Shown here one piece after another: positions 1-41,221 of a DNA stretch of 41,221 nucleotides. The stretch is from Verrucomicrobiota bacterium. Lineage in GTDB: Bacteria > Verrucomicrobiota > Verrucomicrobiia > Limisphaerales > UBA9464. Where the stretch lies: assembly GCA_026397755.1 (NCBI GenBank), contig JAPLUF010000119.1:1-41221 (forward strand). Direction: 5' to 3'. The notes beneath the pieces are model-generated. The model saw only the letters and a program-made list of their open reading frames with translations, did not search any database and was not told the DNA's origin. Each line of letters starts with the position of its first letter. Within the stretch, counting starts at the first letter, position 1. Made by a program: the position numbers and the translations under genes.

Positions 1-156
1 AGAGCTGACACCGTTCCTGCGCTTCTCCATTGAGAGGCCAATAAAAAAAGCGACTCCTTCCGAGATCGCATCGCCAATACCCCTTGGTTTTGGATAGGTC
101 GAATAGCCTGAGAAATTCCGTTCTCCTTCCCGCCTCTGCTTCCGTACCCTGTCACC

Positions 157-1467
157 ATGCTCGACATGAAGTTGTTGCGCGAACGGACTGAGTTCGTCCG
201 GGAGCGATTGGCCACGCGGAACGCCGGTGACGAAGCCAGGGTCTCCGAAGTCTTGGCGTTGGATGAATCCCGACGGGCCGCGCTCGCCGAGGCCGAACAA
301 CTCAAAGCACGTCGCAACAGCACCTCGAAAGAAATCGGCGGGCTAATTGCCCAGAAGCGCCTCGATGAAGCCGAGGCCAAGAAAGCGGAAGTCCGCGCCC
401 TCGGTGACCGGATCACCGAACTCGACAAGACCGCCGCACACTCTGAGGTCGCACGGGATTCCCTGCTGATGATGATCCCCAACCTTCCCCACGCGAGCGT
501 CGCCTTGGGTAAGGATGCGGCCGACAATCCGGAGATTCGCGTGCATGGGCAGAAGGCTTCCTTCGAGTTTACACCGTACAACCACGTGGAACTTTGCGAA
601 CGGCTCAAGCTCATCGACTTTGCCCGAGGAGCCAAGCTGAGCGGATCGGGCTTTCTCCTGTACACGGGCTGGGGAGCTCGGTTGGAGCGGGCGCTGATCA
701 ACTTCCTGCTCGACCTTCATCAGCGGGAACACGGCTACACCGAAGTGGCCCCTCCTTACATCGTCGGAGAACACTGCATGATCGGCGTGGGGCAGTTTCC
801 GAAGTTCCGGGATCAGGCCTATGCCGTACAGGAGGGACTCGACACCTCGACGATGGGCAAACTGTACTTGGTGCCGACGGCGGAGGCTCCGGTGGCCAAC
901 ATCCATCGAGAGGAAATTCTCACTGAGAAGCAGCTGCCAGTGCGCTACTGCGCCTACTCGCCCTGCTTCCGAGCCGAGGCCGGCGCCGCCGGATTGGGTA
1001 CCCGGGGCATGATCCGGGTCCACCAGTTCGACAAGGTGGAGCTCATCAAAGTGGTTCATCCAGACCAGGGCTATGAGGAACTGGAAAAGATGGTCCACAA
1101 CGCCGAGACAGTCCTGCAACGCCTCGGGCTGCATTACCGGGTAATCAACCTGTGCACCGGCGACATGGGCTTCGCCGCCGCCAAGACCTACGACATCGAA
1201 GTCTGGGCTCCGGGACAGGGCACCTACTTGGAGGTGTCGAGTTGTTCCAACTGCGAGGATTACCAGTCCCGCCGGATGAATTTGCGATTCAAGCGGGAAT
1301 CCGACGGGCAGAATCTCTTCCCTCACTTGCTCAATGGATCGGGCACCGCTCTGGCCCGTCTCTTCGTGGCACTGGTGGAGACCCATCAGCAGGCCGACGG
1401 CAGTATTCAGGTGCCGGAACCGCTGCGCCCCTATCTTGGAACGGACGTCATCCCGCTGGCTTCCTGA
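157..1467 (+). CDS. serS: Seryl-tRNA synthetase
   Basis: 436 aa; N-terminal coiled-coil arm (MLDMKLLRERTEFVRERL...), class II motifs (VPTAEAPVANIHREEIL, FRAEAGAAGLGTRGMIRVHQFDKVEL, NGSGTALARLFVALVETHQ). Confidence 0.98.
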   Translation: MLDMKLLRERTEFVRERLATRNAGDEARVSEVLALDESRRAALAEAEQLKARRNSTSKEIGGLIAQKRLDEAEAKKAEVRALGDRITELDKTAAHSEVARDSLLMMIPNLPHASVALGKDAADNPEIRVHGQKASFEFTPYNHVELCERLKLIDFARGAKLSGSGFLLYTGWGARLERALINFLLDLHQREHGYTEVAPPYIVGEHCMIGVGQFPKFRDQAYAVQEGLDTSTMGKLYLVPTAEAPVANIHREEILTEKQLPVRYCAYSPCFRAEAGAAGLGTRGMIRVHQFDKVELIKVVHPDQGYEELEKMVHNAETVLQRLGLHYRVINLCTGDMGFAAAKTYDIEVWAPGQGTYLEVSSCSNCEDYQSRRMNLRFKRESDGQNLFPHLLNGSGTALARLFVALVETHQQADGSIQVPEPLRPYLGTDVIPLAS

Positions 1468-1595
1468 GAAAGCCAGCTCTCAGGCCTGGCTTCTTCTCAA
1501 GATTCGTTCCCTTGAAACGGTCAACCCTGCACTTGGCAGTGAAGGCCAATTGAATACCTTACGGCTTCCGGGGCTTCGGCTCCGGATATCGAGTC

Positions 1596-4340
1596 TTGAA
1601 TACCTCTGGTTCCAACCATGGTTCGGCCACCCCGGTCAACGGGCGCACCGAAAGTACCGCCTCTGGTCGTTCCCTGACCCCATCCGACCGGCATCGCGCC
1701 ACGGTGGAGGATCTGCTGCGACTGGTTCTGGAGGGCAAGTCCCCCCAGGAGGCACGCAAGCTGATCGCCGGCGTGATGCAAGGGCTCCGCAATGAGGGCT
1801 ATCCGGTTCCGGACGTCACCACGACGCCCTACCTCAATACGATCCCTCCCGAGGAGGAACCCGAATATCCAGGCGACCTCGAGATGGAGCGCCTGATCCG
1901 GGCTCACGTCCGCTGGAACGCCATGGCGATGGTCGCCAAGGCCAACAAGACCACCAATGTCGGTGGTCACATCGCCACCTTCGCCTCGTTGGCGACACTG
2001 TACGAGGTGGGCTACAATCACTTCTTTCGGGGGGGTGCCGACGGCAAGACCGCCGACATGATCTATTTCCAGGGGCATGCCTCACCGGGAAATTATTCCC
2101 GCGCCTACCTGGAGTACCGACTCAACGACCAGCACCTAAAAAACTTTCGTCAGGAACTGCAAGACCATCCGGGTCTAAGCTCCTACCCGCATCCCTTCCT
2201 GATGCCGGATTTCTGGATCTTCCCCACGGTGTCGATGGGACTGGGGCCCATCCATTCCATTTATCAGGCCCGCTTCAGCCGCTACTTGCAGGCACGCAAA
2301 CTCGTTGCACAAGACCACGATCCCATGGTCTGGGCCTTCATCGGAGACGGTGAGTCGGATGAGCCGGAAACGCACGGAGCCATCAGCATGGCTGGCCGCG
2401 AACACCTCGACAACCTCGTCTGGGTGATCAACTGCAATCTTCAGCGCCTCGACGGCCCTGTCCGAGGCAACGGCAAGATCATTCAAGACCTCGAAGGCCA
2501 GTTCCGCGGTGCGGGCTGGAACGTCATCAAGGTGGTTTGGGGCAGCGACTGGGACGAGTTGCTGGCCCGCGATACAACGGGCCTTCTGGCTCAGCGCATG
2601 GACGAGGTCGTCGACGGCGAATACCAGCAATACATCGTCGAGAGCGGTGCCTATATCCGGAAGAATTTCTTCGGGAAATACCCGGTACTGCTCGACTTGG
2701 TCAGCCACCTCAGCGACGCGCAGCTCAAGAAGCTCACCCGCGGAGGCCACGACCCTCTCAAGGTGTATGCGGCTTACCGCAAGGCCACCCAGCGCAACGG
2801 CCGACCCACGGTCATCTTGGCCAAGACGGTCAAGGGCTACGGCACAGGCGAAGCCGGCGAAGGCAAGAACCCCACCCACGGCCTCAAGAAACTGGCCGAG
2901 CGCGACATTCGTCATTTCCGCGAACGCTTTTCGATTCCGCTGGAGGACGAGGTCATCGCCGAACTGCCCTTCTACCGCCCGCCGCAAGACAGCGCCGAGG
3001 TTCAATACCTGCTGGACCGGCGCAAGGCCCTGCACGGATTCAACCCCATTCGGATCGATCGTGCTCAGAAGCTAGTCACCCCGCTGCACACCGACGACGG
3101 TCTGCGCAACGTGGTCCAGGCGACGGCTCTGTCCTCGGCGTCCACGACCAAGGCTTACGTGCTGTTGCTGGGCTCGTTGCTCCGCGACAAGAACATCGGC
3201 AAGTTCATCGTTCCCATCGTGCCTGATGAAGCGCGCACCTTCGGCATGGAGGGGCTCTTCGGTCAGGTGGGCATCTACAGCTCCCGCGGCCAACTCTACA
3301 ATCCCGGCACCAAGACCGAGGACAACGCCAACACGCCCTACATCGAAAAGAAGGACGGTCAGCTTCTGGAAGAAGGTATCAACGAAGCCGGCTCCATGGC
3401 GGACTTCATCGCCGCCGGCACGGCCAATGTCACCTACGGCGTGCCGACCATCCCCTTCTACATCTACTACTCAATGTTCGGTTTCCAGCGGGTGGGCGAT
3501 CAAATCTGGCTGGCTGGCGATTCGCGCTGCCGCGGATTCATGATTGGCGCGACCTCGGGCCGTACGACCCTCAATGGCGAGGGGCTCCAGCATCAAGACG
3601 CCCACAGTCACTTGGTCGCCACTTCGGTGCCCAACCTGTATTCTTATGAGCCCGCCTTCGGCTACGAATTGGCGGTCATCGTCTGCGATGGCCTGAAGCG
3701 CATGTATGCCGATGGCGAAGATGTCTTCTACTACATCTCCGTCCACAATGAGGACTACGCCCATCCGCCGATCCCGAACGAACCCGGTGTCGTGGAAGGT
3801 ATCCTCAACGGCATGTACAAGTTCAAGCCGGGCAAGGCCGGCCTGAAGCACAAGGTCCAATTGCTCGGTTCCGGAGCCATTTTACAACAGGCACTCAAGG
3901 CTCAAGAGCTTCTGGAAGCCTATGGTGTCAGCGCTGACGTGTGGAGTGTGACTAGCTTCAAACGGCTCCGCTCAGAGGCCCAGGCCACCAAGCGCTGGAA
4001 CATGCTTCATCCGACTGAAACACCCCGAAAGAGCTACCTCGAACAAACGGTCGAGGGCCAGTCGGGCCCCTGGATTGCCGTCAGCGACAATCTCAAGCTA
4101 GTGGCCGACCAAATCGCCCCCTGGATTCCGGGAGGTTTAATGACCCTCGGCTGCGACGGGTTCGGACGCAGCGAGGTCCGGCCGGTGCTGCGACGTTTCT
4201 TCGAGATCGACGGTGAGTGCACTGCCATCGCGTGCCTCTACAAGTTGGCCTCCCAGGGAGCCTTGCCACAGAGCGTGGTGGCCGAGGCCATCCAGAAACT
4301 CGGAGTCGACCCCGAGAAGCGCTACGGCGTCTGCGTCTGA
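1596..4340 (+). CDS. aceE: Pyruvate dehydrogenase E1 component, homodimeric AceE type (probable TTG start)
   Basis: 914 aa; YLNTIPPEEEPEYPGDLEMERLIRAHVRWNAMAMV, GDGESDEPE (ThDP motif), KTVKGYGTGEAGEGKNPTHGLKKL, C-terminal transketolase-like domain. Frame opens with TTG at 1596. Confidence 0.96.
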   Translation: MNTSGSNHGSATPVNGRTESTASGRSLTPSDRHRATVEDLLRLVLEGKSPQEARKLIAGVMQGLRNEGYPVPDVTTTPYLNTIPPEEEPEYPGDLEMERLIRAHVRWNAMAMVAKANKTTNVGGHIATFASLATLYEVGYNHFFRGGADGKTADMIYFQGHASPGNYSRAYLEYRLNDQHLKNFRQELQDHPGLSSYPHPFLMPDFWIFPTVSMGLGPIHSIYQARFSRYLQARKLVAQDHDPMVWAFIGDGESDEPETHGAISMAGREHLDNLVWVINCNLQRLDGPVRGNGKIIQDLEGQFRGAGWNVIKVVWGSDWDELLARDTTGLLAQRMDEVVDGEYQQYIVESGAYIRKNFFGKYPVLLDLVSHLSDAQLKKLTRGGHDPLKVYAAYRKATQRNGRPTVILAKTVKGYGTGEAGEGKNPTHGLKKLAERDIRHFRERFSIPLEDEVIAELPFYRPPQDSAEVQYLLDRRKALHGFNPIRIDRAQKLVTPLHTDDGLRNVVQATALSSASTTKAYVLLLGSLLRDKNIGKFIVPIVPDEARTFGMEGLFGQVGIYSSRGQLYNPGTKTEDNANTPYIEKKDGQLLEEGINEAGSMADFIAAGTANVTYGVPTIPFYIYYSMFGFQRVGDQIWLAGDSRCRGFMIGATSGRTTLNGEGLQHQDAHSHLVATSVPNLYSYEPAFGYELAVIVCDGLKRMYADGEDVFYYISVHNEDYAHPPIPNEPGVVEGILNGMYKFKPGKAGLKHKVQLLGSGAILQQALKAQELLEAYGVSADVWSVTSFKRLRSEAQATKRWNMLHPTETPRKSYLEQTVEGQSGPWIAVSDNLKLVADQIAPWIPGGLMTLGCDGFGRSEVRPVLRRFFEIDGECTAIACLYKLASQGALPQSVVAEAIQKLGVDPEKRYGVCV

Positions 4341-4344
4341 GGAT

Positions 4345-4371
4345 CCCCCACCGACACTCGGTCGGTGGGGG
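4345..4371. terminator. Perfect 11-bp stem hairpin just after the aceE stop
   Basis: CCCCCACCGAC-ACTCG-GTCGGTGGGGG, starting 5 nt after the TGA at 4338-4340; no clear U-tract. Confidence 0.6.
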
Positions 4372-4388
4372 CGATCTCGCCTTCTTTT

Positions 4389-4418
4389 GGCCACCGCATC
4401 CACACCGGTGCGGTGGCC
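4389..4418. other. Inverted repeat, 10-bp stem with 10-nt loop
   Basis: GGCCACCGCA-TCCACACCGG-TGCGGTGGCC between the two other hairpins of the aceE/pal convergent region. Confidence 0.55.
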
Positions 4419-4451
4419 TTGCCAGACCGATCCAGCCCTGCTGATTCTAAC

Positions 4452-4491
4452 CCAACAAAAAACCCCGCCAATGGGCGGGGTTTTTTGTTGG
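4452..4491. terminator. Bidirectional Rho-independent terminator between convergent aceE and pal
   Basis: Perfect 18-bp stem CCAACAAAAAACCCCGCC-AATG-GGCGGGGTTTTTTGTTGG with a T-run on both strands. Confidence 0.95.
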
Positions 4492-4510
4492 AAAGCCAGT
4501 CAAGAGCCGA

Positions 4511-5158
4511 TCAGCGGAGAGCACCGGCCGACGGCGGCGTGAGCAGAATGAACTCGCCACGACGATTCTTGCCCCAGGCGGACTCGTCATGACCGAGCTC
4601 GGACGGCTTGTCTTCGCCGAAGCTGCGGGTCACCACGCGGTCAGCGCCGATGCCCAAAGCAATCAACGCATCACGAGCCGACAGCGCACGCTTCTCGCCC
4701 AGAGAACGATTGTACTCTTCAGTGCCGCGCTCGTCGCAATGACCTTCGATGGCCACCTTGTTGTCGGAGTGGGCCTTGAGGTAGGTCGCCACGGCTTGGA
4801 TGTTCGCCTTGCTGTCCGCCTTCACCACGGACTTGTCGTAGTCGAAATAAACGGTGTTGGCCTTGAAGTGTTCACGGTTGGCCAGCATGCCCTCGATCTC
4901 CTCACGAGAAGGTTGACCATTGGCTCCATCCGGATTGTTGACTCCGGCCACATCAGCGCCGTTGGCACCCGAGCCATCTGTCGTCAGCGGGCGCGCCGGA
5001 GGCAAAATGGGCTGTCCCTTACCCAAGCTCGAAGAGGCTCCAGGAGCTCCCGAATATCCCGGCAGCGGCGTGTAATTCTTCTGCCCCTTCTTACATCCGG
5101 CAGCGAGGGAGAGGATCAGCACGAGGGCGATGGAACCCAATTTGGAGAACGGCTTCAT
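4511..5158 (-). CDS. pal: Peptidoglycan-associated lipoprotein, OmpA domain
   Basis: Lipobox LSLAAGCKK; OmpA domain VYFDYDKSVVKADSKANIQAVATYLKAHSDNKVAIEGHCDERGTEEYNRSLGEKRA. Confidence 0.95.
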   Translation of the reverse strand: MKPFSKLGSIALVLILSLAAGCKKGQKNYTPLPGYSGAPGASSSLGKGQPILPPARPLTTDGSGANGADVAGVNNPDGANGQPSREEIEGMLANREHFKANTVYFDYDKSVVKADSKANIQAVATYLKAHSDNKVAIEGHCDERGTEEYNRSLGEKRALSARDALIALGIGADRVVTRSFGEDKPSELGHDESAWGKNRRGEFILLTPPSAGALR

Positions 5159-5216
5159 TGGTGTGTTGAAAAAAGGCTGGAATCTGGAGATCTGAAAGTG
5201 GGTTAGCGGGCTGGGC

Positions 5217-6374
5217 TCAACGACTCCAACTAGGCTGGGAGCTGCTGCCCGCTACTTGCGCGGTATCTTTGACGTGGCCCGTCGGCCAGTCAAGCAGCGA
5301 CAATTTGCGGGGGCCAAACTTACTGGTCCGACGCACAAAAACCAAGGTCCTGGAATTGGGAGCCCAGGAAGGATCCTCGCCTTCGGTAATGACCTTGGCA
5401 TCGCCGCCGGCTGCTGGAACGATGCAAATATCGAAGTAATCGCCCCGGGAACGGGTGAATGCGATCCACTTGCCGTCCGGGGACCAATCGGGTTCGGTGG
5501 TATTGCGGACTCCGGCGGTGGTGAGACGGCGCATAGCGCCCCCCGAGGCCGAAACAATGTACAATTGCGGAAAACCACTTTCTCGGGATACCACGCACAG
5601 GCTAGATCCATCTGGAGACCAGCATGGAGAGGATTCATCGGCGGCCGTGGTGGTCAATCGACGGGGATTCCCGCCCTCGGCATCGCTCACCCACAAATCA
5701 GGACTCCCCGCCTTGCTGAGGATCATGGCCAATTTGGAGCCATCGGGCGACGGGGCCGGACTAATGTTGGACCCGGAGAACCGCACAAGAGCCTTGCGAC
5801 TGCCGGTGGTTAAATCTTGCGAATAAATATCAGCATTACCGGCCCGGTAGCTGGTATAAACCAAAGACTTACGACCAGGGCGCCACGCCGGAGCCGCGAC
5901 GATATTGCCATCGGCGGTCAATTGAACCGGATTGGCTCCATCGAAGTCGCTCGCATAAACCTCGCTGATCCGTTCTTTCTGAACCTTGAAGACCATCTTG
6001 GTGCGAGAAATTCCCTTCCGACCGGTGATCGCTTGAACGACGTCGTCGGCCAGTGCATGCGCTTGAGCCCGCGGAGAACCCCCAGGATACGAGCGATTGA
6101 ACAACGTGGCATTGTTGTTCACGTCGGCCAGCACTCCCTCCAGCGCCGCACCGGATTTTCCATTCACTGAATACTGCGCCTGGGCGAGGGCAACGAGGTC
6201 GAATCCGGCGACGTACAAGTCGAATTCCAGGACCGTCTTGGCGTCACCAGCGAAACCTGTGACGTGGATGGGCACGGCACGGCTAGTGACGTCACTAACA
6301 ACCACTTCGGCCGCGGAGGCGCTCAGGGAAATTCCCAGAGTGAGGAGGAGGGCGATGAATGAATGACGGAACAT
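5217..6374 (-). CDS. tolB: TolB beta-propeller protein
   Basis: Signal peptide, TolB N-terminal domain, repeated blades (SPDGSKLAM, SPDGSSLCVV, SPDGKWIAFTR); located between pal and tolA-like genes. Confidence 0.94.
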   Translation of the reverse strand: MFRHSFIALLLTLGISLSASAAEVVVSDVTSRAVPIHVTGFAGDAKTVLEFDLYVAGFDLVALAQAQYSVNGKSGAALEGVLADVNNNATLFNRSYPGGSPRAQAHALADDVVQAITGRKGISRTKMVFKVQKERISEVYASDFDGANPVQLTADGNIVAAPAWRPGRKSLVYTSYRAGNADIYSQDLTTGSRKALVRFSGSNISPAPSPDGSKLAMILSKAGSPDLWVSDAEGGNPRRLTTTAADESSPCWSPDGSSLCVVSRESGFPQLYIVSASGGAMRRLTTAGVRNTTEPDWSPDGKWIAFTRSRGDYFDICIVPAAGGDAKVITEGEDPSWAPNSRTLVFVRRTSKFGPRKLSLLDWPTGHVKDTAQVAGSSSQPSWSR

Positions 6375-6416
6375 ATCGGAAATTAAGCCAATGAGTTTGG
6401 GTCGGAGGTCAATTGT

Positions 6417-7409
6417 CTAAGCAGGAGAGGCAGCGGAAAGATCAAAGCGTATAGTGATTCGGCGCTCCGAATCGGTCGTACCATCCGGCAGCGGGCGAAG
6501 GTCGCGGTTGCCATCCAGCACCTCGCGAACGGAGTCGTCCAAGGCGCGAATTCCAGAGGGTTTCACCAACTTGAAGGCCGAGACCCGACCGTTGCGTTGA
6601 ACGGTGATTTCCACCTCCACCTCGCCGTGCTCCACGTTGAGGGTCGTGGGTTTCTTCCATCGCAGCTTGTAGAAGGCCATCAAGTAGGATCCGTAAGGCG
6701 CATAGGCAGCCCCTCCCGGCCCGGGCATCTCGAACGAGGTCGACCCCGACAAATTCTTCCCCAGATTCGAAGCGACGCCCCGAACGGCATCGGCGCGGGC
6801 CTGCTGGGCCTTACTCAAAGCCTCTCGGGCCGCCGTCACGCGCGCCTGATGCTCCCGAGCTTCACGCGCATCCTGAGCGGCGGCGACGGCGGCGGCGTTA
6901 TTGCGCTCAACCTCGGCCTCCTTCTTCGAGCGCTTTTTGGGAGCCTCGGCCAGCTGAAAGTCCGTCTTGGAGGACTTCAGTTTCTTGGTGGACAGGTTGG
7001 GATCCACATCCTGGGCATTGGGAGCACTGCGCTGAATCTCGGTGGCCAGGCTCTTCTTGGGCGGCTCCATCTTGGTGGGCTCCTTGGTGGGCTCCACCGC
7101 CTTGGCAGGCTCCGGAGGCGGAGTCTGAGGCTGCGTCTTCGGAGGTTCGGGCTGGGGCGGGGCTGGCGGGGCTGGGGCCGGCGGCGCAGACGGCTGCGGA
7201 CTGGACTTGGGAGGCTGGGCGTCCGGATTGCCACCTCCGAGGGTGTTGCCATCGGTGAGGCGCAGGTTGTCGGGAATAATCTCCAGGATGGGACTCGGAA
7301 CGTCTTGGACTGTGTGCGACGACAAGGCCGGGGCGAACAACAAAACCCCCACGGCCGCGGCATGAATGCCCACGGAGGTCAGAAAATATCGTGTGTTCGA
7401 AGGGATCAT
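6417..7409 (-). CDS. TolA/TonB-like protein (TM helix, Pro/Lys-rich linker, TonB C-terminal domain)
   Basis: N-terminal TM, long P/E/K-rich segment, C-terminal GEVEVEITVQRNGRVSAFKLVKPSGIRALDDSVREVL; start overlaps the tolR stop by 4 nt. Confidence 0.88.
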   Translation of the reverse strand: MIPSNTRYFLTSVGIHAAAVGVLLFAPALSSHTVQDVPSPILEIIPDNLRLTDGNTLGGGNPDAQPPKSSPQPSAPPAPAPPAPPQPEPPKTQPQTPPPEPAKAVEPTKEPTKMEPPKKSLATEIQRSAPNAQDVDPNLSTKKLKSSKTDFQLAEAPKKRSKKEAEVERNNAAAVAAAQDAREAREHQARVTAAREALSKAQQARADAVRGVASNLGKNLSGSTSFEMPGPGGAAYAPYGSYLMAFYKLRWKKPTTLNVEHGEVEVEITVQRNGRVSAFKLVKPSGIRALDDSVREVLDGNRDLRPLPDGTTDSERRITIRFDLSAASPA

Positions 7410-7834
7410 CGCCGCTTGGGGAGCTGGGTTCCGATACGGTAGCGAGTCAGTCCATTGCGACCAGCAATGTCGAGCAGACTCACCAGCACTTGCGACGGCG
7501 CTGAGCCCTCGACCCGGAGCACGAGCACTAAATTCGGATTCTGGCGGTAGGCCTTCACCAACTCTGTCTCCAATTCAAGCTCACTGAGCACCCGGGTTCC
7601 GGTCCGTGCAAACGTATACCGCCCCTCGGCCAGACCATTCACGTTGGCCTCGTTGTTGGTGTCGGGACGGGTGCGAGCATCGCCCCCCACCGGCAGCTTC
7701 ATGCTAATGCCCGGCTCCAAAGCTGGCGTGGTGATGATGAAAATGATCAGCAGCACGAACGCCAAATCCAGCAAGGGGGTGACGTTGATCTCGTTGAGCG
7801 TCACCAGCGAATTGCGTTGGGAAAAACGGCGCAT
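7406..7834 (-). CDS. Biopolymer transport protein TolR/ExbD
   Basis: MRRFSQRNSLVTLNEINVTPLLDLAFVLLIIFIITTPALEPGISMKLPVG; the ORF track start (7924) is too far upstream. M31 (7834) fits and lies 2 nt after the stop of the preceding gene. Confidence 0.93.
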   Translation of the reverse strand: MRRFSQRNSLVTLNEINVTPLLDLAFVLLIIFIITTPALEPGISMKLPVGGDARTRPDTNNEANVNGLAEGRYTFARTGTRVLSELELETELVKAYRQNPNLVLVLRVEGSAPSQVLVSLLDIAGRNGLTRYRIGTQLPKRR

Positions 7835-7836
7835 GA

Positions 7837-8706
7837 TTATTCGAAGATCCGGAAGCCTGAGAATTGGACCAGAATAAAACCGGCCAAGGATAAAAGGAGA
7901 ACCGCAGCCATGACATAAACCCACTTCATCGAAACGTTTTTTGCACCCAGCGGATCCAATCTCTCATTAATAGAGCGGTGGAGCCTTCGGTTGCATTTCA
8001 GACATCGAGGCTCAGAACGCGCATTGGTCGTTTCGCAGTCGCGACAGACGACGAAGAGGTGCCCTCGGCACTGTTCACACCGCTGCAAACCTGCCGGATT
8101 GAGATGGGTGCATTTGGCACAGACCACCGGCTCTGTGGAAACTAGGGAGTGGCCGTGGGACGGATCCGATGAGCCCGAGGATTTCTCCTGAGGACGGGAC
8201 GTTTCATGATGAGGCGTCTTATCCTGGATTTTGCGATGCAACCGGCCACGACAAGAGGCGCAGTGCATCAGCACCCGAGCATTTCGCTTCTGGCACTTCG
8301 GGCAGTCGAGGAAGAGTTCTTCACTACAGCGCTCGCAACGCTCGCGATCGATCGGGTTCAGATGCTCGCACTTGCAGCACAAAGTTCCCTTCCCCATCGG
8401 GCCCGAGGGGGCTTCGTCCCACCGCGAGGAAGCCGAAACCTCTTCCGGCTTAGAACTTAACAACCCTGAAAGCAGCCCTCTCTGGAGGGAATGACCGCAT
8501 TTACGGCATTGCGAGAGAACTCGTTCATTGGTCGCCGAGCAGGCCGAACACCCCACAAAGAGGGGCCTCGAGCAATACTTGCACGACTCCCGATCGGCCG
8601 GATTCAGACGATTACAGTCCGAGCACAAGACTCCTCGTCCCGACTGCGGAATCTCCGAGGTCGGGTGGATCGGGTGGAAGGAGGACTGGGGAACCGGGTC
8701 ACTCAT
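7837..8706 (-). CDS. Membrane protein with three tandem double zinc ribbons and a C-terminal TM helix, between tolQ and tolR
   Basis: 12 CxxC motifs in three repeated modules (CSDC..CKYC..CSAC..CRKC / CCKC..CERC..CPKC..CASC / CAKC..CEQC..CRDC..CLKC) followed by WVYVMAAVLLLSLAGFILVQF. Overlaps the tolQ-like stop by 8 nt. Confidence 0.9.
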   Translation of the reverse strand: MSDPVPQSSFHPIHPTSEIPQSGRGVLCSDCNRLNPADRESCKYCSRPLFVGCSACSATNERVLSQCRKCGHSLQRGLLSGLLSSKPEEVSASSRWDEAPSGPMGKGTLCCKCEHLNPIDRERCERCSEELFLDCPKCQKRNARVLMHCASCRGRLHRKIQDKTPHHETSRPQEKSSGSSDPSHGHSLVSTEPVVCAKCTHLNPAGLQRCEQCRGHLFVVCRDCETTNARSEPRCLKCNRRLHRSINERLDPLGAKNVSMKWVYVMAAVLLLSLAGFILVQFSGFRIFE

Positions 8707-9421
8707 CGTCGGGCAAGAACTCGGTCTCCATTTTGGAAGCTAGAGTCTGGGCGAAATTATCCAACTCCACGGTCAACACTCGCAGTGTGTGAACCAAATA
8801 ATTGTATCCGAACATCGAAGGGATGGCCACGAGGAGCCCCGCAACGGTGGTCACCAATGCGGCGGATACGCCGGGCGCCATTGCCGTCAAATCGGCGCGG
8901 CCCGCCTTCGCGATGCCTCCGAAGGTGTCCATGACACCCCAGACTGTGCCCAATAACCCCATGAATGGACCACCGCTGACAGCGATGGCCAAGAGGATCA
9001 GGCCTGATTCCAGACGCAGCGACTCACGGGCCACCGCACCCTCCACCTGCCGTTTGACATGCTCGATGCTCTTGATCGACAGACGGGTCCGCCTCGAGCC
9101 ATCGGTCAGGCGCAGCCGGGCTTCGAGATCGGTGCATCCGTCCGTATACACAGAAAACATGGGGCACCCCTCGACGGGCAGCCGACGATCGAAAATACCC
9201 AACACCCCCTCCTGCTGGCGAAATTCAGTCTCAAAAAAACCGTTGTACTTAGCGGCCCGCCGCATTTGGAAGAACTTCTGAATCATCATCGACCAAGCCC
9301 CGATCGAGAGGATGCCCAGAATGAAGATAATCACCTTGGCCTCGGGCGTGGCTTTGTTCCAGATGAAGCCGAGGTCGGTGCCACTCTGAGCGGCGGCGAG
9401 AATCCCGAGTGAAATGGTCAT
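8699..9421 (-). CDS. MotA/TolQ/ExbB proton channel family protein
   Basis: Three TM helices; GPFMGLLGTVWGVMDTFGGIAKAGRADLTAMAPGVSAALVTTVAGLLVAIPSMFGYNYL. Likely start is the internal MTISLGIL at 9421 rather than 9487. Confidence 0.94.
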   Translation of the reverse strand: MTISLGILAAAQSGTDLGFIWNKATPEAKVIIFILGILSIGAWSMMIQKFFQMRRAAKYNGFFETEFRQQEGVLGIFDRRLPVEGCPMFSVYTDGCTDLEARLRLTDGSRRTRLSIKSIEHVKRQVEGAVARESLRLESGLILLAIAVSGGPFMGLLGTVWGVMDTFGGIAKAGRADLTAMAPGVSAALVTTVAGLLVAIPSMFGYNYLVHTLRVLTVELDNFAQTLASKMETEFLPDDE

Positions 9422-9598
9422 GAGTTCGGTTCGGTCGATCGTTTTGCGTCGACCCGTCAGAAATGACGAACTAGAGCGCAAAACCAACGCAACTAGTTTT
9501 CACTTTTTTTCTCCACGCCGCAATCCTGCCGCGCGGAAAACCCGCCTTGAGCGACCGCTTTCTAGGGCGGAGCGCCCGGGTTGGAGGCCCGGGGCGGC

Positions 9599-12500
9599 TC
9601 ATTCCTCCAAAAGGAATCGGAAATCCGACAGGGTCAGGGCCTGCGCAAAGCTTTCCTCTCCCAGAATATCCTTTGCGATGGCTCCTTTGCGCCGCTGAAG
9701 TTCACGAATCTTCTCCTCGATGGTCCCTTTAGCGATCAGTCGATACGCGAAAACAGTCTGTCGTTGACCGATTCGGTGGGTCCGGTCGATGGCCTGAGCC
9801 TCGACAGCCGGATTCCACCAGGGATCGAAGAGGACCACGTAACTGGCCGCCGTGAGATTCAAGCCGAAGCCTCCCGCCTTCAGACTAATGAGAAAAACAC
9901 CGTGACCGGCATGGGATTGGAAGGATGCCACCAGGGTCCCGCGATCCTCAGTTTTCCCCGTTAGCTTGAAGACCGGCCAACCCTGTGACTTAAAGCAGTC
10001 TTCCAGAATCTCCAACACGCCCGTGAACTGTGAGAAAACTAAGACTTTTTGTCCCTCTTGCATTAGGGGTTCGATCAATTCAACCAATGCAGCTACTTTG
10101 GCACTCTCAATGCCGGGAGTCTCAACCCTTGGCTCCGACGTTGAAGAATTGTTTGATAATCCCACCAGTCTGGGATGACAACAGATCTGCCTCAACCGCA
10201 GGAGGCTGGTCAAGAGGTGGAATCGCAATTGATCCAACTGCCCCTGGTCGTTGGCCTTGAGCAATGCAGCACGAGCCCTCTTTAATTCTGCCCGGTAAAG
10301 CACCGCCTGGTCCCCTTCCAACTCGACGATCAGGTCCTCTTCGATCCGATCTGGCAATTCCCGGGCTACCTCCTTTTTGGTTCTCCTGAGTACGAAAGGT
10401 CTTGTCCGGGCAGCCAATCTCCGGCGGGCCTCAGTATCCTCCTTGGCGTCAAACTGCCGAATGAACTGGGAACGAGTCCCCAGAATTCCCGGCATTGCGA
10501 AGGCGAAAATCGACCATAGGTCCAGCAACCGATTCTCGATGGGCGTGCCGCTGAGGGCCACCCGGTGGCGGGCTTTGAGCGCACACGCCGCCCGGGCGGT
10601 TTGGGACGAGGGATTCTTGATGGCCTGAGCTTCATCGAGAATCACGGCGCCCCAGTAAATTCGTCTGAGGGGCTCCTCCTGGGATCGAAGCTGGGAATAG
10701 CCGATGACATGGAGATCCACAGCCTCATCCATCGACATCGCCTCGACATCGCCCCCGCGCCATACCTTGACCCGGAGACTCGGCAGGAACCGGGATACCT
10801 CGATGCTCCAGTTTTCCTGGACCGATTTCGGGCAGACCACGAGTATCTTCTCGGTCATTCCCTGGACCGAACGCAGCCAGGCAATCCAACTCAAGGTCTG
10901 GAGTGTCTTCCCTAGTCCCATGTCATCGGCGAGGATCCCTCCGAATCCATTCACACTCAGGTAAGACAAGAACTGAAAGCCCTCCACCTGATAGGGCCTA
11001 AGGGTGGCTTGGATCTCCGTTGGAACCCCGGGTTGGACCACGGTCTGGATTCGGTCGAGACGATTGCGGATTTGATCCACCTGATCTTCTCGGACCAGCG
11101 ATTGATCTGGACCAGCCAAATGAGCCAACTGGAGGGCATGGAACCGCTGTTTTCCAGTGGCGATCTGTGAGCGGCCGATGCCGAGGTCGGCAAGAGCTTT
11201 CTCCTCGGCCTCACTGAGACCAAACTCCAACCGACGCCAACCCCGGTCCTCCAGACGTACCCATTTTCCAGAGGATTTCATGAGCAAGGACAACTCTTCT
11301 TTCGACAAGGTTTGGTCCGTCACGCTCACCACGGTGGACAAGTCGAACCAATCCATTCCGGAATCGGACTCTTCCAAACGGACCTCCAAGCGCCCAACTA
11401 CTGTCCCCTCTCGCAACGAGGCCAACTCGGCGTCGAGGTGCCACTGAATCCCTTCAGGCGCGCTGCTCAACCAGTCCACGATCCCATCCGGCCAGAGTCG
11501 TACTGGCACTTTTCGGATGACCCATGAATCCAAGCGAACCCGAGCTACGTCGGGCAACACCACCATGAGCCGCCTGAGCCAGTGTTCCAATCGCCTGAGG
11601 GGTGCCTGGTCGACTTGAACCAACGAACCTTCTGACAACTTCGCCTCTTTCTTGACCGACGTGAGCGGATTCCAACGAACCCCGTCCCATATAATCGATT
11701 CTGCCTCATCACCAAAGCTCACCGTCGCTTGAAGCTTCAGCGTCATCGATGCGCCCGTCGTGTCTTGGAAAATTCCCGCTTCGATGCTCACCTGCGGTTG
11801 TACCTGACGAACTTGGTGCCGGATCCGCTTGGGCGCAGGGAGCTCTAGTAACCCCAGCGCCTCCATGCCCCGGTTGGACTCGATCACCGGCGCCGGTATT
11901 CGTATGGGCCAACCGTCACTCTGGCCACGTAAAGGCCAGTTAGGAATCCGATAGAGACAACGGGATGTCAGGTAGCGCAAGTCTCCTTCGTCCAAGATTG
12001 CAACGGGCTTCGGAACCAACTGACCCTCGGGGGTCCGCAAACTGAGCAAGTAATCCCCATCACTGGTTTCGGGCTCTTCGAGGTTCCAGACCAGCATCGC
12101 GTCCGGTTCGACGATGGGATGGCCATCGGGCGAAACAACATGGACACGGCTCAACTCCGGAGAGCAAAACAAGCGAATCAGAGCAACTGTCAACGACTTG
12201 CTCATGCAGGGGATTACGGAATCGAAACTGCCGGAAAAATGATGCTCAAAGGCTTCACAGACGATCTCCGAACCAAAACTCATCCGGAGTCCATCGCGGG
12301 ACCTCGCTACTGATCGGCGCTGCAGTGTCTTAAGCACCTTTTGCGTAGGTCGGGTGAACTCCGATCCGGGAGTGTTACGAATCTGGAGGAACACCGCGTT
12401 TTCCCCGAGCATCAGACGCAGTTCTGGGGGAGTCTCTATCGCGACCTGAGTGGTTAACTTCCAGTCTGTGAGTTTATCGTCCCAGAGTTGAATCTGCTTG

Positions 12501-13258
12501 GCCCGTTCCCATAGCCGCCGCGACTCATTCAGCAGGACTGGATCCAACAACGGTGAAAACACGGCAGCCAAAGCCTCAGATTCGCAACTGAACTGGAGCA
12601 GGAGGAAACCCATGTATTCCCCGACATTGGACGGTGGAAACCTCGCAGGAAAAACTGGTGCCAATCTGTATTCGTAGTCCTGCAGATCGGCCACATAAGA
12701 GCGGGATCCACTTTTTTTTGGAATCAGCTTGATTAAGTTTAAAAGAGGCACCCTTTGGAGCCGTCCCTGCCACCAACCCTCCAAGATTGGAAGCATCCCA
12801 TGAATCACTGGAGGAATAACTCCACCAAGTCGAAGGCTCACCCAGCCGCCCAGAGTCGAGGGATCTGAGTCAATGACTGGGATACCCTGAGCGGCTCTCT
12901 GGGCAGGGAGCTCTTGAACACTCTCGGGTTGTCCGAGCAACTCCATCAGGAATGCCACCCCGTGCTGGCATCCCAGCGAAAAACACCCCCCTGTGCAGAG
13001 CACTTCAAATTGGTTTTCCCCGGAAAGGGGCACCAATCGCACGTGGTAGGTCTTGGGGCGCTTGCCAACGTTGACCTCCGCCTCAATCTCGCCGCCGCCC
13101 AGGCACACATGCAACCCGCTCACGGCTCCAGCTTGATACAAATCGAGTCCATCATAGTAACCCTCCGGAATAAAAACCGCCAACTCATCGAGATACGCCT
13201 CGATCGGTTGACGCAACAACTCCAAGGCTTCGAAAATGGATTGGCTCAAGCTCCACAA
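9599..13258 (-). CDS. SNF2/HepA-family helicase with N-terminal degenerate SWIM-like zinc motif
   Basis: 1219 aa; ILADDMGLGKTLQTL, VILDEAQAIKN, LSGTPIENRLLDLWSIFAFAMPGILG, VLVFSQFT, LISLKAGGFGLNLTAASYVVLFDPWWNPAVEAQAIDRTHRIGQ; N-terminal CTGGCFSLGCQH. Confidence 0.96.
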   Translation of the reverse strand: MWSLSQSIFEALELLRQPIEAYLDELAVFIPEGYYDGLDLYQAGAVSGLHVCLGGGEIEAEVNVGKRPKTYHVRLVPLSGENQFEVLCTGGCFSLGCQHGVAFLMELLGQPESVQELPAQRAAQGIPVIDSDPSTLGGWVSLRLGGVIPPVIHGMLPILEGWWQGRLQRVPLLNLIKLIPKKSGSRSYVADLQDYEYRLAPVFPARFPPSNVGEYMGFLLLQFSCESEALAAVFSPLLDPVLLNESRRLWERAKQIQLWDDKLTDWKLTTQVAIETPPELRLMLGENAVFLQIRNTPGSEFTRPTQKVLKTLQRRSVARSRDGLRMSFGSEIVCEAFEHHFSGSFDSVIPCMSKSLTVALIRLFCSPELSRVHVVSPDGHPIVEPDAMLVWNLEEPETSDGDYLLSLRTPEGQLVPKPVAILDEGDLRYLTSRCLYRIPNWPLRGQSDGWPIRIPAPVIESNRGMEALGLLELPAPKRIRHQVRQVQPQVSIEAGIFQDTTGASMTLKLQATVSFGDEAESIIWDGVRWNPLTSVKKEAKLSEGSLVQVDQAPLRRLEHWLRRLMVVLPDVARVRLDSWVIRKVPVRLWPDGIVDWLSSAPEGIQWHLDAELASLREGTVVGRLEVRLEESDSGMDWFDLSTVVSVTDQTLSKEELSLLMKSSGKWVRLEDRGWRRLEFGLSEAEEKALADLGIGRSQIATGKQRFHALQLAHLAGPDQSLVREDQVDQIRNRLDRIQTVVQPGVPTEIQATLRPYQVEGFQFLSYLSVNGFGGILADDMGLGKTLQTLSWIAWLRSVQGMTEKILVVCPKSVQENWSIEVSRFLPSLRVKVWRGGDVEAMSMDEAVDLHVIGYSQLRSQEEPLRRIYWGAVILDEAQAIKNPSSQTARAACALKARHRVALSGTPIENRLLDLWSIFAFAMPGILGTRSQFIRQFDAKEDTEARRRLAARTRPFVLRRTKKEVARELPDRIEEDLIVELEGDQAVLYRAELKRARAALLKANDQGQLDQLRFHLLTSLLRLRQICCHPRLVGLSNNSSTSEPRVETPGIESAKVAALVELIEPLMQEGQKVLVFSQFTGVLEILEDCFKSQGWPVFKLTGKTEDRGTLVASFQSHAGHGVFLISLKAGGFGLNLTAASYVVLFDPWWNPAVEAQAIDRTHRIGQRQTVFAYRLIAKGTIEEKIRELQRRKGAIAKDILGEESFAQALTLSDFRFLLEE

Positions 13259-13413
13259 ATGCTGCCCCGGGACTAATCACTCGGCAAAACAAACCGTTCG
13301 CTGTCTTTTGACGGCTTAAAACACCGTCGCATTTCCCTTCGATTCAGACCGGCCATTGCCGGGAATGCCATTCACCGCTTTAGTGGTCCCGGACCTAGGA
13401 CGGTTTGAGACCC

Positions 13414-16400
13414 ATGAAATTGACACCTGCACTCCTCCGCTGGCGAAGCCTGGTCTTTCATGCACAGCACCACCTGGGTGTCGTGCTGGCGGCAGGTCGC
13501 GGCGACCGTGCTCATCGGAGCCCTGACCGTTGGCGATTCGGTGCGGGAAACCCTCCGCCGCCGGGCGTTGGATCGCATCGGAAAAGCAGCATTCCTCCTC
13601 GATGGCGGCGACCGGTTCTTCACGGCGCGCAACGGTGGCCCGGCCGGAGCTGGGCTCTCCAACACGCCGTCCGCTTTTGCTCTAAGGCTTCCCGGTGTGG
13701 TCACACGCCAAGACGGGTCGGCTCGGGCCAACCAAGTGCGAGTCTACGGAGTCACGCAAGGTTTCTGGGCTCTCTCCCCCCGCGTGTGCTCATTCCCGAT
13801 GGACGATGACAGTGACGATGTGCTCCTGAATGCCGCGCTGGCCCGTCAGCTTTCCGTCCAGGTCGGAGATCCGCTAGTGGTACGCATCCACAAACCCTCG
13901 GCGTTGTCCCAGGATGCGGTTATTACTCCACGGGATGGATCCAGTGTTGCGCTTCGCGTTCGGGTTGGGCGCATTCTGAGCGCGGAAGAATGGGGCGACT
14001 TTTCACCTGAGGCGGGGTCATTGCCCCCGTTCAACCTGTTCATAAACCACTCCGTTCTGGCCAAGGCGGCCGGCCTGGTAGGACGGGCCAATTTGGCCCT
14101 TGTGGGAGCTTCGGCCGAGGCCACCAACAGCCAATGGCTCTCTTCGCGAGTGGACAGTGGTTTTCGCCTCGCCGACGCCGAACTCGAGGTCCGACCGATT
14201 CCTCTGCCGGCCGGCACCAACAACAACTCCCCGCTAGCGCAGGTGGAACTGGTCAGTCGCCGGATCTTCCTCGATCCGGTGGTCACGCAAGCTCTCGACC
14301 GCCAGCCTCCGGGGCTCCCCAAGCCAGTTCCAATCCTGACCTATCTGGCCAATGCCATCGAAAGCGGCGCCCGATCGGCCCCGTACTCGATGGTCACGGC
14401 CGCCGGCGACCCGTTCACCCCGGAGGGAATGACCGATGACGAAATTCTCATTAATTCTTGGCTAGCCGAAGATCTGGCAGTGAAACCCGGGGATTGGGTC
14501 TCAATCCTGTCCTATCGGGTGGACACAGGGTCTCGACTGGTGGAGGAAACCAACCGGTTTCGTGTGCGGGCTATCGTTCCCCTGCAAGGGCTCCACGCCG
14601 ACCGGTCGCTGATGCCGGAGTTTCCCGGGCTAACCAAAGCCGAGAGCACCCAAGATTGGGATGCGGGCTTCGAATTAACGCGGCCAATTCGAGACAAGGA
14701 CGAAACCTACTGGAAGCAATGGCGTGGAACACCCAAAGCCTTCATCACCCTGTCGGCCGGGCGAAAGATGTGGGCCAACCGCTTCGGGAATGCCACCGGA
14801 GTCCGATGGTTTGCAGGCGACTTCTGGGACACCCAGACCTTGGCCCGCGGGATCTCCCAGGAATTGGAACGCAGGATCCCGCCAGCGGATTTGGGATTGC
14901 GCTTTCAACCCCTCACCGGGCCTGCCTTAGCGGCCGCCCAAGGAGGGCAAGATTTCGGCGGCCTGTTCATCGGTTTTAGCTTCTTCCTCATCGTGTCTGC
15001 GCTCCTGCTGCTAAACTTGGTCTTCCGCTTCGGCATCGAACGCCGTGTCCAAGAGGTGGGCACCTTATTGGCGCTGGGCTGGACCCCGAAGGCAACTGCA
15101 CGACTCTTCTTCCGCGAAGGACTCCTGCTGGCGACCCTCGGAGCCACTCTAGGAACCGGCGGCGGGCTGCTCTACGGACAAGCCGTGCTCGTGGGCCTCA
15201 ACACGCTGTGGCGAGACGCTGTCGCTGGAGCTTCACTCAGCTTCCATACTGCTCCAGCCTCCATGGTCGGAGGCTGGTTGGCGGCAGTGCTCATGGTCGC
15301 CTGGACCCAGCGTCGAGCTCTGAGGTTCATCGTCCGACGCAGCCCCCGAGAACTGCTCAACGATGGGTCTTTGGTGGGCTCGGGCGCGGGTGAGTCTGTT
15401 TCCATTTTCTGGCCCGGGCTAACGCTACTGGGAGCCATTGTCTTGGCCCTCCTCGGAGCAAAAGCCGATCCCGCACTACGCCCTGGCTACTTCTTCGGGG
15501 CGGGCGCGTTGCTGCTCGGATTCGGCCTCCTTTTCCACCGTCGGCAGCTTCGAAATTCACGAACCGATTCGATAGCCACCACTCGCTCACAACTCCATTC
15601 CCGCGCACCGGCCCGACAACCCAACCGCTCGGCAGCGGTAATTAGCCTGTTGGCGGTGGCCGTGTTCCTCATCGTGGCCGTGGCTGCGAACCGTCTCGAT
15701 GCCTCCCGTGATGCCCGTGAACGCAGCTCCGGCACCGGAGGATTCAGCCTCTGGGCGGTGTCCTCGCTACCCGTCAGCGAAGAATTGAATACCACCCGGG
15801 GTCAAGAGAAACTGGGGCTCGATCCTCAACGCTTGAAGGGAATGTCCGTCGTTCCCATGCGGGTCCGAGAGGGAGACGATGCGAGTTGCCTCAATCTGAA
15901 TCGAGCCCAACGCCCCCGCCTCTTCGGAGTGCGCCCGGAATCATTGGCTGAGCGGAAGGCCTTCACCTTCCAGTCACTGGCCGATGGCATGCCCACCGAT
16001 CGCCCTTGGATGAGCCTGGAGCACACCGGCAATACCAACGAACCCGTCCCCGCCATCGGCGATGCCAACTCCATCCAGTGGGCCCTGGGCAAAAAGATCG
16101 GAGACACCTTGGACTATATCGATGAACGAGGCCACCCGTTCCAAGTGCGCCTGGTGGGTTCTGTCGCCAACTCCATTCTTCAAGGTCAGTTATTAATTTC
16201 GGAGGCCGAATTCCTACGCCATTTCCCCGGCGAAAACGGCTACCGCTCCTTCCTCATCGACACCGACGAGCCTGCAAAACCCGTTGCCGAAGAATTGACA
16301 CGGGGCCTGGCCGACTTAGGGCTCGAAACGACCAGCACCGTGGACCGACTCAACCGCTTCAACGCCGTCCAGAATACTTACCTCAACACCTTTCAGTGGC

Positions 16401-16756
16401 TGGGTGGCCTCGGTCTGCTCCTGGGCAGCGTGGGATTAGGATTGGTCGTCCAGCGCAATGTCCTGGAGCGCCGGGGTGAACTGGCCCTGCTCGCTGCAGT
16501 GGGATTCCCGAAGTCTCGGATCCAATCCATGATCCTATCGGAGCACCTCCGGTTGCTGGCGCGCGGCATGATCTTGGGCATCGCGGCAGCCCTGCTAGCT
16601 ACGGCTCCCATCTGGAGCGCAAACCTCCGGGGATTGCCGTGGATTTCGCTGGGTTGGATCCTGGGGGCAGTCTTCCTCAATGGCGTCTTCTGGACCTGGC
16701 TGGCGACCCGTCAGGCCTGCCGCGGCGAACTTTTGGCTGCCCTGCGCGGAGAGTAA
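13414..16756 (+). CDS. FtsX/MacB-type ABC transporter permease, apparent frameshift near 13495
   Basis: Main ORF 13460-16756 has FtsX-type TM domains (GGLFIGFSFFLIVSALLLLNLVFRFGIERRVQEVGTLLALGWTPK; GGLGLLLGSVGLGLVVQRNVLERRGELALLAAVGFPKS). The natural N-terminus MKLTPALLRWRSLVFHAQHHLGVVLA lies in another frame from 13414. Confidence 0.85.
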
Positions 16757-16772
16757 ATTCCACCCCTCGGAA

Positions 16773-17075
16773 TCAATCCTCACCGAAGAGGCGTTTTAAA
16801 TCGGCGCGTGCGTGATCTTCGCGAGAATCGCCCGCACCGGCATCCGCACGCCACTCCCGCGACTGGAAGTCGAAGTATTCGCAGAAATTGGCGGAATCCT
16901 TCTCGGCCACGGGCTCTGCCCGACGCTCGCGGCACTGATAGGCGGCCTGCCGATCATGGAATTTGCAGTTGAGGCAAACCCTCAGGTCAGCCCGGCACTG
17001 CGGACAACTCTCACTGCGGCCCGGAGTGTCCCGGAGTGTCCAAAGCCAACCGCACCGGTGGCAGTGTCGCGTCAT
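16773..17075 (-). CDS. Small cysteine-rich zinc-binding protein
   Basis: 100 aa; CHRCGW...CPQC, CLNCKFHDRQAAYQCRERRAEPVAEKDSANFCEYFDF. Confidence 0.8.
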   Translation of the reverse strand: MTRHCHRCGWLWTLRDTPGRSESCPQCRADLRVCLNCKFHDRQAAYQCRERRAEPVAEKDSANFCEYFDFQSREWRADAGAGDSREDHARADLKRLFGED

Positions 17076-17187
17076 GGCCTAAAGAATAGGCCTCTGGTTT
17101 TCCAACGGAAGACTCAAACGCAACGGAGACCGGCACCGGGGGAAATTTAAGCTCAAGTTCTCAGCGGATCCTGCCGATGAAGCAACG

Positions 17188-17688
17188 ATGTCCCCTCAAT
17201 TTGTCTCGGAACGTGACGAACAAAAACCTCGGCAGGAGCTTCATTTTCTTAGATCGGCGGCCGTTATCTTGCTCCTCACGGCCACAGCCAAGGCCGTCAG
17301 TGTATTCGGCACCCAAAGCATTTTGGAAAAAATAGACCCGCTCTTTTGGGTGCTCAAGAACCGGGAACTGCTCGTGCTGGTTGCGACCCTTGAGGCGGTC
17401 GTCGCCGTTTTGCTGCTTTCCAAAGCCTCCCTGCCCATCAAGCGGGGATCGCTCATTTGGCTCTGCATCAACTTCCTCCTGTATCGCATGGGTCTTTGGA
17501 TCATCGACGCCCCAATTGCATGCAAATGCTTGGGCGACTTGGCCGACCGCATCGGACTGTCCGACTCCCAAGCCTCTTGGGTCATGCTGGGCACTCTCGG
17601 TTACATGCTGGGAGGAAGCCTCTTCTTCTTTTGGCGATCCCGATCCGAGCTACTCCTGCAAGCACCCGTCTTCCACAGGCCGGCATAA
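17188..17688 (+). CDS. MauE/DoxX-like four-helix membrane protein with CxC motif
   Basis: Four predicted TM segments and an [11 protein letters not shown] motif, resembling MauE/DoxX redox-associated membrane proteins; family call from memory. Confidence 0.65.
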
Positions 17689-17776
17689 AACCGAAAATAC
17701 GCCTCCCAGCTTGAGGTTCGCTACCGCCAATCCGATCGCAACAATCAATTCGACCGCAAAACTCGAGGCCGCAGAC

Positions 17777-18727
17777 ATGATCGCCCCAAAACTCACCGAA
17801 CCCAGCGACCGGGTCCCCCATCAGGAGATAGTCACCCATCAGGAGATAAATACCCGCCGGAGCGGCCCCTCATCCTCCCATCCACGCTGGGGAACCTTGA
17901 ATTCCACTTCGAGGCGCTGGCCACAACCGGCGGCCGCGCGTGCCGGACAGATCTCGGGCTTCACCCTGATCGAACTCCTCGTCGTCATCGCCATCATCGC
18001 CATTCTGGCTGGCCTCATCTTGCCGGCACTGGCTGGAGCCAAACGCCGAGCGGCCACCACCCAATGCCTGTCGCAACTTCGGCAATTCGGATTGGCAGGC
18101 GGTCTCTACGCCAATGACCACGCCGATTTCATCCCTCCAAACCGCGACGGCGAAGACGTCCCTTTAGGTGAAACCTGGGTCCAGGGATGGCTGGGCCTTC
18201 CCGGTCCCGACTGCACCAATACGCTCTTTCTCAAGCAGAGCCTCCTTGCGCCCTACGTCCAGAACACGGCGCTCTGGAAATGTCCTTCGGCCCAAGATGT
18301 GACCCTCGGGCCCTTTCGGATGCCCCGGGTGCGCACTGTCTCCCTCAACGCCTTCATGGGTTCCAGTGTCCGGTCTCCTGCGGCCGAGACCTACCGCCGC
18401 ATGTCGGACCTGATCCAACTGTCTCCCACCGAAGCGCTCACCTTCCTCGAGGAACGCCCCGAAACCATCAACGATGGAGCCTTCTCGCTGCAGTGGGATT
18501 TCAAAGAGTCCCAACCCTCCGGGTGGATGGTCCGCGACAAGCCCGGCCATTTGCACAACCGGGCGGGCAACATCGCCTTCGGAGACGCCCACGTGGAAAC
18601 CCACCACTGGAAGAACCTCGGAGTCCCCTCGGTGCCCCGAAATGATTTCGAAGCCCCCAACGATCCGGACGTGCTGTGGCTGCAACGCCACGCCACGTGG
18701 CGGGCACCGGAGGCCAACCGCAATTAA
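17777..18727 (+). CDS. Type II secretion/type IV pilus-like pseudopilin (prepilin N-methylation motif, H-X9-DG-like C-terminus)
   Basis: [34 protein letters not shown]-terminal [22 protein letters not shown]. The ORF track start (17381) is upstream and overlaps the previous gene; candidate starts are ATG 17777 or TTG 17897. Confidence 0.88.
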
Positions 18728-18764
18728 CGGGGCGGGCCCAACCCTGGCCCGAGCAATCCACTCC

Positions 18765-19211
18765 ATGGACTCCATTGCCACTCCATCATCATGGAAGCGC
18801 TATTTAATCTTCTGTGGTGTGGGAGCCAGCGGTCTATTGGTAGATATGGGGCTCTTTCACCTGCTGCACCTACGGTTCGGGTGGCCGCTCGAAGCCTCCA
18901 AACTCGCGGCCGCCGAAATTGCGTTACTGAACAACTTCCTATGGAATGACCGCTGGACCTTCGGCCACCGACCGATCGAGAGCGACGCGCCCTGGCCCCG
19001 CCGGCTCTTCCGTTTTCATGTCATCTGCCTTTCCGGGATTGCCCTCACGCTACTGCTCCTCGGGGTCCTGCACCGGTGGGTGGGTCTCAATGCGGAAGTA
19101 GCCAACGTTGTGGCTATCGTGGGGGTCAGCGGCTGGAACTTCGCCTGGAGTCGCCGCTGGGGATGGGCTGCCCGGAGCACCTCAGCTTCCTCCCACCCAC
19201 CCAAGCCGTGA
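18765..19211 (+). CDS. GtrA-like membrane protein
   Basis: YLIFCGVGASGLLVDMGLFHLL ... NNFLWNDRWTF ... VVAIVGVSGWNFAWSRRWGW, typical of the GtrA/DPMS3 family. Confidence 0.88.
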   Translation: MDSIATPSSWKRYLIFCGVGASGLLVDMGLFHLLHLRFGWPLEASKLAAAEIALLNNFLWNDRWTFGHRPIESDAPWPRRLFRFHVICLSGIALTLLLLGVLHRWVGLNAEVANVVAIVGVSGWNFAWSRRWGWAARSTSASSHPPKP

Positions 19212-20422
19212 GCGCTCACTCCCCAAATTCTCCGCGTTGGATCCGGGCCGCAGGCTGGATCCTGTTCGCAAAACTCATTTACCTCGGGACCGTCTTCATG
19301 GCGCTGAGGGTATGGAACCATCCGGAACAGATCCCCAAGTTGGAGGTACGCTGGCCGATCGATTCGGACCCCACCTTCGAGAGTCACTTCGCAACCTGGG
19401 ATGCCGCACACTACCTCCTTCTGGCCACTCAAGGCTACGCCGACGGCGTCCGCTCCTGCGCCTTCTATCCGCTGTGGCCCCTGCTGTGGCGCGGTGTCAT
19501 CGCCCTCGGGGCACCTCCGGTCTGGGGAGGTCTCATCCTGGCCAACCTGCTCTCCACGCTCGGGCTGGCTCTAGTTTATCGGGCGGCCGCCCTTCGGTTC
19601 GATGCCTCCAGAGCGTTCTGGACAGTCCTCTTCATGGCCGTCTACCCGGGTAACTTGTTTCTTCAGTTCAGCTACAGCGAAGGGGCGTTCCTTGTCCTGT
19701 TAATGTGCCTCTGGAGTGGTTTGGAAGAGCGCCGGTGGCTGCTTGCGGCGTTCGGAGCATTGCTGCTGCCACTCAGCCGGGCCATTGGTCTTTTCTCAGT
19801 CATCCCCATCGCCTTCTGGCTGCTGAAACATCCGAGGGTCGCTCCTCGTTGGAATGCTACGCTCTCGCGGATTCCTCGCCTGAAAACGGGGCTACTCCAC
19901 TGCGAAAGCGATGAGTCGCGTCACGGGGCGCGTTGGTTGCTATTGCTCGTCATCCCACCGATCGGATGGGCGCTGTATCTGGGGTTGATGAACTCTTGGA
20001 CTGGCAACCCCTTCGAGGGCTTTGAAGCGCAAAAAACTTGGGGACGCCATTCCATCCTGAACCTGATTAATGTCCCCAAGTTCATCATCGAATACCTCAA
20101 CCCGCGCTACTTCCACGAGTTTGCCGACTCGATGCTCGACCGCGTGTGCTTTCTGGCCGTGGCCTATTCGCTGCCAGCCCTGTGGCGCAGCGACCGGACC
20201 CAAATTCCATGGATGTACGTGCTAGGAATCCTCCCCGCCATGAGCGGCTCATTCACGTCGTACATCCGCTTTTCTGGAATGGTCTTTCCGATCTTCTTGG
20301 CTTGGTCGGCTCCGGCCACATCGCGTCCCTGGCGCATCCTCCGCTGGATCGGGCTGGCCGTCTTGGTGGTGCTCCACCTGCACCTCACCCGCAACTTCGT
20401 GCTCAGCCGTTGGGCGGGTTAA
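19208..20422 (+). CDS. PIG-V-like GT-C mannosyltransferase
   Basis: Multi-TM; ATWDAAHYLLLATQGYADGVRSCAFYPLWPLL, FQFSYSEGAFLVLL. Probable GTG start at 19208 overlapping the GtrA stop (GTGA). Confidence 0.78.
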   Translation: MSAHSPNSPRWIRAAGWILFAKLIYLGTVFMALRVWNHPEQIPKLEVRWPIDSDPTFESHFATWDAAHYLLLATQGYADGVRSCAFYPLWPLLWRGVIALGAPPVWGGLILANLLSTLGLALVYRAAALRFDASRAFWTVLFMAVYPGNLFLQFSYSEGAFLVLLMCLWSGLEERRWLLAAFGALLLPLSRAIGLFSVIPIAFWLLKHPRVAPRWNATLSRIPRLKTGLLHCESDESRHGARWLLLLVIPPIGWALYLGLMNSWTGNPFEGFEAQKTWGRHSILNLINVPKFIIEYLNPRYFHEFADSMLDRVCFLAVAYSLPALWRSDRTQIPWMYVLGILPAMSGSFTSYIRFSGMVFPIFLAWSAPATSRPWRILRWIGLAVLVVLHLHLTRNFVLSRWAG

Positions 20423-20483
20423 TTGCAGCCGGTGTTGAGACGGGGAGTTTCGCGTCGTCGCCAACTCAAACGGCGGCTAAGCT

Positions 20484-21188
20484 ATGGCTTCTATGACGCG
20501 CTACCGTATCGATCAGATGCTCTCCCGCCACGGCTATTGCAGCCGGGGCGAGTCCCGGGGCTGGTTGAAGGCTGGCCGGGTGACCGTCAGCGGTGAGAAA
20601 GCAAAGAACCCTGCCGATAAAGTGCTGTTGGCAGACCTACGGATTGATGGCGAACCAATAGATCATCCGGAAGGCATCCTTGTCATGCTGCACAAGCCTG
20701 CGGGGCTCGTCTGCTCTCGAGAGGAACGGGAAGGTCCGAATGTGTATTCCCTGCTTCCAGAGCGCTGGAGTCGTCGGAACCCGCCTATTACCAGCGTCGG
20801 GCGTCTGGATAAGGAGACCACCGGCCTGCTGCTCATCACAGACCGCGGGGAACTAGTTCAGCGTTGGACCTCACCCCGCCACAAGGTAACCAAGCGCTAC
20901 GAGGTCGTGTCGGACCAAGACCTGGATCCCGACCTCGTGCCGCTCTTCGCTTCGGGCACCTTGCGCCTGCCCGATGATGCCGACCCCTGCCTGCCGGCAA
21001 ACTTAGTTCTCACCGGGGTTCGCACCGCTTATCTCGATCTTGTGGAGGGACGCTATCATCAAGTCCGCCGCATGTTTGCTGGCCAAGGTTTCCGAGTGAC
21101 GTCCCTTCACCGCAGTCAATTCGGTGCTCTGGAGTTGGGCGATCTGCCCCTAGGCCAATGGCGTGCCGTCACCGAAGAGTCGATTTGA
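20484..21188 (+). CDS. RsuA/RluB-family pseudouridine synthase
   Basis: S4 domain (RIDQMLSRHGYCSRGESRGWLKAGRVTVSG), LHKPAGLVCS, GRLDKETTGLLLITDRGEL, YHQVRRMFAGQG. Confidence 0.94.
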   Translation: MASMTRYRIDQMLSRHGYCSRGESRGWLKAGRVTVSGEKAKNPADKVLLADLRIDGEPIDHPEGILVMLHKPAGLVCSREEREGPNVYSLLPERWSRRNPPITSVGRLDKETTGLLLITDRGELVQRWTSPRHKVTKRYEVVSDQDLDPDLVPLFASGTLRLPDDADPCLPANLVLTGVRTAYLDLVEGRYHQVRRMFAGQGFRVTSLHRSQFGALELGDLPLGQWRAVTEESI

Positions 21189-21214
21189 TTTATCAACGAT
21201 GAGGATTATAAGTT

Positions 21215-22978
21215 TTGACTAAAGTCATGGGGCAACTTTCTCACGACCCTGCTCACCGTAGGAACACACCTTCTTCGGGACCACCCTCCCCTCCGAGCCC
21301 TTTTCATCGTTTCGTGGCCCTGCTGCAGCCGGAGGCACCCGAGATTCGCATCATTCTCGTCCTGTCGATCATTTCAGGAATTCTCTACTTGGCGACCCCG
21401 TTGACGGCCGATGCGGTCGTCAACAATTTTGCCTTCGGCGGGGAGCAACCTGTTTATGTCCAGGCACTCATCATTCTGGCGGTGTTCCTCATGTTCCTGC
21501 TCGGAATGCTGGGGGTTCTGCGGGCAGGACAAGAATACGCGATGGAGTTGATCCAACGCCGTATCTTTGTGCGCCTGACGGCCGATTTGGCGTTTCGACT
21601 CCCGAGAGTCCCTCTGGAGGTTCTTGAAGCTCATCAAGGACCTGAATTGGTCAACCGCTTCTTTGATGTGGTCACCATTCAGAAAAGCGCCTCGGGCCTA
21701 CTTCTAGATGGAATCAACGTCCTCTTCAGCACCTTGATCGGATTGGTGGTCCTCGGATTCTACCATCCTCTCCTCCTGTCCTTCGCCTCCGTTCTATTGG
21801 TGCTGCTGGTGCTCATCGTCTTCATCCCAGGACGCCGCGCGGTCCACACCAGCATTGATGAATCTTATGCCAAACACGCGGTAGTCGGTTGGTTAGAGCA
21901 AATCGCCATGTTCCCCCTGCTCTTTCGGGTCAGCGGCGCGGCCGAAATGGCGTGTTCTCGCGCCGACCAGTTGGCGCTGAACTACCTCGCGGCGCGAAAA
22001 TCCCATTTCCGCATCCTCTTAGGCCAGGTCATCGCCTTACTGGGTCTGCAGGCCATTGCCAGCGCAGCACTGCTTTCCATCGGGGGCTGGTTGGTGCTTC
22101 GGGCTGAACTCACACTCGGTCAATTGGTCGCCAGCGAGCTCATTGTCGCCTCGATTGTGGCAGCCATTTCCAAACTCGGGAAACACTTGGAGAGCTGGTA
22201 TGACGCGTTGGCCTCCGTGGACAAATTGGGATATTTGGTCGATTTGCCTATCGAACGGGAAACCGGCGAAAAACCGGTCATTTCCGAGAAAGGCATCCGA
22301 GTGCAGGTACGCGGAGTCAGCTACACACCCGCCGGTGGGCTGCCTGTTCTAGAGAACCAAGACCTGGAGATCCCACCCGGCTCGACCCTAGGCATCGTGA
22401 GCCCTGGCGGGCTGGGCGGAAGCGCTCTGCTAGATCTCTTGGCGGGCCTGCGGGAACCCTCCAGTGGCCAGGTGCTACTCAATGGAATCGACCTCCGGCT
22501 TTGGCAATTGGGCGAACTCCGACGTCAGGTCTTCCTCGTTCGAGGTCAGGAGATCGTTCAGGGATCCCTCCTTGAAAATATCCGCCTTGGACGGCCAGAC
22601 ATCGGCATCGACGCAGTGAATGGCGCGCTCGAATGCGTGGGTTTGATGACGGTTGTTCAACGAATGCCCGATGGGCTCGAGACGCTGCTCAGCCCGGGAG
22701 GCCATCCGTTGACCAACTCCCAGCGGAGCCGACTTATTCTAGCCAGAGCCATCATTCGCAAGCCACGGTTGTTGCTCGTAGACGAAGCTCTGGACGGACT
22801 CGAAATTGAAACACTCGAAAAGCTCGAAGCCGCGCTGTTTGAAGCCCGCGAGCCCAGCACCCTCGTGTTAGTGACGCGCGACCCAGACCTCATCCGCCGC
22901 TGCGACCACTCGGTTCATCTGGGCGACTGTCACCTCAGCCGCCCCGGACACGGCTCTGAACTTCCTCCCCGAGCATGA
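21215..22978 (+). CDS. ABC transporter (fused TM and nucleotide-binding domains) with degenerate ATPase motifs
   Basis: ABC exporter TM domain then NBD. Walker A position reads VSPGGLGGSALL, signature LTNSQ, Walker B LLLVDEAL, H-loop position VTRDPDLI. Followed by hlyD- and tolC-like genes. Confidence 0.9.
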   Translation: MTKVMGQLSHDPAHRRNTPSSGPPSPPSPFHRFVALLQPEAPEIRIILVLSIISGILYLATPLTADAVVNNFAFGGEQPVYVQALIILAVFLMFLLGMLGVLRAGQEYAMELIQRRIFVRLTADLAFRLPRVPLEVLEAHQGPELVNRFFDVVTIQKSASGLLLDGINVLFSTLIGLVVLGFYHPLLLSFASVLLVLLVLIVFIPGRRAVHTSIDESYAKHAVVGWLEQIAMFPLLFRVSGAAEMACSRADQLALNYLAARKSHFRILLGQVIALLGLQAIASAALLSIGGWLVLRAELTLGQLVASELIVASIVAAISKLGKHLESWYDALASVDKLGYLVDLPIERETGEKPVISEKGIRVQVRGVSYTPAGGLPVLENQDLEIPPGSTLGIVSPGGLGGSALLDLLAGLREPSSGQVLLNGIDLRLWQLGELRRQVFLVRGQEIVQGSLLENIRLGRPDIGIDAVNGALECVGLMTVVQRMPDGLETLLSPGGHPLTNSQRSRLILARAIIRKPRLLLVDEALDGLEIETLEKLEAALFEAREPSTLVLVTRDPDLIRRCDHSVHLGDCHLSRPGHGSELPPRA

Positions 22979-24342
22979 ACCGTGACCCGGCCCCCACCGA
23001 GCCCCTAAAATCGGAGGTTCTGCTGCACTCTCCGTCGCGTTCTCAGTCCCCCTCCGCCATGTCCCTGCTGGACCAGCGGAGCGGGTTCAGCGCGCTGAAC
23101 CACACGGCTTCCTCGCGGCGCCTGCGTCAGCTGACCTTTGTGTCGGCCGCCCTGTGTCTCATTGCGCTGATAGCGCTCATCTTGTTGCCTTGGCGGCAAT
23201 TCGTCAGCGGATCGGGTCGAGTCATTGCCTACAATCCATTGGAACGGAGCTTGACCATCGAGGCGCCGCTGCCGGGCAAGGTGCAGCGGTCCTTCGTGGT
23301 CGAGGGACAGGAAGTCCAAGAGGGCGATCCGCTCTTCGAGATCGTGGACAACGATCCCAACCTCTTGGCCAATATTTTACAGCAGCGCGATGCGGCCAGT
23401 ACTCGACGCGATGCGGCCAAGACTCGAGTCGAATCGCTGGGCCTCCAAATCGGCGAGCAAGAACGTGCGCTTCCGCTGGCGATGGAAGCTGCCAAGACTC
23501 GCCTGGCCGCCGCCCGATTCGCCGCCGACACCGCCCGACTGCAATTCGACCGATTCAAGGCGCTGCACGCTGACAAACGCGGGCTTGTATCCCAGCGAGA
23601 CTTTGAATTGACCACCCTGGAGCGGGACCGGACCGAGGCCGAATTGCAGCGCTCGCAAGCGGAGCTGGAGCGGACTCCGGTGGATTTGCGGGCCGCGATC
23701 CAAGGCATTACCGCCCAGCGGGATTCCGCACGGGCCGAACTGGCCTCCGCGGAACAATCGCTGACGGGGCTCGAGATCCAAATCAGCCAGACCCGGATGC
23801 AAAAGGTGACCTCTCCGCGGGCGGGCATCGTCTTCCGCCTCCAGTCCACCGAGGGCACTTTTCTTCGGGCCGGTTCGCCGCTCTGCACCATCATCGCCCA
23901 GACCGACAAGCCCATGGTGGAGGTCTGGCTTCAAGGGCAGGACATGCCACTGGTCACCGCCCGCGAGACGGGCCCCGAGGGTCAACTCGTCCGCGAAGGC
24001 AGCCCGGTGCGCCTCCAGTTCGAGGGTTGGCCCGCGCTGCAAATGATAGGCTGGCCGAGTTTGGCCCGGGGCACCTTTGGCGGCGAAGTGGTACTGGTAG
24101 ATCCGACTGACAACGGCAAGGGGAAGTTCCGCATCCTCGTGGCCGAAAAACAAGACGTGGTCCAGGGCCCGGATGGACAAGCGACTTCGGTGCCGTGGCC
24201 TGGTTCCCGATGGCTCAGGCAGGGGGTTCGCGCCAACGGTTGGGTCCTGCTGCAGCGGGTTCCGCTGTGGTACGAAGTGTGGCGCCAATTGAACGGATTC
24301 CCACCGGTGATCACGGAAGAGGCTCTGGGTTCCAAGCAGTGA
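22975..24342 (+). CDS. HlyD-family membrane fusion protein
   Basis: N-terminal TM, lipoyl-like IEAPLPGKVQRSFVVEGQEVQEGDPLFEI, coiled coil, VTSPRAGIVFRLQSTEGTFLRAGSPLCTI; 4-nt overlap with the ABC gene. Confidence 0.93.
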   Translation: MNRDPAPTEPLKSEVLLHSPSRSQSPSAMSLLDQRSGFSALNHTASSRRLRQLTFVSAALCLIALIALILLPWRQFVSGSGRVIAYNPLERSLTIEAPLPGKVQRSFVVEGQEVQEGDPLFEIVDNDPNLLANILQQRDAASTRRDAAKTRVESLGLQIGEQERALPLAMEAAKTRLAAARFAADTARLQFDRFKALHADKRGLVSQRDFELTTLERDRTEAELQRSQAELERTPVDLRAAIQGITAQRDSARAELASAEQSLTGLEIQISQTRMQKVTSPRAGIVFRLQSTEGTFLRAGSPLCTIIAQTDKPMVEVWLQGQDMPLVTARETGPEGQLVREGSPVRLQFEGWPALQMIGWPSLARGTFGGEVVLVDPTDNGKGKFRILVAEKQDVVQGPDGQATSVPWPGSRWLRQGVRANGWVLLQRVPLWYEVWRQLNGFPPVITEEALGSKQ

Positions 24343-24353
24343 TTTTGCCCGTG

Positions 24354-25937
24354 ATGAATGCGATGTCCGTCGTGGCGCTCCAGTTGAATCGGCGATCCGG
24401 CCCGAGGTTATCGACCCAGGGTCAGCGTGCACGAGGGGTCCATCACCGTGCTTCCGCTGCCCATTGGGCCGCCGTCCGCTGCTTCGCTCTTTGCCTGATT
24501 CTGGTGAGTCTTTCCTTTGGTTTACAGGCGGCGGAGACGCCTAGTACGGCACCAACAACGGCCGCCCCTGCTTCAACCAACGCGTTGACGCTGCACGAGG
24601 TACTCGACTCGGTCCGTCAGCAATACCCGCCCATGCTGGCCGCACTCATCGAACGCGATATCGCCGCCGGACGCCTCCAAAGCGCGCGCGGCACCTTCGA
24701 TTTCCAGTTCTTCTCCCGGCTCTTCGACGCTCCGAGCGGATACTACCAGACCACCACCGTCGACACGGGCTTCGAGCAATTCACCGGCCTCTGGGGCAGC
24801 ACTCTTTTTGGAGGCTATCGCATCACCACCGGCGGCTTGTTGCCGGACTACGAAAAGAACCGAACCCAGGGCTCCGGCGAACCTCGGATCGGATTTCGGC
24901 TACCCCTGCTGCGCGATGGATCCATTGATCGGCGGCGGGCCACCCTTTTCAAGGCACGACTCGACAAGGATCTGGCCGACCCGGTGATCCACCGTCAGCA
25001 AATCGACTTCATCCGGGCCGCCACTGCGGGTTACTACGGTTGGCTCGCCGCAGGAGAGCGCCTGCGACTTTCCGAGGCCCTGTTGCGCATCGCCCGTGAG
25101 CGCATGGATGCCCTCAAGACCCAGAGCGATTCTGGATTAATCGCCCGGATCGTCCTCACGGACAACCGACGCCTCATCGTCTCGCGGGAACTGGCCATGG
25201 TGCAGGCTCGCCGGCGCTTCGAGGCGGCCGGACTGGCCTTGTCGCTATTCTATCGGGATGGACAAGAGAACCCCACCGTGGCCACTCGGGATCGCTTACC
25301 TCCAAGTCTGCCCGCTCCGGTGGGTCCTGAGGCAAGCCTCCTTCAGCAAGACCTCCAGCGCTCGCTCACGGTCCGGCCTGAGCTCAAACGATTGAGTCTC
25401 ACCCAGGAAAAGCTCGAAGTGGATCGCCGCCTCGCCCGAAACCAACTCCTACCGAACCTGGATGCCGGCGTCAGCGCCAACCGCGACTACGGCGACCGCC
25501 GCTACAAAGACCAGACCGAGACCGAAGTCCAGGTGGGCGTCGAATTACGAGTACCCCTCCAACGGCGCGAGGCCAAGGGTCGGGTGGCGGAGGTTGAAGC
25601 CCAACTGGAGCAACTCACCCATGAGCAGCAGTTTGCCCGAGATCGAATCCAAACCGAGGTGCGCGACTCCTTCTCCGCCTGGAGTGCCGCCCACGAGCAA
25701 ACCCTACAAGCCCGGCTCAATGTTCAACTGGCTGTGGAACTTCAAGAGGCCGAGAACGAGCGATTCATGCGCGGAGCCACCGACTTGTTGGCCTTGCAGT
25801 TGCGCGAACAGGCCGCCTTCGACGCCCAAGTGAGCGCCGTGGACATTGACGCCGACTGTTTCCGGGCCCAGGCCGACTACCGCGCGGCCACCGTCGCCGA
25901 GAGATTGACGCTCTCGGCCCCCACCAAGAAACACTGA
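24354..25937 (+). CDS. TolC-family outer membrane efflux protein
   Basis: TLHEVLDSVRQQYPPMLAALIERDIAAGRLQSARGTFD; LDAGVSANRDYGDRRYKDQTETEVQVGVELRVPLQRREAKGRVAEVEAQ. The ORF track start (24195) overlaps hlyD; GTG 24351 or ATG 24354 fits. Confidence 0.92.
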   Translation: MNAMSVVALQLNRRSGPRLSTQGQRARGVHHRASAAHWAAVRCFALCLILVSLSFGLQAAETPSTAPTTAAPASTNALTLHEVLDSVRQQYPPMLAALIERDIAAGRLQSARGTFDFQFFSRLFDAPSGYYQTTTVDTGFEQFTGLWGSTLFGGYRITTGGLLPDYEKNRTQGSGEPRIGFRLPLLRDGSIDRRRATLFKARLDKDLADPVIHRQQIDFIRAATAGYYGWLAAGERLRLSEALLRIARERMDALKTQSDSGLIARIVLTDNRRLIVSRELAMVQARRRFEAAGLALSLFYRDGQENPTVATRDRLPPSLPAPVGPEASLLQQDLQRSLTVRPELKRLSLTQEKLEVDRRLARNQLLPNLDAGVSANRDYGDRRYKDQTETEVQVGVELRVPLQRREAKGRVAEVEAQLEQLTHEQQFARDRIQTEVRDSFSAWSAAHEQTLQARLNVQLAVELQEAENERFMRGATDLLALQLREQAAFDAQVSAVDIDADCFRAQADYRAATVAERLTLSAPTKKH

Positions 25938-25993
25938 TTTTCCACTCCTAACCATTCCCGTCACCCCGAGTTAAAAACCTGCGTTTGCCAATT

Positions 25994-26007
25994 GTACGCA
26001 GGCGTAC
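25994..26007. promoter_or_regulatory. Candidate operator palindrome upstream of the aldehyde dehydrogenase
   Basis: GTACGC-AG-GCGTAC ending 27 nt before the ATG at 26035; no regulator identified. Confidence 0.35.
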
Positions 26008-26034
26008 CATTTTGAACCCAGTTCATCGAATCCC

Positions 26035-27471
26035 ATGAGCACCATCCCGCATCTCCCTGTCATTCGTCTCGGCCGCAACTACGCCTCCCTGGAACAAACG
26101 GAGGTGAAAGATTTCCGCACCGGTGAGGTCTGTGCCGTCGTTTCGTCCGTGAATGCCGGCATCGTCAAAAAAGACCTCACCAAGCTGGGAGTCGCCCGAG
26201 CCGCCTTAAATCATTTCACCATCGCCGAACTCATGGCCATGAGTGCCAAGGCCGGCGACTTGTTTCTTAACGGCACTCTGCCGTTGGGAGACCGAGGCCA
26301 CACCCAAAGCGCCGACGAGTACATCAAAACCCTCAGCAGCACCAGCGGACTGCCCCATGTGATGGTGAAGCGGAACATGGCGAAGATTCATTACGCCCTG
26401 ACCCACATGCCGGAAGTGCTCAACGGACTCTCCCGTGGGCTCGACTTCACCATCCTCGATAAAGGACGCGGCGAGCAGTTCGGAACCAACCTAGCCTTCT
26501 TCCCCACGGCCCACGCCCTGGGCTTGGTGATGCCCAGCAATTCGCCGGCCGTGAATTCCCTGTGGATCCCGGCCATCTCCCTCAAGACGCCGGTGATCAT
26601 CAAGCCCGGCAAGGAGGAGCCCTGGACCCCATACCGACTCATCCAAGCGTTCATCGCCGCCGGGGTCCCCGCTGAGGCCTTCGGTTTCTATCCCACGGAT
26701 CACGAGGGCGCCGCCGCCATCCTGAACTTGTGTGGCCGGGCCTTGATCTTCGGAGACAAGTCCACCACCCAGCAGTACGCCCACAACCCGGCGATCCAGA
26801 TCCATGGCCCGGGGTGGAGCAAGTTCGTCATCGGCGAAGACCAGATCGAAAACTGGCCTGAGTTCATCGATGTGATCGCCGCCAGCATCGCCGACAACGG
26901 CGGTCGCTCGTGTATCAACGCGAGTGCCGTGGTGGTGCCGAAGTACGCAGAAGAAATCGCCGATGCGCTGGCTAAGAAGCTCGGCCCCATCGGCCATACG
27001 CCCTCCGACGATCCCGAGGCTCGGCTGGCCGGCTTCGCCAACCCCAAGATGGCGGACTACATCGATGGGCAAATCGAAGACGGTCTCAAGATCCCGGGCG
27101 CCGAGGACGTCACCGCCCGCTACCGCGGTGGCTCCCGCAAAGTTTCCAGCGACATCGGCACCTTCATGCGGCCGACCATTGTGCGCTGCGACTCCTTCGC
27201 CCATCCGTTGGCTAATCGCGAGTTCCTTTGCCCCTATGCCAGCGTGGTCCAATGCAGCCAGCCTGAAGTGCTCAAGAATATCGGCTACACCCTAGCCTGT
27301 TCAGCGATCACCAAAGACCCGGCGTTCATCCGCGACCTCGAGGCCTTCACCGAAATCGATCGCCTGAATATCGGCCCCGTCTCGACCATGAAGATTTCTT
27401 GGGATCAACCCCACGAGGGCAACATGTTCGAGTTCCTCTGGCAGCGCCGCTCCATCGAGTACGGTTGGTGA
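26035..27471 (+). CDS. Aldehyde dehydrogenase family protein
   Basis: ALDH fold motifs VMPSNSPAVNSLWIPAISLKTPVIIKPGKEEPWTPY, catalytic-cysteine region GGRSCINASAVVVP, REFLCPYASVV. Confidence 0.88.
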   Translation: MSTIPHLPVIRLGRNYASLEQTEVKDFRTGEVCAVVSSVNAGIVKKDLTKLGVARAALNHFTIAELMAMSAKAGDLFLNGTLPLGDRGHTQSADEYIKTLSSTSGLPHVMVKRNMAKIHYALTHMPEVLNGLSRGLDFTILDKGRGEQFGTNLAFFPTAHALGLVMPSNSPAVNSLWIPAISLKTPVIIKPGKEEPWTPYRLIQAFIAAGVPAEAFGFYPTDHEGAAAILNLCGRALIFGDKSTTQQYAHNPAIQIHGPGWSKFVIGEDQIENWPEFIDVIAASIADNGGRSCINASAVVVPKYAEEIADALAKKLGPIGHTPSDDPEARLAGFANPKMADYIDGQIEDGLKIPGAEDVTARYRGGSRKVSSDIGTFMRPTIVRCDSFAHPLANREFLCPYASVVQCSQPEVLKNIGYTLACSAITKDPAFIRDLEAFTEIDRLNIGPVSTMKISWDQPHEGNMFEFLWQRRSIEYGW

Positions 27472-27518
27472 TTGCTCGGGCCTCGGTGAACGCCGATCTC
27501 CTCCGCCTCGAGGGCCGC

Positions 27519-29813
27519 TCAGGATGTCTTTCCTGCAGCGGCTTTTTGCTGCGATTCACCCGACTTGCCCGCGAGGTACAGCAGCGCCACCAACCCAGCA
27601 AAGGGCAGCAACGAAAGAGCGTCGGAAGAAGCCCCCTCGAAGAACGGGTTGTTAGCGGTCATCCACTTCTCGACGGACTCGTTGAACTCCGTGGTCACTC
27701 CCTGACTAATGGCCACACCAATACCCGCGATGCTGCCGCCGGCAATATAACCGCTCGCCATCAAGACCCCCGGTGAGCGATCGCTCTCGGCAGCGATCTC
27801 CGAGGCAGTGAGTCCCTGCAAACGCCCCCGGGTTTGGGCGGCCCGATCGACGCACCAGCGGACACACCCGCCGACAAAAATGCCCAGCGAGGTTGAGATG
27901 GGTAAATAGACCCCCACGGCGAAGGCCAGCGAGGGGATACCGCTGAGTTCGAGCACCAGGGCGATCATCACTCCGATCAGCACCAAGTCCCAGGGGAGCT
28001 TCCGATCGAGCACTCCCTTGATGATATAGCTCACCAATACCGTCTTCGGGGCATCATACTTGGTGACCGTGGCTCCGCTGGGCAGCTTCGACTCGGTTCC
28101 AGTGATGGCCGGATCCACCAACCAGACGGCCTTGCCCGAATCATCGACCAACCATTTCCGGGCCACGCCGTTGGTATCGGTCTGATGCCACACGCGGTAT
28201 TCCTGGGTATCCACCGCGGCCATCGGACCCACCAAGTGCGCCCGAGGCGCATGGGTCAAGGCTTGGGCCGGAGCGACCAAGCCCGGGGCAACCTCCGAGG
28301 CGCGCACATGAATGGTCCCGGCATTGTTCATGGCTAGGAGCACCCATCCCATTACCAGCGCTGAGGCAAAAGCCCCGATTAGAATGGCCAATTGCTGGTA
28401 CCGAGGCGTGCCGCCGATGAGGAAGCCGGTCTTCAAATCCTGCGAAGTGGTACCGCCATTGGAACAGGCGATACACACGATACCGCCCACGGAAAGGGCG
28501 GTCACATAATGGGCCGAGCCTGTCCACCCCACGGCCACGAAGGTCAGGCAGGTGAGCAGCAGGGTAGCGATGGTCATGCCCGAAATTGGGTTGGAGCTGG
28601 ACCCTACTTCACCGGTCAACCGTGAGGAGACCGTCACAAAGAGGAACCCCAAAACCAAGATCAGCCCCGCGCCCAGCAAATTCATGCGCAGAGCGGGAGC
28701 CAGCGTGATGGCGGCCATTAGCACGAACACCCCGCCGGCCACCCAACGCAGCGAAAGATCCCGATCGCGCCGATCCCCCGAGACCCCCGACGCCCCGTCA
28801 CGGGCCCCGGCCAAATCCGCCAATCCGGCTCGCAAGGTCCGCCACAGCGTGGGCATAGACTTCAACAAACTCACGAGACCGCCCGCCGCTACAGCGCCGG
28901 CCCCAATATAGAGCAGGTACGCGCTGCGGATGCCATTGGGCGACAAGTCAGCAATCAACTTCTTGCCGGGAGCCAGAGGACTGGCCAATCCCGCTCCGAA
29001 ATACTGGATGAGCGGAATGAGCACCAAGTAGCTCAGCACGCCTCCCGCCGCCATGACCCCGGCGATCCGCGGACCAATGATGTAGCCCACACCCACCATT
29101 TCAGGCGAGATCTCGCACGACACCGAACCCCCTTTCAGCGGTGCCCCGAACACCTTTTCGGGTGCCTCCTTCCAGAGTTTCAGCGCCGAATTGCCGAACT
29201 TGTACAACAAGCCCAAGGCGAACCCTCCGAAGATGGTCTTGGCCTGAATCCCGGCTCCGGCCACTTCGCGGGCATAGGCCGGATCGGCGGCGGCCCGAGA
29301 CTCGTCATTAGCGCCCGCCTTGAGCACCTCCGCGCAGGCCGCGCCTTCCGGATATTTCAGCTCCCCATGCTGCTGAACGATGAGCGGGCGACGCAGCGGG
29401 ATCATGAGCAAAATCCCCAGAAGTCCGCCCAACACCGCCACCAACAGCACCCGACCGGCCTCCAAATCGAAGCCCAGGATGAGGATCGCCGGCATGGTGA
29501 CCGCAGCCCCGAAAGCCAGCGATTCCCCGGCTGAACCCGCCGTCTGAGCGATGTTGTGTTCCAGGATGGTGGCATCCCGACCGCCCATCTTGGCCCACAA
29601 TCGAAACAGGGTCACCGAGATGACAGCAACCGGGATGGACGCACTCACCGTGAGGCCAACCTTGAGCGCCAAGTAAAGCGAAGAGGCCCCGAAAATGATC
29701 CCCAACAACGAACCCACAATCACGGAGCGAGCAGTGAATTCCCGCAGCCGAGTGACCGCGGGTATATACGGAGTGAAGGGAGGGTTGGGCTGGGCCATAG
29801 GCGGAGGGTACAA
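27519..29813 (-). CDS. OPT-family oligopeptide transporter
   Basis: 764 aa polytopic protein; FTARSVIVGSLLGIIFGASSLYLALKVGLTVSASIPVAVIS; GEVGSSSNPISGMTIATLLLT; CSNGGTTSQDLKTGFLIGGTPRYQQLAILIG. Confidence 0.95.
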   Translation of the reverse strand: MYPPPMAQPNPPFTPYIPAVTRLREFTARSVIVGSLLGIIFGASSLYLALKVGLTVSASIPVAVISVTLFRLWAKMGGRDATILEHNIAQTAGSAGESLAFGAAVTMPAILILGFDLEAGRVLLVAVLGGLLGILLMIPLRRPLIVQQHGELKYPEGAACAEVLKAGANDESRAAADPAYAREVAGAGIQAKTIFGGFALGLLYKFGNSALKLWKEAPEKVFGAPLKGGSVSCEISPEMVGVGYIIGPRIAGVMAAGGVLSYLVLIPLIQYFGAGLASPLAPGKKLIADLSPNGIRSAYLLYIGAGAVAAGGLVSLLKSMPTLWRTLRAGLADLAGARDGASGVSGDRRDRDLSLRWVAGGVFVLMAAITLAPALRMNLLGAGLILVLGFLFVTVSSRLTGEVGSSSNPISGMTIATLLLTCLTFVAVGWTGSAHYVTALSVGGIVCIACSNGGTTSQDLKTGFLIGGTPRYQQLAILIGAFASALVMGWVLLAMNNAGTIHVRASEVAPGLVAPAQALTHAPRAHLVGPMAAVDTQEYRVWHQTDTNGVARKWLVDDSGKAVWLVDPAITGTESKLPSGATVTKYDAPKTVLVSYIIKGVLDRKLPWDLVLIGVMIALVLELSGIPSLAFAVGVYLPISTSLGIFVGGCVRWCVDRAAQTRGRLQGLTASEIAAESDRSPGVLMASGYIAGGSIAGIGVAISQGVTTEFNESVEKWMTANNPFFEGASSDALSLLPFAGLVALLYLAGKSGESQQKAAAGKTS

Positions 29814-29959
29814 CCCTCGGTAAATTTTCCCAGAGGATCGTCATGAAGCCCTCAGCCCACCTACCGGGATTCTGTCACAACGATGTTACTCTCCGCAGCA
29901 AACTGAACAATTGCCCCGCAGACTCACCGGGCTTTTGATCACCGGGTATCCGATCCTGC

Positions 29960-31471
29960 ATGAATCCTCGGCGCCACTTCCTGAAGTCCCTAGTGACGGC
30001 TCCCGCTGTCTCCGCCTTGGCTGCCGCTCAGGCGCACGCTGCGACTACTTCTCCGAAAACCGCCCTCTCTGGAAAGCGCCCCCTGGCCTCAGGCACCCCG
30101 CGGCGCATCATCCACATGGTGGTCGATGGGATGAGCTCCGGGATCCTCGCCTGCACCAATCAGTATTCGGAGCATGTCCGAGGACGTCCCCTAACCTGGT
30201 TTCGGCTGGTAGACCAACCATCCACGCGCCAAGCGGTCATGAACGTGCGGTCGCAGAACTCGCTGGTCACCGATTCGTCGGCCTCCTCCTGCGCCTGGGG
30301 CAGTGGCGTGCGCATTCCCAACGGCAAGGTCAACCAGACAAGCAAGGGTGAGAAGTTGGTCGCCCTCTACGAACTCCTCGGACAAGCGGGCTGGAAGCGG
30401 GGCTTGGTGACCACCACCGAAATCACTCACGCCACGCCGGCCGGATTCATCGCCTGCGTCAGCGCGAGGGCTAGCGGTGAAGATATCGCAGCCCAATACC
30501 TCGAGCGCCGGATCGATCTGGCGCTCGGCGGTGCGAGCAACCATTTCAGGGCCGATAAGCGCAAAGACAAACGCGATTTGCTCGGAGACTTCCGCCGCCT
30601 CGAATACGCCGTGCTCCGCTCCCCCTCGGATCTCGCCTCGGCCCCGCGCGACCAACGCTGGTTGGGAGTGTTCTCGGAAGGGCATATCCCCTACGTCGTG
30701 GACCAGCAGGGAGGCCTCACGAAAGTTGCACCTACGCCCTCGCTGGCCGCGATGACCCGGGCCGCACTCCGACGGTTCACGCACGAGGAACGGTTCATCC
30801 TTCAAGTCGAAGGAGGACGGGTGGACCACGGTTGCCACAGCAACGACGCCGCGGCGGCCGTCCACGAGATGATCGCCTTCGATCAAGCCATCGAAGTCTG
30901 CCTCGAGTTCCAGAAGGACCACCCCGACACCTTCATTCTCATTACCACCGACCACGCCACGGCCAACCCTGGACTCAACGGACTCGGGGAGACCTACGAA
31001 AAAACCAACGCCGCCTTCCACAATTTGACGAAGGTGCGTCAATCCGTCGGCGAGATCTTGAACCGCCTGCGGACCACCGAGAACCGGACCCAAGCCGCCG
31101 CGCGCCTCCAAGAATCCACCGGTTACGCGGCCAGCACCCGACGGATGGAAACGCTCGATCCGTTCCTCAAGAAAAAGGGTTACGCACTCTTCGACGCGTT
31201 CAACTCGGACACCTGCGCCTTGGGTCAAGTGTTGGCCAACCACACCGGCATCGCCTTCACTAGCGGTAATCACACCTCCGATTACGTGCCCGTGCTGGCC
31301 ATGGGACCGGGATCTGACCGAATCGAAGGATTCCTCCAGAACACCGAACTCTTCGGCCACTACCTCGACTTCGCCGGGCTCTCCTTCCGCAATATCCAAG
31401 AACCCCTGGTGGCCGGTGCCTGCCAGGCCTCACCGACTGAGAACACCGCCGAGTACTTGCGCACCGCATAG
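29960..31471 (+). CDS. Alkaline phosphatase family protein with Tat signal
   Basis: Tat motif RRHFLK; IHMVVDGMSSG, LVTDSSASSCAWGSGV, EGGRVDHGCHSNDAAAAVHEMIAFDQAIEV, ITTDHATANP, SGNHTSDYVPVLAMGPGS. Confidence 0.92.
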   Translation: MNPRRHFLKSLVTAPAVSALAAAQAHAATTSPKTALSGKRPLASGTPRRIIHMVVDGMSSGILACTNQYSEHVRGRPLTWFRLVDQPSTRQAVMNVRSQNSLVTDSSASSCAWGSGVRIPNGKVNQTSKGEKLVALYELLGQAGWKRGLVTTTEITHATPAGFIACVSARASGEDIAAQYLERRIDLALGGASNHFRADKRKDKRDLLGDFRRLEYAVLRSPSDLASAPRDQRWLGVFSEGHIPYVVDQQGGLTKVAPTPSLAAMTRAALRRFTHEERFILQVEGGRVDHGCHSNDAAAAVHEMIAFDQAIEVCLEFQKDHPDTFILITTDHATANPGLNGLGETYEKTNAAFHNLTKVRQSVGEILNRLRTTENRTQAAARLQESTGYAASTRRMETLDPFLKKKGYALFDAFNSDTCALGQVLANHTGIAFTSGNHTSDYVPVLAMGPGSDRIEGFLQNTELFGHYLDFAGLSFRNIQEPLVAGACQASPTENTAEYLRTA

Positions 31472-31552
31472 TAAACGGTATCCAACGAAGCAGAACCTTG
31501 GCGCAACTCCGAGAAACCCCGAGCGTCTCGAACTAGATCGAGTAAACACCCT

Positions 31553-33196
31553 TCACAAATCGATCCACCAGATGTGGGACATCCGGAGGAGAATTTGCAG
31601 CACAGCCAAAGCCATTGACCGTCTCCCCTGCGAAGAAGGGTTCGAGGTAGCCAGGAACTCTTGCCACGTCGAGATCTCTGGCGCGGGGATCGGCGGCATT
31701 CGATCGCCGTAATAATCCGGCTTCTCGGGATCGGTCTTGAGCAGCAGTTCTTCGTAATCGCTCAGACCGTCTTCGTCGGCATCGTAAGTGTTCACCGCCA
31801 GGCTGACTTCGTCGCTCCAAACAAACCCGTAGAGATTGGTGACGCGCACACGATACCGGCCATGAGCAAAGGCGCGTACATGTCGCAGGATCAGGCGTTC
31901 ACCGGTCTCTTGGGGTAAATTCTTTCCATTGAACTGCCACTGGTACAGCAACACGCCTGAACCCTCGCTCGCCACCTGGAACACCACCTCGGGTTCCCCC
32001 TCCGCCACCTCGATCGGAGCGGGCTGCAGTACAATGCTGGGGGGCGTCAACGGGTAGACCGTGAGGAGGGCTGACTCGCTGAAAATGGCTCCCTGAGCAT
32101 TTTGTACGAAGACTCGATAGTGCCCCCCATCGAGGGACGGCGGTACATTGCTCAAGGTCAACTCCGGGACCGTTGCTCCCGGGAGGGTCAACCCATCGCA
32201 CTGCCACTGGAAGGTGGCTGGCAGGCCTACTTGCGCTACCACTCGGAACGTCACGTCACGCCCCTTCTCCACGGATTGAGCCTGAGGCTGAACGATGAGC
32301 AACGGAGTCTTCTCAATGCCCGCAGTGTCCTGAGCGTAAAGATTCATGATCTCTTCCTGTGGCAGCGCCCGATCGAACAGTCGCAAAGTGTCGATTTCCC
32401 CCTGCAATCGCCCATTAACCGTGCCTGAAATGCCTCCCAAGGTCAGGGGTGTCTTTAGTTGCAGTGGATTCACACGAATTGGAGCAACCCCCACCGCTCG
32501 CCCATCCATCCAAAGTTGAACCACCATCCCCTTCTCATTGGTTTGTGTGGAGCGACTAAACACCACCACCACATGACGCCAGTCCTTGGGGCTTTCGGGA
32601 AAACCGAAACCCAGTTCATCCCCCACGCCACTAGAGACCATCAACCGTTTCCCATCCGTGCGAATGGAGAAACTCGACTGTTCCGGGGCAGACTCCTGGG
32701 CACAGCCCAACAGGTATCCTTGGATCGGGCAGCGTATCCACAAGGACACCGTCGTGCCGCGATACCCATTGGGACCAAATCCCGCCAGCGACGGAATGGT
32801 AATACTGACATTGCTGCCGCCCAGACTCAGGACCTGACTGGGAGCGACCTTACGCGTGGATAAAAACCGCAGAGTTCCCCCGACCGGATCACTCACCGCA
32901 TGACGCTGGAATCCGCTGACATCCTGCAAATCCCCATCGAAGGGATAATACGCCACCAGACCGAGAGGCGGAACCGAGGCAGTTGAAGCCCCCCACCCTC
33001 GGTAGGCGATCAAAAGGCCCAAGAAGATCGGAAACCACAGCCGAAGGGCCTGAAGAATAGGAACCTTCGTGGCAGAAGGTTGGGCTCTCCAAAATCGAAG
33101 GAGAACACAACTAGGATGACTGATAACGTTGGGCTTCACCGCAATACGGATTCCGTAGGGGACTCGGTCAGAAAGCGCAACCCTCCAGATTCTCAA
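31553..33196 (-). CDS. Secreted LamG-like/concanavalin lectin plus immunoglobulin-like domain protein
   Basis: GLVAYYPFDGDLQDVSGFQRHAV ... GEIDTLRLFDRALPQEEIMNLY (LamG-like), two Ig-like repeats (VQPQAQSVEKGRDVTFRVVAQVGLPATFQWQCDG; LQPAPIEVAEGEPEVVFQVASEGSGVLLYQWQFNG), YDADEDGLSDYEELLLKTDP Ca-binding-like motif. Confidence 0.85.
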   Translation of the reverse strand: MRIWRVALSDRVPYGIRIAVKPNVISHPSCVLLRFWRAQPSATKVPILQALRLWFPIFLGLLIAYRGWGASTASVPPLGLVAYYPFDGDLQDVSGFQRHAVSDPVGGTLRFLSTRKVAPSQVLSLGGSNVSITIPSLAGFGPNGYRGTTVSLWIRCPIQGYLLGCAQESAPEQSSFSIRTDGKRLMVSSGVGDELGFGFPESPKDWRHVVVVFSRSTQTNEKGMVVQLWMDGRAVGVAPIRVNPLQLKTPLTLGGISGTVNGRLQGEIDTLRLFDRALPQEEIMNLYAQDTAGIEKTPLLIVQPQAQSVEKGRDVTFRVVAQVGLPATFQWQCDGLTLPGATVPELTLSNVPPSLDGGHYRVFVQNAQGAIFSESALLTVYPLTPPSIVLQPAPIEVAEGEPEVVFQVASEGSGVLLYQWQFNGKNLPQETGERLILRHVRAFAHGRYRVRVTNLYGFVWSDEVSLAVNTYDADEDGLSDYEELLLKTDPEKPDYYGDRMPPIPAPEISTWQEFLATSNPSSQGRRSMALAVLQILLRMSHIWWIDL

Positions 33197-33276
33197 TCAC
33201 TCAACAGGATCACCCGCACAACACGGCCGCTCTTTACCCACCGAACTCATCGGAGCCCGCCAATCCAAGCATCTCA

Positions 33277-34530
33277 CTATCGCATGCGAAAGTGGCGCTC
33301 TGCGAATCCCAGGAACTGCTGCCAATCGTAGAGTTCCACCGAGTGGCCACCGGGTCGATTATGGTAAGCAATGTCCCCCTCGTTGATCGCGACCCCAACA
33401 GCAGGTGGCGTCGGAGAGTCCAAACCCTTCTTGCCGAGCAATCGGTACACCTCAGAGGCATGATGAGCTGAAAGGTACTCACCCACGGGATCCGCCCAGA
33501 GGTCCTCCACCCCGCTGGCGACATACAAGGGCCGCGGTGCGATGCACGCCAATAGCTCGTGTTGATCGACGGGCAAGTCGTCCTCATTGCGCGCAAACCG
33601 GGCCGCATTCCGGCACAACCAATACGGGAAGCGTGTGACCATTTTCTCCATGTTCTCGCCGAAACTGCGTTTCCAGAGGGCCGCTCCGGCACAACCAGAT
33701 TGCGCCGAGATCACCAATGCAAAGCGGGTGTCTTGAGCTGCCGTCCAAAGAGCGGTCTTGCCCATCTTGGAATGACCCATGATGGCCACCCGCCGGGCGT
33801 CCACATCCGGGTCCGTTTCGAGGTAGTCCATCGCCCGAGAGCCACCCCAGGCCACGGCTGAGATTACCCCCCATTCGAAGGACTTAGGGAAACTCTGGTG
33901 CTCGCGATAAAACAGCGGGTGGATTCCCTTGAGGAATTCCACCTCGTTGTGTCGAACCAGATCGGATTGAGGCACCACCACAAAACCAAATCCCCGTTGC
34001 AGCAGTTCGCCAATGGGCACTCCGTTGCGCAAGTAGCCGGGTCGATCGGGATGCGGATCATGACCGTCGTCCCGCGTGCCGGAAAAGCTGTGGAGCATGA
34101 ACACCGGAGCCGGCTTACCGCTGCCATTGGGTGTGATGACCAAAATCCGCAAATCCACCTCTCCCTTCGCATTGTGGAAGCGAAGCCGGACATCTTTTCG
34201 GGTAGCCTTTCCACCCATGAATTGCCGGTCGACCTTGAGAATTTCAGTCTGAACCTGAACTGGCACTTCCGGTGCCGGAACCACTCCGTAAACGAGGTTC
34301 CCGAAGAGCGCGATGAGTTGAGGGCGTCGAACCTGAAACCACTCCTGCGCCGTGGTGATGGGTCGACCCTCGGCCGAGACGAGTACCGGCGGCAACTGGT
34401 AGGGAGGCACCTTAGATTCGTCGCGAATGACATCCAGGTCACTGTTCTTGGGTTCCTCGGCCTGCAAAACCAGCAGGCTCATCACCACGGCACCCACCCA
34501 TCCCCAGCCACTCGATTTTCGCGGTCTCAT
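33277..34530 (-). CDS. CE15-like (glucuronoyl esterase / acetyl xylan esterase-like) alpha/beta hydrolase
   Basis: VAIMGHSKMGKTALWTAAQDTRFALVISAQSGCAGAAL, HELLACIAPRPLYVASGVEDLWADPVGEYLSA, GGHSVELYDWQQFLGFAERHF. Confidence 0.85.
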   Translation of the reverse strand: MRPRKSSGWGWVGAVVMSLLVLQAEEPKNSDLDVIRDESKVPPYQLPPVLVSAEGRPITTAQEWFQVRRPQLIALFGNLVYGVVPAPEVPVQVQTEILKVDRQFMGGKATRKDVRLRFHNAKGEVDLRILVITPNGSGKPAPVFMLHSFSGTRDDGHDPHPDRPGYLRNGVPIGELLQRGFGFVVVPQSDLVRHNEVEFLKGIHPLFYREHQSFPKSFEWGVISAVAWGGSRAMDYLETDPDVDARRVAIMGHSKMGKTALWTAAQDTRFALVISAQSGCAGAALWKRSFGENMEKMVTRFPYWLCRNAARFARNEDDLPVDQHELLACIAPRPLYVASGVEDLWADPVGEYLSAHHASEVYRLLGKKGLDSPTPPAVGVAINEGDIAYHNRPGGHSVELYDWQQFLGFAERHFRMR

Positions 34531-34600
34531 CTAATAAAAACCTTCCCTGAAAGATCTTCGCCTGTCCCGTCCAATCCCGACAGGCCGCATACATCCCTCA

Positions 34601-35052
34601 CCCGTGCCCCAACGCGGCGCCGCATACCATCGACATCCCAGTGCCCCGACGGGGCACCCCGAAAGCTAAAGGAACGCCGCATAGCGCGTCGGCCCGCCGG
34701 CGATCCTAGGGTATGCAGCGTTCCGAATTTTAATCGTCGCTGCACACAAACCTTTCGACCCCACCCGTGCCCCCCGCCATCACCGCCCTGATTTCGACCA
34801 ATACCACGGCTGTTCAACGACAATTATTCTTCTCTAGGGAAAATACTCGTCGCTGCACACGCGACACAACCTCTTGAGCCCCCGGGTTCATCCCCGTGCC
34901 CCAACGGGGCGCCGCATACCAGCCCAGGGTGAAACCCTGGGACTAGGCATTCAGAATCGGACGCGTTCTGAAGGAACGCCGCATAGCGTCTTCATCCCAG
35001 TGCCCCACCCGTGCCCGCGCCGTCACCGCCCTGATTCCGACCAATCCCACAG
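34601..35052. repeat. Mosaic of short direct repeats and hairpins between the CE15-like esterase and GNAT genes
   Basis: CCCGTGCCCCAACG(C/G)GGCGCCGCATACCA at 34601-34629 and 34893-34921; AAGGAACGCCGCATAGCG at 34669 and 34971 areas; TCGTCGCTGCACAC at 34734-34747 and 34847-34860; about 50-bp near-repeat at 34759-34809 and 35003-35052. Confidence 0.85.
34923..34941. repeat. Perfect 8-bp stem hairpin CCCAGGGT-GAA-ACCCTGGG
   Basis: Direct reading of the sequence, inside the repeat mosaic. Confidence 0.85.
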
Positions 35053-35586
35053 CACCACATCCCAGGTCAGGCCTTCGTATTCGATGGCCTGGATGACCTC
35101 GAAACCCACCTTCTGGTGCGCCTTGAGCGAACGACGATTGGCCCGCGCGATGTCGGTGACCCCGCACGGATAGCGCTCCTCTAATGACGCACGAAAAAAG
35201 GCATATAACCGATCTACCAACCCCTGCCCTCGGTAGTCCTTGTCCACACAGAGTTGACCCACCACCACGTAATCCGTTTCGGCCATCAACGTTCCTCGAT
35301 AGAAGATCTGGTCGATTTCGTCGAACAACGCCGCGATGAATGGCAACCCCGCCCGCACCTCCCGGGTGACCACCAGCGCGTAACCCACCACCCGGCCGTC
35401 GTCCACGGCGATCACCGAGGGTCGCTGCACCTGCATTTGCCGCAGGTAGGCAAAATTGTATTCCGCGATTAAGAAACCCTGTTCCTCGGCTTCGGACTCG
35501 CTCAGACACCGCTTCAGATTGCGCCGTTGCAACGCGAGGATTCCCTCCAACTCCGACGCCTCCTGAGCAAGCTTGATGCTGACCAT
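35023..35586 (-). CDS. GNAT-family N-acetyltransferase
   Basis: VVVGQLCVDKDYRGQGLVDRLYAFFRASLEERYPCGVTDIARANRRSLKAHQKVGFEVI; start at internal MVSIKLAQ (35586) preferred over 35649. Confidence 0.9.
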   Translation of the reverse strand: MVSIKLAQEASELEGILALQRRNLKRCLSESEAEEQGFLIAEYNFAYLRQMQVQRPSVIAVDDGRVVGYALVVTREVRAGLPFIAALFDEIDQIFYRGTLMAETDYVVVGQLCVDKDYRGQGLVDRLYAFFRASLEERYPCGVTDIARANRRSLKAHQKVGFEVIQAIEYEGLTWDVVLWDWSESGR

Positions 35587-35672
35587 GGTTCGAATCCGTA
35601 TTGAGGCGGCAGTGTGCACGCCTATTGCAGCGATCTTGCACCGCCTCACACCCGCTGCCTAGCGTTTGGCCC

Positions 35673-36512
35673 ATGACGCTTCTACGGTCAGGATGGATGG
35701 GTGTTTTAATGTGGCTCCTGACCGGCTGCCATTCTCACAAACATCCCGTCACACCACCCGCCCCGACGCCTCCCATGCGACTCCTCTTCGTAGGCAATAG
35801 CCTGACCTACTACAACGGCGGCCTCGAAAATCACGTCCGTCTGCTGGCCGCATCCGCAACCCCTCCTCGCATTCTTGTGGCCGATCGTGCCACGCAAGGA
35901 GGTGCCACGCTTCGCATCCTCCACGGATTGCCCGCAGTGCATGAACGCATCCAGCAAGGACACTACGATCGAGTCATCCTGCAGGACGACATCCCGGAAC
36001 TCACCGAGCACAGCATCACTGCCTTCCAGGAATACGCCCGACGCTTCGATCAAGAAATTCGATCCCATGGCGGACGCTCGGTGCTCTTCATGGCCTGGCC
36101 CTACGAACGCCTCGGTTGGATCTCACTCGAGCAAATTGCTAATGCCCACAGAACTCTGGGAGTGGAACTGAATGCGCCTGTCGCACCGGTGGGATTGGCC
36201 TTCCATCGTTCGCTGGAAGCGCGCCCCCAACTCCCCATGCTGGGCAAGGATCGCGAGCACGAAACCGTGCACGGAACCTATTTGGCCGCCTGCGTCCACT
36301 ACGCGACCCTCTTTGGCGTTTCTCCAGAAGGACTGCCCTATCGACCCGACGGGGTGTCTGCGGACGAGGCCTCATTCCTGCAATCCATCGCCTGGCAGAC
36401 GGTCCAGGCTTGGTCTCGGGGACCGTCATCGCACCGCGCGCTCAGCCCCCCCAACGTCCCACATCACCCCAGGAAAATCGCCGGCCGCATCAACCGATCG
36501 CACCCTCGATGA
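35673..36512 (+). CDS. Putative SGNH-hydrolase-like lipoprotein
   Basis: Lipobox-like LLTGCHSH; MRLLFVGNSLTYYNGG block I with GNS, VILQDDIPE, HGTYLAACVHYATLFG. ATG at 35673. Confidence 0.78.
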   Translation: MTLLRSGWMGVLMWLLTGCHSHKHPVTPPAPTPPMRLLFVGNSLTYYNGGLENHVRLLAASATPPRILVADRATQGGATLRILHGLPAVHERIQQGHYDRVILQDDIPELTEHSITAFQEYARRFDQEIRSHGGRSVLFMAWPYERLGWISLEQIANAHRTLGVELNAPVAPVGLAFHRSLEARPQLPMLGKDREHETVHGTYLAACVHYATLFGVSPEGLPYRPDGVSADEASFLQSIAWQTVQAWSRGPSSHRALSPPNVPHHPRKIAGRINRSHPR

Positions 36513-37950
36513 GCTCTCCATGAACATCAGTGAGGCGATGATCTCGCCCGCCAGAGCGGAAGGTCAGGCGACGATGATCCACCCCCATCTGATGCAACAC
36601 GGTGGCATGGAGGTCATGCACTCGGCAGATCTTGTCCACTGACCGATAACCGAACTCGTCAGTAGCGCCGATAATGGTACCACCACGGATCCCGCCGCCG
36701 GCCATCCACACCGAGAATCCAAACGGATTGTGGTCGCGACCGTTGGATCCCTGGGCAAAGGGTGTCCGCCCAAATTCACCGGACCACACGAGCAAGGTTG
36801 AATCCAACAAACCGCGCCGCTTGAGATCCAAGATCAGCGCCGTGATGGGTTGATCGACCGCCCGGGCATTGGCTTCGTGACCGGCCTTCAGATCACCGTG
36901 CTGATCCCAGCGGTCACCGATGGTCCGAGGACAAGTGACCTCGATGAACCGGACGCCCCGTTCCACCAACCGGCGCGCCAGACAACATTCGCGGGCATAA
37001 ATCCGGGTCGGCTCGAACGGGCTGTCGAATCCGTAGAGCGCTTTTGTCTCAACACTCTCCCCATCGAGCGCCGCCAGTTCAGGAACTGCGGATTGCATGC
37101 GGTAGGCCAATTCGTGATTAGCAATCGCGCTCTCGATAGCCTCGGCCCCGGTGTCATGGGCGAAGGCCGAATCCAAGCGCCCGATGAGTTGACGCTTGCG
37201 TCGCTGAACCAACTCGGAATCCCGGGGAGTGGCGTCGGCGATGGCCTCACCCCGCGGACGCAAGATAGACCCCTGATGCCGCGCCGGCAGGAATCCGGCA
37301 GAAAAACAGTCCAGCCCGCCAGGGGGCACCAGCCCACCTTCCACGACGACAAAGCCGGGCAGGTTATCATTCGCACTGCCTAGGCCGTAGGACATCCAAG
37401 CTCCCATGGACGGACGCCCAGGAATCCCAGAGCCCGTGTGCAGGAAATAATTCGCGTTGGTGTGTTCACTGAACTCGCTGGTCATCGAGCGGACCACGCA
37501 CAATTCATCAGCCACCCGCCCGAGATTCGGAAACAGCTCCGAGATGGGAATGCCCGACTGCCCGTGTTGGCTAAACTTCCAAGGCGAGGCCAGCGTGTTG
37601 CCGTTGTTGTTGAATTGCGTGGGCGCCATCGCCATCGGAAACGGCTTTCCGTGGTAATCGGCCAAACGCGGCTTTGGATCGAAGGTGTCCATTTGCGACG
37701 GACCCCCGTCCTGATAGAGAAAGATCACACTGCGAGCCCGCGCCCGGGAATGGGTCGAAGCCAAGATCCCTGAATCACGCGGCGAGCTACTGGCGCCTTC
37801 CGACCCGGCACCCGACGCGGCGCCCGTTGGCCCGAACAAACCGGCCAACGCCAATAAACCAAACCCTCCGCTGGAAGCCGCTAGCAGGTCGCGGCGACTC
37901 ATGGGCGTGGAGTGAAACCGGCCGCAATGGTGAGTCCGGGGCGTGTTCAT
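36490..37950 (-). CDS. DUF1501-domain (sulfatase-like) Tat-exported protein
   Basis: MSRRDLLAASSGGFGLLALAG Tat signal; IFLYQDGGPSQMDTFDPKPRL; LLVWSGEFGRTPFAQGSNGRDHNPFGFSVWMAGGGIRGG. Confidence 0.94.
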   Translation of the reverse strand: MNTPRTHHCGRFHSTPMSRRDLLAASSGGFGLLALAGLFGPTGAASGAGSEGASSSPRDSGILASTHSRARARSVIFLYQDGGPSQMDTFDPKPRLADYHGKPFPMAMAPTQFNNNGNTLASPWKFSQHGQSGIPISELFPNLGRVADELCVVRSMTSEFSEHTNANYFLHTGSGIPGRPSMGAWMSYGLGSANDNLPGFVVVEGGLVPPGGLDCFSAGFLPARHQGSILRPRGEAIADATPRDSELVQRRKRQLIGRLDSAFAHDTGAEAIESAIANHELAYRMQSAVPELAALDGESVETKALYGFDSPFEPTRIYARECCLARRLVERGVRFIEVTCPRTIGDRWDQHGDLKAGHEANARAVDQPITALILDLKRRGLLDSTLLVWSGEFGRTPFAQGSNGRDHNPFGFSVWMAGGGIRGGTIIGATDEFGYRSVDKICRVHDLHATVLHQMGVDHRRLTFRSGGRDHRLTDVHGELIEGAIG

Positions 37951-40808
37951 CGGAGGAAAACAAATTCTTTGGAGGCGAAGAGCGCGTGATTCAAAGCCGC
38001 ATAGGCCGACCGCTCACGAGCCAACGGCGACGTTTCTGACGTTGCGGACCGTTCAGATTCTAAGAACTCCAAGGCCATGCGAACTTCATCGGCTCGCGGC
38101 CACCGGGAGAAGGCTGAGAGCCAGAGCGTTTCGATGCGCGCTCGATCTAAATCGGCGGAAACGGTGCTGGTAGCAGTGCCCTCCGGGAGGAGTGTTTCTG
38201 CCCACCGCCGGGCCATCAGATGAACCAACTCACTATTCATCAGGGCCAGGGATTGTGCCGGCACATTAGAGGCATGGCGACGACCGCAAGTGGTGGCCGG
38301 GGACGGTTGGTCGAAGGCCTGCAAGAAGGGATCGAGAAAATTGCGCCGCGTCTCGAGGTACACACTGCGACGACGGGCCCCATCAATCGGCCCAGACTTC
38401 CCAGGTCGGCCGCGCCCTTGCATATGCTCGGTCAGGCGGGCCGGAACGCTGACACCACCCGCCGTGCGGTCGAGGGTGCCGGAGGCGGCCAACATCGCAT
38501 CCCGAATTTCCTCGGCATCGAGGCGTCGGACCGGCAGCGGCGACCAAACTTCGGCCGGGGTCTCGCCGGGATCGGCCGCAGACCGATAGGCATGGGAAAG
38601 AGCAATGTCCCGAATGATCTGCTTGAAGGTGTGGCCTCGACTCAACCGGGACGCCAGGTGGTCGAGCAATTCCGGGCTCCAAGGCGTGCCACCGAGTTGC
38701 CCGAAATCATCGGGTGTCTCAACGATGCCGCGCCCGAACATCTTGAGCCAAATTCGGTTGGCAGTGGTTCGCCACAAGAACGGGCGACGCGGATCGGTGA
38801 GTGCTGCCACCAAGGCCCGGCGACCACTGCCCACTACAGGTTCCTTGTCACGGGCACCCAGCAGAGACAATCGCGCCAGCGGAGCGGCCTCGCCCGGGCG
38901 GTGAGCCGCACCGCGGAGGTGAATTGGCTCGTCCAACGGACCTCCTTCATCGGCCACCAATGCGCGAATAGGCGGAGCGCAGGCGAGCAACGCATCCCGA
39001 GCCTCAACAACGCGCCGGCGCGCCTCGGCTAAGCCCGGAGCCGCTGCGTTCAGCCCGCTGGCCAAGCCGTCAGAATCCCACTGTTCGAAGGGGGGCGGCG
39101 TGGGCGCATCGCTCGCAAGAATCGTATCGACCTCGATCCAACCCGGGCCGTCATCCTGCACCTCGAAGTGAACGCGTTCCCCTGCATAGCGAGAGAAGTC
39201 GAACGTCTCGATTCGCCAAGCCATCTCGCGCGGGTCTTTTTGGGCCTCCACCCCTTCGACGCGCCCGAGGCGGCGACGGTATCCCTCGAAGAGCAGGCCC
39301 ACATGCTTATCGAGCCAGTAGTTGTCCACGACGGCACGGAAGGCGGCATCGCTACCCCGCAACCGGACGTGAAAATAGCGTTTCTGGATGGTGAAATCGG
39401 CCGAACGGGCACTGCCGGCCAGCGGCAATGCAAGGCGAGCACTGTCGAGAGTGCCCGTCTCCGCGACCCGAAGCTCCCCAGCCGTCGTGAGAGCCAACCG
39501 AGAACCCGAGGCATCAAACGCGTGTCCGCTGCGGGACCACCCCGCACCACCCTGAATCACGTCATCCAGCACCGTGACACCCACAGCCTGAGTGGCACGA
39601 GTTACTCCGGAGACACCGAACATTTGAGCCACCGCCTCCAAAGACTCCTGGGCCGCCAACGCGCGGCCCGAAGTCCGCGCATCGGCATCGAGGAACCCCT
39701 CAATGCGTCGCGTGTTCCGGGCCACGCCCGACAACGCATAAAAATCCCGGGTAGGAATGGGGTCAAACTTGTGGTCGTGACAACGGGCACAGGCGATCGA
39801 CAACCCAAAGAGACTCCGGCCCGCCACATCCACCGCCCCGGCCAATCGATCGGCTTCATCCTGACGGACATCGACAGGAGCATGGGTCGCAGGCCCGAGG
39901 AACCACCACGCCGTCCCAATAGGGGCAGCATTGGGAAGCCCCAAACCCGGCCGCGGCGGCAACAAGTCACCGGCCACCTGCTCGGCCACGAATCGAGCTA
40001 GCGGCAGATCGGCATTGAAGGCCTCGACCACGTAATCCCGATAGCGCCAGGCATAGGGAATATCGAAATCGAATTCATGGGCCATGGTCTCGGCAAAGCG
40101 GGCGAGGTCCAGCCAATGACGGCCCCAGCGCTCACCGAAGGCCGGGTCTGCCAGATATCGGTCCACCCAGCGCGCATAGTGTTCGGGAGTGGGATCGGCT
40201 AAAAAGATCCGCACCTCTTCCGTCGTCGGCGGCAACCCCCGCAAGTCATACGACAACCGACGGAGCAACGCCGCGTGATCGATGTCCCGCGCCGGAGCCG
40301 GCAACCGCGCCGCCTCGCGGTTGGCGAGAACGAAGGCGTCGATACCTCCCCAACACCACTGCCCATTACGAACAGAGGGCAAGCCAGGGTCTTGAAGAGC
40401 ACGGAACGCCCAGGGCTCAGCATAGCCAGCACCGGCGGCAATCCACTGCTCCAGAATTCGCACCTCGTTCGGGTTCAACGGTTCTCCCTTCGGCGGCATG
40501 CGTTCGTCTGGATCGGAATGCACCACCCGAGCCAGCATCGGGCTGGAAGACGGCTTACCTGGCACAATCGCCACCCCACCCGATTTCAGCGGACTCGTCG
40601 CACCCTCCACCGTATCCAAGCGCAACCCCGCCTTACGGGCCTCGGCGTCCGGGCCATGGCACGCGTAGCACTTAGCGGCCAAAATGGGACGCACCGAACG
40701 AGTGAAATCCGGCCCCAAAGCCATCACCTGACCGGTCCCCAGAATGAGTCCCCCAAGGGCAAGGACGGTGCTCAGCCAGCAACCCATCGATGGAAAGACA
40801 GTGGACAC
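37947..40808 (-). CDS. PSD1 / DUF1549-DUF1553 cytochrome c-like domain protein
   Basis: FTRSVRPILAAKCYACHGPDAEARKAGLRLDT haem-binding motif; DUF1549 WVDRYLADPAFGERWGRHWLDLARFAET; DUF1553 C-terminal half. 4-nt overlap with DUF1501. Confidence 0.95.
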   Translation of the reverse strand: MSTVFPSMGCWLSTVLALGGLILGTGQVMALGPDFTRSVRPILAAKCYACHGPDAEARKAGLRLDTVEGATSPLKSGGVAIVPGKPSSSPMLARVVHSDPDERMPPKGEPLNPNEVRILEQWIAAGAGYAEPWAFRALQDPGLPSVRNGQWCWGGIDAFVLANREAARLPAPARDIDHAALLRRLSYDLRGLPPTTEEVRIFLADPTPEHYARWVDRYLADPAFGERWGRHWLDLARFAETMAHEFDFDIPYAWRYRDYVVEAFNADLPLARFVAEQVAGDLLPPRPGLGLPNAAPIGTAWWFLGPATHAPVDVRQDEADRLAGAVDVAGRSLFGLSIACARCHDHKFDPIPTRDFYALSGVARNTRRIEGFLDADARTSGRALAAQESLEAVAQMFGVSGVTRATQAVGVTVLDDVIQGGAGWSRSGHAFDASGSRLALTTAGELRVAETGTLDSARLALPLAGSARSADFTIQKRYFHVRLRGSDAAFRAVVDNYWLDKHVGLLFEGYRRRLGRVEGVEAQKDPREMAWRIETFDFSRYAGERVHFEVQDDGPGWIEVDTILASDAPTPPPFEQWDSDGLASGLNAAAPGLAEARRRVVEARDALLACAPPIRALVADEGGPLDEPIHLRGAAHRPGEAAPLARLSLLGARDKEPVVGSGRRALVAALTDPRRPFLWRTTANRIWLKMFGRGIVETPDDFGQLGGTPWSPELLDHLASRLSRGHTFKQIIRDIALSHAYRSAADPGETPAEVWSPLPVRRLDAEEIRDAMLAASGTLDRTAGGVSVPARLTEHMQGRGRPGKSGPIDGARRRSVYLETRRNFLDPFLQAFDQPSPATTCGRRHASNVPAQSLALMNSELVHLMARRWAETLLPEGTATSTVSADLDRARIETLWLSAFSRWPRADEVRMALEFLESERSATSETSPLARERSAYAALNHALFASKEFVFLR

Positions 40809-40939
40809 CCAGAAACACTACCATCGAAGGCCCCCATTGGAAATGCCCATCATCCCCCAAACCCACCCCTAAAAGCAGCCGCCGCCGGACCAGGCCGAAA
40901 CGAACACTGAAGGTAAAACCCCTTCTCTCCTCGCGCATT

Positions 40940-40953
40940 CCTGCGAACGCAGG
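40940..40953. repeat. Short palindrome CCTGCG-AA-CGCAGG
   Basis: Direct reading; a near copy CCTGCG-AG-CGCAGG lies at 41084-41097. Confidence 0.7.
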
Positions 40954-40957
40954 CACA

Positions 40958-41036
40958 TCCCCAACGCCCCTTCTTCACCACCGCACACCCCGGGCGGCAG
41001 CGGGACCGGGCCGGAGCAAGCATTGGAAGCGATCAC
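40958..41036. repeat. 79-bp exact direct repeat, copy 1
   Basis: TCCCCAACGCCCCTTCTTCACCACCGCACACCCCGGGCGGCAGCGGGACCGGGCCGGAGCAAGCATTGGAAGCGATCAC, identical to 41143-41221. Confidence 0.97.
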
Positions 41037-41142
41037 CAAAACCCCTCGCGCACAGCGCGAAAGCAACCCCTCCCCCGAGCTTCCCTGCGAGCGCAGGACC
41101 GTTCCCGCAGAGCCCGTCACCGACAACCCACCTAAGAGCCCG

Positions 41143-41221
41143 TCCCCAACGCCCCTTCTTCACCACCGCACACCCCGGGCGGCAGCGGGACCGGGCCGGA
41201 GCAAGCATTGGAAGCGATCAC
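41143..41221. repeat. 79-bp exact direct repeat, copy 2, truncated by the window end
   Basis: Identical to 40958-41036 with a period of 185 bp; the last base of the window is still inside the match. Confidence 0.97.

Follow-up and report, generated by a model that had tools for sequence, protein, structure and literature searches.

A tail-anchored double-zinc-ribbon gene between tolQ and tolR in one order of Verrucomicrobiota, a candidate accessory of the Tol-Pal system

A zinc-ribbon gene within a Tol-Pal operon

The window analysed here, a 41,221-nucleotide stretch of DNA from a Verrucomicrobiota bacterium taken at its full length, carries an intact Tol-Pal operon in the order tolQ-[DZR]-tolR-tolA-tolB-pal, in which DZR denotes a gene encoding double zinc ribbons. 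All genes of the operon lie on the minus strand and have matching domains: tolQ of the MotA/TolQ/ExbB family (8699..9421, with the ATG at 9421 taken as start; MotA_ExbB, 5e-29), tolR of the ExbD/TolR family (7406..7834; ExbD, 2e-17), a tolA-like gene with a TonB C-terminal domain (6417..7409; TonB_2, 1e-11), tolB with the PD40 repeats of a beta-propeller (5217..6374), and pal with an OmpA domain (4511..5158; OmpA, 2e-18). The window thus shares its five core genes, their order and their domains with the known tolQ-tolR-tolA-tolB-pal operon, and differs from it by the additional gene between tolQ and tolR. TolQ and TolR score below the cutoffs of the corresponding NCBIfam equivalogs (145.8 bits vs 221 for TIGR02796, and 57.7 vs 127.3 for TIGR02801, respectively). 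Since these models are still the top-scoring ones for each protein, we regard both as divergent members of their families.

The additional gene (7837..8706, minus strand) encodes a 289-aa protein that carries three double zinc ribbons and a single C-terminal transmembrane (TM) helix, hereafter referred to as DZR-TM. An open reading frame had been claimed at this position by a sequence-only reading, which left its strand unstated; the frame is present and runs from 8706 down to 7837. The junctions with its neighbors are as that reading described them. The start at 8706 and the end of tolQ at 8699 overlap by 8 nt (8699..8706, minus strand), and the stop codon (7839-7837) is separated by 2 nt from the tolR ATG at 7834.

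An SNF2 helicase gene (9599-13258, minus strand) is located upstream of tolQ. A link between this helicase and the zinc-ribbon gene was considered and dropped, as among the relatives a helicase lies upstream of tolQ at a single locus (L063).

In E. coli, the accessory genes of the Tol-Pal system are ybgC and the terminal cpoB, and the gene order of the system is highly conserved, as described in the part of PMC7391070 devoted to it; that part mentions no gene inside the tolQ-tolR interval. Likewise, no report of a zinc-ribbon gene in this slot was found in the portions of the literature searched.

Zinc-ribbon modules and membrane topology

The protein contains three modules of ~47-50 aa, all encoded on the minus strand: module 1 (C28-C70; 8497..8625) and module 2 (C110-C152; 8251..8379), which are distal, and module 3 (C196-C238; 7993..8121), the membrane-proximal core module. 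Each carries four CxxC pairs, in agreement with the earlier count of 12, whereas composition-shuffled versions of the protein averaged 2.06 and never exceeded 8 over 20,000 trials. The 24 module cysteines would form six predicted zinc sites. The protein passes Pfam DZR PF12773 (39.8 bits vs a gathering cutoff of 27.3, E 5e-10) over three stretches and shares the CxxC...CxxC...CxxC...CxxC pattern of that family; here, the modules form tandem arrays of 1-8 followed by one C-terminal TM. DZANK1 and the Ser/Thr phosphatase PRK14559, which were the annotated DZR proteins matched, are otherwise unrelated to the window protein. AlphaFold2 modelled the modules as ordered (pLDDT ~80-96, with module 1 at ~80-86), the linkers as disordered and a helix at the C-terminus.

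The cysteines are strictly retained among homologues, with 8 of 8 invariant across 29 one-module proteins and 24 of 24 across 15 three-module proteins. Such invariant CxxC pairs could also belong to a sensor in the cytosol that responds to zinc or to thiol redox state and acts upon the Tol motor. However, their spacing fits the structural zinc ribbons of Pfam DZR, and nothing else in the analysis points to sensing. Structural zinc ribbons usually retain zinc stably, and we give a sensor hardly any credence.

A Foldseek search of the PDB with the whole model returned no match at E<=0.001 and generic zinc knuckles only. Half-modules matched L40e, RanBP2 and NZF fingers (0.3-1.2 A over 24-28 residues), with which they share the C-x2-C-x10-C-x2-C spacing and a central Asn, and superposed on them at ~1 A or better. 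Unlike RanBP2/NZF fingers, they have no Trp before the first Cys, and the window protein scores 15.4 bits against RanBP2 PF00641, below the gathering cutoff of 27. Some knuckles of the RanBP2/NZF/L40e type bind RNA, and the core module has a mean net charge of +3.3, two features that would suit a membrane-tethered binder of nucleic acids or ribosomes. In contrast, the distal modules have a mean charge of 0, with acidic values (-3, -4) for several of them, while the structural matches extend to the generic knuckle only and the RanBP2 model stays under its cutoff. Because the distal modules are neutral on average and the core is basic, nucleic-acid binding is disfavored as a general role and seems to us highly improbable.

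The single C-terminal TM helix claimed earlier was found at residues 262-280 (7867..7923, minus strand), followed by a short tail (residues 281-289; 7840..7866, minus strand) that is predicted to be periplasmic. The helix lies C-terminal to the ribbons in 58 of 60 distinct homologues, with a tail of 9 residues in the median. In related genera, the tail terminates in LPRLW; the TM of f1-clade members is often flanked by a [V/L]NLLYFG motif at its entry and by LPRLW at its exit. Counted over 15 residues, the net charge averages +3.6 ahead of the TM, towards the ribbons, and +0.7 behind it, towards the tail. Based on the positive-inside rule and this asymmetry, the ribbons are predicted to be cytoplasmic, which supports, as a prediction, the topology proposed by the sequence-only reading. 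TcaA-type zinc-ribbon membrane proteins (NF053815) have the same succession of zinc ribbon and TM, and one homologue matched this model partially (E 0.003), far under the family cutoff. However, the short tails of the DZR-TM homologues leave them without the extracytoplasmic domain of that type.

Occupancy of the tolQ-tolR slot

According to named records, the host order is the Pedosphaera/Limisphaera group (Limisphaerales), subdivision 3 of Verrucomicrobiota. We searched 156 genomes of this order twice and established linkage to tolQ by pairing the coordinates of both searches; the tolQ-tolR neighborhoods of relatives were collected and the DNA between both genes was read systematically. A homologue lies directly downstream of tolQ in 41 of the 138 tolQ-bearing genomes, in 16 families. 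DZR-TM occupies the slot in every genome of the window genus from which a tolQ-tolR pair was recovered, one of these copies (G008/L075) being decayed. It is also there in most genera of the window's family and in many other families. Almost all gene-bearing loci that were fetched far enough show tolA, tolB and pal next. Conversely, the gene is missing from approximately 70% of the tolQR loci of the order, among them those of two genera in the window's family, which indicates that Tol can function without it. Most of these genomes, and all named records bearing the gene, are metagenome assemblies, and faults of assembly may account for part of the absences and for the decayed copy. The decayed homologue (L075/L044 in G008) has one in-frame TGA and has lost several cysteines, consistent with recent decay or a sequencing error.

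A sample of the phylum, 145 genomes in addition to that of the window, yielded weak generic zinc-ribbon matches only. Within 7 kb inspected for the strongest of them (G062), neither tolQ nor tolR is present; the remaining matches are weaker still and mostly lie inside much longer ORFs. A phylum-wide distribution was therefore rejected. Conservation of the gene in this slot, which had been proposed as specific to the lineage, stands within one order and does not extend to Verrucomicrobiota at large.

The junction with tolQ is also conserved: among 47 distinct homologues, 27 overlap tolQ by 8 nt and 7 by 4 nt, and the DZR stop lies no further than ~40 nt from the start of the tolR domain except in two cases where a second DZR-TM gene comes next. 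This placement exactly between two stator-subunit genes, overlapping tolQ and stopping near tolR, is what an assembly factor or translational spacer would show, in which the protein or its coupled translation chiefly tunes the assembly or stoichiometry of TolQ and TolR. Yet a spacer needs neither invariant cysteines nor up to eight modules, and relatives in which tolQ and tolR are coupled directly manage without the gene; we judge such a role improbable.

Module number and the membrane-proximal core

The sequence-only reading took the triple array as the defining state. This does not hold across the family: a single module is the commonest state, found in the majority of homologues, and arrays reach up to 8 modules. 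Three modules occur in the window genus and in another genus (G035/G330). The longest array, eight double zinc ribbons with 32 CxxC in a protein of 595 aa, occupies the tolQ-tolR slot of L147 (G029:C85). Within the window genus itself, G016 has one module only, which corresponds to module 3.

In multi-module proteins, the last module is nearest to those of single-module homologues. Its similarity to single modules is 0.40 for module 3 of L049 and 0.37 for module 8 of G029, compared to 0.19-0.32 for the other modules of both proteins; the modules of the window genus differ little in this respect (0.32 for module 3 vs 0.26 and 0.31). Variation follows the same layout, with pN/pS of 0.03-0.10 in module 3 and 0.04-0.14 in the TM and tail, 0.14-0.31 in modules 1-2 and 0.30-0.98 in the linkers. 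We take the module and TM next to the membrane to be the constrained core of the protein and the distal modules to be its variable part, the additional modules having arisen by repeat expansion.

Evolutionary history and selection

A TolQ+TolR tree built from 132 loci requires 14 changes to explain where the gene is present, compared to ~43 with shuffled labels. As presence is spread through the order, one old insertion followed by many losses is the simplest reading; several independent gains are possible instead, the support of this quick tree being modest. The losses include the two genera of the window's family mentioned above, where tolQ and tolR are separated by 32-111 nt. In the DZR tree, which has few columns and is weakly resolved, most of the f1 family forms one clade of linked copies, and linked and unlinked copies are mixed elsewhere.

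The dN/dS of the DZR gene ranges from 0.07 to 0.28, mostly several-fold above the values of 0-0.13 that the same pairs gave for tolQ and tolR. Recurrence in 16 families together with these values argues against a chance insertion or a pseudogene, which we rejected; the one relative with a decayed-looking copy is L075/G008. Absence from close relatives and lack of purifying selection were findings that would have spoken against the original reading, and neither was obtained.

Roughly a dozen genomes also have DZR-TM paralogues that are not linked to tol, and four genomes have unlinked copies only. No recurrent neighbors of these paralogues were found: nearby genes include arginine biosynthesis genes, a pilin-like gene, an M48 peptidase and a HAD hydrolase, and ExbB/ExbD were not found adjoining them. 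Their neighbors being unrelated, the unlinked paralogues were rejected as a source of functional hints. Two of them (L262 in G214 and L270 in G039) are located beside or near an SNF2 helicase gene.

These paralogues suggest another explanation, namely that the gene is an operon passenger, a member of an order-wide DZR-TM family with an inner-membrane function of its own that is expressed with tol and makes no contact with the Tol motor. Absence from ~70% of the loci, the paralogues and a selection looser than on tolQR make this a strong rival. Its patchy presence and the unrelated ORFs in the slot of relatives without DZR also speak for it. Such ORFs were found at L157 (G044), L170 (G057) and L140 (Nitrospira moscoviensis), and resemble by eye the four-helix-bundle proteins of 23S rRNA intervening sequences. 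However, these inserts are sporadic and the DZR gene is not: the tolQ-tolR slot is the sole recurrent neighborhood found for the family, and the linkage is kept across 16 families, usually with an overlap of tolQ. We consider a passenger a real possibility, if a doubtful one. Even so, it would represent a family of zinc-ribbon membrane proteins that is undescribed and specific to the order.

A possible role at the TolQR motor

Given its slot between motor genes, the selection acting on it and its 1-8 modules, the gene may be an unrecognized part or regulator of Tol-Pal. Its absence from most loci, the repeated losses and the unlinked paralogues without a common neighborhood indicate an accessory rather than a core part. 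Since tolQ-tolR is the only recurrent neighborhood, the most economical reading is a cytosolic, tail-anchored docking factor of TolQR. We therefore tentatively favor, at somewhat less than an even chance, a C-tail-anchored inner-membrane protein with cytoplasmic ribbons that serves as an accessory component within the Tol-Pal operon of a single verrucomicrobial order; from the sequences, a role as a Tol motor accessory is plausible.

In such a mechanism, the DZR protein would be produced together with TolQ and TolR and would use its TM and short tail to sit next to the TolQ pentamer. The membrane-proximal double ribbon would offer a zinc-stabilized protein-docking surface that could regulate the motor or connect it with a partner in the cytosol, such as a division-site protein, and distal modules would give this dock extra reach or valency. 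A bolder version, which we think unlikely, would make the protein a sixth, lineage-specific inner-membrane subunit of Tol-Pal, a zinc-ribbon array of evolvable length docked on TolQR as a motor clutch or cytosolic tether. A comparison of DZR presence with residue positions in TolQ and TolR had no power, as only ~3-6 supported independent pairs were available.

The activation of Ton/Tol motors is described as poorly understood in the relevant part of a 2026 review (PMC12905483). A conserved cytoplasm-facing gene between two stator genes is a concrete candidate through which such a motor might be controlled from the cytosol, and natural variants with 1, 3 and 8 modules as well as natural losses are available for comparison.

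Other arrangements of the slot were also observed. A TonB-like ORF separates the TolQ-like from the TolR-like gene at a distant locus (L128), and the tolQ-tolR gap of L055/L174 (G040) and L088 contains apparent short dispersed repeats, with translated SVSICG and FGTWNLELLW motifs. Finally, two tandem, divergent DZR-TM genes share the slot at L090, L100 and the G255 locus (L206/L285).

Follow-up and report, generated by a model that had tools for sequence, protein, structure and literature searches.

A widespread pseudo-ABC family of putative tripartite exporters that very probably does not hydrolyse ATP

ABC transporters are a class defined by their use of ATP, and ABC exporters require the Walker A lysine, the signature and the H-loop for ATP hydrolysis. 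In the 41,221-nucleotide stretch of verrucomicrobial DNA analysed here (the window), an operon of three genes that resembles a pump for toxin secretion joins an ABC half-transporter degenerate in all three features to a HlyD-type adaptor and a TolC-type channel, raising the question of what could drive such a system. Whether an ABC exporter fold can run on ion gradients alone, as has been reported for LmrA and MsbA stripped of their nucleotide-binding domains (NBDs), is disputed; a multi-phylum family with its ATPase disabled and its membrane domain under stronger constraint than the NBD amounts to a natural experiment on this question. The likeliest answer, which we put forward tentatively from sequence and by analogy, is a pseudo-ABC family, widespread and unnamed, whose tripartite exporters would not hydrolyse ATP and would draw on an ion gradient, an energy source out of the ordinary for this class.

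The ABC gene (21215-22978, forward strand) is an open frame of 587 residues with matches to ABC_membrane (PF00664) and ABC_tran (PF00005); Pfam, fold and motifs together describe a half-transporter with a membrane domain and a degenerate NBD, here called pseudo-ABC. Translation probably starts at ATG 21227 rather than TTG 21215, because the methionine at residue 5 is kept across orthologues. Comparison with canonical motifs located, all on the forward strand, a degenerate Walker A, VSPGGLGGSALL (22397-22432), with Gly402 at the lysine position (codon 22418-22420); LTNSQ in place of the canonical LSGGQ signature (22709-22723); and Arg555 in place of the H-loop histidine (22877-22879). Set against what an ATP-hydrolysing exporter carries, the protein has neither the Walker A lysine, nor LSGGQ, nor the H-loop histidine; the Walker B motif LLLVDE (22769-22786) keeps Asp523 and Glu524. 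The hlyD start overlaps the ABC gene by 4 nt (ATGA), and the periplasmic adaptor (22975-24342, forward strand), assigned from Pfam HlyD, bears the diagnostic block FEGWPAxQxxGWPxxAxGTFGGxV. The outer-membrane channel (24354-25937, forward strand) was recognised by its Pfam OEP match (E=2.7e-26) and conserved operon order; it probably begins at ATG 24354 rather than at a GTG further upstream. A prior sequence-only reading had described this ABC-hlyD-tolC arrangement, its 4-nt overlap and the four motif states of the ABC subunit, and our motif comparison, ORFs and Pfam domains bear out each of them.

That reading also held that the gene is not an obvious pseudogene, and proposed to ask whether homologues share the motif losses and the hlyD/tolC linkage. 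They do. Among 59 related genomes, 18 of the 19 sampled from the genus (the window's own counted) contain an orthologue, as do 7 of the 17 other genomes from the family. In an alignment spanning 43-96% identity, none of the orthologues has the Walker A lysine, a canonical signature or the H-loop histidine. Neither of the two things that would have spoken for a decaying copy, intact homologues in sister genomes or base errors at the motif codons, came to light. Gene decay or sequencing error as the source of the losses could appeal to two broken copies, one in the same genus with two in-frame TAG stops (L014, genome G016) and one in the same family with a frameshift (L025, G033), which look like sporadic loss of the system. 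Against it stand identical losses in more than 80 independent genomes, a frame open over 587 residues and a dN/dS of about 0.08 in the NBD. We rejected this explanation, which we consider virtually excluded, on the shared absence of the lysine in the orthologues and on purifying selection.

The family extends well beyond these relatives. When 84,980 species genomes were scanned, 306 relatives emerged. The best 80 of these 306 come mostly from Verrucomicrobiota, among them two isolates, Brevifollis gellanilyticus and Opitutae bacterium BS10, and all 80 lack the Walker A lysine, with Ala, Gly, Ser, Thr, Cys or Val in its place. With the adaptor sequence as bait, operons beyond the ABC-based relatives were recovered: additional ones in Verrucomicrobiota, others in Pseudomonadota (7 of 200 genomes of one order and 11 of 399 of the phylum, the bait genome counted in both) and, among plasmid records, some in the Bacteroidota Persicobacter, Aureibacter and Riemerella; annotated examples are found in Sphingomonadales. 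All adaptor-bait loci have the ABC gene and hlyD, and nearly all a TolC gene. Pseudomonadota and Bacteroidota harbour a more distant branch of the family, its NBD likewise degenerate. In a membrane-domain tree, a quick search with some long branches, the family splits from canonical exporters with an SH-aLRT of 100, while members of the Verrucomicrobial type group in a single clade with support of 99. Judged from these sequences, the motif loss is family-wide across three phyla and far older than one sequence reveals. Operons from genomes labelled Burkholderiales (L151 in G482, L144 and L109 in G446, and L108) nest within the Verrucomicrobial-type clade, one of them on a 260-kb contig; the module of three genes may have passed as a whole from one phylum to another, or the labels may reflect binning errors.

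Across the loci of Verrucomicrobiota, Pseudomonadota and Bacteroidota nothing in the neighbourhood is conserved but the gene order ABC-hlyD-tolC, the neighbours being otherwise unrelated. No conserved fourth operon gene and no linked canonical ABC partner was found across the loci of the three phyla; neighbours around the family loci offered no conserved hint of a substrate, and no linked RTX-type substrate was noticed. Public annotation names the proteins ‘ABC transporter ATP-binding protein’ or ‘ABC transporter transmembrane domain-containing protein’, the first being a label that annotation pipelines thereby give to non-ATPases. We found no description of the family in the open-access literature (subscription journals were outside the search).

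How far has the NBD degenerated? We scored four catalytic features in 86 family proteins and 13 canonical controls. The SGG signature occurs in none of the 86, the H-loop histidine in one, the Walker A lysine in 10 (76 lack it) and the Walker B Asp-Glu in 45, and no family protein combines more than two of these features; the controls have four features (10 of 13) or three (3 of 13). Which motif survives varies by clade. The Verrucomicrobial type (n=61) keeps the Walker B aspartate throughout (61/61), an arginine at the H-loop position (60/61) and a glycine-rich P-loop remnant; alpha- and gamma-proteobacterial members have no recognisable P-loop and no Walker B aspartate; some Bacteroidota and deep branches keep the lysine and have lost Walker B or the signature. 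Loss of the Walker A lysine was discarded as the sole hallmark of the family, since 10 distant members keep it; the consistent losses are those of the signature and the H-loop. Two Verrucomicrobial loci, L063 and L065, were seen with a histidine at the H-loop position and the Walker A lysine missing.

The disabled domain is nonetheless maintained. Within the genus the NBD has a dN/dS of about 0.08 (median 0.077), which matches the membrane domain and does not exceed the value for a canonical ABC exporter of the same genomes (about 0.13); partial saturation of dS between distant pairs makes these figures approximate. In the clades without a P-loop the NBD changes more quickly than the membrane domain, yet it is constrained, with a dN/dS of 0.19-0.45 where synonymous change is unsaturated. 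The balance between the domains is reversed relative to canonical exporters, in which NBD identity exceeds membrane-domain identity in 74 of 78 pairs; in the family it falls short of it in almost every one of 2,485 pairs. No member without an NBD was seen in the family. The NBD is under purifying selection and is therefore retained in a structural or regulatory role.

AlphaFold predicts a full ABC-exporter fold of type I/IV for the protein, with a 6-TM membrane domain and an NBD (pLDDT 80, pTM 0.60), and Foldseek matched it best to HlyB (8dck), with PCAT1, TAP, MsbA, TM287/288 and TmrAB also among the matches (E<=1e-25 for HlyB, PCAT1 and MsbA). The operon has the same make-up as type I secretion systems (T1SS) of the HlyB-HlyD-TolC and LssB type, an ABC half-exporter with HlyD and TolC, and longer members have an N-terminal extension that can be aligned to the LssB T1SS model (profile 7-676) in its C39-like region. 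In contrast to T1SS subunits, however, the window protein lacks the SGG signature, the Walker A lysine and the H-loop histidine, and it falls far below the cut-offs of the curated ABC models, with 179 bits against 693 (TIGR03375) and 174 against 726 (TIGR01846); all NCBIfam T1SS models stay well short of their cut-offs, with 174-200 bits against 693-726. We file the operon as a variant of the ABC/T1SS-type tripartite exporter, outside T1SS proper. Models of T1SS, RND and DevB adaptors fit the HlyD-type protein about equally well, and its best PDB sequence match, EmrA (4tko), is weak and unspecific. EmrAB-TolC is itself a tripartite pump that is not driven by ATP, but its proton-driven inner-membrane part is an MFS protein rather than an ABC fold.

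An ABC-fold homodimer, a HlyD adaptor and a TolC channel would make up a trans-envelope exporter, which is probably functional. Because two identical subunits form the two sites of a homodimer, both sites would be without lysine and signature, and canonical ATP hydrolysis is, on the motif evidence, very probably absent. The NBD would be a pseudo-ATPase that holds the fold and is coupled to the membrane domain while leaving ATP unhydrolysed, its dimer serving perhaps as a structural or regulatory clamp, and transport would proceed by alternating access in the membrane domain. The earlier reading had offered a T1SS-like conduit powered by something else; a trans-envelope conduit whose NBD is unable to work canonically is supported, power from something else is the option we favour, and possibly, by analogy with LmrA and MsbA, that something is an ion gradient.

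The membrane domain carries candidate residues for such coupling. Glu308 (22136-22138, forward strand), in predicted TM6, is 99% conserved across three phyla and absent from the canonical exporters compared, and this family-specific conservation marks it as a candidate ion-coupling residue. K220, W226, S217, Q271 and Y329 (100%) and D330 (90%) are likewise family-specific, and Gln303, Arg120 and Lys157 are further near-invariant positions of this kind. An ion gradient, of protons for instance, could be used through conserved polar and acidic residues such as Glu308 and the nearby Glu326, Tyr329 and Asp330. LmrA and MsbA share the overall fold, and when freed of the NBD their membrane domains can use a proton gradient for transport: MsbA without its NBD exports ethidium with delta-pH (PMC4979069), and NBD-less LmrA is a proton-coupled symporter that requires Glu314 in TM6 (PMC2704374; PMC6155054). 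A TM6 glutamate is essential in LmrA, but by counting its position does not coincide with that of Glu308: LmrA Lys388 and Glu314 lie 74 residues apart, and the same distance back from residue 402 leads, if no indels are assumed, to residue 328, near Glu326, Tyr329 and Asp330 and not Glu308. LmrA and MsbA are, moreover, natively active ATPases, whereas the pseudo-ABC NBD is disabled family-wide. In NBD-bearing LmrA and MsbA, deletion of the Walker A lysine abolishes drug transport, which has been attributed to nucleotide trapping (PMC4979069; PMC6155054), and this inactivation counts against an ion-driven reading. In the proteobacterial branch, a complete loss of nucleotide binding, which its motif losses lead us to expect, would avoid such a trap. 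The conserved transmembrane polar residues could also serve the substrate instead of ions. We venture, with slightly greater reserve than for the overall explanation, that these may be a widespread natural family of secondary-active ABC-fold exporters, which would have abandoned ATP for an ion gradient used through the TM6 glutamate and would have a HlyD-TolC pair of their own for export across the two membranes.

The non-hydrolytic gate that the sequence-only reading had listed survives as a rival, unlikely but the most serious of those we weighed: a passive or ligand-gated valve feeding HlyD-TolC, opened by binding of substrate or nucleotide and letting substrate flow down its own gradient. 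The invariant Walker B aspartate, P-loop remnant and near-invariant H-loop arginine of the 61 Verrucomicrobial-type proteins suggest a site kept for something, and nucleotide binding gates ion exchange in LmrA (PMC6155054). Nucleotide gating is not the common mechanism, however, because the alpha- and gamma-proteobacterial members have neither P-loop nor Walker B aspartate, and the strong family-specific conservation within the membrane domain points to something more than a pore. Hydrolysis through an unorthodox site fares much worse. The lysine of some members and the Walker B Asp-Glu of others could be its remains, but with two of four features at most, retained motifs that differ between clades and the SGG signature nowhere, we give it very little credence.

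Other explanations look to a partner. The protein could be the degenerate half of a heterodimer whose unlinked canonical ABC half-transporter supplies ATP hydrolysis, an idea also raised by the earlier reading; the window's own genome has many other ABC ATPases, and exporters with one degenerate site are common. TM287/288, TmrAB and TAP are, like pseudo-ABC, half-transporters with degenerate NBD motifs, but they are heterodimers in which each half keeps the lysine and one composite site stays intact. Here no partner is linked in any of the three phyla, proteobacterial members have lost all motifs, and in a heterodimer both composite sites would be impaired, because the lysine is lost in one and the signature in the other; the partner idea is thereby weakened, and we consider it improbable. 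No more probable is a role as adaptor, sensor or assembly platform, with HlyD-TolC lent to another pump or to signalling. Pseudo-enzymes often turn into regulators and HlyD/TolC parts can be shared between pumps, as is established for TolC, but the transmembrane transport domain is the most conserved part of the protein, and the three genes form a complete operon that keeps reappearing as a whole.

Elsewhere in the window, a Tol-Pal/TonB-like cluster (4511-9487, reverse strand) encodes OmpA, a PD40 beta-propeller, TonB, a double zinc ribbon protein and MotA/TolQ/ExbB, and a 1098-residue protein (13460-16756, forward strand) has two FtsX permease domains, with no separate ATPase noted beside it. 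On the reverse strand lie also a gene for a glucuronyl-esterase-like protein (33277-34530) and, at 36490-40808, DUF1501 together with a PSCyt1/DUF1549/DUF1553 pair typical of Planctomycetes and Verrucomicrobia.
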